Source of the DNA: Rhizobium leguminosarum bv. trifolii WSM1325 | GTDB taxonomy: Bacteria > Pseudomonadota > Alphaproteobacteria > Rhizobiales > Rhizobiaceae | DNA: 64,000 nt | Assembly (NCBI GenBank): GCA_000023185.1 | Contig: CP001622.1 | Span: forward strand, 4,618,501-4,682,500 | Direction: 5' to 3' | Shown: piece by piece, positions 1 to 64,000 of the stretch | Position numbering within the stretch: position 1 is the stretch's first letter | Layout of the letters: each line of letters begins with the position of its first letter | Made by a program: the position numbers and the translations under genes | Notes under the pieces: generated by a model | What the model saw: only the letters and a program-made list of their open reading frames with translations | The model's database searches: none | Told to the model about the DNA's origin: nothing

Positions 1-159
1 TTCTGGAAGGGCCATGTCGCCGTCTTCGAAGATCCGGAAACCATCCTCCACGCCAACGGTCATAGTATGACGGTGGCGCGCGAGAATTTCGAGGCCGCGG
101 TCGAGCGCATCGGCTGGCTCTACGAGCAACCGACCGGCTATCGCCGCCCGATCAGCTGA
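1..159 (+). CDS. C-terminal fragment, NlpC/P60-family cell-wall peptidase
   Basis: Only the last 52 codons of this rightward gene are in the window. The frame is open from base 1 to TGA at 157-159. The segment FWKGHVAVFEDPETILHANG looks like the end of an NlpC/P60 (C40) cysteine peptidase: GHVAV would carry the catalytic His and HANGH the third polar residue. The catalytic Cys lies outside the window. Such enzymes cleave peptide stems of peptidoglycan. The gene abuts the convergent amidase with no spacer. Its position beside a peptide-type uptake system fits peptide processing, but that link is inferred. The family call rests on a short piece. Confidence 0.6.
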   Translation, partial: FWKGHVAVFEDPETILHANGHSMTVARENFEAAVERIGWLYEQPTGYRRPIS

Positions 160-1551
160 TCAGCCGATCGGAGGCTGCGGCCAGGATCTCACTCCGCCCG
201 TCCAGTCCTCGAAGGCTTTCGACAGTCTCAGCACCCGCATATCGTCGAAGCGCGGCCCGACGATCTGCAACCCGATCGGCATGCCCGATCGGGAGAAACC
301 GCAATTGATCGAGGCGGCCGGCTGCTCCGACATGTTCCACGGCACCGTGAAACCGATATGCTCGAACGGCAGTGCCGGATCATTGGTCGGAGATGCCCAT
401 TCGGCCGGATAGGAGATGATCGGATTGGTCGGCGAAAGCAGGGCGTCGACCTCGGTAAACAGCCGTCCGCAGCTCTTGCGCATCTCGATCGTCTGATTGA
501 AGCCCTTGACCGCATCGACGCCGCTGATGTCGGCGCCGCCCATCGCCCAATCCCTGATATAGGGCAGGATGCTGTCGCGCCTGTTGTCGTCGAGATCCGC
601 GATATCGCCCCAGAACCGGGACCGCCAGAAATTGTCGAGGCCATCCAGCATCGCGCGCGTCAGCACCGGCTGGACCGATAGAATGGTCGCGCCGGCCGCC
701 TCGAATTGTTTCGCCGCCGCTTCCACCGCGGCCCTGATCTCGTCGTCCACCGCAAGGCCGCAGCCGGCATCGAGCATCAACCCGATCTTCATGCCCGACA
801 GGTCGATGTCGAGATCCATCCAGTCGAAATCGTTCGGCGGCAGGCTGGTGCCGTCGCGCCAATCCGGCCGTGACAGCGTCGCCATCGAAAAGGCCGCATC
901 CTCGACGGTGCGCGCCATCGGCCCGACGCAGCGCCCGACATAATAGGGATCGGCCGGAATGCGTCCATGGCTCGGTTTGAAGCCGAAGATGCCGGTCCAG
1001 CCGGCGGGAAGGCGCACCGAACCGCCGATATCGGTGCCGATATGCAGTGGTCCGTAGCCGGCCGCCGCCGCTGCGGAAGCCCCGGCACTCGATCCGCCGG
1101 GATTCTGCGTGGTGTTCCAGGGATTGCGGCTGAGAGGATGAAAGCTCGAAAGCCCGGAGGAAAGCATGCCGTAATCGGGGCAGGTGGTCTTGGCGAAGAT
1201 CACCGCGCCATCTTCCCGCAGCCGGGCGGCGGCCGGCGCATCGGCGTCCGCGGGCCTCAGTTCCACCGCTCTCGTGCCTGATGGCACCGGCTGGCCCTTC
1301 GTGGCTATCAGTTCCTTCAGCGTCACCGGGATGCCGTCGAGGGAGCCAAGCGTTTCTCCCTTCGCCCAGCGCTCCGTCGACGCTTTCGCCTGCGCGCGCG
1401 CCGATTCCGGATCGTAGAGGTAGAGTGCCGAAATCGACGGCTCCCAGGCTGCTATATGATCCTCGAGAGACAGCCAGTATTCCAGGGGGGAGAGGCTCTT
1501 ATCGGCGAAGCGTTGCCTGAGTTCGCGGATGGTAAGGTCGGTTTCGGTCAT
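160..1551 (-). CDS. Amidase signature family hydrolase (GatA-like)
   Basis: A 463-residue amidase-signature enzyme, normal length for the family. The Ser-cisSer-Lys triad is visible: Lys79 in VTLKEL, Ser154 in the GGSSAG loop and Ser178 in GTDIGGSVR. These enzymes hydrolyse carboxylic or peptide amides to acid plus ammonia in the cytoplasm. The start is ATG at 1551. The gene lies 36 bases downstream of the second permease gene and is last in a leftward operon of regulator, binding protein and permeases, so it probably acts on the imported compound. It is unlikely to be the tRNA amidotransferase GatA because no gatB or gatC is nearby. The substrate cannot be read from the sequence. Confidence 0.88.
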   Translation of the reverse strand: MTETDLTIRELRQRFADKSLSPLEYWLSLEDHIAAWEPSISALYLYDPESARAQAKASTERWAKGETLGSLDGIPVTLKELIATKGQPVPSGTRAVELRPADADAPAAARLREDGAVIFAKTTCPDYGMLSSGLSSFHPLSRNPWNTTQNPGGSSAGASAAAAAGYGPLHIGTDIGGSVRLPAGWTGIFGFKPSHGRIPADPYYVGRCVGPMARTVEDAAFSMATLSRPDWRDGTSLPPNDFDWMDLDIDLSGMKIGLMLDAGCGLAVDDEIRAAVEAAAKQFEAAGATILSVQPVLTRAMLDGLDNFWRSRFWGDIADLDDNRRDSILPYIRDWAMGGADISGVDAVKGFNQTIEMRKSCGRLFTEVDALLSPTNPIISYPAEWASPTNDPALPFEHIGFTVPWNMSEQPAASINCGFSRSGMPIGLQIVGPRFDDMRVLRLSKAFEDWTGGVRSWPQPPIG

Positions 1552-1587
1552 GGCATGGTCTTTCGGGCTCTTCGTCTTGGGAGGACA

Positions 1588-2451
1588 TCAGCGGCTTGCC
1601 TCGCGCGGGTCGAGCAGATCGCGCAAACCGTCGCCGAGCATGTTGAAGCCGAAGACGGTGAGCGCGATGGCAAGACCGGGCAGGATCGCCAGCCAGGGGG
1701 CGAGCGCCAGATAGGTTTGCGCATCGCCAAGCATCCGGCCCCAGGTCGGCGCCGGCGGCGCCATGCCGAGCCCGAGGAAGCTAAGACCCGCTTCGGTGAG
1801 GATCGCCAGCCCCAGCTGGATCGCGCCATGCACGATGATCTGGCTGATGATATTCGGCAGCACATGGCGCAGCGAAATCGTCAGTCGCGTATTGCCGATG
1901 GCGCGCGCCGCCGTCACATAGTCGCGGCTCCAGGCCTGCAGCGAGGTCGCGAGTGTGACGCGGGCAAAGACCGGGATCATGAAGACGGCAATCGCCGTGA
2001 TCGCGGTGAACCGCCCTGGCCCGAGAAAGGCGCCGAGCATCATGGCGGACAGGATCGGCGGCAGCGCAAAGATGACATCGCAGATGCGCATCAGCAGGGC
2101 TTCGAAAGGACCGCGGATCGCCGCCGCCGAAATACCTGATATCGAACCCAGCGTCCCGCCGATCATAACCGCTGTGATGGCGATTGACAGTGAATTCCAG
2201 CAACCTGCCATCAGCATCGAAAGCACGTCGCGGCCGAACTGGTCCGTGCCGAGCAGGCCGAAGGCAAGCGGCGGCTGCAGCTTGTGGATGATCTGCATTT
2301 TCGCCGGCGGCAGCGGCGTCCAGACGAGCGACAGCAGCGCGACGGCGACCAGCAGCCCGATGATCACAGTCCCTGAAATCAGGTTCATTCGCCGGCTAAG
2401 TCTAAAGATCCGGCGGCGGCTGGCAATGGCGGTCGATGCGATCGGTACCAT
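1588..2451 (-). CDS. Peptide-type ABC transporter permease (DppC/OppC-like)
   Basis: A 287-residue inner-membrane permease of the DppC class. A first transmembrane helix near residues 24-46 is followed by the signature segment LGTDQFGRDVLSMLMAG and, after further helices, by the EAA-type loop that contacts the ATPase (about residues 180-215, AARAIGNTRLTISLRHVLPN). It would pair with the DppB-like protein three bases upstream to form the channel. Its ATG at 2451 directly follows the stop of that gene, so they are surely co-transcribed. Binding-protein family 5 systems carry oligopeptides, dipeptides, nickel or glycosides; the true cargo is unknown. Confidence 0.9.
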   Translation of the reverse strand: MVPIASTAIASRRRIFRLSRRMNLISGTVIIGLLVAVALLSLVWTPLPPAKMQIIHKLQPPLAFGLLGTDQFGRDVLSMLMAGCWNSLSIAITAVMIGGTLGSISGISAAAIRGPFEALLMRICDVIFALPPILSAMMLGAFLGPGRFTAITAIAVFMIPVFARVTLATSLQAWSRDYVTAARAIGNTRLTISLRHVLPNIISQIIVHGAIQLGLAILTEAGLSFLGLGMAPPAPTWGRMLGDAQTYLALAPWLAILPGLAIALTVFGFNMLGDGLRDLLDPREASR

Positions 2452-2454
2452 GTT

Positions 2455-3402
2455 TCAGGCCGCCTTTCTCATCCTGGGATCAATCGCCAGATAGGAGAGA
2501 TCGACGATGAAATTCATCACGATGACAAGGCCTGCGAAGAATAGCACGACATCCTGCATGACGATGACATCGCGCTGGGAGAGCGCCTGCAGCGCGAGCC
2601 GTCCGAGGCCGGGAAGGTTGAAGACGTTTTCAACCAGCACCGCGCCGGCGACGAGAAAGGTGAATTGCAGCCCGATCATCGTCAGGATGGGGATCAGCGC
2701 ATTCGGCACGATATGCCGCCACAGCACCGCACTGCGGGAAAGCCCCTTGGCGACGGCAGTGCGGGCAAAATCCTCGTGCATCGTGTCGAGCACCGCTGAG
2801 CGCGCCACCCGCGTCAACACACCCGCCTGCGGCATCGCCAGCGCGACGGCGGGCATAACCAGCGCCTGCAATGCCGGCAGCAGGCCGGCGCCCCAGCCCG
2901 GGAAGCCACCGGCCGGCATCAGCCCGAGCATCGTCGAAAACAGGATGATCAACAGCAGCGCCACCCAGAAGGCGGGCACGGCGATGCTGATCTGCGAAAA
3001 CAGCGTCACCATGATGTCGAAGACACCGCCGCGGCGCGAGGCGGCCAGCACGCCGAGCGGCAGGGCAATCGCCACCGAAAGCACGATCGCCATCAGCGCC
3101 AGTGGCAGCGTTACCGCCAGCCGCTCGACGATCAACCCCGCGACCGGTACGCCATAGGTCAGGGAATTGCCGAGATCGCCTGATAGCACGCCGATCAACC
3201 ATTGCCCGTAACGCAGCAGCAGCGGCTGCTCGAGGCCGAGACTGTGACGCAGCGCCGCAAGCGTCTCCGGCGTTGCCGAGGTGCCGAGCATGATCGAGGC
3301 GGGATCGCCTGGCAGAAGGTCCATGACGGCGAAGATCAGCAGCGAGACGACGACGAGCGTGACGATGAGACCGGCGAAGCGGCGGGCGAGGAGTGGGATC
3401 AT
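2455..3402 (-). CDS. Peptide-type ABC transporter permease (DppB/OppB-like)
   Basis: A 315-residue DppB-class permease. It opens with a membrane helix (about residues 8-28) followed by the hallmark PGDPASIMLG segment and has about six helices. The EAA loop is seen around VAKGLSRSAVLWRHIVPNAL. ATG at 3402 is preferred to an in-frame GTG at 3411, because the family normally begins a few residues before the ARRF segment. It forms the channel with the DppC-like protein just downstream. No gene for an ATP-binding subunit is present at this locus, so the energising subunits must be encoded elsewhere or shared. Confidence 0.9.
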   Translation of the reverse strand: MIPLLARRFAGLIVTLVVVSLLIFAVMDLLPGDPASIMLGTSATPETLAALRHSLGLEQPLLLRYGQWLIGVLSGDLGNSLTYGVPVAGLIVERLAVTLPLALMAIVLSVAIALPLGVLAASRRGGVFDIMVTLFSQISIAVPAFWVALLLIILFSTMLGLMPAGGFPGWGAGLLPALQALVMPAVALAMPQAGVLTRVARSAVLDTMHEDFARTAVAKGLSRSAVLWRHIVPNALIPILTMIGLQFTFLVAGAVLVENVFNLPGLGRLALQALSQRDVIVMQDVVLFFAGLVIVMNFIVDLSYLAIDPRMRKAA

Positions 3403-3447
3403 GCGTGCCACGCTTTCGATGTGGCCTGGCGGCTCCCCCGCCCGCCC

Positions 3448-3582
3448 TCATTCCTGTGCTCGTCACAGGAATCCAGCCACGGGGCGTCTGCGCCGTGAAT
3501 AACTCTCATGCGATGAGTAGCTGGTTCTCCCGCGCCCAAGGACTTGGGCGCACTGGATTCCTGTGACAAGCACAGGAATGAG
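3448..3582. repeat. Intergenic repeat with two mirrored hairpins
   Basis: A short segment at 3448-3475, containing the hairpin ATTCCTGTG-ctcgt-CACAGGAAT (3450-3472), recurs inverted at about 3553-3582 (hairpin 3557-3579) with a single changed base in the loop. The two ends enclose a small palindromic core around CTCATGCGATGAG. The whole is about 135 bases, carries no gene, and fills most of the gap between the binding-protein gene and the permease genes. Its mirrored ends resemble a palindromic or MITE-like rhizobial intergenic element. In RNA the hairpins could shield the upstream binding-protein message and lower permease expression; that role is inferred. Confidence 0.65.
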
Positions 3583-3676
3583 GGAGCGAGAGGTTCGCGT
3601 GAGTCGACCATATCCGACTGTTCTGCTTCCGGCGCCAAGGCCATCACCTCATCACATCGCGCCTGACCTACCCCTC

Positions 3677-5209
3677 TCACTCGTCCCAGGAAACACCAGT
3701 CAGCACGTTGGAAGGGATAGGCTCGTTCTCCCACAGGCCCTTCAGCTTCTTGTCCCAGACGCCGAGTTTCGGCATGACGAAGAGGTAGAGCGCCGGCACG
3801 TCCTCGGCGAGGATCTTCTGCGCTTCGCCATAGATCGCATTCTGCGCGGCGGGATCGGTCGTCTCCTGAACCTTCTTCATCAGCGCGTTGAAAGCGGGGT
3901 TCTTATAATTGAAATAATAGGGATCGCGCGCATAGATGTCGATGTCGAGCGGTTCGGCATGGGCGACGATCGTCATGTCGAAGTTGCGGTCCTTCATGAT
4001 GTCCTGGACCCATTTCGCCGGAAATTCCGTCGGCTCGATATTCATCGTCACGCCGATCTCGGCAAACATCGCCTGCATCACCTGGGCGCTGCGCGGCGCA
4101 TAAGCCATCTGCGGCGATTTGATCGTGAAGGTGAAACCGTTGGGGTAGCCTGCTTCGGCAAGCAGCGCCTTCGCCTTCTCGACGTCGTAAGGCAGCACGC
4201 CTGTCATGTCCTGATAGCCCGGATCGTTCGGCGTGTAGTGGCTGCCGATCGGCGTGCCGAGGCCCGACCATGCGCCGTCGATCACCGTCTTGCGGTCGAT
4301 CGCCATCATCAGCGCTTGGCGGACGCGTTTGTCGTCGAACGGCTTCTTGGCAGTGTTCATGCCGGCAACGACCTTGAGCTCGGTATTGCCGATCTTGGTG
4401 ACGAGCCTCGCATCGCCGTCGAAAGAACTCATCAGCTCAGGCGCGGCAAATTCCGGAAAGGCATCGAGATCGCCGGATTTCAGCGCTGCCGCCTGCGCCT
4501 GCGGATCGGCGATGAAGCGGAAGGTCACCTTGTCGAGCTTGGCGGCCGCATCCTTGTTCCAATAATCGGCATTCCTGGTGAGTTCGACCTTGTCGCCCTT
4601 CGCCCAGCTGGCGAAACTGAAGGGGCCGGTCCCCACTGGCGTCGTCTTGTCGTCGGCAGCCGTCTTCGGTGCGACCATCACAGAGGCTGGCCAGCCGAGC
4701 CAGTAGATCAGGCTGCCGGTCGGCGCAGAGAGATGCAGCACCAGCGTTTCGGCATCCGGCGTATCGATCGAGGCGATCGAAGCGAAGAAGCGCTTCTGCG
4801 GATTGACCGAATCGGCGCCACGGGCACGGTCGAGCGAAAACTTGGCGGCAGTGGCATCGAAGGCCTCGCCGTCATGGAATTTGACGCCGGTCTGCAGCTT
4901 GAACGTATAGGTCAGGCCATCGGGAGAGATCTCCCAGTTTTTTGCCAGCTGCGGCTGGATCTTGCCGGACTGGTCGATCGTCACCAGCCCTTCGAACACG
5001 TTCTGCCAGGTCACCTGGCCGATCGCGACCGGTGCTGCGATCGTCGGGTCGAGACCGGCCGGCTCGACGCTCATGCCGAGATTGAGGGTAGTCTTTGCCG
5101 CCTCGGCCGGCGTCATCGCCGTCATCACCAGGCCGGCCGAAAGTGCGGCACCGAGCGAAAGCCGCCGGGCGAAACGCGCTGAAGGCGCAAGCGAAAACTT
5201 GATCATCAT
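3677..5209 (-). CDS. ABC transporter substrate-binding protein, family 5 (DppA/OppA type)
   Basis: A secreted solute receptor of about 510 residues. The N-terminus has a basic patch, a hydrophobic core (LSLGAALSAGLVMTAMTPAEA) and a likely signal-peptidase site after AEA. The mature part has SBP_bac_5 features such as LNLGMSVEPAGLDPT and the segment ending VKFHDGEAFDATAAKFSLDR. ATG at 5209 or 5206 follows AAGGGA; a GTG at 5227 would only extend the protein upstream of the signal peptide. It lies downstream of a LysR gene and upstream of two permeases. It should capture a peptide-like or other organic ligand in the periplasm; specificity is unknown. Confidence 0.92.
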   Translation of the reverse strand: MMIKFSLAPSARFARRLSLGAALSAGLVMTAMTPAEAAKTTLNLGMSVEPAGLDPTIAAPVAIGQVTWQNVFEGLVTIDQSGKIQPQLAKNWEISPDGLTYTFKLQTGVKFHDGEAFDATAAKFSLDRARGADSVNPQKRFFASIASIDTPDAETLVLHLSAPTGSLIYWLGWPASVMVAPKTAADDKTTPVGTGPFSFASWAKGDKVELTRNADYWNKDAAAKLDKVTFRFIADPQAQAAALKSGDLDAFPEFAAPELMSSFDGDARLVTKIGNTELKVVAGMNTAKKPFDDKRVRQALMMAIDRKTVIDGAWSGLGTPIGSHYTPNDPGYQDMTGVLPYDVEKAKALLAEAGYPNGFTFTIKSPQMAYAPRSAQVMQAMFAEIGVTMNIEPTEFPAKWVQDIMKDRNFDMTIVAHAEPLDIDIYARDPYYFNYKNPAFNALMKKVQETTDPAAQNAIYGEAQKILAEDVPALYLFVMPKLGVWDKKLKGLWENEPIPSNVLTGVSWDE

Positions 5210-5273
5210 GTTCCCTTGTCTGGCCACGCTGCGATGGCAGGCCCTTTTGCGAATAGAGTGGCACTATGTCAGT

Positions 5274-5299
5274 GCACACACAATGACGATTTTGTGTGC
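5274..5299. promoter_or_regulatory. 26-base near-perfect palindrome upstream of the binding-protein gene
   Basis: Arms GCACACAcAAT and ATTtTGTGTGC pair around a GACG centre with one mismatched position. The site lies 65-90 bases upstream of the binding-protein start and between that gene and the end of the lysR-like gene. There is no T-run, so it looks more like an operator than a terminator. The adjacent LysR regulator is the obvious candidate ligand, but this is inferred from position only. Confidence 0.5.
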
Positions 5300-5355
5300 T
5301 CAGTGTAGCCGAAAAAGCTACACCGCAAATCCGCGGGCAATGCAAGCTCGAAGCG

Positions 5356-6276
5356 TCAGTCTTTCGTCTCGGCGGCACGGCTCGTGCGCTCGCGCATGAA
5401 CCTCTCGATGAAATCGAGGAGTTTCGTCGCCGCGAAAGACAGCTGCCGGTCCGGCGCGACGCAGAGATCGACATGGGTGCGGATGCCGGTCTTGCCGGCG
5501 AGTGGAATGGCAAGGAGCTGACGCGCTTCGATCTCACGGCGGACGGTCAGTGCTGGCAGCAGCGTGGCCGCAGCCCCGCTAAGCACGAGTTCCTTCAGCA
5601 TTTCGAGCGAGCTGGTGACGAAGACGGGATCGAGGCTCAGCCCCTCCTTCTCGAACAGCGCGTCGAAGGCCTGGCGGAAGCCGAAGGATTGATCCGGCAG
5701 CGCCAATGCGTAGTCGGCAAGCGTCCTTAGCGGGATCTCGGCATGCGCGGCGGCCGGATGCTGCGGCGTGGCGATGAGATCATAGGCGATCTCGGAGCGT
5801 AGCCGCACCTTGGTGCCGGACATCGGTGGCGCAAACAGCGTCACCGCAATATCCGCCTCGGCGCTGTTGACGGCATCCACCGCCTGCCGCGCGCTGGTGA
5901 TCGTCACGGTAAAACGCAGCTTCGGATATTTCAGGCTGAATTCGGCAAGCGCCGGCGCCAGCAGATTGGCGACGGTGGCGCCATTGGCATAGATGCTGAC
6001 ACGGCCGCGCTGCAGGCCCTTCAGGTCTTCGATCAGCTGCTGCACATGATCGAGCTCGCGCAACGTCCGGCCGGCGCGGGCGGCAAGCAGTTCGCCGGCG
6101 GCCGTCAGCTTGACGCCGCGGGCGCTGCGTTCGACGAGCGGCGCGCCGAAATGATATTCGAGGTTCTCGATCTGCCGGCTGATCGCCGTCGGCGCGACAT
6201 TGAGATTCTCGGCCGCCTGGCGCATAGAATTGGTCCTGACCAGCTCGTCGAAATACATCAGCGCCCGGATCTGCAT
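5356..6276 (-). CDS. LysR-family transcriptional regulator
   Basis: A 306-residue LysR-type regulator. The winged helix-turn-helix is at residues 1-60 (MRQAAENLNVAPTAISRQIE is the recognition region) and is followed by a periplasmic-binding-like effector domain (about 90-295). It lies on the same strand as, and just upstream of, the binding protein, permeases and amidase, with the 5274-5299 palindrome in the gap. It most likely senses the transported compound or a product and controls that operon. LysR genes are often divergent from their targets, so this co-directional arrangement is slightly unusual. Confidence 0.9.
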   Translation of the reverse strand: MQIRALMYFDELVRTNSMRQAAENLNVAPTAISRQIENLEYHFGAPLVERSARGVKLTAAGELLAARAGRTLRELDHVQQLIEDLKGLQRGRVSIYANGATVANLLAPALAEFSLKYPKLRFTVTITSARQAVDAVNSAEADIAVTLFAPPMSGTKVRLRSEIAYDLIATPQHPAAAHAEIPLRTLADYALALPDQSFGFRQAFDALFEKEGLSLDPVFVTSSLEMLKELVLSGAAATLLPALTVRREIEARQLLAIPLAGKTGIRTHVDLCVAPDRQLSFAATKLLDFIERFMRERTSRAAETKD

Positions 6277-6321
6277 TCACGTCTCTCCGCCTTTCGGCAC
6301 GTTGGGGTTCCGGTTCCGACC

Positions 6322-6386
6322 CTAAAGCATGTCGCCCAAAAGTGCGCAGCGGTTTTGGGACAACGACATGGATAAAAACAAAGATC
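6322..6386. repeat. Short intergenic repeat (AAAGCATGTCG family)
   Basis: This segment has the look of a common rhizobial intergenic element: an AAAGCATGTCG start, a central GTGCGCAGCGGTTTTGGGAC and an end ACAACGACATGGATAAAAAC. The CATGTCG and CGACATG ends are inverted, so it can fold. A degraded partial match (AAAGCGTGCAGCGGGTTTGCG) lies near 60656-60676. It fills the gap between the LysR gene and the P1 peptidase stop and has no coding content. Confidence 0.55.
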
Positions 6387-6390
6387 TCAG

Positions 6391-7386
6391 TCAACGACCA
6401 TTCGGATAGCGGTCGCGCCATGCCATTTGCGCGCCCTCGACCGGAAGGGCGGTCGCCGCGTAGACGCCACGGGCGATCGCCCGCGCCATGACGATGGTCG
6501 CAAGGTGGCAAAGCTCCATCAGGCTCGCCATGTCGTCTCTTCGATGCTTGGCCGTCGAAGCGGCAAAGACGGTATCACCGTCGAGTGGCAGGTGCGCTGG
6601 CAGCAGTGCCCTGGCAAGGCCGTCATGGCCGGCGAGCGAAAGCCTGTGCGCCTCGGCCTTCGTCAGCTGCGCGTCGGTCACCACCGCGCCGATCGTCGTT
6701 GCCGGCGTGTTCATGCCCTTGAGCCGCATCCGGTGGTCGGCCACATCAGGCATGCCGAGCCCGCCGAATTCCGCGTCTTTTTCGAAAGGTGCTGCCCAGA
6801 AATGCGGCCCGTCGCCGATCGTTGCGGAGCCGAGCGCATTGACTGCGACGATCGCCGCGATGCGATGCCCGGTGCTGCTGACGGCGCTGGCCGAGCCGAG
6901 CCCGCCCTTGACGGTGGCCGTCGTCGCCCCTGTGCCTGCACCTGTCGTGCCGAGCGCGAATGTGCCCTTGGCCGCAGCCTGCAGTGCCGTATAGCCCATG
7001 TCGCGATAGGGGGAGTGAAGGCCCCAATCCTTGTCGCCGCCATTCAGCAGGTCCATCAGGATCGCCTGCGGCACGATCGGGATGCGCACCGACCCGACGG
7101 CAAAGCCGCGGCCGCGCTCGCGCAGGCCCGCCTGCACGCCGCCGGCGGCATCCAGCCCGAAAGCCGAGCCGCCGGAGAGCACGAAGGCATCCACGGCATT
7201 GACGGTCATCGACGGATCGAGCAGGCCGGTGTCGCGCCCGCCCGGCGCACCGCCGAGCACCGTGCCGGATGCGACGGCCGGTTCGTCGAAGACGATGACC
7301 GTGACGCCGGAACCGAGCGCAAGGTCGGTCGCATGGCCGATGGAAAGACCTTCGATATCGGTGATGAGATTGAGAAGATCGGGCAA
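6391..7386 (-). CDS. P1 (DmpA/S58) family peptidase
   Basis: An autoprocessing N-terminal-nucleophile hydrolase of about 331 residues, like L-aminopeptidase/D-Ala-esterase DmpA. Typical blocks are seen: ITDIEGLSIGHATD, an NAVDAFVLSGGSAFGLDAAGG segment and a DGDTVFAAST segment. The ATTIGAVVTD segment is where family members self-cleave and expose the nucleophile. The frame stays open to 7482, but the upstream part is repeat DNA. I therefore choose TTG at 7386, which has AAGGA seven bases before it and gives the usual N-terminus. It heads the leftward group with the LysR, binding protein, permeases and amidase, suggesting a peptide or amide hydrolysis route. Confidence 0.85.
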   Translation of the reverse strand: MPDLLNLITDIEGLSIGHATDLALGSGVTVIVFDEPAVASGTVLGGAPGGRDTGLLDPSMTVNAVDAFVLSGGSAFGLDAAGGVQAGLRERGRGFAVGSVRIPIVPQAILMDLLNGGDKDWGLHSPYRDMGYTALQAAAKGTFALGTTGAGTGATTATVKGGLGSASAVSSTGHRIAAIVAVNALGSATIGDGPHFWAAPFEKDAEFGGLGMPDVADHRMRLKGMNTPATTIGAVVTDAQLTKAEAHRLSLAGHDGLARALLPAHLPLDGDTVFAASTAKHRRDDMASLMELCHLATIVMARAIARGVYAATALPVEGAQMAWRDRYPNGR

Positions 7387-7426
7387 GGGCGGATCCTTAT
7401 GCGGGAAGGCGGCCGGTAGGACTGTA

Positions 7427-7525
7427 CTGCATAATTCCTTAAATCGGAATCGATTTAAGGACAAAATTATGCAGCAATTCAAAGTGTTACAGCCTTTGCG
7501 CGTTCATAAAGACGCGCGGCGCTGC
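7427..7525. repeat. Intergenic repeat, copy 1 of the CTGCATAATT family
   Basis: About 100 bases containing the perfect stem CTTAAATCG-gaat-CGATTTAAG (7438-7459), CAATTCAAAGTGTTACAGC and a GACGCGCGGCGC end. The same element, in opposite orientation, recurs at 51588-51685; partial or diverged relatives lie at 39441-39496 and 54261-54357. It lies just upstream of the P1 peptidase start and creates a spurious open reading extension of that gene. Confidence 0.75.
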
Positions 7526-7533
7526 AATGCCCT

Positions 7534-7570
7534 CAAAAAACAAGACCGGCCCCATGTGGCGGGACCGGTC
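7534..7570 (-). terminator. Rho-independent terminator of the 64-residue gene
   Basis: Read leftward, GACCGGTCCC and GGGGCCGGTC pair with one mismatch around a short loop and are followed by CTTGTTTTTT. It lies 45 bases after the stop of the small leftward gene at 7615. Confidence 0.8.
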
Positions 7571-7614
7571 GGACATCGGGAAAAGCCGCGAATGCTAATC
7601 GCGGCCTCATGCCC

Positions 7615-7809
7615 TCAGGCATGAAGCGGCTTCGGATGACGGCGGGTCATCAGGTCATGGATGGCCAACCGCACCTCATCGGGCGAGCCGAAACGCTGCT
7701 CGTCGAGGTCGTGGACATGAAATTTCACGGCGATGAACTTCAGCCGATCTTCATCGGGAATGACGATCCCGACGGGAACGCCTGCATATTCGATAACTTG
7801 CTTCTTCAT
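7615..7809 (-). CDS. Small hypothetical protein (64 residues)
   Basis: A 64-residue protein beginning MKKQVIEYAGVPVGIVIPDE. ATG at 7809 has GGAG eight bases upstream (GCAGGAGTTCTATCT), so the longer open frame to 7890 is not used. The protein is soluble, acidic to neutral, with no cysteine and no membrane segment. The N-terminal half looks like a beta-hairpin (EYAGVPVGIVIPDEDRLKFIAVKFHVHDLD) and the C-terminal half like a helix. A clear terminator follows, so it is a stand-alone transcription unit. I do not recognise a function. Confidence 0.7.
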   Translation of the reverse strand: MKKQVIEYAGVPVGIVIPDEDRLKFIAVKFHVHDLDEQRFGSPDEVRLAIHDLMTRRHPKPLHA

Positions 7810-8330
7810 AGATAGAACTCCTGCCGCGCGACATGCGCAGCCATGGCGAATTGACTTGTCTGGTACCGTTGAAAGGAGGACGAACGTCACATTCGACAGT
7901 TCGGGCGGGAGAGGGCGCCCGGACGGTCATTGCCAAGCACAGATCGCCCAAGGAGATCGGCGAGAATATCGATGTCTATCATGCTCGTTCCTTGTGTTGG
8001 CGTTGCACTTGAGTGGTCCCGGTAGAGCCCGGGGCCGGTGAAGGCTGTCTTCTATAATCCACTAACTTGGTAGAGATTACCTGATAGCCTGTCAGAAACA
8101 TATTCCGAAACGTGTCAAAATATCGACGATCCGAAAAAATTCATTCCGTCACAGCCCGAACTTACAGAAAGAAACATATCAGCTCTTCGTTAAATTCGCA
8201 TGACAGAATCGAACTTCGATCGATCACAGCGGCAGACATAAGAAGCCTTGCTGTATGAGGCAATGGCCCGTTTCATTAAAAATCGAAATGCCTCGAAATG
8301 ACCGATTTGGTTAATGCTGGAAGCCCTGTG
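7810..8330. other. Gene-free stretch of about 520 bases
   Basis: No convincing gene on either strand. The part from about 8050 to 8290 is distinctly AT-richer than its surroundings. The left end must hold the promoter of the 64-residue gene; I could not assign a clear -35/-10 pair. I see no repeat of the families found elsewhere in the window. Confidence 0.5.
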
Positions 8331-11252
8331 TCACCAGCCTTCTTCGAGCACCTTCTCCAGCGTGTCCGCGAAAAAATCCGCGCTGTCGATGCTGAGGCAG
8401 AGCGGCGGTTTGATCTTCAGCACATTTTGGTGATCGCCGGTCGGCTGCATGATGACGCCGAGGTCGAGAAGCCGGTCGCAGATTGCAGCCGTCTCTTCCG
8501 TCGCCGGCTCCAGCGTCGTTCTGTCGCGGACGAATTCGAGGCCGAGATAGAGGCCCATGCCGTGCACGGCGCCCGCAATCGGATGGCGGTCGATCAGCGC
8601 GGCGAGCCGCGCCTTCAGATGATCGCCGACCGCCCGGGCATTTTCCTGCAACTTTTCCTCGGCCATGATGTCGAGCACCGTCATGCCGGCGATGCAACTG
8701 ACGGGGCTGCCGCCGGTGGAGGAAAAGAAAGTGCCCTCCTTCTCCAGCGATTGCGCAATCTCCCGCGTGGTGATGACGGCGCCGAGCGGATGGCCGTTGC
8801 CCATGCCCTTGGCGACGGTGATGATATCAGGCACGACGCCCTGCTGCTCGAAGCCCCAGAAATAGTGCCCGAGCCTGGCATAGCCGACCTGCACTTCGTC
8901 GGCGATGCAGACGCCGCCGCGAGCGCGTACCTGCGCATAGAGCTCCTTGAGATAGCCTTCCGGCAATGGAATGCCGCCGGCATTGCCGTAGACCGATTCG
9001 GCGATGAAGCCCGCAAGGCCTTCGCCCGCAGCATCTATTGCCTCCAGCACCGGCGTCGCCATGCCGAGATAATCCGCTGCCGTATCGGGACCACGGAAGT
9101 CGCCGCGATAGGTGTTCGGCGAAACGATGGTATGCACCCAGTCCGGCCGGGTGGTCGGTGCCTGCGGATTGTCGGCGATCGAGGTGGAGACGGCGTCGCT
9201 CGCCGCTGACCAGCCATGATAGGCTTCGAGCAGGCAGAGCATGTTGCGCGCGCCGCTATGGGCTTGCGCCAGCCGAAGCGCCAGATCGTTCGCCTCCGAG
9301 CCGCTGTTGACCAGGAAGACCGCATCGAGCCCATCCGGCGACAGGGCGGCGAGGCGTTCGGAAAATTCTGTAATCGCGGCGTAGTGAAAGCGCGAATTCG
9401 TGTTGAGCCGCAGCCATTGCGCGCTGATCGCCGCCGCGAGCTTGGGATGGCCATGGCCGAGAATGGTGACGTTGTTGACCATGTCGAGATAGGCGCGGCC
9501 CTCGACATCGAACAAATGCTCCTTCCAGCCGCGCTCGATCTGCGGCGGCGCCGCATAATAATTCTTCTGCGGCCTTGCGAGATGCGCCCGCCGCCTGGCG
9601 AAGAGTTTGGCGGTTTCAGGTTGCGGCGCATCCGCTTGCGGGCTGAGAAGCAGCGAAGGCGAAGGGCAGAGCACCGACCAGGCCGCCGCCGTGCGCGGCG
9701 TCGCAAAAAGCGGCGGTTCGAGACCGGCGACGCTGCAAAGCTGGACGCGCAGCCCGCCGAGCGACGACGCCTCTCCGAAAACAGTGCCGAGCGAATCGCC
9801 GGCGGCGATCTCGGCTCCATCCTCGACGGAGAGGTCGAGCCCGTCGAGATGCAGGGTCATCGTATCGCTGGCGAGCGTCAGATGCTGGTCCTTCCAGCCG
9901 ATGCGGCCGGCAAAGGGCGCGGCAATCGCGCTGCCTGCGGCAAGGCATATGTCGACATGCAGAGCGCAGGTCGCCTGTCCCTTCGCGGTTCCCGCGCGGG
10001 AAAGCCGATATTCGCCGTAGCGCGTCGCTGCCGTACCGTTTTCGGTTGCCATGCGGGCAAGCAGCCGCCAGTCCATGTCCGTATTCAGCCAGTTGCCGGC
10101 GGAAAAATGCGGGCTCCGTACCCCAAGATCGACATAGGCGATCCCGGCGGGATCGATGTCGGGCAGCAACGGCAGCCATCCCGATGTTTCCGGCGCGGTG
10201 ACATCTACGCCGGCTGCCTTGAGGATCGCGGCTTCCATGAGATCGAAGGGAACCGACATCGCCGTATCGAAGATCGCCCGCTCGCGGTCGAGATTGTCGC
10301 GGACATAGTCATTGTCGGGATCGACCGAAATCTGCTGCTCGCCGCTGGCGACGAGAATGACCGCGCGTGCGACGATCAGCGGCCAGAGCGCCTTCAGTTC
10401 CTCCTCGCTCAGCGGATAGATCGCCTGATAGGCGGTGACGGCGGGCAGAATATGAAAGGGGTCGCCATCGGCCTGATGCAGCAGCGAAGCGCAGGTGACG
10501 GCGAGATCGCCGACCAGCCAGCCGCGGATGATGTCGCCGAAATCGATCACCCCGTCGGGGATGATATGGCCATGGGCGTCACGGTGGCCGACGACATTGT
10601 CGCCGGTGACGTCGTGATGCACGGCCTGTAGCCGAAGCGCCGGCGCCAACGGCTGGATGCGGCGGACGGCCATCACCATGGTCTTGGCGATCCGGTCGCG
10701 CGCCGCACTGTCGGTGATGGCCGAAAGCAGCTGCACGGCAACGGGACCTGCCCGTCTGAGATCCCATTGCAGGCTGCGGTCGAGACCGGGATGGTTGAAA
10801 TCGGCAAGCGCCTGCGCCAGCCTGGCGCAGAGCGCGCCCAGCGCCGCCACGGAAGCCGGCGCTAGATAGGTCAGCTCCGTCAGCCCCTCGCCTTCCAGAT
10901 ATTCCAGCAGCCGGACCTGATAGCCCTGCCCGCGCACGGTAAGGACGACGATCTCCCGCCCCTCATTGGTGGGGATCACCTTCGGAACGCGCGGCGCATC
11001 TTGCCGGCTTTTGAGGTGACGGATCGCCGCATTCTGTGCTTCGAGCTCACGGATATCGTAGGCGGCGTGGCAGATCTTCAGGACGTAGCGACCCCTCTCG
11101 CTATCGACGCGATAGTTTCGATCCTGCTGGCTGCCGAGTTCGGCAAGCGTGCCGGATAGGCTGTAATGAGCAAGGAGGATCTCTTCCGCATCAGTGGCGG
11201 TCACATCGGGGCGCGGCAGCGCCATGCGATCAACAAGCGCCTCGTCGGTCAT
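8331..11252 (-). CDS. Trimodular fusion: APH-type kinase, degenerate M23-like module, class-III PLP aminotransferase/phospho-lyase
   Basis: A 973-residue cytoplasmic fusion. Residues about 30-340 form an APH/choline-kinase-like domain with the catalytic loop HHDVTGDNV (Asp214, Asn219) and DFG-like IDFGD (Asp237). Residues about 415-515 resemble an M23/LytM beta fold: LHVDICLAAGSAIAAPFAGR is like its first metal motif, but the usual HxH is replaced by LRVQL. Residues about 545-973 form a class-III aminotransferase fold with SGSEAND, the cofactor Asp785 in ADEVQVGY and the PLP lysine Lys815 in AKGMGNG. Kinase plus class-III enzyme mirrors hydroxylysine kinase and phospho-lyases of the AGXT2L type. 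A phosphorylate-then-eliminate reaction on an amino alcohol is therefore likely, but the substrate is unproven. GGAGGGG precedes the ATG. Confidence 0.85.
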   Translation of the reverse strand: MTDEALVDRMALPRPDVTATDAEEILLAHYSLSGTLAELGSQQDRNYRVDSERGRYVLKICHAAYDIRELEAQNAAIRHLKSRQDAPRVPKVIPTNEGREIVVLTVRGQGYQVRLLEYLEGEGLTELTYLAPASVAALGALCARLAQALADFNHPGLDRSLQWDLRRAGPVAVQLLSAITDSAARDRIAKTMVMAVRRIQPLAPALRLQAVHHDVTGDNVVGHRDAHGHIIPDGVIDFGDIIRGWLVGDLAVTCASLLHQADGDPFHILPAVTAYQAIYPLSEEELKALWPLIVARAVILVASGEQQISVDPDNDYVRDNLDRERAIFDTAMSVPFDLMEAAILKAAGVDVTAPETSGWLPLLPDIDPAGIAYVDLGVRSPHFSAGNWLNTDMDWRLLARMATENGTAATRYGEYRLSRAGTAKGQATCALHVDICLAAGSAIAAPFAGRIGWKDQHLTLASDTMTLHLDGLDLSVEDGAEIAAGDSLGTVFGEASSLGGLRVQLCSVAGLEPPLFATPRTAAAWSVLCPSPSLLLSPQADAPQPETAKLFARRRAHLARPQKNYYAAPPQIERGWKEHLFDVEGRAYLDMVNNVTILGHGHPKLAAAISAQWLRLNTNSRFHYAAITEFSERLAALSPDGLDAVFLVNSGSEANDLALRLAQAHSGARNMLCLLEAYHGWSAASDAVSTSIADNPQAPTTRPDWVHTIVSPNTYRGDFRGPDTAADYLGMATPVLEAIDAAGEGLAGFIAESVYGNAGGIPLPEGYLKELYAQVRARGGVCIADEVQVGYARLGHYFWGFEQQGVVPDIITVAKGMGNGHPLGAVITTREIAQSLEKEGTFFSSTGGSPVSCIAGMTVLDIMAEEKLQENARAVGDHLKARLAALIDRHPIAGAVHGMGLYLGLEFVRDRTTLEPATEETAAICDRLLDLGVIMQPTGDHQNVLKIKPPLCLSIDSADFFADTLEKVLEEGW

Positions 11253-11365
11253 GACACCCCTCCCGCAGCATGATTCGATTACCTATTGAATGAGATAATC
11301 AAGTACTTGCCGCTGGCAGGCAACGGGGATTGTCGTTTGCCAGCAAAAGAGATGCAGGGCTGCGC

Positions 11366-12250
11366 TCAGCCCATGCGTTCGGAGGCGTAGCCGCCGGGGC
11401 TTGCCGGGAAGACCACGGTGCGGTTGCCGTTCAGGAAGGTGCGGTGATGGATATGCGCATGGATGGCGCGCGCCAGCACCTGGCTTTCGACATCGCGGCC
11501 GATCGAGACGTAGTCGTCGGGCGACTGCGCATGGGTGATACGCGCCGTGTCCTGCTCGATGATCGGGCCTTCGTCGAGATCGGCGGTGACGTAATGCGCC
11601 GTCGCCCCGATCAGCTTCACGCCGCGTTGATAGGCCTGCTTGTAAGGGTTGGCGCCCTTGAAGCTCGGCAGGAAGGAATGGTGGATGTTGATGATCTTCC
11701 CGGACATCTTCTGGCACATCGCATCCGAAAGCACCTGCATGTAGCGCGCCAGCACGATCAGCTCGGTGCCGGTCTGTTCGACGATATCCATGATCTGGCC
11801 TTCAGCCTGCAGTTTGTTCTCCTTCGTCACCTTGATGTGGTGGAAGGGAATGTCGTGGTTGACCACGACCTTCTGGTAATCGAAATGGTTGGAGACGACG
11901 CCGACGATATCGATCGGCAGGGCGCCGATCTTCCAGCGGTAAAGCAGGTCGTTCAGACAATGGCCGAAGCGCGACACCATCAAGAGCACCTTCATGCGGG
12001 CACTGCCGTCATGGATCTCGGCATCCATGGCGAACCGCTTGCAGATCGGCTCGAAGCCTTCCTTGAGTTCGGCAAGCGGCACGCCTTCCTCGGAGATGAA
12101 GCTGACGCGCGTGAAGAACCTGCCGGTATCGAGATCGTCGAACTGCGAGCTGTCGACGATGTTGCAGCCCTTGTCTGCCAGATAGCTCGAAATCGCCGCC
12201 ACGATGCCGCGCGTCGATTTGCAGGATACCGTCAATACGTAACTTGTCAT
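11366..12250 (-). CDS. purU: Formyltetrahydrofolate deformylase
   Basis: A 294-residue PurU. An N-terminal ACT domain (residues 1-80, YVLTVSCKSTRGIVAAISSY) is followed by a formyltransferase-fold catalytic domain with LMVSRFGHCLNDLLYRW, VSNH, NIHHSFLPSFKGANPY and the HYVTADLDEGPIIEQD motif carrying the catalytic Asp. It hydrolyses 10-formyl-THF to THF and formate, balancing one-carbon pools and feeding formate to PurT. ATG at 12250 has a purine-rich AGGGAAAGAC before it. It lies 113 bases upstream of the fusion gene in the same direction; co-transcription is possible. Length and motifs are standard. Confidence 0.96.
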   Translation of the reverse strand: MTSYVLTVSCKSTRGIVAAISSYLADKGCNIVDSSQFDDLDTGRFFTRVSFISEEGVPLAELKEGFEPICKRFAMDAEIHDGSARMKVLLMVSRFGHCLNDLLYRWKIGALPIDIVGVVSNHFDYQKVVVNHDIPFHHIKVTKENKLQAEGQIMDIVEQTGTELIVLARYMQVLSDAMCQKMSGKIINIHHSFLPSFKGANPYKQAYQRGVKLIGATAHYVTADLDEGPIIEQDTARITHAQSPDDYVSIGRDVESQVLARAIHAHIHHRTFLNGNRTVVFPASPGGYASERMG

Positions 12251-12465
12251 GTCTTTCCCTCTTCCCTCTCCAAGGCCGCCGCCGTGCTTAGATCAAAGCC
12301 CGGACCGCGAACAGGCCGGCGCACTTTCATTCATGCGACAAATTGCAAGAGAAACCATCACCTTTGCGCAAGTTCTCTCATTGCCAAGTCTGAAGCTTAG
12401 GAGAAGTTGCGCGAAAAACTGTACCGTCAGCGCCGCTTGGATGCGTAATCTCGCCTTCTAGCGTT

Positions 12466-13485
12466 TTAGGCCGGCGGCCGGCTCGCCACCGCAACCTTCC
12501 GGCGGCGCGGCGAGGTGATCTCATGGATGATCGCACCGCCGATCGACGAGAGCACCAGCGAGAGCATCACGAAGAGCACCGGCTGCTGCAGGATGCCGAT
12601 CGGCAGACGGTCCGCGGCGACCCTGAGAAAAGCCAGGGTGAAGGCGTGGGTGATATAGATGCTATAGGAGCAGTCGCCGAGATAGTTCAGCCATCCCACT
12701 ACCGGCAGCCTGGAAAAATCGATGGAGATCGCGCCGTAGACGATGAAGATCGCCGGGATTCCCCAGGCATAGAACCGGCTTTCCGGTGGCATCAGCGCCT
12801 CGTTGATGAACAGAAACGCAAAGCCCATGGCAAGGGCCGCCCAAGCCCAGCGGTTCGGCAGAAGCACCTTCTGTCCGTAGAGCCAGCCGAGCACGACACC
12901 GGCGAGAAACTCCAGCATGATCGGTTCGCGGTAGAACCGGGTCGCCGTCGTTTCCGGCAGCAGCCGACAGGCGATCAGGATGACGGCAAAGACGGCAAAC
13001 ATCGCCGGGATGCGGCGAGCTTCCTGTAGCGGCAGCAGAAGCGCAAAGACGAAGTAGAAGAACATTTCGTAATTCAGTGTCCAGCCGGGAACGACCACCG
13101 GTGTGATCGTGCTGGGATCGGCGGGATTGGCCCATGGCAGGAAGAACAGCGAGGCGATGAGATGCGGCAGGTCGAACACCGTCGATTTCAGCAATGACGG
13201 GGCGACCAGCGCCACAGTCGCCGAAAACAGCGTCGCCAGCCAGTAGAGCGGCACGATCCTTTTGATGCGCCGCCGGGCGAAATCGACCGGGCTCATCGCT
13301 CGTCCGCTCGTCGTCAGCCACATCACGAAGCCGCTCAGGACGAAGAAGATGTCGACGCCGGTTTCGCCATAGACGAAGGCGGTGGCGTCGACCGCGGGAT
13401 TGACCTTGGCAAGCTGCAATACCGCGTGGAAATAGACGACCATCAGCGCCGCGATGGCGCGCAGATATTGAAGCTGGACAAGCAT
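12466..13485 (-). CDS. Acyltransferase 3 family membrane protein (ExoH/OafA-like)
   Basis: A 339-residue integral membrane acyltransferase with about ten helices. It begins LQYLRAIAALMVVYFHA, containing the conserved His of the family, followed by ETGVDIFFVLSGFVMW and the RRIKRIVPLYW segment. Such proteins transfer acetyl, succinyl or similar groups to exported polysaccharides. It lies 45 bases downstream of a Wzy-like gene and a GH5 gene on the same strand, so it probably decorates the same glycan. Which acyl group is moved cannot be told. Confidence 0.9.
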   Translation of the reverse strand: MLVQLQYLRAIAALMVVYFHAVLQLAKVNPAVDATAFVYGETGVDIFFVLSGFVMWLTTSGRAMSPVDFARRRIKRIVPLYWLATLFSATVALVAPSLLKSTVFDLPHLIASLFFLPWANPADPSTITPVVVPGWTLNYEMFFYFVFALLLPLQEARRIPAMFAVFAVILIACRLLPETTATRFYREPIMLEFLAGVVLGWLYGQKVLLPNRWAWAALAMGFAFLFINEALMPPESRFYAWGIPAIFIVYGAISIDFSRLPVVGWLNYLGDCSYSIYITHAFTLAFLRVAADRLPIGILQQPVLFVMLSLVLSSIGGAIIHEITSPRRRKVAVASRPPA

Positions 13486-13530
13486 CGAGCGTGTGCTCCC
13501 TCGGGCTCGCGCGGACAGGCGCCGCTGCGG

Positions 13531-14808
13531 TCAACTCAATACATCTGCCGGACGACCCTGCCGGATGCGCGGGCTGTCGTGGAAACGCATATATCCGACG
13601 ACGAACCACAGGAGACCGGCGATCTTCATCGAGAAGACCGCGGTTCCCCCAATCATCATATTCAGAAAAATGAAAAGAGAAAGTGAATGGGCGCAGCGCC
13701 GCTGCGCCGCCGTGCGCCCGGCGGGAAAGAGGCAGACGAACAGCCATAAGGCGATGACGCCGAAGATCGTCGCCGCGTAGATCAGGTAGACATAGCCGCT
13801 GTCGGCGAATTCGGCGACCCGGTCGACCGAAAGCCCGAGGATGGCAAGCGGATCGAGCTCCATGATCTTCTTCATCGTCAGATTGATGCGGCCGGTGAAA
13901 TTGTCGCCCGTCGCGTTGGGTTTCATCACGTAGACGAGGAAGCCGGCGGCGACGATCAGCGGCATCAGCGCCAGATTGAAATTCTTCGGGATCTTCGGAA
14001 AGACGAAGTAACCGACGATGCAGGCACAGCAGAAGATCAGCATCGTGCGCGTGTCGTTCGTCACCAGGATCAGCACGGCCGTGCCGACCATCAGCAACCG
14101 GTCCCAGCGGCCAAGCCTCTCCCACATCGAAATCAGGTAGACCGCGATCACGCCGCAGAAATTGGCGAGCGACACCTGCTCGAGGAAGATCGAGGAGGAA
14201 CGGTGGTCGATGATGCCGAAAGAGAAGCGCTCGGGAAAGCCGAGCGCGTTCTGGAAGAGGCCCGTCGTATTGTAGCTCAGCGGCAGCAGCCCGCGCGTAT
14301 TGGCGAAATAATCGGACGGGTGGACGATGCTGACATAGAACGGCACGCTGACGATCTCGAAGATCAGGAAGATCATGACGGCAAGACTTGCCCAGCGAAA
14401 GGCGAGCTTCATCGTTTTCTCGTTGCTCCAGCCGCCGAGCCCGGTAAAGCAGAAGATGATCAGCACGTTGCGGAAGTGATCGATGAACAGCATGCGGTTG
14501 AGCACGCTGACATAGATGGTCACGACGAGCGTGAACAGCAGGAACAGGAAGGCCGGCAGATCGGTCTCGTAGATCCCCTTGTGCAGGATATAGATGATGG
14601 CGCTCGCCATGATCAGGCCTTCGCTGGCGGCGACATGCGTCATCGAGAGCGGCACAATGTTGTGGTTGATGAAGGCGAGAATGCCGTTGTAGAGCACGGA
14701 GAGCAGCCCGAGCCAGAGCACCGTATGATCGGTGCGCGATGCCCTGCCGGCGACAGTGCCGGCCACAGTGAATGTCGCTGTCCTCTGATCGACGACCGCC
14801 ATGCTCAT
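13531..14808 (-). CDS. Wzy/ExoQ-like polysaccharide polymerase or O-antigen ligase-type membrane protein
   Basis: A membrane protein of about 425 residues with some ten to eleven hydrophobic helices and the large periplasmic loop typical of Wzy/WaaL proteins (around PSDYFANTRGLLPLSYNTTG and ALGFPERFSFG). ATG at 14808 overlaps the stop of the upstream GH5 gene as ATGA, giving tight coupling; the open frame reaches back to 14835. It would join repeat units, or ligate them, at the periplasmic face of the membrane. Such proteins are poorly conserved, so polymerase versus ligase is unresolved. Confidence 0.78.
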   Translation of the reverse strand: MSMAVVDQRTATFTVAGTVAGRASRTDHTVLWLGLLSVLYNGILAFINHNIVPLSMTHVAASEGLIMASAIIYILHKGIYETDLPAFLFLLFTLVVTIYVSVLNRMLFIDHFRNVLIIFCFTGLGGWSNEKTMKLAFRWASLAVMIFLIFEIVSVPFYVSIVHPSDYFANTRGLLPLSYNTTGLFQNALGFPERFSFGIIDHRSSSIFLEQVSLANFCGVIAVYLISMWERLGRWDRLLMVGTAVLILVTNDTRTMLIFCCACIVGYFVFPKIPKNFNLALMPLIVAAGFLVYVMKPNATGDNFTGRINLTMKKIMELDPLAILGLSVDRVAEFADSGYVYLIYAATIFGVIALWLFVCLFPAGRTAAQRRCAHSLSLFIFLNMMIGGTAVFSMKIAGLLWFVVGYMRFHDSPRIRQGRPADVLS

Positions 14809-15854
14809 TTCCCCGCGGGTTTGACGGCGGAGCAAATGCCGGCACCGGCTTTTGCCGCCTCGGCAAGAAGCCGCATCTGCGGCCGCTCAGGGCCCTTGCG
14901 CGGCTGGACGTTGAACGGCTCGTCCGCCGGCCACCAATCGCCGGCCGCCCAGTAGGACCAGCCGAGCCACACATCGCTATTGCCGGACATGGTGGCGTAG
15001 ATTTCGGTCAGCCCGCTCATGCAGTCCTTGTCGGTGGAGGCGCCAAATTCGCCGAGAAAACCGCGCTTGTGGTTCTGCTTCAACCAGGCGGTAACGCCGT
15101 TGATCGCCGCGACCGCGGCGGACGCACCTTCACAGGTCGGATGGGTGCCGGAGGAATCGGCATCGAGATACTGGTGGACCTCATAGGCGTAGAAATTGAG
15201 CGGATCGCGCACACCGAGCATCACCGTGCCGTTGGCGCCGCCGATCACATCCTTTTCCCAGCTGCCCGCGCCGCTCCAGGCGGTGCCCGGCACCAAGATG
15301 AGGTTGCGCGCGCCGACAGCGCGGATGCTGCGGATCGCCGCATTGGCCGCATCCAGCCAGTCGGTCGCCTTGATGTCGTGCGGTTCGTTCATCAGGCCGA
15401 AGAGAACGCCGTCCTGATTGGCGAATTCGACGGCGAGCCTTGCCCAGAAGTCACCGAAGGCGGCATCCGTCGCCGGCGCTGTGCCGACCTGGGTCTTGTC
15501 GTAATAGCCGAAATTATGCGGGTCGAGCAGAACCGCCATGCCGTGCTTGCGGATCAGGCCGATCGTATCTTTGATCCGCTTGAGCTCATCCTCGTCGAGC
15601 CGCCCGCCGAGTGCGGGCTGCAGCCGCTCCCAGCGGAAGGGCAGCCGGATAATCGTCATGCCCTTCTTGGCGAAATAGCCGATCGTGTCTTCGCTCGGGT
15701 AGGTGTAGTTGGTGCCGTAGATGCCGCCGCGCTCGCCATATTCACCGCCGGACAAATTGACGCCGCGGTAGCAAGGGGCCTCAGCCGCAAGGACCGGCGA
15801 CGGGGTGAGAGCGGCCGCAAACAGCAGCGCTGTCAGATGTCGTGTCGTCCTCAT
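14805..15854 (-). CDS. Secreted glycoside hydrolase family 5 (endoglucanase-like)
   Basis: A 349-residue exported enzyme. Residues 1-23 form a signal peptide (MRTTRHLTALLFAAALTPSP then VLA). The mature TIM-barrel has GH5 features: IIRLPFRWERLQP, the acid/base Glu157 in GLMNEPHD, His227 in YEVHQY and the nucleophile Glu269 in GFLGEFG. It should hydrolyse a beta-glucan-type chain in the periplasm or outside. Its stop overlaps the start of the Wzy-like gene, so it most likely trims or tailors the polysaccharide made by this group, as glycanases in rhizobial polysaccharide operons do. Plant cell-wall attack is a less likely alternative. Confidence 0.88.
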   Translation of the reverse strand: MRTTRHLTALLFAAALTPSPVLAAEAPCYRGVNLSGGEYGERGGIYGTNYTYPSEDTIGYFAKKGMTIIRLPFRWERLQPALGGRLDEDELKRIKDTIGLIRKHGMAVLLDPHNFGYYDKTQVGTAPATDAAFGDFWARLAVEFANQDGVLFGLMNEPHDIKATDWLDAANAAIRSIRAVGARNLILVPGTAWSGAGSWEKDVIGGANGTVMLGVRDPLNFYAYEVHQYLDADSSGTHPTCEGASAAVAAINGVTAWLKQNHKRGFLGEFGASTDKDCMSGLTEIYATMSGNSDVWLGWSYWAAGDWWPADEPFNVQPRKGPERPQMRLLAEAAKAGAGICSAVKPAGK

Positions 15855-15988
15855 GGCATCCTCGCAATCGCGGCAAATCGCAACATCGGCGTCGCTGACG
15901 TTATTTTAACGGTCCGTTAGCTAAGAATTTCTAAAGTATCGGCACCTCGGCTTCAGTCTTTCACGCTGGGCGGGACACGAGTGCGCGT

Positions 15989-17602
15989 ATGAACCAGTAT
16001 GACAGGAACAGGATAAGCCGGCTCCCTGGCTGGCGCAGTTTTGAGCCGTCTCAGACTGCGCCGGAAGGCGTGGGCATGCGCAGTCCCGTCGTCCGCCCGG
16101 ATGATTTCGTCCGGCCATCGCCCGAACCTGCCCCGCCCCCCTTCGTGCCGCCGGCAAGCATTGCGGAAACCCGCCAATATGAGCGTCCGGCACCTCAGCC
16201 TCAGCCTGCAAGACAGCCTGTCGCGGACGCGCCGCCGAATGCAGAGTCCGCGCCGGCCGCACCGCTTCTCGACCTCCGCTCCAGTATCGCCGCGATCTGG
16301 AGCCGGCGACTGATCGTGCTGGGTTTGGCGCTTCTCGGAGCCCTCGCCGGCGGGGCGGTGGCGCCGCGCATCGCCCAGAAATTCACCGCCATCAGCAGCC
16401 TCTATTTCGATCCGCGCCAGATCGGCCTTGCCGATGCCGGCGCGCAATCGTCGGGTCCCTCGCCGGAAATGATCTCGGCGCTGATCGACAGCCAGGTGCA
16501 GATCCTGACCTCGGGCAATGTGCTGCGCCGCGTCGCCGAAGCCATGAAGCTCGACCAAGATCCCGAATTCACCGGCGGCCGCACGGATGGCGCCGCCGTG
16601 ATCGGCACTCTGCAGAAGGCGCTGGTCATCACCCGTGAGGCCAGCACCTATGTCGTCTCGCTTGCCGCCACGACCAACGATCCCGAAAAATCCGCAAGGC
16701 TTGCCAACCAGGTCGTCACCTCCTTCACCGAGGAGGAGAACAGTGCCTCGAACGGCATCTACGAAAATACCTCCTCAACGCTCGACGGTCGCCTCAACGA
16801 CCTGCGCCAGAAGGTGCTGGAGGCCGAGCAGGCTGTCGAAACCTTCCGCGCCGACAACGACATGGCCGCGACCGAGGGCAACCTGATTTCCGATCAGCGG
16901 CTCGTTTCGCTGAACACGATGCTGGTGACGGCACAGGAAAAGACCATCCAGGCAAAGGCGCGCGCCGATGCCGTCGCCAACCTCCGCGTCGAGGACATCG
17001 TCGCCGGCAACCAGGCGGAGGGCGGCGTCACCTCGCCGCTCGTCAGCCTGCGTCAGCAATATGCCACCCAGGCCGCCGCCGTCGGCAGCCTCGAAAGCCA
17101 GATGGGCACGCGTCATCCGCGCCTGCAGGCCGCCCGCTCCTCGCTGCAGAGCATTGGCGGCGAAATCAAGGGCGAATTGCAGCGTCTCGTCACCTCGGCA
17201 AGGGGCGAATACGAGCAGGCAAAGGCCGCCGAGGACAGCATCGCCAAGGAACTTGCCGTGCAGAAGGCGTTGCAGGCGAGTACCTCCGACAAGCAGGTGG
17301 AATTGAACGAATTGCAGCGCAAGGCGACGGCGGCGCGCGATATTTACGAGACGGTGCTGAAACGCTCTAGCCAGACGAGCGAGGAGCAAAACTTCAACCG
17401 GAGTAACATTCGCGTCATTTCGCCGGCCGAGCCGCCGGTCAAGGGAGACGGTCCCGGAAAGACGATTCTATTGGTTGCCGGCGTCATCGGCGGTTTTCTC
17501 GCCGGTTTCGTCGTCGGCGCGGGCTTTGCGATTCTCGCCGGCCTCTTCAGCCATCCCGTCATCAGAAGTTATTTCAGGAAGTCTCCCGCTGCGGCCGCTT
17601 GA
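15989..17602 (+). CDS. Wzz/GumC-like polysaccharide co-polymerase
   Basis: A 537-residue polysaccharide co-polymerase. A long Pro/Ala-rich cytoplasmic N-tail (residues 30-95) leads to a first membrane helix (about 108-126). A large periplasmic coiled-coil domain follows (about 130-480, containing FSLASEQ-type Wzz elements such as SLYFDPRQIGL and LDGRLNDLRQKVLEAEQAVE). The second helix is at about 490-520 with a short tail. There is no C-terminal Walker motif, so this is the kinase-less GumC/ExoP-N type. It regulates chain length or export of the glycan made nearby. It is divergent from the GH5/Wzy/acyltransferase operon across 134 bases. Confidence 0.9.
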   Translation: MNQYDRNRISRLPGWRSFEPSQTAPEGVGMRSPVVRPDDFVRPSPEPAPPPFVPPASIAETRQYERPAPQPQPARQPVADAPPNAESAPAAPLLDLRSSIAAIWSRRLIVLGLALLGALAGGAVAPRIAQKFTAISSLYFDPRQIGLADAGAQSSGPSPEMISALIDSQVQILTSGNVLRRVAEAMKLDQDPEFTGGRTDGAAVIGTLQKALVITREASTYVVSLAATTNDPEKSARLANQVVTSFTEEENSASNGIYENTSSTLDGRLNDLRQKVLEAEQAVETFRADNDMAATEGNLISDQRLVSLNTMLVTAQEKTIQAKARADAVANLRVEDIVAGNQAEGGVTSPLVSLRQQYATQAAAVGSLESQMGTRHPRLQAARSSLQSIGGEIKGELQRLVTSARGEYEQAKAAEDSIAKELAVQKALQASTSDKQVELNELQRKATAARDIYETVLKRSSQTSEEQNFNRSNIRVISPAEPPVKGDGPGKTILLVAGVIGGFLAGFVVGAGFAILAGLFSHPVIRSYFRKSPAAAA

Positions 17603-17661
17603 TGACGGTCGTCGGTTTTCCTACATCGGGGAAGCGGCCTATTGCCGGCAGGAGAGTTCCC

Positions 17662-17994
17662 ATGCGGCCAATGATGATGCTTCTGATATTGCTCGTTGCC
17701 GTCTCGAGCCTCGCCCCGGCGTCCGCCTTTGCCGTCGACTGGACGAAATCCGTCGATCCGGGCGTTCAACCTCTTTATCCCTACAAAGGTCTTCCCGGCG
17801 TCAAGGCGCAGCCGGACAAGAAGGAAGAGGAATCCTACAATTGCCGCACCGAAACCGTGCAGATCCGCCGCCGCTATGACGAGATCTTCCGTTCGGGCGG
17901 CATGCCGACGCTGATGTATGTCTGCGAACGCGACGGCTTCATCTCGATGGACGACAAGGTTCCGCTCCGCGGCCACTATCAGCCGGTGCGGTGA
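17662..17994 (+). CDS. Small secreted hypothetical protein downstream of the Wzz-like gene
   Basis: A 110-residue exported protein. ATG at 17662 is chosen because AGGAG lies seven bases before it; the longer frame to 17599 has no such signal. Residues 1-24 (MRPMMMLLILLVAVSSLAPA then SAFA) are a signal peptide. The mature part has two cysteines (61 and 88), which could form a disulphide in the periplasm, and charged segments QPDKKEEESYN and RRRYDEIFRSGG. It follows the Wzz-like gene by 59 bases and is probably in the same operon, hinting at a role in polysaccharide export. No family recognised. Confidence 0.75.
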   Translation: MRPMMMLLILLVAVSSLAPASAFAVDWTKSVDPGVQPLYPYKGLPGVKAQPDKKEEESYNCRTETVQIRRRYDEIFRSGGMPTLMYVCERDGFISMDDKVPLRGHYQPVR

Positions 17995-18000
17995 GGGGTT

Positions 18001-18302
18001 TCAGGCGGTCAGCAAAGCCGATGGATGCGCCTGTCTGAAACATTCGATCGGAAGCTCCATCCTGAGATAGTCGAAGCCGGCATTCGCTTCCGATCGATCG
18101 ACGATCGAATACTTGACCATGCCCCCTTCCTCCGCGCGCCGCAGCGGCAGGCTTTCGGCTGCCGCAAAGCCCAGCCGCTTTTATAGGCCGATCGCTTTTT
18201 CATTGTGGCAGAAGACGTGCAACGCGGCGGTTTCGACCCAAGTCGGAGCCGTCTGGCCGGATCCGACTTGTCCTTGAGACTGACGATATCGACCTGCGCC
18301 AT
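18001..18302 (-). pseudogene. Remnant of a GNAT acetyltransferase
   Basis: Read leftward in the frame ending at TGA 18003-18001, the translation gives VETAALHVFCHNEKAIGL, a TAA stop, then KRLGFAAAESLPL and a typical GNAT C-terminus ending PSALLTA. The stop falls exactly where GNAT proteins carry Tyr in the LYKRLGF motif. Upstream of about 18240 the frame is shifted: an ATG-led run MAQVDIVSLKDKSDPARRL continues only out of frame. The acetyl-CoA loop is missing. It is therefore a decayed, 5'-truncated gene with a nonsense change and a probable frameshift. Confidence 0.75.
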
Positions 18303-18324
18303 GAACGACTATCCCTGATTCCGC

Positions 18325-19083
18325 TCACGCCTTGCGGCAGACACAGTAGCCGCCCGGAGAGGAGGACAGCACGAGCTTGCCGTTCAGAACCGGATCGACT
18401 TCGAAGCGGTCGGTTTCCGCCAGATAGTCGGTGACGGCCTTCAGCGGCTCATTGCCGCGCAGCCATACCTTGGAGCGCTTTGTGAAGGCCTGTTCCTCGG
18501 TCAGGTGGCCGATGAACGTGTCGGCGACGACGAGGTAGCAGCCTTCCGTTACCAGCGGACCGTAGGCGCGGCATTCCGCCAGAACATGCTCGTAGGAATG
18601 GTCGCTGTCGAGCACCACCATCACCCGGGCCCCCGGCGGGATCTCGGCCTTCACGGCGGCAAGCACGTCGTCGTCGACCGAACCGCCCTGGATCATCTTG
18701 ATGCGGCTCGACATCGGATGGGATTCGATCGACTCGCGATTATGGGCGCGGATGTCGATGTCGATGCCGACAACCTTGGCCGCGTCGTTGCCCATGGCGG
18801 CGAGGATCGACGCCATGAAGATCAGCGAGCCGCCGCGCGCGATGCCGGTTTCGATGATGACATCGGGCTTGGTCGCCCAGATGACTTCCTGGGTCGCCAG
18901 GATATCGACCGGAAGCTGGATGATCGGTACGCCCATCCATGACCAGAGATAGGAATAGTCGAACTTGTCGAGCCCGATCAGCGTGTTCAGCGATTGTTGG
19001 AAACTTGCCTCATCCTTGCCGAGCGCAAGCGACATTTCCCGCTTGTGGGCTTCGAATTCGAGACGATCGTCCTTCGTGGTCAT
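18325..19083 (-). CDS. CmcI/RhmA-type hydroxylase/O-methyltransferase-like protein, copy 1
   Basis: A 252-residue protein of the cephalosporin-hydroxylase (CmcI) family, whose members include sugar O-methyltransferases. The Rossmann-type SAM region is seen as VIIETGIARGGSLIF and VVGIDIDIRAHNR; VMVVLDSDHSYEHV is the family acidic/His motif. It lies 32 bases downstream of the DegT aminotransferase, so it most likely methylates a sugar of the local glycan. A second copy on the opposite strand at 20550 is about two-thirds identical by eye. Substrate position is unknown. Confidence 0.82.
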   Translation of the reverse strand: MTTKDDRLEFEAHKREMSLALGKDEASFQQSLNTLIGLDKFDYSYLWSWMGVPIIQLPVDILATQEVIWATKPDVIIETGIARGGSLIFMASILAAMGNDAAKVVGIDIDIRAHNRESIESHPMSSRIKMIQGGSVDDDVLAAVKAEIPPGARVMVVLDSDHSYEHVLAECRAYGPLVTEGCYLVVADTFIGHLTEEQAFTKRSKVWLRGNEPLKAVTDYLAETDRFEVDPVLNGKLVLSSSPGGYCVCRKA

Positions 19084-19115
19084 GACTATTCTTTGTCCTT
19101 CGCTGTAGGGCTGTC

Positions 19116-20264
19116 TTAGACCGACTGCCGCAATGCTGTGCTGTTGTGATAGATCCGCCCGGCCGCCACATCGAGCAGCGTTGCCGCCACCCGGTCGATA
19201 TCGGCTTCGCTCATGTCGTGATAGCTGGGCAGGTTGATCGCGCGGCCCGGAATGCTCCAGGCGTTCACGTTCTGTGGCCGATCCTCAAACATGGAGAGGC
19301 TGGAGAGGGGATAGAAGAAGACGCGCGCGTCGATATTGGCGGCCTCGAAGGCCTGCTGCATCATCTCGCGGGTGGTACCCGTCGACGGATGAAAGACTGC
19401 GGTCGGCATCCACGCACCGTTGATCGTGCCGCTATATTCCGGGTTCATCGAGATGCCGGGCAGGGCGGAAAGCCGGACCATATAGGCCGCGAGGATCTCC
19501 CGCTTGCGGGCGACGAGCTCTTCGATGCGTTCGAGCTGTGCGCAGCCGATGGCAGCCTGGATGTTGGACATCTTGTACTTGAAGCCGATCTCGTCGGGCC
19601 AGAACTGCTTGGTTTGGCCGCGCGCTCGGCCGTGGTTGCTGAGCGTCAGCACCCGTTCGTAAAGCGCGGCGTCGTTGGTGACGAACATGCCGCCTTCGCC
19701 CGTCGTCAATGTCTTTGTGCCGTGGAATGAGAAGGTGCCGAAGGCGCCCATCGAGCCGGCGCGGCGGCCGTGCCAGACGGAGCCGACCGCTTCGGCCGCA
19801 TCTTCGATCACCGGAATGCCCGTCCGCTTGCCGATCTCCAGCAGTGCGTCCATGTCGCAGAGATTACCGTAGAGATGCGTGGCGATGATGGCCTTCGTCT
19901 TCGGCGTGATATGGCGCTCGACCTCGCCCGGATCGATGCACCAGGAATCCGGCAGCACGTCGACGAAAACCGGCTTGGCGCCGAGATGGACGATCGGCGA
20001 GACGGTGGCGACCCAGTTGGTGTCAGCGAGGATCACTTCGTCGCCTTCGCCGACGCCGAGCGCGGCCAGGCCCATGTGCATGGCGCCGGTGCAGCTCGAG
20101 GTCGCGATGGCGAAGCCGCTGCCGAGATAGGTCTTGAAGTCGCGTTCGAAGCGGTTGATGTAGTCGTAGCAGTGTGCGCCCCAGCCGGTCGCTGCCGCAT
20201 CTGCGGCATAATCGGTTTCAAGCTGGGTGATGGAAGGCTTGGTGTAGAAGATCCTGTTTGTCAT
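19116..20264 (-). CDS. DegT/DnrJ/EryC1/StrS-family sugar aminotransferase
   Basis: A 382-residue PLP enzyme of the sugar aminotransferase family. The PLP lysine is Lys184 in SFHGTKTLTTGEGG, and Asp155 in VIEDAAEA contacts the cofactor nitrogen. These enzymes add an amino group to C3 or C4 of a nucleotide keto-sugar. A keto-sugar supply is visible in the same cluster (RfbF and RfbG), so a CDP- or other NDP-4-keto-6-deoxy sugar is a plausible substrate. Its 5' end is where the large direct repeat begins: a diverged copy of its first 30 or so codons recurs at 22033. Confidence 0.9.
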   Translation of the reverse strand: MTNRIFYTKPSITQLETDYAADAAATGWGAHCYDYINRFERDFKTYLGSGFAIATSSCTGAMHMGLAALGVGEGDEVILADTNWVATVSPIVHLGAKPVFVDVLPDSWCIDPGEVERHITPKTKAIIATHLYGNLCDMDALLEIGKRTGIPVIEDAAEAVGSVWHGRRAGSMGAFGTFSFHGTKTLTTGEGGMFVTNDAALYERVLTLSNHGRARGQTKQFWPDEIGFKYKMSNIQAAIGCAQLERIEELVARKREILAAYMVRLSALPGISMNPEYSGTINGAWMPTAVFHPSTGTTREMMQQAFEAANIDARVFFYPLSSLSMFEDRPQNVNAWSIPGRAINLPSYHDMSEADIDRVAATLLDVAAGRIYHNSTALRQSV

Positions 20265-20411
20265 GCCGCTAATTTCTGTTGAATTGAAATCAAGACGCAG
20301 GCGCCCGCCACGACGCTAGTTTTCGAAGCTGGCGCGAGGCTCACATGATGATGTGCCGGGCGAGATCGTGCTCGTGGAACACGAGATTGGGCAGGTAGCC
20401 CGAGTGCTACG
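20176..20411. repeat. Direct repeat, left copy (about 236 bases)
   Basis: This segment holds the first 30 or so codons of the DegT gene, the intergenic spacer, and a copy of the last 70 bases of the GT2 gene. The right copy at 22033-22267 matches it at all but about 15 positions plus one single-base indel (my count). Here the DegT end is intact and the GT2 end is the relic. Confidence 0.9.
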
Positions 20412-20549
20412 CTGTTGACCGTGATCGCTCCAGCCTCACATAAGGTTCCGATGAAAGATGGAAAATGAGACATTTGTGCCCGCTTGCCCTTCGCAAGGAC
20501 GTCCGCCGCAAATGCGCCACTTGTTCAGGTAGGAAGGTTTGTAAAGTTC

Positions 20550-21302
20550 ATGACCACCAAGGATGATAGGCAGGAGTTCGAGGCCAGCAAGCGCGAAATG
20601 AGCCTCGCTCTAGGTCGTGACACGGATGTCTTCCGTCAGACGCTCGATACTCTGGTGAGCCTGGACAAATACGACTATTCCTATCTGTGGTCTTGGATGG
20701 GCATGCCAATCATCCAAATGCCCGCCGATGTGATGGCCACCCAGGAAGTTATCTGGGCCACCAAGCCAGACGTGATCGTTGAGACGGGCGTGGCGCGTGG
20801 CGGATCGATGATCTTCCAGGCTGCCATGCTACAACTGATTGGCAAGGGCAAGGTGGTCGGCGTAGATATCGACATTCGCGCCCATAACCGTCAGGCGATC
20901 GAATCCCATCCGATGGCGCATCGCGTCGAACTGATCGAAGGGCCATCCACCTCCGCCGAAACCATGGCGAAGGTCAAGGCGTCTATCCCTGAAGGGGCCT
21001 CGGTCATGGTCATTCTCGACAGCGATCATAGCAAGGCGCATGTACTGGATGAATTACGCAATTACGCGCCGCTGGTGACAGACGGCCAGTATCTCGTCGT
21101 TGCCGATACGATCCTTGGCCGTTACGAACCTTCCCAGGTCCCGACCAAACGCTCCAAGGTTCTCTTACCTGGCGATGAGCCCTTGGTTGCCCTCAATGAT
21201 TACTTGCAGGAAACGGATCGTTTCGAGTTGGATACCATCATCAATGGAAAGCTCGTTCTCTCCAGTTCTCCGGGCGGCTATCTTCGATGTGTGCGGTCCT
21301 AA
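20550..21302 (+). CDS. CmcI/RhmA-type hydroxylase/O-methyltransferase-like protein, copy 2
   Basis: A 250-residue paralogue of the 18325 gene, on the opposite strand. ATG at 20550 gives the same MTTKDDR start as copy 1; upstream extension to 20484 has no family match. The SAM-type motifs are VIVETGVARGGSMIF and VVGVDIDIRAHNR, with VMVILDSDHSKAHV where copy 1 has SYEHV. It lies inside a block bracketed by the 236-base direct repeats and is followed 82 bases later by an acyltransferase. It has probably arrived with that block and may modify a different position or sugar from copy 1. Confidence 0.82.
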   Translation: MTTKDDRQEFEASKREMSLALGRDTDVFRQTLDTLVSLDKYDYSYLWSWMGMPIIQMPADVMATQEVIWATKPDVIVETGVARGGSMIFQAAMLQLIGKGKVVGVDIDIRAHNRQAIESHPMAHRVELIEGPSTSAETMAKVKASIPEGASVMVILDSDHSKAHVLDELRNYAPLVTDGQYLVVADTILGRYEPSQVPTKRSKVLLPGDEPLVALNDYLQETDRFELDTIINGKLVLSSSPGGYLRCVRS

Positions 21303-21384
21303 GCATGCGATTGATGCGATCAAATCAAAAATTCTCGTCGATTAGTCGACGTACTTTGGGGCCGACGGAGTATGGAGGTATCGG

Positions 21385-21963
21385 ATGCATTTAGGCTCGA
21401 CATTTTACGACGAGACTGAACTAAGATCCCTGCCGTTCCGGCATCTTGGGTCGAACGTAAAGATTAAAAGAACCGCCGGACTTTTTTTCGTGGAGAATAT
21501 CTCCATCATGGATGACGCGCGGATCGATGATTTCACCATCATTGTGGCAAGTAGGGAACACGTTGAGATTGGATGTAATGTGCACATCGCGTCACAGTGT
21601 TATATATCTGGGAGTGACGGCTTCGTCATGGAGGACTTTTCGGGTTTGGCACCAGGTGTCAAAATCTACACCTCAAGCGATGACTACACGGGTGAAAAGA
21701 TGACCAACCCGACTCTGCCGCGCCATCTTATTGGCGGCCCTGCTGGGAAAGTCGTCCTCCGCAAACATGTGATTATCGGCTCCAACTCGGTCGTTTTGCC
21801 TAAGGTAACAATTGAGGAGGGAAGTTCTGTAGGTAGCCTATCTCTCGTAAATAAGTCTCTCCCTGCATGGGGAGTATACGCTGGTATCCCCGTCAGGCGT
21901 TTACGCGATAGATCTCAAAATCTTCTGATCCTTGAGAAAGAACTGCGAGCATCACAGGCCTGA
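21385..21963 (+). CDS. Left-handed beta-helix acyltransferase
   Basis: A 192-residue acyltransferase of the hexapeptide-repeat type. Repeats run from about residue 30 to 160, with the sequence GSDGFVMEDFSGLAPGVKIYTSSDD and the typical C-terminal GGPAGKVVLRKHVIIGSNSVVLPKVTIEEGSSVGS. GGAGGT five bases before the ATG sets the start. Base composition is clearly lower in GC than in its neighbours (near half instead of above 60 percent), a sign of transfer. It would acetylate, or N-acylate, a sugar. It is probably co-transcribed with CmcI copy 2 inside the repeat-bracketed block. Confidence 0.85.
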   Translation: MHLGSTFYDETELRSLPFRHLGSNVKIKRTAGLFFVENISIMDDARIDDFTIIVASREHVEIGCNVHIASQCYISGSDGFVMEDFSGLAPGVKIYTSSDDYTGEKMTNPTLPRHLIGGPAGKVVLRKHVIIGSNSVVLPKVTIEEGSSVGSLSLVNKSLPAWGVYAGIPVRRLRDRSQNLLILEKELRASQA

Positions 21964-22032
21964 TAGGCAAGCTATCGCCCCGCAGAGCGTGATCCACGCG
22001 CTGAAGCGGTCGAGATTGTGGACGGCAACCTC

Positions 22033-22267
22033 GCGCCCCAGCCGGTGGCGGCGGCATCGGCAGCATAATCCGTTTCGAGCTGGGTGATCGAAGGCTTGGT
22101 GTAGAAGATCCTGTCTGTCATGCCGCTAATTTCTGTTGAATTGAAATCAAAACGCAGGCGCCCGCCACGACGCTAGTTTTTGAAACTGGCGCGAGGCTCA
22201 CATGATGATATGCCGGGCGACATCGTGCTGGTGGAACACGAGATTGGGCAGGTAGCCGAGTGCTACG
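22033..22267. repeat. Direct repeat, right copy (about 235 bases)
   Basis: The partner of 20176-20411, offset by 1857 bases. Here the GT2 end is intact (it holds the functional stop at 22198) and the DegT start is a cut-off relic with no promoter-distal continuation. Differences from the left copy cluster in the DegT-coding part, where many are third-base changes. Confidence 0.9.
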
Positions 22268-23436
22268 AAATACTCCCGGTCGTTGTCGGCGCTGACGAAG
22301 ACGGCGGTGCTTTCCAGCGGACTGCCGCTGAGTTTCACCGTCACCTTCACCTTTTCGCTGAGGCCGAGTTCGCGCATCAGGCCTTCGAGCGCGGTGATTT
22401 CCGGGAAACCGCCGAGAAGCAGCGTATCGATGCCGATTGCCGAATTCACTTCGCTCACCAGCGTCTGGATGGCGACCATCAGGGGCAGCCTTTCACGGAA
22501 ACTGCGAATTTCCGGGTGGTCGAGCATCCCGCCCCACATGATGCGGGTATAGAGTTCATAGGCCTTGATGAAGTTCTTGCGCTCCGCCCAGAAGCGAAAG
22601 GCGACCGCCATGCGATTGAGAGTGAAGATCTTGCACATCTCGTCATACTTGAGATGCGTCTCGGGCGTCAGGTTCAGCGCCCCGCGCCTGGCTCCCGTAT
22701 AGAGAAAATATTCAAGCCCGCCGCGATAGCGATCCCAGCTCGTCATGACGTCGTTGGTGCCTTCTTGCGGACGGTCGCGGACGATCGCCGAATTGGCGAT
22801 GGAACGGTAGAACGGGCGCTGCAGGAAGGAGACCGCGCCCTGATCGAGGAAATGCGCAAGGAACGGGAACGGATAGAAGCAGAATTCCCGCGGGATCCAG
22901 GCCGACCGCAGGGTCGACGAGCGGTAGATCGCGATTTCCGGAAAGATGTGGCGTTCGCAGATATACTGGAAGACGTCGCCGAAACTTCCCTGCGGAAACT
23001 TCCGATCCTCGTTGACATTGTAGAACTTCGTGATGTCGGTTTTGGCGACTTCGTCGTAGAGGAACCACGGCGCATGGGCGCAGGTCACCTCCTGATTGTT
23101 GTCGAGATATCTGATGGTTTCGGCCACCGCATCGGCAATCAGGATGTCATCGTCGGCGAGATAGATGAGGTATTCGCCCTTGCCGAGGCGCAGAGCGCTC
23201 GTGACGTTTGCCGCGGCGCCGGCATTGGTTTCACGCTTGTAGTAGCGGATCGGCAGCCCGCGGGCGATGAATTCCTCGACCACCTGCTGCGTGCCATCCG
23301 TGGAGGCATTGTCACAGATCACGATTTCGAAGGGAAAGTCGAACTTGTAATCGTTCTCGCAGTAGGTCAGCGCGTTTCTGAGATAGGCTTCGCGGTTATA
23401 GGTCGGGATGCAGATGCTGAGTTTGATACCGCTCAA
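22198..23436 (-). CDS. Family 2 glycosyltransferase
   Basis: A GT-A fold, GT2 transferase of about 412 residues. The N-terminus IKLSICIPTYNREAYLRNAL, the EIVICDNASTDGT block and the YLIYLADDDI metal motif (DDD) are standard. It is soluble with no clear membrane helix. The start is TTG at 23436, overlapping the TGA of the epimerase gene (TTGA), with AGGAG eight bases upstream. It should transfer a sugar from the nucleotide sugar made by the upstream genes to a lipid-linked glycan. It is long for GT2, so a C-terminal domain of unknown role follows residue 260. Confidence 0.88.
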   Translation of the reverse strand: MSGIKLSICIPTYNREAYLRNALTYCENDYKFDFPFEIVICDNASTDGTQQVVEEFIARGLPIRYYKRETNAGAAANVTSALRLGKGEYLIYLADDDILIADAVAETIRYLDNNQEVTCAHAPWFLYDEVAKTDITKFYNVNEDRKFPQGSFGDVFQYICERHIFPEIAIYRSSTLRSAWIPREFCFYPFPFLAHFLDQGAVSFLQRPFYRSIANSAIVRDRPQEGTNDVMTSWDRYRGGLEYFLYTGARRGALNLTPETHLKYDEMCKIFTLNRMAVAFRFWAERKNFIKAYELYTRIMWGGMLDHPEIRSFRERLPLMVAIQTLVSEVNSAIGIDTLLLGGFPEITALEGLMRELGLSEKVKVTVKLSGSPLESTAVFVSADNDREYFVALGYLPNLVFHQHDVARHIIM

Positions 23437-23975
23437 AGGCTTGTCTCCTGGCCGTAGCTGTCAAGCGCTGCGTCGCGCTCGCTGATGATGCTCGGCGGGA
23501 ACGGCCAGCCGATGGAAAAGGCGGGATCGTCCCAGCGGACGCCACGGGCAAGTTCCGGCACATAGGCTTCCGACATCTGGTAGAAGAGCTCGCAATTATC
23601 CTCGAGCGTCAGAAAGCCGTGCGCGCATCCGGCAGGTATGTAGAAGGCATTGTGCCTGATAGCATCGAGCTCGACGGAGGCCCATTTGAGATAGCTCGGC
23701 GAATCCGGCCTCAGATCAACAGCCACGTCGAATACCCTGCCGCGCGTGGCGCGCACCAGCTTGATCTCCGGCCGCGGTTGGGCTTGGTAGTGCATACCGC
23801 GCAGCGTCCCGCGCTTGTGGTTCTGCGAGATATTGCACTGCGGGTAGACGGGGACGAGACCTTGCGCCGCAAAGGTCTGCGCGTCGAAGGTTCGTGCGAA
23901 CATTCCCCGGTCGTCGGAGCGCGCGTCGACTTCCACGACAAAGGCGCCCGAAACCGCGGTCGGAAGGAATTTCAA
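23433..23975 (-). CDS. RfbC/RmlC-like nucleotide-sugar 3,5-epimerase
   Basis: A cupin-fold epimerase of 180 residues related to dTDP-4-dehydrorhamnose 3,5-epimerase. Motifs: DDRGMFARTFD, NISQNHKRGTLRGMHYQ with the catalytic His, and FYIPAGCAHGFLTLED. The start must be near the LKFLPTAVSGAF segment. TTG at 23975 overlaps the methyltransferase TGA as TTGA; the open frame to 24071 lies wholly inside the upstream gene. With CDP-sugar genes beside it, it probably epimerises C3 and/or C5 of CDP-4-keto-6-deoxyglucose. No rmlA, rmlB or rmlD is in the window, so a rhamnose role is unlikely. Confidence 0.88.
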   Translation of the reverse strand: MKFLPTAVSGAFVVEVDARSDDRGMFARTFDAQTFAAQGLVPVYPQCNISQNHKRGTLRGMHYQAQPRPEIKLVRATRGRVFDVAVDLRPDSPSYLKWASVELDAIRHNAFYIPAGCAHGFLTLEDNCELFYQMSEAYVPELARGVRWDDPAFSIGWPFPPSIISERDAALDSYGQETSL

Positions 23976-25207
23976 CCGAGCACCGTCAGTTCCGGCACGG
24001 CGACCGCGAAGCGTCCCCCCCAGGCACCGACCCTGCTGTTGGCCGCAATGACCTCGTTCTTGATGTTCCAAGGCAGGATGAGCACGTAATCCGGCTGCGT
24101 TTCGTCCATCTTCTCCGGGGCGTAGATCGGCAGTTTGCTCCCCGGCAGGAAATGCCCCTGCTTGTGCGGATTGCGGTCGACGACATATTCGATGAGGTCG
24201 GTGCCGACGCCGCAGAAATTCAGCAGCGTGTTGCCCTTGGCGGCAGCGCCATAGGCGGCGACCTTCTTGCCGCTGCGTTTGGCTTCCGCGAGGAAGGCGA
24301 GCAGCCCATTCTTGATCGGTGCGACGCGGCTCTGGAAAGCTTCGTAGGTTTCAACCTTGTCGAAACCGGCGGCTGCCTCATCGGTGCGGACCTTGGCAAG
24401 TCCGCGGCCGATTGCGTGAACCATGGACGTTGCGCGGCAGGCAAGCACGCGGAGACTCCCGCCATGGGTCGGCAATTCTTCAACGTCAAAGATCTTGAGG
24501 CCGTGCGCCGCGAAGACCTTTTCGACGGCGAGCAGCGACAGATAGTAGAAATGCTCGTGGTAGACAGTGTCGAACTGGATATTTTCCATCAGCCGCAAAA
24601 GGTGCGGGAATTCGACGCTGACGACGCCGTCCGGCTTCAGTACGGCCGAAAGTCCGCCGACGAAATCGTTGATGTCGGGCACATGTGCCAGCACGTTGTT
24701 GCCGATGACAATGTCGGAGGCAAGGCCGCGGGAGACGAGATCGGCAGCGGTTTCCCTGCCGAAGAAGCGCGCTTCCGTGGGAACGCCGATCTGCCGTGCC
24801 ACTTCCGCGACGTTCTCGGCCGGCTCGATGCCGAGCACCGGCACGCCGGCTTCGACGAAATGCTTGAGGAGGTAGCCATCATTGCTCGCCACCTCGATCA
24901 CCTGCGATGTCTCGCTGAGACCGAAGCGCTTGCGCGCCATGATCGTAAACTGGCGGGCATGCTCCACCCAGCCGTCGCTGTAGGAGGAGAAATAGGCATA
25001 GTGGCTGAAGATATCCTCCGGCGGAACGAAGGCATCGGCCTGCACCAGCCAGCATTCAGAGCAGACGAAGGCGCGCAGCGGATAGGAGGGCTCCGGCTTG
25101 TTGAGCTGCTCTTCCGTCAGATAGGCGTTGGCGAGCGGCGTCGAACCCAGATCGACGAAACGATGCTTCAGCGGAGCGTTGCAGAACCGGCAATTGTGCG
25201 CTGTCAT
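23972..25207 (-). CDS. Sugar C-methyltransferase (TylC3/NovU-like)
   Basis: A 411-residue SAM-dependent sugar C-methyltransferase. An N-terminal zinc module (Cys6, Cys9, Cys49, Cys52 in NCRFCN and VCSECW) precedes a class-I methyltransferase core with VIEVASNDGYLLKHF and VLGIEPAENVA, then a C-terminal domain containing GKKVAAYGAAAKGNTLLNF. This three-part order is that of enzymes that put a methyl on C3 of 4-keto-6-deoxy sugars. Its ATG overlaps the RfbG stop (ATGA). With RfbF/RfbG upstream it likely makes a CDP-linked 3-C-methyl sugar; the exact sugar is inferred. Confidence 0.88.
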   Translation of the reverse strand: MTAHNCRFCNAPLKHRFVDLGSTPLANAYLTEEQLNKPEPSYPLRAFVCSECWLVQADAFVPPEDIFSHYAYFSSYSDGWVEHARQFTIMARKRFGLSETSQVIEVASNDGYLLKHFVEAGVPVLGIEPAENVAEVARQIGVPTEARFFGRETAADLVSRGLASDIVIGNNVLAHVPDINDFVGGLSAVLKPDGVVSVEFPHLLRLMENIQFDTVYHEHFYYLSLLAVEKVFAAHGLKIFDVEELPTHGGSLRVLACRATSMVHAIGRGLAKVRTDEAAAGFDKVETYEAFQSRVAPIKNGLLAFLAEAKRSGKKVAAYGAAAKGNTLLNFCGVGTDLIEYVVDRNPHKQGHFLPGSKLPIYAPEKMDETQPDYVLILPWNIKNEVIAANSRVGAWGGRFAVAVPELTVLG

Positions 25208-26268
25208 GATACTGTTTCCTCATATGCCGCGATCTGGCCGAGCGAGAAGGCGCGCATGTCTACGCCCTCGCGGTTGGCCTTGTACCAGGCGGCAGTCCAG
25301 TCGATTGTCTGTTGCAGGCTGAGCCGCGGGCGCCAGCCGATGGTGTCGAGCGCAAGCGCCGAGCTCAGCGTCAGCGCCGGAGCTTCCGGCAGATGTTCGC
25401 CTGGCGCAAGCCGCCACACGTCTTCGACGCAGTGCGCGCGTCCGAGCGCTTCGGCGAGTTCGGAAACAGTGGCGAAGCTTTCGGGATGCGGACCGAAATT
25501 CAGTGCATCCGGCAGATCCCTGCCGCGCTGCTGCGTCAGCACCTCAGCGAAGCTCAGATAACCGCCAAGCGGCTCCAGCACATGCTGCCAGGGGCGGATC
25601 GCCGCGGGATAGCGCAGCATGATCGGTTCACCGCCTTCGAAAGCGCGGATGAAATCCGGGATCAGCCGGTCCTTCGACCAGTCGCCGCCGCCGATGACAT
25701 TGCCGGCGCGGACCGTGGCGAGCCTGAGATCGCGCCCCTTGAAGAAACTGTCGCGGTAGCTCTGGCAGACGAGTTCGGTGCAGGCCTTGGAGTTGCTGTA
25801 CGGATCTTTGCCGCCGAGCACATCGGTCTCGACGAAGGGTATGCCGCTGCCATTATTGGCGTAAACCTTGTCGGAGGTGATGACCAGCACGGTCTTGACG
25901 GAGGGCGTCTGCCTGACCGCGTCGAGAACATTTGCCGTTCCCATGACGTTGGTCGAAAAGGTCTCGGCCGGGTTCTCATAAGAACGCCGCACCAGAGCCT
26001 GCGCCGCCATATGGATGACGATCTCCGGTTGGAAGCGCCTGGAGAGATTAAGAACCGCCTCGGCGTCGCGGATATCGACGATGTGATGGCCGCGATCGTC
26101 CCAGGGAGCAAGCTTCCGATAGAGCGATGGTTCGGTCTCAGGCACCAGCGACACCGCGGTAACCTCAGCGCCGAGCCGCTCCAGCCACAGGGAAAGCCAC
26201 GATCCCTTGAAGCCGGTATGTCCGGTCAGGAAAACCCGCCGCCCGTTCCAGAAGTCCGTCAGGCCCAT
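25204..26268 (-). CDS. rfbG: CDP-glucose 4,6-dehydratase
   Basis: A 354-residue SDR dehydratase. The NAD-binding LTGHTGFKGSWLSLWL and the TSDKVYANN block are diagnostic of CDP-glucose dehydratases, and the catalytic Tyr and Lys are in DPYSNSKACTE. It converts CDP-glucose to CDP-4-keto-6-deoxyglucose. The start is taken as ATG 26268 (GGAAA upstream), overlapping RfbF by 10 bases; a GTG nine bases earlier is possible. It sits between the cytidylyltransferase and the C-methyltransferase, and the three overlap, so expression is coupled. Confidence 0.94.
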   Translation of the reverse strand: MGLTDFWNGRRVFLTGHTGFKGSWLSLWLERLGAEVTAVSLVPETEPSLYRKLAPWDDRGHHIVDIRDAEAVLNLSRRFQPEIVIHMAAQALVRRSYENPAETFSTNVMGTANVLDAVRQTPSVKTVLVITSDKVYANNGSGIPFVETDVLGGKDPYSNSKACTELVCQSYRDSFFKGRDLRLATVRAGNVIGGGDWSKDRLIPDFIRAFEGGEPIMLRYPAAIRPWQHVLEPLGGYLSFAEVLTQQRGRDLPDALNFGPHPESFATVSELAEALGRAHCVEDVWRLAPGEHLPEAPALTLSSALALDTIGWRPRLSLQQTIDWTAAWYKANREGVDMRAFSLGQIAAYEETVS

Positions 26269-27032
26269 AGTTTCCACGGTGCCTTTCCGGAATTCCAGAG
26301 CTCTTCCAGGTGGTTGCGCTCGCGGAGCGTATCCATGGGCTGCCAGAAGCCATCATGCTTGAAGGCGGCGAGCTCGTTGTTGGCGGCGAGCCATTCCAAC
26401 GGTCCGGCTTCCCAGATCGTGTCGTCGCCCGGGATGAGATCGACCACCGACGGGTCGAGCACGAAGAAGCCGCCATTGATGCGCTGGCCGTCGCCCCTCG
26501 GCTTCTCGATGAAGGAGGTGATGAACTGCCCCTCGATATTCGTGGCGCCGTAACGTCCGGGCGGAGTGACCGCGCACATCGTCGCCTTGAGGCCATGGCT
26601 GCGATGGAACGCGACTTCGGCGGCGATATCGACGTCGCCGACGCCGTCGCCATAAGTCATGCAGAAGGGTTCGCTTGGCGTCAGATGGTCGCGAATGCGC
26701 CCGAGACGGCCGCCGGTCATCGAATGCATGCCGGTATCGACCACGGTCACGCGCCAGTTCGGTCGTGTGCCGCCGTGATAGTTGATGCTGTTGGAGGCGA
26801 GGTCGACGGTGATGTCGTTGTGGTGCAGAACAAGGTTTACGAAATATTCCTTGATCAAATAGCCCTTGTAGCCTGCGCAGATGATGAAATCATTGAGCCC
26901 GTGATGGGCATAGATGCTCATGATGTGCCAGAGGATCGGCATGCCGCCGATTTCGACCAGAGGCTTGGGTCGGATACTGGTCTCCTCGGCAAGACGAGAG
27001 CCAAGGCCACCGGCGAGAATTACGACTTTCAT
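26259..27032 (-). CDS. rfbF: Glucose-1-phosphate cytidylyltransferase
   Basis: A 257-residue nucleotidyltransferase. KVVILAGGLGSRLAEETSIR is the nucleotide loop with the family-specific SRLAEET run, then RPKPLVEIGG and the metal-binding TYGDGVGDVD. It makes CDP-glucose from CTP and glucose-1-phosphate. It is the first gene of the leftward nucleotide-sugar cluster, so the cluster promoter should lie just right of 27032, in the gene-free stretch that also carries the 27369-27484 palindromes. Confidence 0.95.
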   Translation of the reverse strand: MKVVILAGGLGSRLAEETSIRPKPLVEIGGMPILWHIMSIYAHHGLNDFIICAGYKGYLIKEYFVNLVLHHNDITVDLASNSINYHGGTRPNWRVTVVDTGMHSMTGGRLGRIRDHLTPSEPFCMTYGDGVGDVDIAAEVAFHRSHGLKATMCAVTPPGRYGATNIEGQFITSFIEKPRGDGQRINGGFFVLDPSVVDLIPGDDTIWEAGPLEWLAANNELAAFKHDGFWQPMDTLRERNHLEELWNSGKAPWKLWA

Positions 27033-27547
27033 CCCAAGCGAACTCCAGAGTGTCTAGTCAGGTTTCCCGACCACCCTCAGAGCCGCCCGGCTCTTTACAG
27101 GCGGAACGGCCGTATGTTCATCCTTGTCTCGGTATCCGATTTCGTTCTTGTGCGAGGCTTGCGGGGGTGTCGGAACGGGCAGCCGCGCGTGTCGCAGGCC
27201 ATGCGTTGAGTAATGGCCGAAGGCACGTCCTTCCAGTTTTACGAGGAGCACCAAGCGGCCCAATTCATCCGAACGGAAAGCGGCTGATCCTGATAGGAGA
27301 GCGTCAGATACTGCCCGCCAATTGCTGCCGACAAAGGCGGGCGCGTCGGCGGGAAGAAAAAATCCCACTTCGGAACCCGAAATTCCCCCGCTTCGGGATT
27401 CCGAAATTCGACGCCTTTCGCGGGCTGTCGCCGTGGAGAAACATCCAATGATTTCAATCCCGCAGCCAATTTCGGGATTCCGAAGTGCTATATAGATTAT
27501 GGTGGGAGTCCCCCCGCGCCGCCAAACCTTGGCCGGATCGTGTGCGG
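27033..27547. other. Gene-free stretch upstream of rfbF
   Basis: About 515 bases with no gene I can support. Short open frames exist on both strands but match no family I know. The right half holds three palindromes (separate entry). The left part should contain the rfbF promoter. GC is somewhat lower than average and the end near 27486-27500 is locally AT-rich (GTGCTATATAGATTATGG). Confidence 0.5.
27369..27484. repeat. Three TTCGG-N3/4-CCGAA palindromes
   Basis: Sites at 27369-27381 (TTCGGAACCCGAA), 27392-27405 (TTCGGGATTCCGAA) and 27471-27484 (TTCGGGATTCCGAA). The second and third are identical; the first has a one-base shorter spacer. The first two are 23 bases apart. Flanks are also partly shared (AAATT on one side), as in a cluster of operator sites or the debris of a mobile element. 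No adjacent regulator gene is visible. Confidence 0.6.
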
Positions 27548-27832
27548 TTATGCCTCCAGACGAAGCTGGAGGGAAGCGTCGTCTGCCTCGACGACCTTGG
27601 GCTTACGCTTTGTTGCCGCACGGCGTGCTGGCTTGGTGGTTTTCGGCCGAGTGTCGGAGCCGAGCTCGTCTGCCACGGAGCTGGGCACCAGCAGACCGGC
27701 CGCAGGCCCCGCAGCGGCTACCTCAATGACCGGCTTCGGCGGCGGCATTTCAATGGCCGGCTTGGCAGCTGACACCTCGCGGGCCTTTATAGGCTCGGGG
27801 GTGCTGGCTGGGGTTGTGGCGAATCGGATCAT
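27548..27832 (-). CDS. Small Ala/Pro/Lys-rich protein preceded by a LexA box
   Basis: A 94-residue protein starting MIRFATTPASTPEPIKAREV. ATG at 27832 has GGAG eight bases upstream; the longer frame to 27922 would run across the promoter. The first two-thirds are rich in Ala, Pro and Val with Glu/Lys (low complexity, likely disordered). The last third is strongly basic (PKTTKPARRAATKRKPKVVE) with an LQLRLEA end. It could bind DNA or RNA, but no family is recognised. A LexA site 17-31 bases upstream of the start suggests SOS induction. It is followed by the gene-free stretch toward rfbF. Confidence 0.7.
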   Translation of the reverse strand: MIRFATTPASTPEPIKAREVSAAKPAIEMPPPKPVIEVAAAGPAAGLLVPSSVADELGSDTRPKTTKPARRAATKRKPKVVEADDASLQLRLEA

Positions 27833-27848
27833 CAGCAAGACTCCATAT

Positions 27849-27863
27849 GTTCGCTTTATGTTC
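27849..27863 (-). promoter_or_regulatory. LexA (SOS) box
   Basis: GTTC-GCTTTAT-GTTC on the top strand is an exact match to the alphaproteobacterial LexA site GTTC-N7-GTTC. A TTGACT at 27886-27881 lies 17 bases upstream of the box in the direction of the leftward small gene, so the box would cover the -10 region and block transcription when LexA is bound. Confidence 0.75.
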
Positions 27864-28040
27864 GCATTTGAGAGTGAGGGAGTCAATGCAGGCCAGCTAT
27901 CAAGAGCGGCAGGAATAAACATCTAGAAATGAGGGCTTCGGAGAGATCTTGGGAGCTATTGAGCGAACAAGCCTTTGATCGCATCGCGACGGGCTTTGTT
28001 GCAACGCACCTGCGCAACTCTAGCTGAAAAGGCTTAACTC

Positions 28041-28062
28041 CTTGATCTTGGTAGCGATCAAG
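28041..28062 (-). terminator. Probable tRNA-Leu terminator hairpin
   Basis: CTTGATC and GATCAAG form a perfect 7-base stem eight bases past the tRNA 3' CCA in the leftward direction. The following run is only CCTTTT after ten bases, so termination may be partial. Confidence 0.5.
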
Positions 28063-28069
28063 AATGGAA

Positions 28070-28156
28070 TGGTGCCCAGAAGAGGACTCGAACCTCCACA
28101 CCCTTTCGGGTACCAGCACCTGAAGCTGGCGCGTCTACCAATTCCGCCATCTGGGC
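28070..28156 (-). tRNA. tRNA-Leu (anticodon CAG)
   Basis: Reading leftward: acceptor GCCCAGA pairs with TCTGGGC, the D-arm carries GGTAGACGC, the anticodon stem-loop CCAGC-TTCAGGT-GCTGG gives anticodon CAG, a long variable arm TACCCGAAAGGGTGT marks a class-II tRNA, the T-arm has GGTTCGAGTCC, and CCA is encoded (28072-28070). It reads CUG codons, frequent in this GC-rich genome. The sequence is complete and well paired. Confidence 0.97.
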
Positions 28157-28166
28157 GACGGAGAGC

Positions 28167-28195
28167 GATGTAAGGGGGTGGCTCTTGACTGTCAA
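28167..28195 (-). promoter_or_regulatory. Promoter of tRNA-Leu
   Basis: TTGACA (28195-28190), 17-base spacer, TACATC (28172-28167), reading leftward. Transcription would start about 5-7 bases before the mature tRNA 5' end at 28156. The perfect -35 fits a strong stable-RNA promoter. Confidence 0.7.
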
Positions 28196-28325
28196 CTGGG
28201 TTTTTGAAGTTTTTCTGACAGTTAGTGAAAAAGCAGCCGATCACATGGGCGGGAGCGCCGGAGGGCGGGCATAGCGCTCCGGCTGGTGCGCCCTATATAA
28301 GGGAAATACCCGAAAGGAATGCCTC

Positions 28326-28745
28326 ATGCTTGCTCCCCGCACGCTTCTGCTCGCCGGCCTTCTCGCCATTCTCGCGCCCGCCATCGCCGGGGCTGATTCG
28401 CTGAAGCTGGGCAAGCCGGGGATTGGGCCGTTGAACACGGGGTCGACGCTCTGCGATTTTCGCGGCTGCTTCGGTTTCGGGCCGCAGCAATGGCATCGTC
28501 CCGCCTATGTCCAGCCGAACTACCGTCCACGCGGCGCGGGGCCAACTTATTACCGGCCGGGCGCTGCCGGCCGGCCGCAGCTGACCTATGATCCGCCACC
28601 GGTGCAAAGGGTGCAGCCGAAGCCGCGTGACATGAACAGCCATGCTGCCTGGTGCAGCAACGAATACCGTTCCTACAATCCGAGGACGGATCGTTTCCTG
28701 ACGTATGAGGGCATCTACAAGACCTGCCGCTCGCCCTACCGATGA
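28326..28745 (+). CDS. BA14K-family secreted protein
   Basis: A 139-residue exported protein. Residues 1-22 are a signal peptide (LLLAGLLAILAPAIAGA). The middle is Pro/Tyr/Arg/Gly-rich. The C-terminus HAAWCSNEYRSYNPRTDRFL plus the CRSPY end is the BA14K signature of rhizobia and Brucella, where a member is an immunoreactive lectin-like protein. GAAAGGA precedes the ATG. It is monocistronic and convergent with the Rdx-family gene. The exact role of this family in rhizobia is not settled. Confidence 0.82.
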   Translation: MLAPRTLLLAGLLAILAPAIAGADSLKLGKPGIGPLNTGSTLCDFRGCFGFGPQQWHRPAYVQPNYRPRGAGPTYYRPGAAGRPQLTYDPPPVQRVQPKPRDMNSHAAWCSNEYRSYNPRTDRFLTYEGIYKTCRSPYR

Positions 28746-28754
28746 TCGTCGTGA

Positions 28755-29048
28755 TCAGCTTTCGAGCGAGGCGCGGTCGACATGGCCGAGATCTCGGCCG
28801 GGCTCGACGATGTCGCGGACGCGCTGTTTCAGCTCCTTCGGCCCGGGAAAGCCGCCGTCGCGCTTGCGCTCCCAGATCAGATCGCCATTGACGCGGATCT
28901 CGAAATTGCCGCCGGTGGCGGGGATCAGCGCCACTTCGCCGAGGCTGTCGGAAAAGGTATGCAGCAGCTCCTGCGCCATCCAGCTAGCGCGCAGCAGCCA
29001 GTTGCACTGGGTGCAGTAGAGGATCGTGACGCGGGCTTTTTCGGTCAT
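28755..29048 (-). CDS. SelT/SelW/SelH (Rdx) family protein
   Basis: A 97-residue thioredoxin-like Rdx-family protein. The redox motif is Cys12-Thr-Gln-Cys15 in ILYCTQCNW, followed by the family GEVALIPATGGNFEIRVNG segment. In animals one Cys is selenocysteine; here both are plain cysteines and no TGA is read through. The tail after residue 80 is charged. It is likely a small cytosolic thiol-redox protein of unknown partner. It starts at ATG 29048 and stands alone. Confidence 0.88.
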   Translation of the reverse strand: MTEKARVTILYCTQCNWLLRASWMAQELLHTFSDSLGEVALIPATGGNFEIRVNGDLIWERKRDGGFPGPKELKQRVRDIVEPGRDLGHVDRASLES

Positions 29049-29177
29049 GGCGATATCCTTTCGTTTGCTGAGATTTAAGCCCTGTGGCGCGTGCGCGCAA
29101 TCGCCCTCTCACAAGCGTCTTGCGCACCGCCTTCCGCCATGGTCTCTTCCCGTGATCGGCCATACCAGGAAGAGCCC

Positions 29178-29915
29178 ATGCGCGTCGCAGTCATCGAAAA
29201 CATGCGGAATACCGGCCTCGGCGCGCTTGCCGCTGCTCTCGAAGAGGCGGGCGCGGAGATCGAATGGTTCCGGGTATGGCAGGATGGCATCCTGCCGAAA
29301 GATATATCGGGCCATGACGCGCTGGTCGTTCTCGGCGGCGAGCAGAGCGCGCTGGATGACGAAACCCACCCCTATCTGCCGGAACTCGTCCGGCTCACGC
29401 GCCGCTTCGGTGATGCCGGCAAGGCGGTGCTCGGCATCTGCCTCGGCAGCCAGATCCTTGCCCGCGCCTATGGCGCCGACAATCTCTTGGGCGCCGCCCG
29501 CGAATTCGGCTGGCACGGGATCGGCGTCACCGCCGAGGGCCGGGCCGATCCGCTGCTGTCGGCGCTTGGCGGCGAATTCACCATCTTCGAATGGCATGCC
29601 GACACGTTTTCCCTGCCTGAGGGTGCGGTGCGCCTCGCCTCGAGCCCCGTTGCCGAGAACCAGGCGTTCCGCATCGGCCGCGCCGTCTATGGCACCCAGT
29701 TCCATTTCGAGGCCAATTCGGAGGTCGTCGCGCAATGGAAGGCCGAATTTCCCGATACGATCGCGCGCATTGCGCCGGGCTGGCTGGAGAACCATGCCGA
29801 ACTGGCGGCAAGACACGCCGGTGCAGCCGATGCCGCGGGCCTTGCCATCGCACGCGCCTGGGTCAGCCTGATCGAGCGGGAAGAGGTCGAAATGCTGTCG
29901 CAGGCCTCGGCTTGA
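29178..29915 (+). CDS. Class-I glutamine amidotransferase-like protein
   Basis: A 245-residue class-I GATase domain. The triad is visible: Cys88 in [10 protein letters not shown], His176 and Glu178 in [11 protein letters not shown] at 29178 starts the usual MRVAVIEN strand and has AGGAAGAG upstream; the longer frame to 29091 has no support. Stand-alone relatives include GuaA-type amidotransferase domains and gamma-glutamyl hydrolases of the PuuD kind, so substrate is open. It is 11 bases from the next gene, an acetyltransferase, so the two are co-transcribed. Confidence 0.87.
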
Positions 29916-29926
29916 GGGGTGATGCG

Positions 29927-30475
29927 ATGCCGGCCAGCGAACGCGAGAAGATGGCGGCGGGCGAATGGTATTGCTGCCTCGATGACGAGCTTGATCTCTT
30001 GCGCCGGCAGGCGCGCTTAGCCGTCCACGCGCATAACACGCTGCCGCCGGATGAGCGTGGCGCCGTCGCGCCGGCCCTGAGGGCGCTCTTTGCGCATGCA
30101 GCACTCAATGTCTTCATCGAAGCGCCGTTTCACTGCTCCTACGGTATCAATATCACTCTCGGCGAACGCGTCTATTTCAATGCCGGCTGCACCATTCTCG
30201 ATTCCGGCCGTGTGAGCATCGGCGATCGCAGCATGTTCGGCCCTGGAGTGCAGATCTATTGCGCCGAGCATCACAAGGAGCCGGCACTGCGCAGCACCGG
30301 CATCGAGATCGCCCGGCCAGTGACGATCGGCAATGACGTCTGGATCGGCGGCAGCGCCATCGTCCTCGGCGGCGTCACGATCGGCGACGGTGCGATCGTC
30401 GGCGCCGGTGCAGTGGTGACCAGGGATGTGCCGGCCGGCGCAACCGTGGTCGGCAATCCAGCCCGCATCCGATAA
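29927..30475 (+). CDS. Maltose/galactoside O-acetyltransferase-like protein (Maa/NodL family)
   Basis: A 182-residue trimeric left-handed beta-helix acetyltransferase. The N-terminal maltose-acetyltransferase domain has [20 protein letters not shown]. The hexapeptide repeats contain the catalytic His in IYCAEHHKE, and the C-terminus [20 protein letters not shown] then [15 protein letters not shown] is typical. It transfers acetyl from acetyl-CoA to a hydroxyl of a sugar. GAGGGG precedes ATG 29927. NodL is a rhizobial homologue in this family, but with no nod genes nearby the nodulation role is not supported. Confidence 0.88.
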
Positions 30476-30559
30476 CGCCGGCAAAGCGGCCGCGATGACC
30501 TCGCCATCTCGACAGCGACGAAAGTTCCGCTAGATCAAAAGGCAAAACGGGAGGACATC

Positions 30560-31012
30560 ATGAGCGAGCGAACCTTACCCACCGAAGGCGGCTGCCGTTG
30601 CGGCCGGGTGCGGTTGAAGATCAGCGCCCCGCCGCTGCTCACCATGGCCTGTCATTGCACCGGGTGCCAGAAGATGACATCAAGCGCCTATTCGCTGAGT
30701 GCGGCCATCCCGAGCGAAGGCTTCGAGGTGACCCAAGGCGAGCCGGTGATCGGCGGCCTGCATGGCATCACGAAGCATTATTTCTGCCCGCATTGCATGA
30801 GCTGGATGTTCACCCGGCCGGAAGGCATGGACTGGTTCGTCAATCTGCGCGCGACCATGCTCGACGATCCGAGCTGGTTCACCCCCTTCATCGAGACATG
30901 GACGAGCGAGAAACTGTCCTTCGCCGAGACTGGCGCGGTGCACAGCTACGAGGCGTTGCCCGAGATGGAGGCCTATGAGGGGCTGGTGAAGGAGTATATG
31001 GCGCGAAGTTGA
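30560..31012 (+). CDS. GFA-family zinc protein (glutathione-dependent formaldehyde-activating-like)
   Basis: A 150-residue GFA/CENP-V-fold protein. Zinc cysteines are at 12 and 14 (GGCRCG), 31, 33 and 36 (CHCTGC) and 76 and 79 (YFCPHC), the full set for the family. Only some members spontaneously or enzymatically combine formaldehyde with glutathione, so the exact function is unsure. GGAGG precedes ATG 30560. It stands alone and is convergent with ccdB. Confidence 0.88.
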   Translation: MSERTLPTEGGCRCGRVRLKISAPPLLTMACHCTGCQKMTSSAYSLSAAIPSEGFEVTQGEPVIGGLHGITKHYFCPHCMSWMFTRPEGMDWFVNLRATMLDDPSWFTPFIETWTSEKLSFAETGAVHSYEALPEMEAYEGLVKEYMARS

Positions 31013-31014
31013 TC

Positions 31015-31314
31015 TCAGAAGCCCTGGAAGAGAAAGTCCGTGGCGCCGATGATGGCATCGCTTTTGCCCGATAGATCCGCCACCACTTTTCCAATTTCCG
31101 CGGTCGGGACCGATGCCATGCGCTGGGTGGCCATCACATAGGTTTCACCCTCAATAGGAAAGCGTGGGTTCAGTCGCGAGATCGACCAGCTCAGTTCCTG
31201 TACTGGATGCAACGGAACCATGACGCGCGAAGGCAGATCGTCAAGCAGATTGGCTTGAAGATCGATGGCCAGGAGATTTCCGCTTTTAAGGCGATAGACG
31301 TGAAAGCGTGCCAT
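31015..31314 (-). CDS. ccdB: CcdB-family toxin
   Basis: A 99-residue CcdB: FHVYRLKSGNLLAIDLQANL, MVIPL-like VMVPLHPVQ, TQRMASVPTAEIGKVVADLS and a C-terminus LFQGF. F-plasmid CcdB poisons DNA gyrase through its last three residues Trp-Gly-Ile; here the Trp position is Gln and Ile is Phe, with the Gly kept. Toxicity by the classic gyrase mode is therefore uncertain. The start overlaps the ccdA stop by one base (TAATG). It forms an operon with ccdA under the 31559-31587 palindrome. Confidence 0.9.
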   Translation of the reverse strand: MARFHVYRLKSGNLLAIDLQANLLDDLPSRVMVPLHPVQELSWSISRLNPRFPIEGETYVMATQRMASVPTAEIGKVVADLSGKSDAIIGATDFLFQGF

Positions 31315-31544
31315 TAAAACTGACGGTATTTGGCGAAGGGCAAGCCGTGCTTTTCAACATATTCGTTTTCCAGACGGATAGCCTCAGCGTTCTCGATACG
31401 CCAAAGCCGCTCGCGCTCCGCCTTTATGGCCTGTGCGATGCCGTCTTCCGCCGCCCGGGATATGTTGATCTGAAGCGCGCGCGCCTGGGAGACCAGATTT
31501 TCGTCAAGAGACAGGTTCGCTGCTTTTCTCGTCTGCTGAGCCAT
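31314..31544 (-). CDS. ccdA: CcdA-family antitoxin
   Basis: A 76-residue antitoxin. ATG 31544 has GGAG eight bases upstream (GAGGAGATCGTT); the longer frame to 31583 would run through the operator. Residues 1-40 form a ribbon-helix-helix DNA-binding domain (AANLSLDENLVSQARALQIN then ISRAAEDGI). Residues 41-76 are the toxin-wrapping tail ending GLPFAKYRQF. It should neutralise CcdB and repress its own operon by binding the adjacent palindrome. Confidence 0.92.
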   Translation of the reverse strand: MAQQTRKAANLSLDENLVSQARALQINISRAAEDGIAQAIKAERERLWRIENAEAIRLENEYVEKHGLPFAKYRQF

Positions 31545-31558
31545 AACGATCTCCTCAA

Positions 31559-31587
31559 TTTTATGCGCAGATGATATGCGCATAAAA
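31559..31587 (-). promoter_or_regulatory. ccdAB operator palindrome
   Basis: A perfect inverted repeat TTTTATGCGCA - 7 bases - TGCGCATAAAA, 15 bases upstream of the ccdA start. Its size, symmetry and place fit a ribbon-helix-helix CcdA autoregulation site. It overlaps the presumed promoter and separates ccdA from the lepA 3' end by 16 bases. Confidence 0.75.
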
Positions 31588-31602
31588 TACCGTTGAGAAG
31601 CG

Positions 31603-33435
<1,833 letters not shown>

Positions 33436-33511
33436 ATAGCAGCGCCGCCCCCTGCCGCAAAGCGGTAATTATCCTGCTGTTTACGCTATTTCGTCCTGTG
33501 CCGGGCGCCGA

Positions 33512-34210
33512 TCAGACCGGCCACGTCTCCAGCCGCCAGGCCGAATCCCAGAACATCCATTCATATTGCGAGGCGCGCACGAAGACATCGGTCATTTGCG
33601 CCCGCTCCACCGGCGATGCGGCGCGGGCGGCGATGTCGGTCAGCGCGATCACTTCGCGGGCACCGGCGGCAAATTGCGGATCGCCATAGGTGTTGATCCA
33701 GGCCTGGAAAGCATTGCCTTCGATAGCAGGCCGGTTCTTGATCGCTTCGCCGACATGCCAGTAGATCCAGAAGCAGGGAAGGATGGAGGACAGCGCCACC
33801 GCGTAGGAGCTGTGATAGGCGGTGGCAAGCAGGAAGTTGGTATAGGCAAAGCCGGCAGGCGAGGGTTCGGCTGATGTGACGTCGGCAGACGTGATGCCGA
33901 ACTGGGTGAGGAAGCCGGCATGCAGGCCCTGCTCGACGGTGATTGCCTTCTGTGCCGAACCGAGGAAGCGCAGGACCTGCGCATTGTCGGGTGCCTTGGC
34001 CGCGACGATCGCAAGGCATCGCGCATAATGCTTGAGGTAGAGCGCATCCTGCAGGATGTAATGGCGGAAAACCTCCGGCGGTAGCGTGCCGTCCGAAAGC
34101 CGCTGCAGCAGCGGCAAGGCCTCGATTTCAGCCATGATCGGCGCGATCCTGTCCCAGGCGGCAGCCGTGAAGCTTCCCGTCAGTTCCGTGCTCTGCGTGC
34201 TGGCGTCCAT
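33512..34210 (-). CDS. tenA: TenA-family aminopyrimidine aminohydrolase (thiaminase II)
   Basis: A 232-residue TenA-family protein. Key residues: Cys146 in SSILPCFWIYWHVG (nucleophile in the family) and Glu217 in SQYEWMFWDSAW; LYLKHYARCLAI is the other core helix. It salvages the pyrimidine of degraded thiamin by hydrolysing aminopyrimidine products. ATG 34210 has GGAGAG upstream; an in-frame GTG lies one codon before. No thi genes are nearby. The cupin regulator gene at 34362 is divergent, but linkage is only positional. Confidence 0.93.
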   Translation of the reverse strand: MDASTQSTELTGSFTAAAWDRIAPIMAEIEALPLLQRLSDGTLPPEVFRHYILQDALYLKHYARCLAIVAAKAPDNAQVLRFLGSAQKAITVEQGLHAGFLTQFGITSADVTSAEPSPAGFAYTNFLLATAYHSSYAVALSSILPCFWIYWHVGEAIKNRPAIEGNAFQAWINTYGDPQFAAGAREVIALTDIAARAASPVERAQMTDVFVRASQYEWMFWDSAWRLETWPV

Positions 34211-34293
34211 CACTCTCTCCTCGGATTACGCCGCCATATATGGACGGCGCAGCGGCGAAAGCAAGGCGCGTTTGGCCGCTTTTCGTAGGCACT

Positions 34294-34336
34294 TGATTCC
34301 ATTATCAGATAATGTATTTCTCTTATAGTGGAATCA
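34294..34336. promoter_or_regulatory. Interrupted palindrome upstream of the XRE-cupin gene
   Basis: TGATTCCA (34294-34301) and TGGAATCA (34329-34336) are exact inverted repeats 27 bases apart. A second small palindrome CATTAT-cag-ATAATG lies inside the left part. The stretch is much AT-richer than its flanks and ends 25 bases before the XRE start, so it probably holds its promoter and operator and perhaps also acts on tenA. Confidence 0.5.
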
Positions 34337-34361
34337 TTGGACTGGTAAATTGGACGGGAAA

Positions 34362-34928
34362 ATGGAACCGGAACTCGAACAGGCGATCGGCATCCGCATC
34401 CGCACGCTGCGGCAGGAAAAGGCTTTGACGCTCGATGATCTTGCTGCGGCCTCCGGCGTCAGCCGGGCGATGATCTCGCGCATCGAGCGGGCGGAGGCGA
34501 GCCCGACCGCCTCGCTGCTGGCCAGGATCTGCGCCGCGCTTGGCCTGTCGCTGTCGGCCTTCTTTGCGGAAGACGGGCAGGCCTCGCCGCTCGCCCGGAG
34601 GCAGGAACAGCAGGTCTGGCGCGATCCGGAGACGGGATATATGCGCCGGTCTGTTTCACCCCCGGGCACGGCTTCGGATGTCGATATCGTCGAGGTTGAA
34701 TTCCCGGCCGGCGCCCGCGTCAGCTTCCCCCCGCATGCGAGCGTCCATGGCATGACGCAGCATATCTGGCTGTTCGACGGCGAGCTGGAGATGACGGCGG
34801 CTGAGACTGTCTACCGGCTGCGCCCGGGGGATTGCCTCTTCATGCCGGTCGGCGAGGGTCACGTCTTCCACAATCCCGGCAATATGCCGGCACGCTATTG
34901 CGTCGTGCTCGATCGCGGCGGCCGATAA
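34362..34928 (+). CDS. XRE-family regulator with C-terminal cupin sensor
   Basis: A 188-residue two-domain regulator. The HTH_3 domain is at residues 8-62 (RIRTLRQEKALTLDDLAAAS, then GVSRAMISRIERAEASPTA). The cupin is at about 105-185 (VEVEFPAGARVSFPPH, LRPGDCLFMPVGEGHVFHNP). It likely binds a small ligand in the cupin and represses or activates local genes, the downstream GNAT being the best candidate at 25 bases. ATG 34362 is chosen over an upstream TTG at 34350. Confidence 0.9.
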   Translation: MEPELEQAIGIRIRTLRQEKALTLDDLAAASGVSRAMISRIERAEASPTASLLARICAALGLSLSAFFAEDGQASPLARRQEQQVWRDPETGYMRRSVSPPGTASDVDIVEVEFPAGARVSFPPHASVHGMTQHIWLFDGELEMTAAETVYRLRPGDCLFMPVGEGHVFHNPGNMPARYCVVLDRGGR

Positions 34929-34952
34929 CAGCTTTCATTTCAGGAGAACAGT

Positions 34953-35471
34953 ATGCCCGCTATTCGTATCCTTTCCGCCGAGGAGGCCCGCGCTGCCGTT
35001 CCGGCCCTTTCGCAAGTGCTTGTCGATTGCGTCGCGGGCGGTGCCTCCGTCGGCTTCATGCAGCCCTATGGGCCTGAGGACGCCGAGCCCTATTGGTGTG
35101 ATGTCGCCGATGCCGTTGCCACCGGCGGCAATCTGCTACTGGTCGCTGAACTCGACGGAAGGATCGTCGGCACCGTCCAGGTGGGTGCCGCGCAGATGCC
35201 GAACCAGCCGCATCGCGGCGATCTGAAGAAGCTGCTGGTGCATCGCTCGGCCCGCGGCAGGGGGCTCGCCCGGCTGCTGATGGATGCCGCCGAACGCGAG
35301 GCAGCAAGCCGCGGCAAGACCCTGCTCGTGCTCGACACGGCAACCGGCAGCGATGCCGAGGCGATCTATCCGCGCTTGGGCTGGCAGCGCGTCGGCGTCA
35401 TCCCCGATTATGCGCTGTGGCCGGAAGGCGGCTTCTGCGCCACCACCCTGTTCTACAAACGGCTCGCCTGA
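34953..35471 (+). CDS. GNAT-family N-acetyltransferase
   Basis: A 172-residue GNAT. The acetyl-CoA loop is in KKLLVHRSARGRGLARLLMD, preceded by a beta strand VGAAQMPNQPHRGDL; the C-terminus YPRLGWQRVGVIPDYALWPE is typical. It is co-directional with, and 24 bases from, the XRE-cupin gene, whose ligand or target may be its substrate. AGGAG sits nine bases before the ATG. No specific substrate can be assigned. Confidence 0.88.
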   Translation: MPAIRILSAEEARAAVPALSQVLVDCVAGGASVGFMQPYGPEDAEPYWCDVADAVATGGNLLLVAELDGRIVGTVQVGAAQMPNQPHRGDLKKLLVHRSARGRGLARLLMDAAEREAASRGKTLLVLDTATGSDAEAIYPRLGWQRVGVIPDYALWPEGGFCATTLFYKRLA

Positions 35472-35486
35472 TTGCGCCGGTCCCGC

Positions 35487-36098
35487 TCATGCCGGCCTGG
35501 CGAAGACCGGAAACGCGCCGCCAAGCGTCGCGCCCGCCGTCCATTGCGCGGCATTCCAGCCGAATTGCCGCGCCGCTTCGACATTCACCGCCATATCGTC
35601 AATGAAAGCGATTTCGCCGGGCAGCACGCCGGCCCGCTCGGTCGCCATTCGGAAAAAGTCAGGCGAAGGTTTGCTGTGCCCGAGTGCTGCGGAATAAATG
35701 ATGTCGTCGAAATGTGCGTTAAGGCCGATCTGCTCCATCAGGTAGCGCGCCCGCCTATGCTCCTGGTTGGTCGCCAGCAGGAGAGTGATGCCGCTTTGCC
35801 TGAGAGCGGCGAGTTCTTCCAGCAGATTGCGATCGAGGCGGGAATCGTTTTCGAACCAGTAGTCGATCAGCGTTTCAGCGCTGAGGTGGGGCGCGATCTT
35901 TGCGAGAACGCCGGCGAGCCTCGGCTCCAGCGCCGCGCGGCCGATGATGATATCGCCCCAGTGGGTCTGGAAGAATTCCTGCTGCAGCAGGTCGAGGCGC
36001 AGCCCGAGATCGCGCTCGAGATAGGTGAAGAGAGGCAGGCCATCGGTCGGGCGACCATGAATGAGCACGCCGTCGACATCGACCATCAGCACTTTCAT
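35487..36098 (-). CDS. HAD-superfamily hydrolase, subfamily IA
   Basis: A 203-residue HAD phosphatase-like enzyme. Motif I is LMVDVDGVLI (Asp7 nucleophile, Asp9), motif II ITLLLATNQEH carries Thr, motif III Lys is in ALGHSKPSPDFF, and motif IV is FIDDMAVNVEAA. The cap between motifs I and II is helical, as in class C1. It hydrolyses a phosphate ester of unknown identity. It is convergent with the GNAT gene and divergent from the polyamine deacetylase gene. Confidence 0.88.
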   Translation of the reverse strand: MKVLMVDVDGVLIHGRPTDGLPLFTYLERDLGLRLDLLQQEFFQTHWGDIIIGRAALEPRLAGVLAKIAPHLSAETLIDYWFENDSRLDRNLLEELAALRQSGITLLLATNQEHRRARYLMEQIGLNAHFDDIIYSAALGHSKPSPDFFRMATERAGVLPGEIAFIDDMAVNVEAARQFGWNAAQWTAGATLGGAFPVFARPA

Positions 36099-36231
36099 GC
36101 GGAAAATTTCCTCGTTCTCAAATCACCGGCGAAGGTGGCGTCATTATTCCAGACGATCAAGAGGTCGCGCGGCTTTTTTGTCGGGGCCGAGCCGTGTAAA
36201 TCTCCATTGTCAATCAAGGGCAAGATCTGAA

Positions 36232-37257
36232 ATGCGCGTCATCTATTCCGAAGATCACAAGCTGCGCGATGCCAGGACCGAGCTGCACGCCGGCCAACTG
36301 GTGACGCCCTTCGAGGCGCCGTTCCGCGCCGAATGGATTCTTGCGGCGGTCAAGCAGGCGGGCTTCACCGACGTCGTGGCGCCCGATCCGCACGGACTGG
36401 AAACGGCTCGAAAAGTACATGATCCCGCCTATCTGGATTTTCTCGCCACCGTATGGGACCGCTGGGTGGCGGCTGGTTTCACCGGCGAGGCGATCGCCAA
36501 TTCCTTTGCCGTTCGCCGCACCAGCCAGCGTGTACCCGACAATATCGTCGGCGCGATCGGCCACTACGCCAATGCCGCCGATACCTCGATCACCAAGGGC
36601 TCCTACGAGGCGGCGATCGCTTCCATGCGCTGTGCTATATCAGGCGCCGACTGGCTGACGCAGGGCAATCGCTTCGCCTTCGCGCTCTGCCGCCCGCCCG
36701 GGCACCATGCCGGCATCGATCTCTTCGGCGGCTATTGCTTCATCAACAATTCGGGCGTCGCGGCACAGCGGCTGCTCGATAGCGGTGCGAGGAAAGTCGC
36801 GGTGCTGGATGTCGATTTCCACCATGGCAACGGCACCCAGGATATCTTCTATCGCCGCGGCGATGTCTTCACCGCCTCGCTGCATGGTGATCCCATGCAT
36901 GCCTTTCCCTATTTCCTCGGCCATGCCGACGAGGAAGGCGAGGGCGAGGGCGAAGGTAGCAACCGCAACTATCCGATGCCGCCGGGCACGCCTTGGGATG
37001 TCTGGTCTTCGGCCCTTGCCGATGCGCTCACCCGCATCAAGACATTCGGCGCCGAGGCGGTCGTCGTGGCGCTCGGCGTCGATACCTTCGAGCGCGATCC
37101 GATCTCCTTCTTCAGCCTCACCTCGGACGATTTCACCCGCATGGGCGCGATGATATCAGCCACCGGCTTGCCGGTGCTCGCCTGCATGGAGGGCGGTTAC
37201 GGCGTGCCGGAGATCGGCCTTAACGTCGCCAACGTCCTCAAGGGTCTGGAAGCCTGA
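36232..37257 (+). CDS. aphA: Acetylpolyamine amidohydrolase (histone-deacetylase superfamily)
   Basis: A 341-residue zinc deacetylase. It has the size and landmark positions known for the Mycoplana ramosa acetylpolyamine amidohydrolase: general-base His158/His159 in RPPGHHAG, zinc ligands Asp195, His197 and Asp284 (VLDVDFHHGNG; LGVDTFERDP) and Tyr323 in GGYGVPE. It removes acetyl groups from acetylated polyamines in the cytoplasm. ATG 36232 fits the MRVIYSEDHKL start; the longer frame to 36061 overlaps the divergent HAD gene. The next gene starts nine bases after its stop. Confidence 0.94.
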   Translation: MRVIYSEDHKLRDARTELHAGQLVTPFEAPFRAEWILAAVKQAGFTDVVAPDPHGLETARKVHDPAYLDFLATVWDRWVAAGFTGEAIANSFAVRRTSQRVPDNIVGAIGHYANAADTSITKGSYEAAIASMRCAISGADWLTQGNRFAFALCRPPGHHAGIDLFGGYCFINNSGVAAQRLLDSGARKVAVLDVDFHHGNGTQDIFYRRGDVFTASLHGDPMHAFPYFLGHADEEGEGEGEGSNRNYPMPPGTPWDVWSSALADALTRIKTFGAEAVVVALGVDTFERDPISFFSLTSDDFTRMGAMISATGLPVLACMEGGYGVPEIGLNVANVLKGLEA

Positions 37258-37266
37258 TCACCGCCG

Positions 37267-37842
37267 ATGACCGACGAGACCGTTCCATCCGATATCCCGA
37301 CATCCCGCATGCTGAGCTGGGCGCGCAACTCCGCTATCTATCGCCTGGAGCGACGGATGATGACGGAAAAGCAGCTGTTTGACGCCATCAGCCGCAAGGC
37401 GAAGGAGAAATTCGAGGATATCAGCGCGGCGCAACTCAAGGCCATCGCCGATTTCGCGGTCAAATTTGCCTATGACAACAAGGTGCTCGACGACAGCGCC
37501 TATGCGGAGATCAGCACGCGCTCTGCCGTGCGCGGCGGTAAATCGAAGCGCGCGATCGCCCAGAAGCTAGCTGCCAAGGGCGTCTCCAGCGACAAGGTTG
37601 GGGCTGCACTTGAAGAGGCTGACGATCTCTATGCCGCAGCGATATTTGCCCGCAAGCGCGCCTTCGGCCCCTTCCGCCGGGTCGAGCTTGACGAAAAGCG
37701 AAAGGCCAAAGAGCTTTCGGCTTTCGCCCGCAACGGCTTCAGCTTCGATATCGGCAGGAAGATCTTCGACATGAGCTTCGAAGACGCGGAAGAGGTCATC
37801 CTCGCCGGCCGATCTTTGGTGCCTCAGCATCAGCGCTCTTGA
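37267..37842 (+). CDS. recX: RecX-family recombination regulator
   Basis: A 191-residue RecX-like protein made of helical repeats. WARNSAIYRLERRMMTEKQL and KSKRAIAQKLAAKGVSSDKV are the first two triple-helix repeats, and AAAIFARKRAFGPFRR is the third. RecX binds RecA filaments and limits recombination. recA is not adjacent here, unlike in many bacteria. It lies nine bases after the polyamine deacetylase, so the two share a transcript; their functions seem unrelated. Confidence 0.85.
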   Translation: MTDETVPSDIPTSRMLSWARNSAIYRLERRMMTEKQLFDAISRKAKEKFEDISAAQLKAIADFAVKFAYDNKVLDDSAYAEISTRSAVRGGKSKRAIAQKLAAKGVSSDKVGAALEEADDLYAAAIFARKRAFGPFRRVELDEKRKAKELSAFARNGFSFDIGRKIFDMSFEDAEEVILAGRSLVPQHQRS

Positions 37843-37914
37843 TCCCGGCATGAAAAGATTGAATTTGGTTCTCCCCCGTCTTCGGCTTAGAACCGCGCCA
37901 GGATCGGGGGCCAC

Positions 37915-38826
37915 ATGGACATCAAGAATATCGAGACCGGCACGGATAGCGCAGCCTTGATTGCGCAGCCGGGCGTATCGTCGGCTTCGGGCGGCTTGGC
38001 GGCCGGTGTCGCGATGTGCCTGATGTCGATGTCGTCGATCCAGTTCGGCGCGGCACTGTCTTCGTCAGCCATTGCGACCTATGGCGTTGCCGGCGCCACC
38101 TGGCTGCGGCTTGCTTTCGCGGCGATCATCCTTGCCGCCGTCATCAGGCCTTCGGTGCTGCGTTATAGCGGCGCCCAATGGCGGGCGACATTGCTGCTCG
38201 GCACGACGACGGCTGCCATGACGCTCTGCTTCTTCGCTGCGATCCAGCGGCTGCCGCTCGGTCTGGCGATCGCCATCGATTTTCTTGGGCCGCTCTCGGT
38301 CGCCGTCTTCGGCTATGGCCTGACCTGGCGGCTCACCTGGCCGTTGATCGCTGCGGCCGGCATTCTCTTCCTCGCCCATGACGGCGAAGGCTGGGTCGGC
38401 AATTCCTCAGGCGTCCTCTTCGCCCTCGGCTCGGCTGTGGGATGGGCGGTCTATATTCTGCTGACGAAGAAGGTCGGCGCCGCCTTCAAGGGGCTGGAAG
38501 GTCTCTCGATGTCACTGCTCGTTGCCGGCCTCGTCGCAACTCCTTTCGGTCTTGCCGAGACAGGGGGCGCTTTCACGCTGAAGGGACTGGTCGAGGTTCT
38601 CGGCCTTGCCATTCTTGTGCCGCTCTTGCCCTATGCGCTGGAGATGGTGGCGCTGCGGCGCATGCCGTCGGCATCATTCGGCATCTTGATGAGCCTCGAA
38701 CCGGCGCTCGGCGCTCTCGCCGGCTTTCTGATCCTCGCCCAGCCGATGACCGCGCTGCAGATGCTGGGTACTGCGCTCGTCGTGGCGGCCAGCGCCGGCG
38801 CCACCGCCTCGGCGGCGAAGAGCTAG
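37915..38826 (+). CDS. EamA/DMT-family inner-membrane transporter (RhtA-like)
   Basis: A 303-residue, ten-helix DMT exporter with two EamA halves (about residues 20-150 and 160-295). The second half begins GVLFALGSAVGWAVYILLTK, and LMSLEPALGALAGF near the C-terminus is typical of RhtA (threonine/homoserine efflux) relatives. It probably exports an amino acid or metabolite. GGGGG lies four bases before the ATG. It stands alone between recX and the globin gene. Confidence 0.9.
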   Translation: MDIKNIETGTDSAALIAQPGVSSASGGLAAGVAMCLMSMSSIQFGAALSSSAIATYGVAGATWLRLAFAAIILAAVIRPSVLRYSGAQWRATLLLGTTTAAMTLCFFAAIQRLPLGLAIAIDFLGPLSVAVFGYGLTWRLTWPLIAAAGILFLAHDGEGWVGNSSGVLFALGSAVGWAVYILLTKKVGAAFKGLEGLSMSLLVAGLVATPFGLAETGGAFTLKGLVEVLGLAILVPLLPYALEMVALRRMPSASFGILMSLEPALGALAGFLILAQPMTALQMLGTALVVAASAGATASAAKS

Positions 38827-38869
38827 AAAAGTGTCAGCGTTTTTGGGAACGCCGTCTCTACAAGATGGA

Positions 38870-39337
38870 TCAGGCGGGTTTGCGGGCGGGATCGTCGAGC
38901 GCCGGATTGTAGAACAGCGACAGTATCAGGCTCTTGGCGATCCGCTCCGCCGTTGCCATAAACCAGGCCTTGGCCTCCGGCGTTGGCGCGATATCGTCAA
39001 GCGTTGCGGCAAACAGCGACAGCCACTTCGGAAAGAGATCGGGTGTCAGGTTCTGGACACCCGTATGCGCCTGCACCGGCTTGCCACCATAGGCGCCGCT
39101 GCGGAAGGCAACGGCCGACCAGAAGCTCTTCATTTTCGCCATATGCTCCGGCCAGCGCCCGGATAGCCTGGCGTCGAACACCGGGCCGAGATCGGGATGC
39201 GCGAGCACGCGCCCGTAAAAGGTCTCGACCAGCCTGTCGATGAAGGCCGCGTCGACGCCCATTTCCCGCATCTCCGCCTCCGCCCTTTCGCGGATCGCCG
39301 CGACATGGGCAGGGCGGCCCTGAATGTCATTGTCCAT
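38870..39337 (-). CDS. Group III truncated haemoglobin
   Basis: A 155-residue 2-over-2 globin of group III. The family segments are IDRLVETFYGRVLAHPDLGP, the E-helix HMAKMKSFWSAVAFRSG and YGGKPVQAH carrying the likely proximal His91. It binds haem and probably handles oxygen, NO or peroxide. ATG 39337 gives the standard length; the frame is open to 39505 but that part is repeat DNA. The terminal RKPA tail is short and basic. Confidence 0.88.
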   Translation of the reverse strand: MDNDIQGRPAHVAAIRERAEAEMREMGVDAAFIDRLVETFYGRVLAHPDLGPVFDARLSGRWPEHMAKMKSFWSAVAFRSGAYGGKPVQAHTGVQNLTPDLFPKWLSLFAATLDDIAPTPEAKAWFMATAERIAKSLILSLFYNPALDDPARKPA

Positions 39338-39440
39338 TCCAAAACCCCGGCGCCGCGTGATGCGGCGCCCTCTCATATAGGTATTTATGGCAGCGCGCCA
39401 AAGTCGTCCGCGCCGCTTGCGGCAATCTGTCAGCAGCCTG

Positions 39441-39496
39441 CGGCGCCGCGCGTTTTTTCGAGCCGCGCAAAAGGACGCTGTAGCACTTTGAATTGC
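39441..39496. repeat. Partial copy of the CTGCATAATT repeat family
   Basis: CGGCGCCGCGCG, a T-run, GCGCAAAAGGACGCTGTAGC and ACTTTGAATTGC match the left half of the 51588-51685 element. The right half (AAATCGG stem) is missing. It lies in the open extension upstream of the globin start. Confidence 0.7.
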
Positions 39497-39505
39497 CCCA
39501 CGCAC

Positions 39506-39549
39506 TTGACCGCCACCGCCGCGCTCTTTAGATTTAGAATAATTCTAAA
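39506..39549 (+). promoter_or_regulatory. mbfA promoter with Irr box
   Basis: TTGACC (39506-39511), a 17-base spacer and TAGATT (39529-39534) form a good promoter. The perfect palindrome TTTAGAAT-a-ATTCTAAA (39533-39549) overlaps the -10 end and start site. It matches the iron-control element bound by Irr in rhizobia. Binding there should repress mbfA at low iron. Confidence 0.85.
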
Positions 39550-39563
39550 AATTGGAGAAGATC

Positions 39564-40547
39564 ATGCTGGCGCGGTTTTTCAGATCCTCGAAACGATCCT
39601 TCGAATCGCTGTCCGAGCAGGAGATCCTTGCCCTTGGGATCGCCTCCGAGGAAGACGATGCCCGCATCTATCTTGCTTATGCCGACAGGCTACGCCGCGA
39701 TTTTCCGGCCTCGGCCAAGGTCTTCGAGGATATGGCCGAGGTCGAGGATACGCACCGAAAATCGTTGATCGAAATCCATCGCCAGCGTTTCGGCGAGCGC
39801 ATCCCACTGATCCGGCGCGAGCATGTGCAGGGTTTTTACGAACGCAAGCCCGACTGGCTCAGGGCAAACCTTTCGCTGGATGCGATGCGGCAAGAAACCG
39901 AGGCGATGGAGGAGCAGGCCTATCGTTTCTATGTCGAGGCGGCAAAACGCACCTCGGACGCCTCGACGCGTGAGCTTCTCGGCGATCTCGCCCTCGCCGA
40001 ACAGGGACATGAGGATATCGCCCGCATGCTAGGCGACAAACATACGCCCGAAGACGTCAAGCACGACGAGGACGCGACGGTGCATCGGCAATTCGTGCTG
40101 ACCTATGTGCAGCCGGGCCTTGCCGGACTGATGGACGGCTCGGTCTCGACGCTGGCGCCGATCTTCGCCGCCGCCTTTGCCACCCAGGATACCTGGCAGA
40201 CCTTTCTCGTCGGTCTTTCGGCCTCCGTCGGCGCCGGCATCTCGATGGGCTTCACCGAAGCCGCCCATGACGACGGAAAGATCTCCGGCAGAGGCTCGCC
40301 GGTCAAGCGCGGACTTGCCTGCGGCATCATGACGGCGCTCGGCGGCCTCGGCCACGCACTGCCTTATCTGATTCCGCATTTCTGGACGGCGACGATCACC
40401 GCTGCTGTCGTCGTCTTCTTCGAGCTCTGGGCCATCGCCTTCATCCAGAACCGCTACATGGAAACCCCCTTCCTGCGCGCCGCCTTCCAGGTGGTGCTCG
40501 GCGGCGGTCTGGTGCTCGGCGCCGGTATCCTGATCGGGAATGGGTGA
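39564..40547 (+). CDS. mbfA: Membrane-bound ferritin-like iron exporter (MbfA)
   Basis: A 327-residue fusion of a ferritin-like (erythrin) domain (residues about 15-150) and a VIT1/CCC1-type membrane domain (about 165-327). Di-iron ligands are visible as Glu in IASEEDDARIYLAYAD, EVEDTHRKSLIEIH, ETEAMEEQAYRFY and AEQGHEDI. MbfA in Bradyrhizobium and Agrobacterium exports iron and protects against iron and peroxide stress. ATG 39564 is six bases past GGAG; a TTG at 39552 is in frame but lies before the ribosome-binding site. The Irr box upstream supports iron control. Confidence 0.95.
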   Translation: MLARFFRSSKRSFESLSEQEILALGIASEEDDARIYLAYADRLRRDFPASAKVFEDMAEVEDTHRKSLIEIHRQRFGERIPLIRREHVQGFYERKPDWLRANLSLDAMRQETEAMEEQAYRFYVEAAKRTSDASTRELLGDLALAEQGHEDIARMLGDKHTPEDVKHDEDATVHRQFVLTYVQPGLAGLMDGSVSTLAPIFAAAFATQDTWQTFLVGLSASVGAGISMGFTEAAHDDGKISGRGSPVKRGLACGIMTALGGLGHALPYLIPHFWTATITAAVVVFFELWAIAFIQNRYMETPFLRAAFQVVLGGGLVLGAGILIGNG

Positions 40548-40569
40548 GGAGCGGTCGGGCGCAGCCCGA

Positions 40570-40594
40570 GCAATCGATCCAGCGAATCGATTGC
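40570..40594. terminator. Hairpin after mbfA
   Basis: GCAATCGAT and ATCGATTGC are perfect 9-base arms around a 7-base loop, 22 bases after the mbfA stop. No T-run follows, so it may act as an mRNA 3' end stabiliser rather than a full terminator. Confidence 0.45.
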
Positions 40595-40661
40595 AGCGAC
40601 GAACGCCCTGAGCCCAAAGCGAAGGGCCGGGAGACGGTGCGGCATCCCAAACCAACAAAAC

Positions 40662-40688
40662 AAAAAGGCCGGCAAACCGCCGGCCTTT
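40662..40688 (-). terminator. Rho-independent terminator of the BTLCP gene
   Basis: GGCCGGC-aaacc-GCCGGCC, seven perfect pairs, flanked by A5 on the left and T3 on the right. Read leftward, it gives a stem followed by TTTTT, 22 bases after the stop at 40710. It may also end mbfA readthrough. Confidence 0.85.
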
Positions 40689-40709
40689 CCACATTCTCTA
40701 TTGCAACTC

Positions 40710-41309
40710 TTACCGCAGCGCGCCGACCAGGACGTCGCGGCCGTTCTCGATGGTGACCCAGCGGCCGGCATTGTAGCTCGACTGGCGCTTGACGAAGGAA
40801 TAGGGCGTCCCAAACCACGGCTTGACGTCGGAAGCGAGGTTGTCGAGCACGAAATCGCCCTCGGCGGTGCGCAGCGTCAGCACGGCATGGCCTTCGCCGT
40901 CCGGCTTGCGCACGACGGTCATCAGCAGGTCGGCAGCCGAAAAGCCGCGCTGGATCAGCATGCGGCGCTTCAAGAGCGCGAAATCTTCGCAGTCGCCGGC
41001 GGTGGTCGGATAGGCCCAGACCTCATCCTTGCCGTAGATTTCCTTGTCGGTCATCGGCGTGATCGTGCGATTGACCGTGGCGTTGACCGAACGCACGAGC
41101 GACCACTTCCCCGGGTTCATGGCGACCGGGCCTGCGTTGCGGTTTGCGCCGCATTCACTGCGGTGGATCTGACAGAAATCGTAGTGGCCGATCGGCTGTG
41201 AGGTGGCATTGCCCGTTACCATTGAAGCATTTCTGCTTGGGGCCGGTATGGCGGCCGTCGCCATCGCAAACACGGCCATCATGGCCACAAAGATACCCTT
41301 GATCCGCAC
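40710..41309 (-). CDS. Periplasmic transglutaminase-like cysteine proteinase (BTLCP family)
   Basis: A 199-residue exported papain-fold protein. A signal peptide covers about residues 1-24 (IKGIFVAMMAVFAMATAAIP). The triad is Cys107 in TTAGDCEDFALLKR, His141 in GEGHAVLTL and Asp156 in FVLDN. GTG at 41309 is chosen because GGAAAG sits just before it; the frame is open to 41348. BTLCP proteins are periplasmic proteases often tied to large adhesins or surface polymers; no such target gene is near. Proteolytic substrate is unknown. Confidence 0.88.
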   Translation of the reverse strand: MRIKGIFVAMMAVFAMATAAIPAPSRNASMVTGNATSQPIGHYDFCQIHRSECGANRNAGPVAMNPGKWSLVRSVNATVNRTITPMTDKEIYGKDEVWAYPTTAGDCEDFALLKRRMLIQRGFSAADLLMTVVRKPDGEGHAVLTLRTAEGDFVLDNLASDVKPWFGTPYSFVKRQSSYNAGRWVTIENGRDVLVGALR

Positions 41310-41474
41310 GCCCGCTCTTTCCTTGCATCGCCCCTTATTTATTAACAAAGTGTTAATGGAGAGGGCACAAAAGAGTCAATCGTTACTTCTTGGGAGGACC
41401 TTGCGACTCGCCGACATGGTTAAAATGCAACGGCTTGGGGACCTGCAGCAGGCGAATTTATCCGCCTCTGCCAT

Positions 41475-42308
41475 TCAGGCGGGCATCTGCCTATTTGTTG
41501 ATGAACGGATGATGCCTTTGACGGCACTCAGGAGAAGCGCGATATCGCCGGGGCGTGAAAGGCGATGGTCGCCGTCGCGGACGAAGGTCAGCACCACGTC
41601 GTCGGCGGGAAGATGTTCGACCAGTTTCATCGCATGCGCATGCGGCACGTCGGCGTCTTTCATGCCCTGGAGAATGTGCACCGGGCAGCCGGTTTCGATG
41701 ATGCCGTCGAGCACCCGGTTCTTTCGGCCGTCCTCGATCAGCGCCCGCGTATAGATGTTGGGTTCCGGGCTGTATTGAGAACGCTCTTCGAAATAGCCGC
41801 GCTCGGCCAGCGATTTGCGCTCTTTCGCCTTGAGGTTCGGCTCGATCAGCTCCGAGGTGAAATCGGGCGCCGGCGCAATCAGCACCATGCCTGCGAGCTT
41901 TGGGAGCGTCACGCCGCCCTGCCGCGCAAGCTCCTGCGCCAGCCTGAGCGCGATCCAGCCGCCCATCGACGAGCCGACGAGGATCACCCGATCGGGCGCG
42001 ACATGACGGATGACGGCAAGCGCCTCCTCCAGCCAGCGCGAGATCGTGCCCTCGCCGAAATTGCCGCCGGAAAGTCCGTGGCCGGAATAGTCGAGGCGGA
42101 TGCAGGCGAGCCCAAGTTCCGCCGCCAGCCCGTCGAGTTCCACCGCCTTGGTGCCGCTCATGTCGGAGCGGTATCCAGACAGCCAGACGAGCGCCGGCGC
42201 GCCATTGCCGGCCTGCGCCGGGCGGACGAGCATGGCGATCTCACGCGCCGCCTCGCCCTCGCCAACCGTCAGGAACTGCGGCGCGGAATCGGGCATCTGA
42301 TCGGACAT
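41475..42308 (-). CDS. Alpha/beta hydrolase
   Basis: A 277-residue alpha/beta hydrolase. The nucleophile is Ser114 in GSSMGG, the acid is in MKDADVPH, the base His is in DGDHRLSR, and the oxyanion element is in ALVWLSGYRSD. The GHGLSGG loop is typical of esterase or lipase-like members. No signal peptide, so it is cytoplasmic. It is divergent from infC across 177 bases and monocistronic. Substrate unknown. Confidence 0.88.
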   Translation of the reverse strand: MSDQMPDSAPQFLTVGEGEAAREIAMLVRPAQAGNGAPALVWLSGYRSDMSGTKAVELDGLAAELGLACIRLDYSGHGLSGGNFGEGTISRWLEEALAVIRHVAPDRVILVGSSMGGWIALRLAQELARQGGVTLPKLAGMVLIAPAPDFTSELIEPNLKAKERKSLAERGYFEERSQYSPEPNIYTRALIEDGRKNRVLDGIIETGCPVHILQGMKDADVPHAHAMKLVEHLPADDVVLTFVRDGDHRLSRPGDIALLLSAVKGIIRSSTNRQMPA

Positions 42309-42485
42309 CGGCGAACCTCCTGTTGTTTTGGCCTATAAAACAGATTCTTGGCAGGCTGACAGCGGGTGATTTTTCCGCTAAAGGATGATATTGACTCCGT
42401 TGCAGCGATGACGCGACACGTTTGTGCCCCTGATCGGGAGCGCGAGGCTGCAACGTTCCGAAAACAACGCGAGGAGAATACGACC

Positions 42486-43022
42486 ATTCGCAGACCTTTT
42501 AAAACCGATGCGCCCGTGAAGGACGGACCGCGCTCGAACCGTGAAATCCGCATTCCCAAAGTTCAGCTGATCGGGGCTGATGGACAGAATGTCGGCATCG
42601 TGCCCACCGACCAGGCTTTGAAAATGGCGGAAGAAGCCGGCCTCGATCTCGTCGAAATTTCCCCCAATGTCGAACCGCCGGTGTGCAAGATCCTCGATCT
42701 GGGCAAGCTGAAATATGCCAACCAGAAGAAGGCTGCCGAGGCGCGCAAGAAGCAGAAGATTGTCGAAGTCAAAGAAATCAAGATGCGCCCGAACATCGAC
42801 ACCCATGATTATGAGGTGAAGATGAAGGCGATGGGTCGCTTCTTCGACGAAGGCGACAAGGTCAAGGTGACGCTGAAGTTCCGCGGCCGCGAAATGGCCC
42901 ACCAGGAACTCGGCATGAAGCTTCTGCAGCAGGTCAAGGCCGATACGATCGAGTTCGCCAAGGTCGAAGCCGAACCCAAGCTTGAAGGCCGCCAGATGAT
43001 GATGGTGCTGGCGCCGAAATAA
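42486..43022 (+). CDS. infC: Translation initiation factor IF-3
   Basis: A 178-residue IF-3 with the N-terminal domain ([17 protein letters not shown]) and C-terminal domain ([17 protein letters not shown]) and standard length. The family N-terminus (M)[13 protein letters not shown] begins exactly at an ATT codon (42486), with GAGGAG nine bases upstream; the nearest in-frame ATG (42408) has no ribosome-binding site. ATT is the rare start used by infC in E. coli, where IF-3 represses its own unusual start. The gene is followed by a terminator, so rpmI-rplT have their own promoter. Confidence 0.95.
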
Positions 43023-43047
43023 GCGCCAGGCAGTTTTTCGCCCAAGG

Positions 43048-43069
43048 CCGTCCGCAAGGGCGGCTTTTG
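43048..43069 (+). terminator. infC terminator
   Basis: GCCGTCC-gcaa-GGGCGGC (one G-T pair) followed by TTTT, 26 bases after the infC stop. Confidence 0.8.
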
Positions 43070-43135
43070 TGCTTTCTGCCATTCTGCTTTGGGCCGGTGT
43101 ATTTTGGGAGGCGCGAAGATTCCTCCGCGGCCCCG

Positions 43136-43164
43136 TTGCACTTTCATGACGCTGCGGTTATAAG
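43136..43164 (+). promoter_or_regulatory. rpmI-rplT promoter
   Basis: TTGCAC, a 17-base spacer and TATAAG. It lies 185 bases before the rpmI start, implying a 5' leader of about 175 bases. Confidence 0.7.
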
Positions 43165-43348
43165 CGCGCGTCCGAACTGACCGGCAGGGCATGCCGTGGC
43201 AGTTTCGAATGCTTGCGGAACGGTTCGTCGCCGATGCCGCAGATCAACAACAAACGCTCCCGCACCTTGTTGCGACGGCCGGAGAACCGGACTTCGCGGG
43301 AAGGGCTTTTTTGATGAAGCGCGCAGGGAGGACAGAAGGAGTAGCAAA
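43165..43348 (+). other. Long 5' leader of rpmI-rplT
   Basis: About 180 bases with no gene. Near its end there is a GC-rich segment with two small hairpins (CCGG-agaa-CCGG and CTTC-gcgg-GAAG) followed by T6 at 43307-43312, which may be an attenuator. In other bacteria L20 binds such leaders to control its own operon; here that is inferred from position. Confidence 0.45.
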
Positions 43349-43552
43349 ATGCCCAAGATGAAGACGAAGTCCTCTGCCAAGAAGCGGTTCAAGATCACCG
43401 CGTCAGGCAAGGTCAAGGCTGCCGCTGCTGGCAAGCGCCATGGCATGATCAAGCGTTCCAACAAGTTCATTCGCGATGCACGTGGCACCATGGTTCTCGC
43501 AGAACCGGATGGCCGCAAGGTTATCAAGAATTACCTGCCGAACGGTCTCTGA
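43349..43552 (+). CDS. rpmI: 50S ribosomal protein L35
   Basis: A 67-residue L35, [25 protein letters not shown] eight bases before ATG 43349. It is basic, with the family [20 protein letters not shown] stretch, and binds 23S rRNA. The longer open frame to 43196 lies in the leader and is not used. rplT follows by 38 bases. Confidence 0.97.
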
Positions 43553-43590
43553 GACTCGTCCGCGAACGCTAGATTTAAGGAGATCATGAT

Positions 43591-43995
43591 ATGGCACGTG
43601 TAAAAAGAGGCGTCACCTCTCACGCCAAGCACAAGAAGGTTCTGAAGGCCGCAAAGGGCTTTTACGGCCGCCGCAAGAACACCATCCGTACCGCCAAGGC
43701 TGCAGTCGATCGTTCGAAGCAGTACGCCTACCGCGACCGCAAGGTCAACAAGCGCAACTTCCGTGCGCTTTGGATCCAGCGTATCAACGCCGCTGTGCGT
43801 GAATTCGGCCTGACCTACGGCCGCTTCATCGACGGCCTGAACAAGGCTGGCATCGAAGTCGACCGCAAGGTTCTCTCCGACATGGCGATCCACGAGCCGG
43901 AAGCATTCGGCGCGCTGGTCAGCGCTGCCAAGAAGGCTCTTGAATACCTCAAGGAAGCCGGCACGACGAACGAGTTTGAAGGCGCGGTCAAGTAA
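43591..43995 (+). CDS. rplT: 50S ribosomal protein L20
   Basis: A 134-residue L20. [20 protein letters not shown], the [20 protein letters not shown] block and YLKEAG near the C-terminus are standard. It is an early 23S rRNA assembly protein and the usual autoregulator of rpmI-rplT. AAGGAG precedes ATG 43591. The C-terminal tail ([11 protein letters not shown]) is a little long, as in other rhizobia. Confidence 0.97.
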
Positions 43996-44032
43996 CCAGC
44001 GCTTCCCAAGCTTTTGAATTTATGATTTTGGG

Positions 44033-44066
44033 AAACCCGCGCTGGTTTGGGCTAGCGCGGGTTTTT
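44033..44066 (+). terminator. rplT terminator
   Basis: AACCCGCGCT and AGCGCGGGTT form ten perfect pairs around a 10-base loop and are followed by TTTC; the gene ends 38 bases before. pheS starts 80 bases further on and so needs its own promoter or readthrough. Confidence 0.92.
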
Positions 44067-44145
44067 CTTTCTTTATATTCCTGGCGCCGGCTGGCGCCGC
44101 CTGCCTCCCGATCGCCCGCCTGATACTGGACGGAAAGAAGTGACA

Positions 44146-45228
44146 ATGTCAGATATCGACCAGCTCAACACATCGCTGCTCGCCGAAATCGCTGCCGCCG
44201 ATGACGAGACGGCGCTCGAAGCCGTGCGCGTTTCCGCCCTCGGCAAGAAGGGCTCCGTCTCCGAATTGTTGAAGACGCTCGGCGCCATGACGCCGGAAGA
44301 GCGTCAAAGCAAGGGCGCGGCGATCAACGTTCTGAAGAACGCGGTGACCGAGGCGCTCACCACCCGCAAGACGACGCTGCGGCAAGCGGCGATTGATGCG
44401 CGGCTGAAGGCCGAGACGGTCGATGTCAGCCTGCCGGTGCGCTCTTCGCCGGCCGAGCGCGGCCGTATCCATCCGATCAGCCAAATCGTCGACGAAATCA
44501 CCGCGATCTTCGCCGACATGGGCTTCTCGATCGCCGAAGGTCCCGACATCGAGACTGATTATTACAATTTCACCGCGTTGAATTTCCCCGAAGGCCATCC
44601 GGCCCGCGAGATGCACGACACCTTCTTCTTCAACCCGGATGAGAATGGCGAGCGCAAGGTCCTGCGCACCCACACCTCGCCGGTGCAGGTGCGCACCATG
44701 GAGGCGCAGACACCGCCGATCCGCATCATCATTCCCGGCAAGACCTACCGCCAGGACTCGGACGCCACCCATTCGCCGATGTTCCATCAGGTCGAAGGCC
44801 TGGTCGTCGACAAGAAGGCCAATGTCGCCAACCTCCGCTGGGTGCTGGAAGAATTCTGCAAGACCTTCTTCGAGGTCGACAGCGTGACGATGCGTTTTCG
44901 CCCGTCCTTCTTCCCCTTCACCGAGCCCTCTTTCGAGGTCGATATCCAGTGCGACCGCTCTGGCCCGATCGTCAAGTTCGGCGAGGGGACCGACTGGATG
45001 GAAATCCTCGGTTGCGGCATGGTCCACCCGAACGTGCTGCGTCACGGCGGGCTCGATCCGGACGAATATCAGGGCTTTGCCTGGGGCATGGGCCTCGATC
45101 GCATTGCCATGCTGAAATACGGCATGCCCGACCTGCGCGACTTCTTCAACGCCGACGTCCGTTGGATGACGCATTACGGCTTCCGCCCGCTCGACATGCC
45201 GACGCTGTTCGGCGGCCTCAGCGCTTGA
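44146..45228 (+). CDS. pheS: Phenylalanyl-tRNA synthetase alpha subunit
   Basis: A 360-residue class-II synthetase alpha chain. The coiled-coil N-terminus (residues 1-90) is followed by motif 2 and 3 regions: [38 protein letters not shown] and [17 protein letters not shown]. With PheT it charges tRNA-Phe. ATG 44146 ([10 protein letters not shown]) gives the known rhizobial length; a GTG two codons earlier is in frame. pheT follows by 16 bases. Confidence 0.97.
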
Positions 45229-45244
45229 ACGGAGAATTGGGACG

Positions 45245-47668
45245 ATGAAATTCACGCTCTCCTGGCTGAAAGAGCATCTGGAAACGGATGCCGGCCTCGA
45301 TGAAATCTGCACGCGCCTCACCGAGATCGGACTGGAGGTCGAGGATGTCGACGACAAGGCGGCCTTCAAGCCCTTCGTCATCGCCAGGGTCGTCTCGGCC
45401 GAAAAACATCCGCAGGCCGATCGCCTGAAGGTGCTGATGGTCGATACCGGTTCCGGCGCGCCGGTCCAGGTCGTCTGCGGCGCCCCGAATGCGCGCGCCG
45501 GCCTTATCGGCGCCTTCGCAGCGCCCGGAACCTATGTTCCCGGCATCGACGTGACGCTCGCCGTCGGCAATATCCGCGGCGTCGAAAGCCATGGCATGAT
45601 GTGCTCCGAAAAGGAGCTGCAGATCTCCGACAGTCACGACGGCATTATCGACCTGCCGGACGATGCGCCTGTCGGCCAGAGTTATGCCGCCTATGCTCAT
45701 CTCGACGATCCCCTCATCGAGATCAATCTGACGCCCAACCGGCCGGACTGCACCTCGATCCACGGCATCGCCCGCGATCTCGCCGCCTCCGGCCTCGGCA
45801 CGCTGAAGACGCGGCCTGCACCGTCCTTCGCCGTCGAAGGCGAGACGCCGGTGAAGCTGACGCTCGATCTCGACGATCCGAAGCTCTGCCCGGGCTTTGC
45901 GCTGCGCCTCGTGCGCGGCGTCAGGAACGGCCCGAGCCCCCGCTGGATGCAGCAGCGGCTGACCGCCATCGGCCTGCGCCCCATCAACGCGCTTGTCGAT
46001 GTCACCAACTACATGACCTTCGATCAGGGGCGGCCGATCCACGTCTTCGATGCCGCCAAGATCAACGGCAACCTGACCGTCCGCCGTGCCGCCGAAGGCG
46101 AGACGGTGCTGGCGCTCGACCAGCGCGAGTACAAGCTGTCGCCGAACAACGTCGTCATCTCCGATGAAAACGGTATCGAATCGATCGGCGGCATCATGGG
46201 CGGCGAACATTCCGGCTGCGACGAGAATACCGTCGACGTGCTGATCGAATCCGCCCTGTGGGACCCGATGAACATCGCCAAATCGGGCCGCAGCCTCGGC
46301 ATCATCACCGATGCACGCTACCGCTTCGAACGCGGCGTTGATCCGGACTATATGGCCCCCGGTCTCGAACGCACGACGGAACTGGTGCTGGAGCTTTGCG
46401 GTGGCAAGGCCGCCAGGGCCGAGATCGTCGGCTACCAGGGTTACGAACCGAAGATCGTCGATTTCCCCTATTCGGAGGTCAAGCGCCTGACAGGCCTCGA
46501 CGTCTCGAATGAGGAAAGCAACACGATTCTGACGCGCCTCGGCTTCACCGTCTCCGGTTCCGGCGAGCGCGTCTCCGTCGCTGTCCCCTCCTGGCGTCCC
46601 GATGTCGACGGCAAGGCCGATCTCGTCGAGGAGGTCATGCGCATTCACGGCGTCGACAATATCAAGCCGGCGCCGCTTGAAAGCCATGCGGCCGTCAACG
46701 GCAAGATCCTGACGACGCTGCAGATCCGCACCCGCCTCGCCAAGCGGGCGCTCGCCGCGCGCGGCATGCTCGAAGCCGTCACCTGGTCGTTCATTCCTGA
46801 AGACCAGGCAAAGCTCTTCGGCGGCGGTTCGCCGACCCTCAAGCTTGCCAATCCGATCGCCGCCGAAATGTCGGATATGCGCCCCTCACTGCTGCCGGGC
46901 CTGCTGTCAGCCGCCCAGCGCAATGCCGACAAGGGTTACGGCGACGTCGCCCTCTTCGAGGTCTCCGGCACTTATGAGAACGACAGGCCGGAGGGTCAGC
47001 GCCGCGTTGCCGGCGGCATCCGCCGCGGCACAGCCTCACTTGCCGGCGCTGGTCGCGCCTGGTCGAACACCGCCAAGGGCGGCGGCAAGCCGGTCGACGT
47101 CTTCGACGCCAAGGCCGACGCGCTCGCCGTCATCGAAGCCTGCGGCCTGCCGATGGGCAATATCCAGATCGAGCAGGGGGGGCCGGCATGGTATCATCCC
47201 GGCCGCTCCGGCACGATCAAGATGGGGCCGAAGGTCGTGCTCGGCTATTTCGGCGAATTCCATCCGCTGACACTGGAAGCGCTCGATGTCTCCGGCGCGC
47301 TCTGCGGTTTCGAGGTCTATGTCGACGCCATGCCGGAGGCCAAGCGCAAGGCGACGCGCACCAAGTCGGCACTCGAACTGTCGCCGTTCCAGGTGGTGCG
47401 GCGCGACTTCGCCTTCGTCGTCGATAAGACGGTCGAAGCCGGCGCCATCGTCAAGGCCGCCACGGGCGCGGACCGCAAGCTGGTGACCGGCGTCAATGTC
47501 TTCGACATTTTCGAGGGCGCATCGCTTGGCGACGGCAAAAAGTCGGTGGCGATCGAGGTTCAGATCCAGCCGGTCGAGCGCACGCTGACGGATGAGGATT
47601 TCGAAGCGCTGACGCAGAAGATCGTCGCCAGTGTTGCGAAATTCACCGGCGGTGTCCTCAGAAGCTGA
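45245..47668 (+). CDS. pheT: Phenylalanyl-tRNA synthetase beta subunit
   Basis: An 807-residue beta chain. The order is EMAP-like tRNA-binding domain (about 40-150, [17 protein letters not shown]), B3/4 editing domain (about 210-390), B5 (about 400-470), a catalytic-like core and C-terminal anticodon-binding FDX-ACB (about 710-807, [20 protein letters not shown]). It forms the alpha2-beta2 enzyme with PheS and hydrolyses mischarged Tyr-tRNA-Phe. GGAGAATTGGGACG precedes the ATG. Confidence 0.97.
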
Positions 47669-47693
47669 GTTTACCCAACGTCGCCAGATAATG

Positions 47694-47722
47694 GACCGGT
47701 CGCGAATAGCGGCCGGTCTTTT
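47694..47722. terminator. Terminator after pheT, abutting the convergent gene stop
   Basis: GACCGGTCGC and GCGGCCGGTC pair (one T-G) around GAATA, then TTTT. The last T of the run is the first base of the stop codon complement of the convergent SnoaL-like gene at 47722, so it is shared at the very end of both genes. Confidence 0.85.
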
Positions 47723-48081
47723 CAGCGATGCAGATGGAAGAGTTTGCTGACGATCGTCCAGCGACCGTCGATCTTCAGCAGCGAGAGATAATCGGTAAAG
47801 CGCATGCCGGCAAAGTCGTCGGTGACCTTGACGCTCGCCGCATCGCCCTCGACGTCGACGCTCTGGATGTCCATGTAGGGCTGCGTACCGGGCGGCGCCG
47901 GCTCCTCTTGCAGGATCGCGGCAATGAATTCGTCCCGCGTCAGCCATTCGACGGCATTTTCGTAATGGCCGATGATCGAGCTTTTCGGATGAAAGGCCTT
48001 TTTCAAGGCTGCCTCATTGGCGAAGGCCATGCCTTCGACATAGAGATGAACCGTCTGTTCGACTGCCTGCCTGTCCGACAT
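47722..48081 (-). CDS. SnoaL/NTF2-like protein, lumazine-binding type
   Basis: A 119-residue NTF2-fold protein. EQTVHLYVEGMAFANEAALK and KKAFHPKSSIIGHYENAVEW form the helical layer, and the rest are strands ending DYLSLLKIDGRWTIVSKLFH. It belongs to a putative lumazine-binding-like group of small cone-shaped proteins with no fixed reaction. No signal peptide or cysteine. It stands alone, convergent with pheT. Confidence 0.8.
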   Translation of the reverse strand: MSDRQAVEQTVHLYVEGMAFANEAALKKAFHPKSSIIGHYENAVEWLTRDEFIAAILQEEPAPPGTQPYMDIQSVDVEGDAASVKVTDDFAGMRFTDYLSLLKIDGRWTIVSKLFHLHR

Positions 48082-48188
48082 TTTGTCATCCCGTTCTCAG
48101 AGATGGCGTTAGATAGTTTCGCCGGGCCCGAAGGCAAGCCCGGCCAGTTGTGGCCGACCGGGCTTTCGCTCTTTGTTTCGGTAGGGGT

Positions 48189-49184
<996 letters not shown>

Positions 49185-49248
49185 GATGTGCTCCTCTGAG
49201 CTGATTTTGAGCCGCCAGAGCATCATCATGCTCTAACTATTTAATTCA

Positions 49249-49295
49249 GAACAGGATTCAGATTTTAGGCCGCCCGGCCTGAAATCATCCTGTTC
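49249..49295. repeat. Long imperfect hairpin repeat
   Basis: GAACAGGAT (49249) and ATCCTGTTC (49295 end) pair, and the stem continues inward through TTTTAGGCCG and CCGGCCTGAAA with few mismatches. It resembles a frequent rhizobial intergenic palindrome. It lies between the divergent AKR and LysR genes and could affect either. Confidence 0.6.
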
Positions 49296-49386
49296 TGGAT
49301 GGTTGCGGTACCGGCAGACCATATCGCTGCGCTATCAATCAGAAAATACATGCAGTTTCTAACAGGTTGTTCTATTATTTCGATCA

Positions 49387-50295
49387 ATGAACAGAACCCA
49401 GCTTTCACAACTCGCCGTTCTCGCCGCCGTCTCGGAGCATCGCAGCTTCCGGGCGGCGGCGAAGGAACTCCTCGTCGCGCCTTCGGCCATCAGCCATGCG
49501 ATATCGAGCCTCGAGGAAAGTCTGGGGGTGCGGCTCCTGGCGCGGACCACCCGCAGCGTTGCGCCGACGGAAGAGGGCCGCCTGCTGCTTGAAAGACTTC
49601 GTCCAGCACTCGAGGAGATCGATATCGCCTTGGAGGCGGTCCGCGATACGCGCGCCAAGCCGGCCGGAAACCTGCGCATCACCGCGCCGCGCTTCGCCTC
49701 CGATCTGCTGCTCGCTCCGCGGCTCGGCGACTTTCTCAACCTCTACCCCGATATCACCCTGGAGATCGCCAATGAGGACGGCTTCACCGATATCGTCAAG
49801 GAGGGTTTCGATGCCGGTATTCGGCTGGAAGAGAGCCTGGAGGCCGATATGATCGCGGTCAGGATCTCGCCTAATCTGACGACGGTGATCGCCGCTTCGT
49901 CCGAATATTTCGAGCATCATCCAAAGCCCGAGCATCCGCGCGATCTCGTCCATCACCGCTGTATCAAGCGGCGGTTTACCAACGGCTCGATCTATCGCTG
50001 GGAATTCGAAAAGGACGGGCAGGAACTTGTCGTTTCAGTCGACGGGCCGCTTATCGTCAGCGAGGACCGACTCGCCCTGCTTGCGGCGCTGAACGGCGCC
50101 GGCCTTGCCTATCTCTTCGACATGCGGGTCTATGACGAACTGGCGAGCGGCAAACTTGTGCGGGTGCTGGAAGATTGGTGCGCGCCCTATGCCGGGCCAT
50201 TTCTCTATTACCCCACCCGGCGGCAGATGCGGCCGGCGCTGCGCGCCTTCATCGATTTCTTCAGATACAGTGAACAGGATACGGGCGGCCGGTAA
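49387..50295 (+). CDS. LysR-family transcriptional regulator
   Basis: A 302-residue LysR-type regulator. The HTH is at residues 1-60 (SFRAAAKELLVAPSAISHAI then SSLEESLGVRLLARTTRSVA), followed by a ligand domain of the CrgA/PecT-like subgroup (DAGIRLEESLEADMIAVRIS). It is divergent from an aldo/keto reductase, which it probably controls in response to a carbonyl or aromatic compound, as is typical of this subgroup. The ATG is at 49387. Confidence 0.92.
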   Translation: MNRTQLSQLAVLAAVSEHRSFRAAAKELLVAPSAISHAISSLEESLGVRLLARTTRSVAPTEEGRLLLERLRPALEEIDIALEAVRDTRAKPAGNLRITAPRFASDLLLAPRLGDFLNLYPDITLEIANEDGFTDIVKEGFDAGIRLEESLEADMIAVRISPNLTTVIAASSEYFEHHPKPEHPRDLVHHRCIKRRFTNGSIYRWEFEKDGQELVVSVDGPLIVSEDRLALLAALNGAGLAYLFDMRVYDELASGKLVRVLEDWCAPYAGPFLYYPTRRQMRPALRAFIDFFRYSEQDTGGR

Positions 50296-50331
50296 GGAAT
50301 GGGGACCGGACCGCCCGTTCTCGTCATTCCA

Positions 50332-50829
50332 TCAGGCAGCCTTTGCCTTCTGGTTTGCCGCCGTGGTGGCGAGCTGGGAGAGGGTCTTGTCGGTGGCCGT
50401 TTCCTGCTGCAGCGTCTGGTCGAGCAGGCCGACGACTTCCTTGAAGCCGAGCGTTGCGGCCCAGGTCTTCAGCGTGCCGTAACGGGCGATTTCATAATGC
50501 TCGACTGCCTGGGCAGCCGAAATCAAGCCGGCATCGAGAGCCGCCGTGCCCTTGAATTCCTCCATGATTTCCTCGCCCTCGGCGATAATGCCCTGGATCG
50601 CCTCGCAGGTCTTGCCCTGGGCGCGTTTGCCGATCAGCTCGAAAACCTGCTGCAGGCGCTCGACCTGGCCTTCGGTTTCCTCGCGGTGTTTTTCGAAGCC
50701 CTTCTTCAATTCGGGGGATTGGGCGGCGCGCGCCATCTTCGGCAGGGCGCGCAATATCTGCCGTTCGGCGAAGTAGATGTCCTTCAGCGTGTCGTAGAAG
50801 AGATCTTCCAACGTCTTTTCCTTGGCCAT
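50332..50829 (-). CDS. DUF892/YciE-family ferritin-like protein
   Basis: A 165-residue four-helix protein. EKTLEDLFYDTLKDIYFAER and EQILRALPKMARAAQSPELK begin the family; the di-metal helices include VEHYEIARYGTLKTWA. YciE-type proteins are stress-associated ferritin-like dimers with an unproven reaction. The C-terminal tail QKAKAA is basic. It is convergent with the LysR gene and stands alone. Confidence 0.88.
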   Translation of the reverse strand: MAKEKTLEDLFYDTLKDIYFAERQILRALPKMARAAQSPELKKGFEKHREETEGQVERLQQVFELIGKRAQGKTCEAIQGIIAEGEEIMEEFKGTAALDAGLISAAQAVEHYEIARYGTLKTWAATLGFKEVVGLLDQTLQQETATDKTLSQLATTAANQKAKAA

Positions 50830-50978
50830 TTTCTCGATCCTTGTTCTGGGGAAAACCGCGAATGCGGCGACACATTAAGAAGCGAAGATCGCGCTAATTG
50901 TTCCCGATCGATTTCGGGTGGACTGGAAATCGGCGCCGGGCGATGATTCCTGCCGTCGATGCGCAGGAGAATGACGTC

Positions 50979-51629
50979 ATGCGAAAGCCGAATTCGATGA
51001 AGGGTCTGGAGGATCTCGGCCGTGTGCGGCTGTCGCAAAACTTCTTTCTCCGCGATTTCCTGCATTCCGAAATCGCCGATTTCTACCGCATCCCCAATAT
51101 CCCCGAGGATCCCGATCTGGCGGTCGAGGCGGGCAGGAGGCTCTGCGAGGAATTGCTGGAGCCGCTAGAGGCAACGTTCGGGCGCCTGCATATCCGTTCC
51201 GGCTATCGTTCGCCTGCGGTCAACAGGTTCGGCAACGAGAACAATCTGAACTGTTCGACCAATGCGTCCACCGCGGCGCATCACATCTGGGATATGAGGG
51301 ATTTTGACGGCTGCATGGGCGCCGCCGTCTGCATTGCCGTGCCATGGATGATCGACCATTACCGCGACGAAAGCGACTGGCAGCGGCTCGCCTGGTGGAT
51401 TCACGACCACCTGCCTTATGCCTCGCTCTGCTTCTTCCCGAAGCTCGGGGCCTTCAATATCCAGTGGCACGAACGGCCGAAACGGGTGATCCAGAGTTAT
51501 ATCAGCCCGCGCGGCATCCTCACCAAACCGGGCATGGCCAATTGGGAAGGCGATCATTCCGAATGGTATGCGGGTTTTCCATCTCTTACAGCGCCGCGCG
51601 TCTTTTCAGACGAGCAAAGGACGCTGTAA
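50979..51629 (+). CDS. Peptidase M15-like protein
   Basis: A 216-residue protein similar to M15-type D-Ala-D-Ala carboxypeptidases. LHIRSGYRSPAVNRFG, then AAHHIWDMRDFDG and a late FNIQWHERPKRVI provide the His and Asp expected for zinc binding, although the spacing differs from the classic enzymes. It may act on peptidoglycan or be a catalytically changed relative. ATG 50979 has AGGAG nine bases upstream. The last 13 residues and the stop are encoded by an intergenic repeat (51588-51685), so the original C-terminus has probably been replaced. Confidence 0.7.
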   Translation: MRKPNSMKGLEDLGRVRLSQNFFLRDFLHSEIADFYRIPNIPEDPDLAVEAGRRLCEELLEPLEATFGRLHIRSGYRSPAVNRFGNENNLNCSTNASTAAHHIWDMRDFDGCMGAAVCIAVPWMIDHYRDESDWQRLAWWIHDHLPYASLCFFPKLGAFNIQWHERPKRVIQSYISPRGILTKPGMANWEGDHSEWYAGFPSLTAPRVFSDEQRTL

Positions 51630-51685
51630 CACTTTGAATTGCTGCATAATTCCTTAAATCGGTTCCGATTTGGGGAATTATGCAG
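51588..51685. repeat. Intergenic repeat, copy 2 of the CTGCATAATT family
   Basis: ACAGCGCCGCGCG, GCAAAGGACGCTGTAAC, ACTTTGAATTGCTGCATAAT and an AAATCGG/CCGATTT stem. It is nearly the inverse of 7427-7525. It contains the stop of the M15-like gene (51629) and the stop of the convergent GNAT gene (51678). Confidence 0.8.
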
Positions 51686-52127
51686 TGAAGCTGATGCGAT
51701 AGCGGATATGGCCATCGCTCTCGACATAGCTGTCATAGAGCGCTCGCGCGGTTCTGTTCTGCTCGCTCGTATGCCAGTAAAGCCGCGACCAGCCCTTGGC
51801 TCTGCAGATCGAAACGAGATCGTCCATCAGTGCCCGCCCGACGCCTTTGCCGCGCGCATCGGCATCGACGAACAGGTCTTCGAGATAGCAATCCCTGCCG
51901 CGGATCCACGTGCCCTCATGGGTGAGATAGAGCGCAAAGCCCATCACCCTGCCGTCGATTTCGGCGACACGTATCGCGATTGCCGACGCCGGATCGAAGA
52001 CCCGGCGCCATGTGGATTCGGTGATATCGGCATCGACCGTGACGTCGTAAAAGGCGAGATAGGCCGCCCAGAGCTCGCGCCAGCGGGCTTCGTCCTCGGG
52101 GCGGGCATCACGTATCGTAACGGTCAT
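51678..52127 (-). CDS. GNAT-family N-acetyltransferase
   Basis: A 149-residue GNAT. The acetyl-CoA loop is in EDLFVDADARGKGVGRALMD, followed by YWHTSEQNRTARALYDS. TIRDARPEDEARWRELWAAY is the first helix. It is similar to small rhizobial GNATs acting on amines or amino acids; substrate not assignable. Its stop is formed within the intergenic repeat. It is 14 bases downstream of the next reductase gene, so the two are probably co-transcribed. Confidence 0.9.
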   Translation of the reverse strand: MTVTIRDARPEDEARWRELWAAYLAFYDVTVDADITESTWRRVFDPASAIAIRVAEIDGRVMGFALYLTHEGTWIRGRDCYLEDLFVDADARGKGVGRALMDDLVSICRAKGWSRLYWHTSEQNRTARALYDSYVESDGHIRYRISFTA

Positions 52128-52141
52128 GGCGTCACTTTCTT

Positions 52142-53089
52142 TCAGGCACCGGCTTCGTCGAGCAGCGCCATCGCGTCATCGGAAAGCGCAAGTGTCGCCG
52201 ATTTCGCCAGGCTTTCAAGCTGCGAAAGGCTGGTCGCGCTGGCGATCGGCGCCGTCACGCCCTTCTTGCGCAGCAGCCAGGCGAGCGAAATTTCCGCCGG
52301 CTTGGCACCGGTCTCGGCAGAAACACTGTCGAGCGCGGCCAGGATGCGCAGGCCTTTGTCGTCGAGATATTTCGAAACCCGGCCCTCGCGTGCGCGGCCT
52401 TGCATATCGGATTTGCTGCGGTATTTGCCGGTGAGGAAGCCGGCGGCGAGACTGAAATAGGTGATGACGCCGATGTCCTCTTTGACGCAGAGATCGGCAA
52501 GCGGCCCCTCGAAGCTCGAACGCTCATAGAGATTATATTCCGGCTGCAACACATCGTACCGCGGCAATCCGGCCTTTTCAGCAGCGTCGAAGGAAGCCTG
52601 GAGGAGTTTCGCATCATAGTTCGAGCAGCCGATGGCGCGGATCTTGCCCTGCTGCTTCAGCTTGGCAAAGGCGCCGAGCGTTTCCTCGTGTGGCGTATCT
52701 TCATCCGGCCAGTGCGAGAGATAGACGTCGATATAGTCGGTCTGCAGCCGGCGCAGCGAATCCTCGACCGCCTTCAGGATATAGGTCTCCTTCAGCGTCT
52801 TTCCCTGTCCCATGTCGGAGCCGACCTTGGTGACGATGACGGCCTTGTCGCGAGAAACCTTGGCTTGGCTTAGCCAGCGCCCGATGATCTCCTCGGAATC
52901 GCCGCCCTTGTTGCCGGGAACCCATGAGGAATAGACATCGGCCGTATCGATCGTGTTCAGGCCCGCGTCGAAGAAGGCATCGAGAATGGCGAAGGATGTT
53001 TTTTCGTCGGCCGTCCAGCCGAAGACATTGCCGCCGATGACGATCGGCGCGACCGATAGACCTGTTTTTCCAAGCCGGCGCATTTCCAT
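52142..53089 (-). CDS. Aldo/keto reductase
   Basis: A 315-residue AKR of the YajO/Tas-like group. Tetrad: Asp and Tyr in [10 protein letters not shown], Lys in VIVTKVGSD, His in [14 protein letters not shown] loop [22 protein letters not shown] 53089 ([10 protein letters not shown]) has GGAG six bases upstream; the longer frame to 53380 runs into the divergent oxidoreductase region. It reduces an unknown carbonyl. It is divergent from the Gfo/Idh/MocA gene across 178 bases and may be co-expressed with the GNAT downstream. Confidence 0.93.
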
Positions 53090-53267
53090 GACGCTCTCCA
53101 GAAGTGTGAAGCAATTGAAATCGCGGATACGGCAGAACGCCGCCCTGACCAACTTAGTGCGATCCGCGCATCCGGGAAGGCAAACTTCCGTGATTTCAGA
53201 TTGCGCCATTGCGCCGCAGCTGGGGCCTGAATATGGTTCGCGGAAATCAGTTCGGGAGACTTGGATC

Positions 53268-54254
53268 ATGCTGCGTTTCGGTATCATTTCAACGGCGAAG
53301 ATCGGCCGCGACAATGTCGTTCCGGCGATCCAGGATGCGGAGAATTGTGTCGTCACGGCGATTGCCAGCCGTGATCTCAAGCGCGCAAGGGAGATGGCTG
53401 ACCGCTTCTCCGTGCCGCATGCCTTCGGCTCCTACGAGGAAATGCTGGCCTCCGACCTCATCGACGCCGTCTACATCCCGCTGCCGACCTCGCAGCATAT
53501 CGAATGGTCGATCAAGGCGGCGGATGCCGGCAAGCACGTGCTCTGCGAAAAGCCGTTGGCGCTGAAGGCAGACGATATCGACGACGTGATCGCCGCCCGC
53601 GACCGCAACCGGGTGGTGGTCAGCGAAGCCTATATGATCACCTATTCGCCGGTCTGGCAGAAGGTGCGCTCGTTGATCGACGAGGGCGCCATCGGTTCGC
53701 TCCGGCATGTGCAGGGCGCCTTCACCTATTTCAACCGCGACCCCGCCAACATGCGCAACGTTCCCGAGCTCGGCGGCGGCGGCCTTCCCGATATCGGCGT
53801 CTATCCCGTCATGGGCACGCGTTTTTCCACGGGCAAGGAGCCGCTCTGGATCCAGGCGATCACCGAGCGCGATGCGGATTTCGGCACGGATATCTATTCG
53901 AGCGTCAAGGCCGATTTCGGCGATTTCGAGTTGAGCTTCTATATCTCGACGCAGATGGCCAACCGCCAGGTCATGGTCTTCCACGGCACCGAAGGCTACA
54001 TCGAAGTCAAGTCGCCGTTCAACGCCAATCGCTGGGGGCCGGAAGAGATCGAGCTTGCCGACCGCAGCCACAGTGAATCGCGCATCTTCCGCTTTCAGGA
54101 CAGCCGCCAGTACAAGCGGCAGGTCGAGGCCTTCGCCCGGGCGGTGACGAACGGCAAGGAAGAGATCGTCACGCTCGAAAATTCGAAGCTGAACCAGAAG
54201 GTGATCGACGCGATCTACCGGGCCAGCGAGAAGGACGGCTGGGAGGCAGTCTAG
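53268..54254 (+). CDS. Gfo/Idh/MocA-family oxidoreductase
   Basis: A 328-residue NAD(P)-dependent sugar or polyol dehydrogenase. The Rossmann part has [20 protein letters not shown] and [15 protein letters not shown]; the catalytic EKPLAL carries the Lys; [15 protein letters not shown] [13 protein letters not shown] is in the second domain. No signal peptide. Substrates of the family range from myo-inositol to deoxy sugars; none can be chosen here. ATG 53268 gives the standard N-terminus. It is divergent from the AKR. Confidence 0.9.
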
Positions 54255-54260
54255 CGCACA

Positions 54261-54357
54261 GCCCCGAAAATCGGAATCGATTTTCGGAAAGGATTATGCG
54301 CCCCTTCAGAGGGTTAGAGCGTCCTTGGCGCGTCCTATTGGACGCGCGGCGCTCTAG
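54261..54357. repeat. Diverged copy of the CTGCATAATT repeat family
   Basis: GAAAATCGGAATCGATTTTC stem, AGGATTATGCG, and GGACGCGCGGCGCTCTAG. It matches the 7427-7525 copy in layout, but the middle (ACTTTGAATTGC) is replaced. It fills the gap between the oxidoreductase and the convergent GtrA-like gene. Confidence 0.65.
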
Positions 54358-54735
54358 TCACTCGGCGCGGAAGACGAAGCGCGAATAGCCGAAGAAGCTG
54401 AAGATCATCGAGGCGATGCTGGCGATCACCATGGCCGCCAGCGGCTGAAGCGCCGGCAGCGACAGCAGAAGCGCGGAATAGAGCCCGTAATTGACGAGCG
54501 CTGCCGTCACCCCGACGGAGCCGTAGCGGAAGCCTTCGGCGGCAAGCGAACGGCCGGAACGATCGAAGGTGAAGCTCCGATTGAAAGCCCAGGTCGCGGC
54601 CATCGCGAAGGCGATCGCCACGAGCCGCGCCAGAAACGGCCCGAGCGGCGTCAGATGAAGCAGCGCCGACAGGATGCCGGCATCGACGAGGAAGCCGATG
54701 CCGCCGGCGATGATGAAGCGGATGAGCTTTCTCAT
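54358..54735 (-). CDS. GtrA-family flippase-like membrane protein
   Basis: A 125-residue, four-helix GtrA protein. KLIRFIIAGGIGFLVDAGIL, the FAMAATWAFNRSFTFDRSGR loop and IFSFFGYSRFVF at the C-terminus are signatures. GtrA is proposed to flip bactoprenyl-linked sugar across the membrane. Its ATG overlaps the GtrB-like stop (ATGA), so both are made together. Partner GT-C-like gene is divergent at 55899. Confidence 0.9.
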   Translation of the reverse strand: MRKLIRFIIAGGIGFLVDAGILSALLHLTPLGPFLARLVAIAFAMAATWAFNRSFTFDRSGRSLAAEGFRYGSVGVTAALVNYGLYSALLLSLPALQPLAAMVIASIASMIFSFFGYSRFVFRAE

Positions 54736-55739
54736 GCGGCATCCGCCTTGCCGGGACGCGCACGCGATACCGGCCCTGCGTCGCTGAGCGGTGCCTTCAA
54801 CGCGCTCGGCCTTTCGAGGCCCATATAATGGATACGAAGCTGTTCGGCGCGGGCACGCGCAACGGAATCCAGAATGACGCCGGCGGTGAATAGCATGAAG
54901 GAGATCATCAGCAGCGCCGTCGACAGCACCCAGGTCGGCATGCGGCTGACGAGACCCGTTTCGAAATATTCCGCCAGCACCGGCGCCATGAAGCCGAGGC
55001 TCGCCAGCATGAAGGTGGCGCTGATCGCGCTGAAAAAGGCGAAGGGCCGGGTTTCCTTCATCAGCATCGCGAACATCCAGAGGATCTTGGCGCCGTCGCG
55101 GAATGTCGAAAGCTTGGAATGCGAGCCTTCCGGCCGGCGGCCATAGTCGAGCTCCAGCTCGCTGACCGGCAGCTTCAGCCGGGAGGCATGCACCGACATC
55201 TCGGTTTCGATCTCGAAGCCGCCGGATACCGCCGGGAAACTCTTGACGAAGCGGCGCGAAAACGCGCGGTAGCCGGAAAAGATATCGGTGAAGTCGGGGC
55301 CGAAGATCATCCGGTAGAGCAGGTTGAAAAGCCGGTTGCCGAGCGCATGGCCCTGACGGCCGGCATCGGCGTGCACGCCGCGCCTGGTGCCGACCACCAT
55401 GTCGGCGCGCTCGGTGAGCAGCGTGCGCACCAGTTCTTCGGCATCCTCAGGCGCATAGGTGCCGTCGCCGTCGGCGATGATGTAGATGTCGGCGTCGATA
55501 TCGGCGAACATCCGGCGCACGACATGGCCCTTGCCCTGACGCCGCTCGCGCACGACATGCGCGCCGGCAAGCATTGCCTGCAGCGCGGTGCCGTCGGTGG
55601 AATTGTTGTCGTAGACGTGGATCGCAGCATCGGGCAGCGTCGCCCGGAAGCCCTGCACGACAGCGCTGATCGTCGCCGCTTCATTATAGCAGGGAAGCAG
55701 AACGGCAATATTCAGATTATCGGTGCGCGATCGGGCCAT
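54732..55739 (-). CDS. GtrB-like prenyl-phosphate glycosyltransferase (GT2)
   Basis: A 335-residue GT2 of the dolichyl-phosphate mannosyltransferase/GtrB type. IAVLLPCYNEAATISAVVQG, YDNNSTDGT and the metal motif YIIADGDGTY (DGD) are in the catalytic domain (1-215). DIFSGYRAFSRRFVKSFP is the acceptor loop, and two helices (about 235-300) anchor it. It should load a sugar onto undecaprenyl phosphate. With GtrA and the divergent GT-C-like protein it makes a three-part glycan modification system; the sugar moved is not identifiable. Confidence 0.92.
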   Translation of the reverse strand: MARSRTDNLNIAVLLPCYNEAATISAVVQGFRATLPDAAIHVYDNNSTDGTALQAMLAGAHVVRERRQGKGHVVRRMFADIDADIYIIADGDGTYAPEDAEELVRTLLTERADMVVGTRRGVHADAGRQGHALGNRLFNLLYRMIFGPDFTDIFSGYRAFSRRFVKSFPAVSGGFEIETEMSVHASRLKLPVSELELDYGRRPEGSHSKLSTFRDGAKILWMFAMLMKETRPFAFFSAISATFMLASLGFMAPVLAEYFETGLVSRMPTWVLSTALLMISFMLFTAGVILDSVARARAEQLRIHYMGLERPSALKAPLSDAGPVSRARPGKADAA

Positions 55740-55898
55740 GACTCTACTCGTTACACTTAAAGCCGCGCTCAGCCTAAATCACGCGCCGTTAATAAGACCC
55801 TATGACGCAGGCAAAAATAGCAGCTGCCACAAACGGCTTTACACTTTCTTGATCGGCGGCGGCTAAAGTTCGGGTATCGAAACGAAGCGCTAACCACA

Positions 55899-57767
55899 AT
55901 GAACGCTGTGCAGCCGATCCCCCACGCATCCTCCGCGATCGACGCTCCCAGGGGCGGGGTGCCCGCTCCCAGGGGCGGGCTGCGCGACCTGCTGACGCGT
56001 CTCTGGCCAACCGTCATCGCCTATAGCGTCATCCTTGCTGCGGCCATCCTCATCACCAAGCTTTCCGGCGCCACCGATTACGTCGGCCCCGACAATGATG
56101 ACGGAATGCGTCTCGTCGAAGCTCGCGATTTTCTGGCCGGGCAGGGTTGGTTCGATCTGATGCAATACCGTCTCGGCCTCGATGGCGGTACGCTGATGCA
56201 TTGGTCGCGGCTGATCGATCTGCCGATCGCCTCGCTGATCTGGTTCTTCGGCCTGTTTGCGCCCCGCGAGACGGCCGAAGCGCTGGCGCTCGCTGTCTGG
56301 CCGGTATCGCTCATCCTGCCCGCCATGCTCGCCATGGCGGTTGCCGGCCGGCGCATCGGCGGGGTTGCCGCCATGCATATCAGTCTCGGCTTGACCGGTC
56401 TTGCAATCTACACCGGAAACCGTTTCGCGCCTGGCGCCATCGATCACCACAATGCGCAGCTGGGGCTGGTCGCGACGATGATCGCGATGCTTCTGGATCC
56501 AGAGCGTCGAGCCTGGAGCTATGCGGTTGCCGGCGTCGCGGCAGCCGTTGCCATCGCCATCGGCGCCGAGACGACCCCCTTCGTCGCCGCCGTCTGCCTG
56601 ACCATTGCCCTGCTCTGGGCATGGGAAGGCGAAGATTTCGCCGCCGCCGCCAAGGCCTTCGGGCTGGCGCTGGCGATTGCGATCAGCATCCTCTTCTTTG
56701 CAACGGTGCCGCCCCGGCTTTATTCGACGGTCACCTGCGACAATCTCTCGCTCGGCTATTACAGCCTGGCGGCGATCGGCGGCGGGTTGCTTTTGTTCTC
56801 GGCGGTTTTTGCCAGCCACCTGCGCCGGCCCTTGCGCTTTGCCGCACTCGCCGTCGTCGGCGCCGGCGTTCTCGGTTCGGCGATCGTGATCGCACCGCAA
56901 TGCCTGAGCGATCCGCTGGCCGGTCTCGACCCGATGCTGGTCGAACTCTGGCTGAGAAATGTTTCGGAAGCGCAGTCGATTTTCGCTCTCGGACGCACCG
57001 ATCCCTTCTCGATCGGTGGCTTCTATGCGGCCGGCCTGTTCGGCATCGCCGTCTGCATCTTCCGTGTCTTTCAGCGTGACCGCATGCAAATCCACCTGGT
57101 CTTGCTCTTCCTGCTGATGACGAGCTGGGCAATCGCGCTGGTCCAGGTGCGCGGTTCGACGTTCTCGAACCTGATCTCCATCCTGCCGCTTGCCCTGTTG
57201 ATTATCGATGTCCGCCGCATCTCCAACGGCGACGGCGAAAATGTCGCCGCCGCCTTCGTCTACATCGTCACCGTGCTCGCCAGTGCTCCGGCCGCCTGGG
57301 CGGTCGGCGGCGGGTTTATCTCGCTGCAGATGGAGAATGCTGCGCAGAAGAAGGCGGCAGAGCCGGCAAAGAAGATTTCCTGCGCATCGCAAGCGGCGCT
57401 GGCGCCGCTCGCCGGGCTACCGGCCGGACTGGTCTCCGCGCCGTCGGAAATGGGCGTGCCGATCCTCCGCTTCACCGCGAACCGGGTTCTCTCCGCGCCC
57501 TATCATCGCAATCAGGGCGGCATGCTGACGGAACTGCATATCGATATGGCGGAGCCGCAGGAGGCGGAGGCCTTTTTGAAAGGGACCGGCGTAACGGTGC
57601 TTGCCTTCTGCCCCGGCGACCTACAGACCCGCGAGATCGCCAAACTGAAGCCGGATGGGCTCTATGCTGAGCTCGGCAAGGGCAATATCCCGCCCTATCT
57701 GGAACCGCTTCCGAAGGCAGCGGACGTGGGCGTTCAGTTCTTTCGCTATCGGCCGGCGATGAACTGA
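55899..57767 (+). CDS. Large GT-C-like membrane protein
   Basis: A 622-residue membrane protein with about eleven helices and a periplasmic C-terminal domain after residue 455. The first periplasmic loop has VGPDNDDGMRLVEARDFLAG (acidic DNDDGMR) and a later loop has GAIDHHNAQLGL. Both recall GT-C lipid-sugar transferases and oligosaccharyltransferase-type proteins. I infer it takes the sugar from the GtrB product and puts it on a glycan. It is divergent from gtrB-like/gtrA-like across 159 bases. The N-terminal tail holds a short repeat (APRGGVPAPRGG). Confidence 0.7.
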   Translation: MNAVQPIPHASSAIDAPRGGVPAPRGGLRDLLTRLWPTVIAYSVILAAAILITKLSGATDYVGPDNDDGMRLVEARDFLAGQGWFDLMQYRLGLDGGTLMHWSRLIDLPIASLIWFFGLFAPRETAEALALAVWPVSLILPAMLAMAVAGRRIGGVAAMHISLGLTGLAIYTGNRFAPGAIDHHNAQLGLVATMIAMLLDPERRAWSYAVAGVAAAVAIAIGAETTPFVAAVCLTIALLWAWEGEDFAAAAKAFGLALAIAISILFFATVPPRLYSTVTCDNLSLGYYSLAAIGGGLLLFSAVFASHLRRPLRFAALAVVGAGVLGSAIVIAPQCLSDPLAGLDPMLVELWLRNVSEAQSIFALGRTDPFSIGGFYAAGLFGIAVCIFRVFQRDRMQIHLVLLFLLMTSWAIALVQVRGSTFSNLISILPLALLIIDVRRISNGDGENVAAAFVYIVTVLASAPAAWAVGGGFISLQMENAAQKKAAEPAKKISCASQAALAPLAGLPAGLVSAPSEMGVPILRFTANRVLSAPYHRNQGGMLTELHIDMAEPQEAEAFLKGTGVTVLAFCPGDLQTREIAKLKPDGLYAELGKGNIPPYLEPLPKAADVGVQFFRYRPAMN

Positions 57768-57887
57768 CGCCGGCAATCTTCAGGACGGGATAAGCATGTC
57801 GCGATAACGACATGCGTAAAAACAGCGTAAGCGCGGGAAGCCAATCTGAAAGATCGCGATGCGCTTATCAGTGTGAAAAACGCGCTG

Positions 57888-58133
57888 TCAGTGCGAAACG
57901 CGCATGGCGCGGCGAAGACGCTGACTGGCATAAAGCCCGAGTACGAAGAGCATGAGGCCGCCATTATAGCCGAGCACGGCATAGACGAATGCCAGAATCG
58001 ACACCGGCCCCGGCGAGGTTATCGCCGCCAGCGCGAATGTGATTCCGATCAGCGCGGCGACCAGCGCGATCACGCCAGCCGAACGAGTCTGCCCGGCGCT
58101 GACGCCCAATGCTGCTGCTGTGAGAATAATCAT
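57888..58133 (-). CDS. Small two-helix membrane protein
   Basis: An 81-residue membrane protein. GGAAGG six bases before ATG 58133 sets the start; the open frame to 58187 is not needed. Helices at about residues 16-38 and 45-70, with a basic C-terminal end (SQRLRRAMRVSH) that should face the cytoplasm. No recognised family. It stands alone on the strand opposite to xseA. Confidence 0.7.
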   Translation of the reverse strand: MIILTAAALGVSAGQTRSAGVIALVAALIGITFALAAITSPGPVSILAFVYAVLGYNGGLMLFVLGLYASQRLRRAMRVSH

Positions 58134-58473
58134 TTCAGCACCTTCCCAGAGAGAACGAGGGGAAGCATAGGAAGCGCCAACTAACAAAGATTTACCGGCG
58201 ATCTTCGCCGAAAAGCCTTTGTATTACGGTGGTTAGCAATCCCTTTCGGCTAAAACGCATATTCTAACTATCCGTTCCGCAACAAAACAGATTTACACGA
58301 TTTTGTTGTTTGTCCACCTGGCTGCAACGAGTGCATGTGCAGGATGCGTTGAGACGAGCGCGCTTGATGCAATGGCGACGAACCCTCCCCACAACGATTT
58401 CAACGGCCGGGAAAACAGGTTCCTGCGCCAAGGCCGAGCTTCCCGTTTATCGCTGATCGACATACAAAGAGGG
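58134..58473. other. Gene-free stretch upstream of xseA
   Basis: About 340 bases with no gene I can support. The central part (about 58190-58320) is AT-rich with a run of AAAACAGATTTACACGATTT, and probably carries the promoters of xseA and of the small membrane protein. No repeat family is seen. Confidence 0.5.
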
Positions 58474-60054
58474 ATGAGCAACGTCTTCGACGGCGATTCG
58501 CCGACCAACCTTGCCGAATATTCGGTTTCGGAACTTTCCGGCTCGATCAAGCGCACCGTCGAAACCGCCTTCGACCAGGTTCGCGTGCGCGGCGAAATAT
58601 CAGGCTATCGTGGGCCGCACTCCTCGGGCCATGCCTATTTCGCGCTGAAGGACGATCGCGCCCGCATCGACGCTGTCATCTGGAAGGGCACCTTCTCACG
58701 ACTGAAGTTCCGTCCGGAAGAGGGCATGGAAGTCATCGCCACCGGCAAGGTCACCACCTTTCCGGGTTCCTCGAAATATCAGATCGTCATCGAGACGCTG
58801 GAGCCGGCCGGCGCCGGCGCGCTGATGGCGCTGATCGAGGAGCGCAAGCGCAAGCTCGGCGCCGAGGGCCTGTTCGATGCCGCCCGCAAAAAGCGGCTGC
58901 CCTTCATGCCCGGCGTAATCGGCGTCGTCACCTCGCCGACCGGCGCCGTCATCCGCGATATCCTTCACCGCATCTCCGATCGTTTTCCTGTGCATGTCCT
59001 CGTCTGGCCGGTGAAGGTCCAGGGCGAGGGCTCCGGCGAGGAGGTGGCGAACGCCATCCGCGGCTTCAACGCGCTGGAACCTTCAGGCGCCATCCCGCGC
59101 CCGGATGTGTTGATCGTCGCACGCGGCGGCGGCAGCCTGGAAGATCTCTGGAGCTTCAACGACGAAATCGTCGTGCGTGCTGCGGCCGAAAGCCGGATAC
59201 CGCTGATCTCGGCCGTCGGCCATGAGACCGACTGGACGCTGATCGACTACGCCGCCGATGTCCGTGCGCCCACGCCGACGGGGGCAGCGGAAATGGCAGT
59301 GCCGGTCAAGGCGGAGCTCGAGGCGCAGGCCGCCGCTCTTGCCGCGCGCCTGCAGGGCTGCATGAACCGGCAGATGGATCAGCGCCGCCAGTCGGTGCGT
59401 GCTCTGATGCGGGCATTGCCGTCGCTCGATCAGCTTCTCGCCTTGCCGCGCCGCCGTTTCGACGAGGCGGCAACCGGTCTCGGCCGCGGGCTGGAGCTCA
59501 ACACTATCAACAAGCGCCGCGGCTTCGAGCGTGTCGCCGCGCATCTGCGCCCCGATCTGCTCGCCGGCCGCATCGCCGAGCGCCGCCAGACGCTGAACGA
59601 GCGCATGGCCCGGGCCGAGCGCATGGTTGAGCGGCTGATCGACCGTTCGAAATCGCGCGTCGACCGCGCCGAAGCCATCCTCGCCTCACTGCCGGCCCGG
59701 CTGAAGACCCAGACCGACCGCGGTCGCGAACGCCTCGGCAATCTTTCGCGCCATGCCGATACGGCGGTCCGCCACCAGCTGACCCGCGCGCGCGCCGAAC
59801 TTTCTTCGCAGGACCGCGTGCTGCAATCGCTCTCCTACAAGAATGTGCTGAAGCGCGGCTATGCCGTCATTCGCGATGAGGATAACAGGCCGGTCTCGCA
59901 GGCTGCTCAGCTCTCCGCCGGCATGGGCATCGCCATCGAATTCGCCGACGGCCGTGTCGGCGCCATGACCACGGAAGGCGGCGCACCGCCGGCCGGGGCC
60001 AAGAAGCGCAGCGCAAGACCCGCAGACCCACCGAAGCAGGGAAGCCTGTTCTGA
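58474..60054 (+). CDS. xseA: Exodeoxyribonuclease VII large subunit
   Basis: A 526-residue XseA, the length seen in other rhizobia. The N-terminal OB fold ([36 protein letters not shown]) precedes the catalytic domain (about 125-300, [17 protein letters not shown] and [15 protein letters not shown]). A long coiled-coil arm (about 300-450) ends with [11 protein letters not shown]. With XseB it degrades single-stranded DNA for mismatch repair and topoisomerase damage. xseB is not in the window. ATG 58474 ([12 protein letters not shown]) has AGAGG just before it. Confidence 0.96.
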
Positions 60055-60056
60055 CG

Positions 60057-60650
60057 ATGCGGATCCTGCTGGTGCTTGCCCATCCGCTGGAGGATAGTTT
60101 CGCCGCTGCCGTGGCGAGGACCGCGCGCGAAGCACTGGAAGCCTCCGGCCATGTTGTCGATCTGCTCGATCTCTATGCTGAGAATTTCGATCCGCGTCTT
60201 TCGAAGGCTGAGCGCGGCGGCTATTTCGACCAGCCCTACGACACCTCAGCCGTAGCCGACATCGTTGCCCGCCTGAATGCTGCCGATGGCCTCATTCTCG
60301 TCTTTCCGCAATGGTGGTTCAATTTCCCCGCCATCCTCAAGGGCTTCTTCGACCGTGTCTTCGCCCCCGGCGTTGCCTTCAGCCATGATGCTGCCGGCGG
60401 CCGTATCGTGCCGCAGCTGACCAATATCAGGCTGCTCTATGCGCTGACGACGACAGGCTCGCCCTGGTGGCTGGTGCGTGTCTATATGGGCGATCCGGTG
60501 CGCCGGCTCCTGAAGCGCGGCATCGCCGCCTTCTGCTCGAAGGGATTGAATTTCAAGATGCTCAGCCTGCACGACATGGACCGCGCCACCGATGCGAAGC
60601 GCAGGGCGCATCTCTATCGCGTGCGCAAGCTGCTATCGGCAATTCGCTAA
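60057..60650 (+). CDS. NAD(P)H quinone oxidoreductase-like flavodoxin-fold protein (NQO1/KefF type)
   Basis: A 197-residue flavodoxin_2 protein. MRILLVLAHPLEDSF is the phosphate loop; LILVFPQWWFNFPAILKGFF is the family signature, followed by DRVFAPGVAFSHDA. It should bind FMN or FAD and reduce quinones or related compounds by two electrons. It starts two bases after the xseA stop, so is translationally coupled, but no functional link to exonuclease VII is known. Confidence 0.88.
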   Translation: MRILLVLAHPLEDSFAAAVARTAREALEASGHVVDLLDLYAENFDPRLSKAERGGYFDQPYDTSAVADIVARLNAADGLILVFPQWWFNFPAILKGFFDRVFAPGVAFSHDAAGGRIVPQLTNIRLLYALTTTGSPWWLVRVYMGDPVRRLLKRGIAAFCSKGLNFKMLSLHDMDRATDAKRRAHLYRVRKLLSAIR

Positions 60651-60754
60651 AGCAAAAGCGTGCAGCGGGTTTGCGTTCGAAAATTGCGTGAAAAAACAGA
60701 TAGGATGAGAGCTGCTCGCGATGCCGTGGAACCGGCACGGCCCTCCCTCCAGCC

Positions 60755-61105
60755 TCATCCTGAGGTGCCCCGCAGGGGCCTCGAAGGACGGGGCTGGCCA
60801 CGGGCAGCTCGCCCGGCTTTAACCGGCCCGCGCTTCGACAAATCAGGCAGGGCCTCGTAATCCATTGCCATCAACGCTTCCTTCTTTCGGCGCGACCAGC
60901 CCTTGATCTGGCGCTCGCGGGCGATGGCGTCGATGATGCGGTCATAGGTTTCGCTGAAGACGAGTTCGACCGGGCGGCGCTTGGCGGTATAGCCGTCATA
61001 GGTCCCGGCATTATGCTCCCAGACACGCGCCTCAATCTCCTACTTGGTGAGGCCGGTATAATATGAGCCGTCGCTACAGCGGAGAATATAGACGGTGACT
61101 TCCAT
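60755..61105 (-). pseudogene. GIY-YIG endonuclease-family gene with in-frame stop
   Basis: From ATG 61105 the frame gives MEVTVYILRCSDGSYYTGLT and a Lys, then TAG at 61042-61040. After it the same frame continues EIEARVWEHNAGTYDGYTAK then RRPVELVFSETYDRI to a basic end and TGA at 60755. The segments match the small UPF0213-like GIY-YIG proteins (VYILRCSDGSYYTG; VWEHN; ETYDR). The stop replaces codon 22, next to the family motif. The last 40 or so codons run into the 60741-60799 repeat. Probably inactive unless the amber codon is read through. Confidence 0.8.
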
Positions 61106-61153
61106 GGCGGAAGGCTAGCATGGGGTGAAGGCGGCAACAATGAGGCGTTGTGG

Positions 61154-61607
61154 CGGACGGCCACCCGCCCCCGTCCTTCGAGGCTCCGGCCTGCGGCCTG
61201 CGCACCTCAGGATGAGGTCTGATCGTGGTGCCGTGAGGCTGGTGGACTGATCAAAGCTCCGGGCATCCCAGGCCGATCAGCCTTTCGCTGTCCTTCTGGC
61301 GGCCCTCTCTCCAGCCTCATCCTGAGGTGCCCCGCAGGGTCCTCGAAGGACGAGGCTGGCCGCCGGCGTATCATCCAACAATGCAGGCGTTGCGGTGAGC
61401 GCGGGGCCACCCGCCCCCGTCCTTCGAGGCTTCGGCCTTTGGCCTCCGCACCTCAGGATGAGGGCTGATCGTGGTGCCGTGTGATTGGTGACCTGATCAA
61501 GGCTCCAGGCATCCCAGGCTGATGAGCCTGCCGCTATCCTTCTGGCACGCCCTCTCCAGCCTCATCCTGAGGTGCCCCGCAGGGGCCTCGAAGGACGGGG
61601 CTGGCCG
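61154..61607. repeat. Two tandem direct copies of a unit of about 205 bases
   Basis: Unit 1 (61154-61363) and unit 2 (61400-61607) have the same order: inverted repeat, TGATCGTGGTGCCGTG, GGCATCCCAGGC, then direct repeat. The offset is about 245 bases and the two match throughout with scattered differences. This is the main content of the 540-base gap between the pseudogene and the M29 gene. Confidence 0.7.
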
Positions 61608-61647
61608 CACCAGCGCGCTTTATCCAGTCAGCGCACGATGATGCCGC

Positions 61648-62901
61648 TCAGGCCCATTCGCCCTGCCGCATCACCGGAACCCGTGAACCATCCGGCTTGA
61701 TGCCGTCGATATCGACTTTGTCCGAGCCGATCATCCAGTCGATATGGATCAGGCTGGAATTGCCGCCCTGCGCCTTGATCTGCTCCTGGCTCAGTGTCGC
61801 GCCATCGAGGAAGCACTTGGAATAGCACTGGCCGAGTGCGATGTGGCACGAGGCGTTTTCGTCGAACAGCGTGTTGTAGAACAGGATGCCGCTGGCCGAG
61901 ATCGGTGAGGAATGCGGCACCAGCGCCACTTCGCCGAGCCGGCGCGCGCCCTCGTCGGTATCGAGCACCTTGTTCAAGACCTCTTCGCCGCGCGAGGCCT
62001 TGGCCTCGACGATGCGCCCACCCTCGAAACGTACCTGGATATTGTCGATCAACGTGCCCTGGTGCGAGAGCGGCTTGGTGCTCGACACATGGCCTTCGAC
62101 GCGCAGCGCATGCGGCGTGGTGAAGACTTCCTCGGTCGGGATGTTCGGATTGCAGGTAATGCCGTTCTTGGCGGTGGAAGCGCCGCCATGCCATTCATGC
62201 CCGTCGGCAAGGCCGATCGTCAGGTCGGTACCCGGTCCCTGGAAATGCAGCGAGGCGAAACGCTCGCCGTTCAGCCAGGCGGATCGCTTGCCAAGATTGG
62301 CATTGTGCTCGGCCCAGGCGGCGACGGGATCGCTGACATCGACGCGCGAGGCGGCAAAGATCGCCTTGGCGAGCTTGGCAATCGCAATCGGTTCCGGATC
62401 GTCGGGGAAGACCACCTTGGCCCAGGATGGGTTCGGGTAGGAGACGATGTTCCAGTTGATGTCGAAATTCGAGATCTTCTCCAGCGCCGGCTTGTAGGCC
62501 GTTGAGTTGGCGCGATTGGCGCGGCCGACCTTGCCGGCATCCTGCTCGGACAGCAGCATCGGATTGTCGCCGGCGACCGCAAGACGGGCCGCCCCGTTGG
62601 CATAGGCCTTGGCCATGCCCTCGTAGAGCCAGCCGGAGGCGCGGTCGAAGCTCTCGTCGCTGCCATATTGATAGCGCGCCAGCGTCGTTTCCTCGTCGGA
62701 ATAGAAGGCGGAGACCAGTCCGGCGCCGGCCAGATAGGCATGCTTGGTGATCAGGCGAACCAGCGGCAGCGCCACGACAGGCGCGGTGATCACCAGATCC
62801 TGACCTTTTTGCAGCTGCAGCCCGACCTTGACGGCGACTTCCGCAAGTTTTTCCAGCTTGACGGGATCAATTGTGTTCTGGCTCTGGGGCATGAAAGTCA
62901 T
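61648..62901 (-). CDS. M29-family aminopeptidase
   Basis: A 417-residue thermophilic-aminopeptidase (AmpS/PepS/AmpT) family enzyme. Metal ligands fit the family: Glu in NIPTEEVFTTPH, Glu and His in ASCHIALGQCYS, and His and Asp in NSSLIHIDWMIGSDKVDIDG. It releases N-terminal residues from peptides using cobalt, zinc or manganese, in the cytoplasm. ATG 62901; a second ATG three codons later is possible. It stands alone between the repeat field and the GST. Confidence 0.95.
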   Translation of the reverse strand: MTFMPQSQNTIDPVKLEKLAEVAVKVGLQLQKGQDLVITAPVVALPLVRLITKHAYLAGAGLVSAFYSDEETTLARYQYGSDESFDRASGWLYEGMAKAYANGAARLAVAGDNPMLLSEQDAGKVGRANRANSTAYKPALEKISNFDINWNIVSYPNPSWAKVVFPDDPEPIAIAKLAKAIFAASRVDVSDPVAAWAEHNANLGKRSAWLNGERFASLHFQGPGTDLTIGLADGHEWHGGASTAKNGITCNPNIPTEEVFTTPHALRVEGHVSSTKPLSHQGTLIDNIQVRFEGGRIVEAKASRGEEVLNKVLDTDEGARRLGEVALVPHSSPISASGILFYNTLFDENASCHIALGQCYSKCFLDGATLSQEQIKAQGGNSSLIHIDWMIGSDKVDIDGIKPDGSRVPVMRQGEWA

Positions 62902-63027
62902 GGTTCAACCTGCCTTCTGTCATCGACGGTGCGAGGCTGGAAGATTTAGACCCGTTTGCGGCGAAAATGAAGCGTATCGCCGCCGAATTGCAAGCGGCCG
63001 GATATATGTCCGCCCGCCGGCCGTGCT

Positions 63028-63711
63028 TCAGGCGGCGGCAGGTTGCCTGAGCAGGATCGAGTTATGCTTGTCGAGGAATTCCATCAGCCGCTGCGGGTAG
63101 TCTTCGCCAACGGCGGCCTTGACGCTTGCCCGCTCGGAGAGAGCCTTGCGCCAGCGCTTCACCCGCTCAAGCCCTTCGAAGATGTCGCTGTCGCCGAGCG
63201 TCTCGAAGAGATCGAAATACCGAAAGACCGGCGCGAAGACGGCGTCGACGAGGCTGAAGTCGTTGCCGGCGAAATACGGCCCGTCCGTCAACATCTTCTC
63301 GACAGTTGCGAATTTGGCGATGAGCGCCTTGCGCTTGGCCTCCAACTGCGCGGCATCCTCGGCGGTCTCGTAACCCCAGAGATCGGAAAGCACGGAGGAA
63401 CCGAATTCCATCCAGCCGCGATGGCGGGCACGCGTCAGCGCGTCGTTGGGATGCAGCGCGACACCCGGCTGCGTTTCCTCCAGATATTCGCAGATGACGC
63501 TGCTTTCGAACAGCACCGCCTCGCTGCCGTCCTCCTCCTCGATCCGCAGCAGTGGCACTTTGCCCAGCGGCGAGATCTGCAGGAACCAGTCGGGCTTGTC
63601 GGCAAGATCGATGTTGATGCGCTCGAAGGGCACGCCCTTTTCGAGCAGAGCGATCGCGGCGCGCTGCACATAGGGGCAGAGATGATGGCTGACGAGGGTA
63701 AGCTTGCTCAT
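63028..63711 (-). CDS. Glutathione S-transferase family protein
   Basis: A 227-residue GST. The thioredoxin-like N-terminus has LVSHHLCPYVQRAAIALLEK with Cys12 at the catalytic position, then GKVPLLRIEEEDG and SSVICEYLEE; the C-terminus is helical. Cys at this position suggests an omega- or lambda-like thiol transferase rather than a classic conjugating GST. It is divergent from a MarR-type gene with paired operators between, so its expression is probably ligand-controlled. Confidence 0.9.
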   Translation of the reverse strand: MSKLTLVSHHLCPYVQRAAIALLEKGVPFERINIDLADKPDWFLQISPLGKVPLLRIEEEDGSEAVLFESSVICEYLEETQPGVALHPNDALTRARHRGWMEFGSSVLSDLWGYETAEDAAQLEAKRKALIAKFATVEKMLTDGPYFAGNDFSLVDAVFAPVFRYFDLFETLGDSDIFEGLERVKRWRKALSERASVKAAVGEDYPQRLMEFLDKHNSILLRQPAAA

Positions 63712-63731
63712 GGGGGCCTCCTTGGCAATGA

Positions 63732-63792
63732 TAGATGTAAATGCATCTAATAACGCTTGCGGCGGAATTCAAGATAGATGTAACTGCATTTA
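63732..63792. promoter_or_regulatory. Two repeated operator sites between the GST and MarR genes
   Basis: TAGATGTAAATGCATCTA (63732-63749) and TAGATGTAACTGCATTTA (63775-63792) are 43 bases apart, about four helical turns. The first is an inverted repeat TAGATG-N6-CATCTA; the second keeps the left arm and part of the right arm and ends on the MarR start codon. Fits binding of a MarR dimer to both promoters. Confidence 0.75.
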
Positions 63793-64000
63793 TGTCTGAA
63801 AAGCCGTCGAATCCAAGCGAAGCGGTTACCTCTGCCTGGACGAGCATCATGCGCGCCCGCGAGCGGTTGCTTGGCGCCATCGAAGCCGACCTGAAAACGG
63901 CCGGCATGCCGCCGCTTGCCTGGTATGACGTGCTGTGGGAATTAGCGCGCTCGCAAGACGGCAAACTGCGCCCCTACGAGATCGAAGAGCGGACATTGCT
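63792..64000 (+). CDS. MarR-family transcriptional regulator (N-terminal part)
   Basis: Only the first 69 codons are in the window and the gene runs off the end. MSEKPSNPSEAVTSAWTSIM leads to a helix ending LKTAGMPPLAWYDVLWELAR, the normal MarR dimer and H1-H2 region, then KLRPYEIEERTLL starting the winged helix. It is divergent from the GST, and its ATG lies on the second operator copy, so it is probably self-repressed and controls the GST in response to a toxic compound. Confidence 0.8.
   Translation, partial: MSEKPSNPSEAVTSAWTSIMRARERLLGAIEADLKTAGMPPLAWYDVLWELARSQDGKLRPYEIEERTL

What the first reader, a model, noticed from the sequence alone, without database searches (positions are those of the whole stretch)
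20176..22267. Sugar cluster interrupted by a block bracketed by 236-base direct repeats
Copies at 20176-20411 and 22033-22267 both contain the DegT-start/GT2-end junction. In the left copy the DegT end is functional, in the right copy the GT2 end is. Between them lie two genes on the opposite strand (CmcI copy 2 and a lower-GC acyltransferase). That is the signature of single-crossover (Campbell-type) integration of a circle carrying a related junction, followed by divergence. The old leftward operon was split and new sugar-decorating genes inserted.
Basis: partly seen in the sequence, partly recalled or inferred. Interest (0 to 1): 0.7.

Follow-up and report, generated by a model that had tools for sequence, protein, structure and literature searches.

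The report
Half-finished swap of sugar genes
In this root-nodule bacterium, foreign genes for decorating a surface sugar appear to have been spliced in cleanly at one end and carelessly at the other, leaving a scrap of the displaced gene behind; it is a clear snapshot of how surface coats get remixed, not a new kind of system.

Summary
The repeats are real: 20176-20411 and 22033-22267, 93% identical, around a CmcI-type methyltransferase gene and a hexapeptide acyltransferase gene on the opposite strand. Of 25 Rhizobium genomes (of 148 searched) in which I scored the junction, 21 have it uninterrupted and single-copy. Only this genome and R. johnstonii 3841 have two copies around the block. R. 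leguminosarum Norway has the block but no GT2 and no right copy; G116 has no block and a truncated GT2. The copies are two old alleles, not one sequence that diverged after integration. The left copy and most of DegT are a foreign type (A); the right copy is the native type (B), left over from the displaced DegT. A DegT tree rejects native ancestry (p-AU 4e-5), while wzz and GT2 look native. A small circle crossing over in the repeat would not replace DegT outside it. Best fit: one-sided recombination, homologous on the left and end-joined on the right, then ordinary spread. The 1.56-kb block also sits, 97% identical and with the same right edge, beside a catalase gene in a distant rhizobium. 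Another repeat-bracketed sugar block occurs in the same cluster of G053. New member of a known kind.

The parts
18325..19083 (-). CmcI copy 1 (PF04989), at or near the left end of the shared tract
19116..20264 (-). DegT/DnrJ/EryC1/StrS aminotransferase, foreign (A-type) allele; closest solved sequence perosamine synthetase
20176..20411 (.). left repeat copy: A-type DegT start, spacer, dead GT2 3' stub (15 nt lost just after about 20411 relative to 3841 and Norway)
20419..21981 (.). 1.56-kb two-gene block; 97% identical copy in another genomic setting in Rhizobiales R129_N (L048)
20550..21302 (+). CmcI copy 2, 250 aa, 67% identical to copy 1
21385..21963 (+). hexapeptide acyltransferase, 192 aa; best solved relatives 3vbi-3vbp over residues 5-188
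21982..22032 (.). about 51 nt of filler of unknown origin at the illegitimate junction, shared with 3841
22033..22267 (.). right repeat copy: B-type (native) junction
22033..22121 (-). 5' remnant of the displaced native DegT gene
22198..23436 (-). intact GT2 glycosyltransferase reading frame, of native type
20417..20426 (.). left member of a short direct repeat (GAGCGTGATC in 3841 and Norway, one change here)
21985..21994 (.). right member of that short direct repeat, just right of the block

Best explanation
An A-type lineage carried DegT, the 3' end of GT2 and, next to it, a two-gene block (O-methyltransferase plus sugar acyltransferase). A DNA piece with [CmcI1 - DegT(A) - GT2 stub - block] entered a B-type R. 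leguminosarum-complex cell. Its left side recombined homologously around CmcI1 and replaced the native DegT. Its right side was end-joined inside the first ~90 bases of the native DegT, leaving that scrap in front of the intact native GT2. The junction sequence therefore appears twice. The finished tract then spread to other lineages by ordinary homologous recombination. Shown: DegT of foreign type, native-type wzz and GT2, allele type of each copy, a tract shared by three carriers. Inferred: donor, direction, order of events and end-joining. Likely function (inferred): the block O-methylates and N- or O-acylates a 4-amino-6-deoxy sugar of the surface polysaccharide made by this CDP-sugar cluster.
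For: Of 8 allele-diagnostic sites in the repeat, 3841-left and Norway-left are A at 8, 3841-right is B at 8, G000-left is 5 A / 2 B / 1 neither and G000-right 1 A / 6 B / 1 neither. DegT tree, 24 rows: carriers group with A (100/100), close relatives separate (100/100); AU test against carriers plus close relatives p = 4.4e-5. The wzz tree places all three carriers among the five close relatives (100/98); the GT2 tree groups G000 and 3841 with G147 and G011 (99/96). Over 19.25-20.15 kb identity to five close relatives is 83-94% while G000, 3841 and Norway stay at 96-100%. Single-copy junction in 21 of 25 scored genomes. Six Ku homologues over Pfam's cut-off in this genome. One-end-homologous, one-end-illegitimate integration is described (PMC3240628, abstract).
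Against: No source of the 51-nt filler was found, so the right-hand join is not reconstructed. Three different right neighbours begin at the same block edge, 21981 within about 3 nt, which random end-joining does not predict. CmcI1 separates A and B poorly, so the left crossover is only roughly placed, and relatives carry an indel near 18.24 kb. In the 19700 bin of DegT this genome is closer to B than to A relatives, so the foreign gene may itself be mosaic. In the GT2 tree G053, a close relative, lies apart, and G123 and G116 were too short to include. G000-left has 2 of 8 B-type sites.
Confidence: 0.6

Rival explanations
1. Campbell-type integration: a circle with a B-type junction and the block integrated by one crossover into an A-type strain; the product later moved into B strains.
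For: Two junction copies bracket the block; A and B alleles sit in the expected places if the host was A-type. Later transfer could supply the B-type GT2.
Against: Needs an A-type host plus later replacement of GT2 by B; no plasmid record matched in near mode, though records of this genome or very near it may be left out there; Norway would need a deletion ending at the block edge also seen in R129_N.
Confidence: 0.15
2. Element insertion: the block is a mobile unit with fixed ends that inserted, with a 10-nt target duplication, at a junction that was already duplicated; Norway is an adjacent deletion.
For: Same right edge in three settings; block 97% identical in a distant rhizobium beside a catalase gene; GAGCGTGATC flanks the block in 3841.
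Against: No open reading frame of 100 aa or more in the block besides the two named, neither a transposase; no terminal inverted repeat, only one internal 7-nt match; the left 10-mer overlaps sequence partly shared with R129_N, so it may not be target DNA; no block-free duplicated junction among the 25 scored genomes.
Confidence: 0.2
3. Local tandem duplication of the junction in one lineage, with later insertion and divergence.
For: Repeats are near each other and co-linear.
Against: The copies are two alleles found separately in different lineages, with mismatches concentrated in DegT.
Confidence: 0.03

Closest known systems
Homology-facilitated illegitimate recombination (PMC3240628; abstract and list of sections seen)
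   Same: One end joined by homology, the other by illegitimate joining, giving foreign DNA next to retained native DNA.
   Different: There it is an observed laboratory event; here it is inferred from an old natural junction, and the tract has since spread.
Sequential displacement of effector genes leaving orphan immunity genes in Vibrio cholerae T6SS clusters (PMC5361080; passages seen)
   Same: A homologous anchor on one side, a new module inserted, a displaced native piece kept downstream, later spread by homologous recombination; the authors offer the same mechanism as a possibility.
   Different: Here the module is sugar-decorating genes and the leftover is a dead 5' scrap of an aminotransferase gene in front of an intact glycosyltransferase gene.
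O-antigen and capsule module exchange by recombination in flanking genes (recalled)
   Same: Surface-polysaccharide genes exchanged between lineages by recombination in shared neighbours.
   Different: Normally both ends are homologous and no repeat is left.
Solved acyltransferase 3vbi-3vbp (that this is AntD of anthrose synthesis is recalled)
   Same: Aligned over residues 5-188 of 192.
   Different: Substrate here is untested.

Membership tests
Homology-facilitated illegitimate recombination product | One end of the foreign tract lies in homologous sequence without a novel joint | tested here: met
   Left side is co-linear with relatives apart from an indel near 18.24 kb; no sharp joint, the identity pattern shifts somewhere in 18.2-19.3 kb.
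Homology-facilitated illegitimate recombination product | The other end is a novel joint lacking long homology | tested here: met
   Block / 51-nt filler / B-type DegT at 21981-22033 matched in full only in G000 and 3841 among 148 genomes.
Homology-facilitated illegitimate recombination product | Microhomology or end-joining signature at the joint | tested here: inconclusive
   Donor side unknown because the filler was not found elsewhere.
Campbell single-crossover integrant | Sequence outside both repeats is host sequence | tested here: not met
   DegT outside the left repeat is A-type while wzz and GT2 are B-type; could be met only if the original host was A-type.
Campbell single-crossover integrant | A circular donor carrying the junction and block | tested here: inconclusive
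   No match in 72,556 plasmid records in near mode, where records of this or a very near genome may be left out; other circles not searched.
Transposon or insertion sequence | Transposase gene and terminal inverted repeats | tested here: not met
   Only CmcI and acyltransferase as reading frames of 100 aa or more in the block; no terminal inverted repeat found.
Transposon or insertion sequence | Target site duplication | tested here: inconclusive
   10-nt GAGCGTGATC in 3841, one mismatch here; the left copy overlaps sequence partly shared with R129_N.
RMNT_CmcI (PF04989) | Pfam gathering score 23.2 bits | tested here: met
   232 bits; not the NCBIfam rhamnosyl O-methyltransferase equivalog, 94 bits against a cut-off of 400.
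AntD-type sugar N-acyltransferase | Acts on a nucleotide-linked 4-amino-4,6-dideoxy sugar | not testable with these tools
   Sequence similarity only; substrate recalled.

The most novel reading that the evidence does not exclude
The 1.56-kb methyltransferase-acyltransferase block is a small mobile gene cassette without its own transposase, with a fixed right end, moved in trans between rhizobia and able to re-decorate whichever surface sugar cluster it lands in.
Probability: 0.15. Interest if true: 0.55.

Novelty: new member of a known kind. Interest (0 to 1): 0.35.

Why it matters
It shows, base by base, how a surface-polysaccharide cluster of a model legume symbiont (3841 shares it) can gain decorating genes without losing the old glycosyltransferase. 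Large unique repeats in such clusters can be scars of half-homologous gene replacement and need not mark circles or transposons; comparing the alleles of the two copies tells these apart. A separate bracketed sugar block in the same cluster of G053 suggests that such events may recur here.

Tried and rejected
Local duplication then divergence: rejected by allele typing. Transposon: no transposase or terminal inverted repeats. Plasmid carrier: no match in near mode. Origin of the 51-nt filler: no convincing match in 148 Rhizobium genomes; the call, at E up to 10, lists many short chance hits and was cut. Read on the minus strand the filler is open and in frame with the GT2 stub of 3841, which made me suspect a divergent GT2. 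The joined 46-aa reading found ordinary GT2 genes, aligned to the filler half at low identity, and in the listed hits no gene with that half conserved outside G000 and 3841, so this stays a guess. A database search with the end of GT2 gave 13 ordinary GT2 proteins; I did not read their sequences. Empty site of the block in R129_N: no relative in the listing covered both sides. Published account of this locus: searches gave listings (two were empty) and I saw no title naming it; PMC11406972 holds none of the prefixes RL023-RL026 in its main text, but I do not know the 3841 tags of this locus. AntD in the library: one paper listed, not read. Promoter scan: 1 found against 1.5 expected, uninformative. 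Tree rows under 78% identity or 70% length were left out gene by gene; the downstream methyltransferase tree was too weak to use (deepest fork 40/68).

Full report
Observation. The pair of direct repeats is real: 236 and 235 nt at 93.2%. Each copy holds the first 89 bases of DegT, a 76-base spacer and the end of GT2. DegT uses the left copy and GT2 the right. The interval holds CmcI copy 2 and a hexapeptide acyltransferase on the plus strand. A self-comparison of 21 loci (18 kb of the window and 20 relatives) found this pair in this genome and in 3841 only.

Where it is. The window lies on a 4.77-Mb contig of a 7.42-Mb Rhizobium genome. The neighbourhood is a polysaccharide cluster: glucose-1-phosphate cytidylyltransferase, CDP-glucose 4,6-dehydratase and an RmlC-type epimerase over their NCBIfam cut-offs, a C-methyltransferase, and a chain-length-type protein, over Pfam's cut-off for its GNVR domain but below the NCBIfam cut-offs.

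Relatives. Of 148 Rhizobium genomes, 69 had any match, and I scored the GT2-DegT junction in 25. It is uninterrupted and single-copy in 21: G011, G147, G053, G023, G045, G005, G041, G040, G056, G123, G047, G108, G007, G033, G115, G019 and G124, G102, G151, G103, G129 (from overlapping match coordinates). G123 has an internal GT2 deletion away from the junction. G116 has the junction, no block, and lacks window 22254-23366 of GT2. Two copies with the block: this genome and 3841. Norway has the left copy and the block, then jumps to 23440, so GT2 and the right copy are missing. The other 44 matching genomes had more divergent or only short matches and were not scored; of these I looked at G135 alone, which has DegT next to GT2 and no block.

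Two alleles. The junction alignment shows two types. Sites where at most one of 8 A genomes and at most one of 5 B genomes departs give 8 diagnostic sites inside the repeat: 3841-left 8 A, Norway-left 8 A, 3841-right 8 B, G000-left 5 A and 2 B, G000-right 1 A and 6 B. I chose the two sets after seeing the alignment. The copies are therefore mostly two older alleles. Most mismatches lie in the DegT part (9 of 89, against 6 of 136 in the rest).

Which side is foreign. Trees: for wzz (19 rows) the three carriers fall among the five close relatives (100/98). For GT2 (19 rows) this genome and 3841 group with G147 and G011 (99/96); G053 lies apart, and G123, G116 and Norway are absent for lack of length. 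For DegT (24 rows) the close relatives sit in one clade with three other genomes (100/100) and the carriers join the A group (100/100), as sister to the sampled A genomes. Forcing carriers and close relatives together costs 93 log-likelihood units, p-AU 4.4e-5 on 19 rows. The CmcI1 tree groups the three carriers (98/95) but separates A and B poorly; the downstream methyltransferase tree is weak. Sliding identity shows the three carriers at 96-100% mutually over about 18.35-21.95 kb, except 93-97% in the two bins from 20300 to 20600. Outside, values are mostly 85-98%, with single bins at 70-71% and 99%. Over 19.25-20.15 kb this genome is 83-94% identical to the close relatives. To four A genomes it is 91-96% in the bins from 19250 to 19700 and 94-96% at 20000, but 87-90% in the 19700 bin, lower than to B, and 85-89% in the 19850 bin. 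The simplest reading is a foreign, perhaps mosaic, tract from about CmcI1 to the block's right edge.

Right-hand joint. After 21981 come 51 nt of filler. The 86-base query holding it is 98% identical in 3841 and has no convincing match in the other genomes of 148. Then B-type DegT starts. Norway joins the block at the same edge to the start of the GT2/RmlC region, and R129_N joins it to unrelated sequence. R129_N (G188) is not R. leguminosarum to judge by its own DegT locus, 77% identical. There the block lies near a catalase gene, 44 nt from a 50-nt stretch at the contig end that recurs in its genome and in a relative at 98%. A less similar copy (80%) in G194 follows what looks by eye like the end of an IS30-type transposase (recalled motif, not tested). 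The fixed right edge is the strongest point for the mobile-unit rival. A 10-nt repeat GAGCGTGATC flanks the block in 3841. Because the left one overlaps sequence partly shared with R129_N, I do not call it a target duplication.

Mechanism. A small circle crossing over in the repeat would leave DegT outside the repeat native, and it is not. Campbell integration into an A-type host and later transfer is possible but needs more steps. One-sided homologous, one-sided illegitimate integration fits best. This genome has six Ku homologues over Pfam's cut-off (the same search rang in 1 of 14 control genomes), so end-joining is plausible, though not shown. Precedents: PMC3240628 (abstract and section list) and PMC5361080 (passages), where Vibrio modules displace effector genes and leave orphan genes.

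Recurrence. G053 carries a 241-nt direct repeat (97.5%) spaced 4.4 kb, about 2.5 kb left of its DegT-GT2 junction (window 17755-17999), around a block with a hexapeptide-like protein below cut-off, an epimerase and another GT2. Part of the DNA upstream of its native cluster is repeated inside too. I did not trace its history.

Function (inferred). CmcI2 is 67% identical to CmcI1 and 83-85% to its best relatives outside its own cluster of sequences, named Rhizobium or Allorhizobium where a name is given. The acyltransferase is rare: in a pattern-based scan of the species collection only 3841, Norway and R129_N had near copies, three others 40-43%. Five of the other 396 order genomes had matches at 37-43% (E up to 1e-30). 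In the large protein database the next relatives are at 73%. Its best solved relatives are 3vbi-3vbp, which I recall as AntD, an N-acyltransferase of anthrose synthesis. DegT is closest to perosamine synthetases, which are 4-aminotransferases (recalled). I therefore propose O-methylation and acylation, perhaps N-acylation, of a 4-amino-6-deoxy sugar. No function was tested.

Noticed in passing
L056 (G053) 2647-2887 and 7067-7307: A separate sugar-gene block bracketed by 241-nt direct repeats (97.5%) in the same cluster; it holds a hexapeptide-like protein, an epimerase and a GT2, plus a copy of cluster-upstream DNA.
   Followed up: partly
L048 (R129_N) 95-1657: Near-identical block near a catalase gene in a distant rhizobium, 44 nt from a 50-nt repeat at the contig end that may be an IS end.
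   Followed up: partly
L064 (G116) near 8280 and L063 (G123) near 9800: Deletions in the GT2 gene of two close relatives, besides its absence in Norway: this glycosyltransferase is damaged or missing in 3 of 25 scored genomes.
   Followed up: no
window about 18240: 14 of 20 relatives have about 370 extra bases here compared with this genome, near the left end of the foreign tract; 3841 differs by another indel.
   Followed up: no
window 25400-26300: The CDP-glucose dehydratase region is itself mosaic: identity to 3841 and four close relatives falls to 76-86% while G011 stays at 96-98%.
   Followed up: no
L052 (3841) 1683-1795 and 17657-17772: A 116-nt direct repeat (88%) near both ends of the fetched stretch, about 16 kb apart.
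   Followed up: no
window 20296-20312 and 22153-22169, minus strand: The same terminator-like hairpin in the GT2-DegT spacer of both repeat copies; 7 such sites found in 20150-22300 against 1.5 expected.
   Followed up: no
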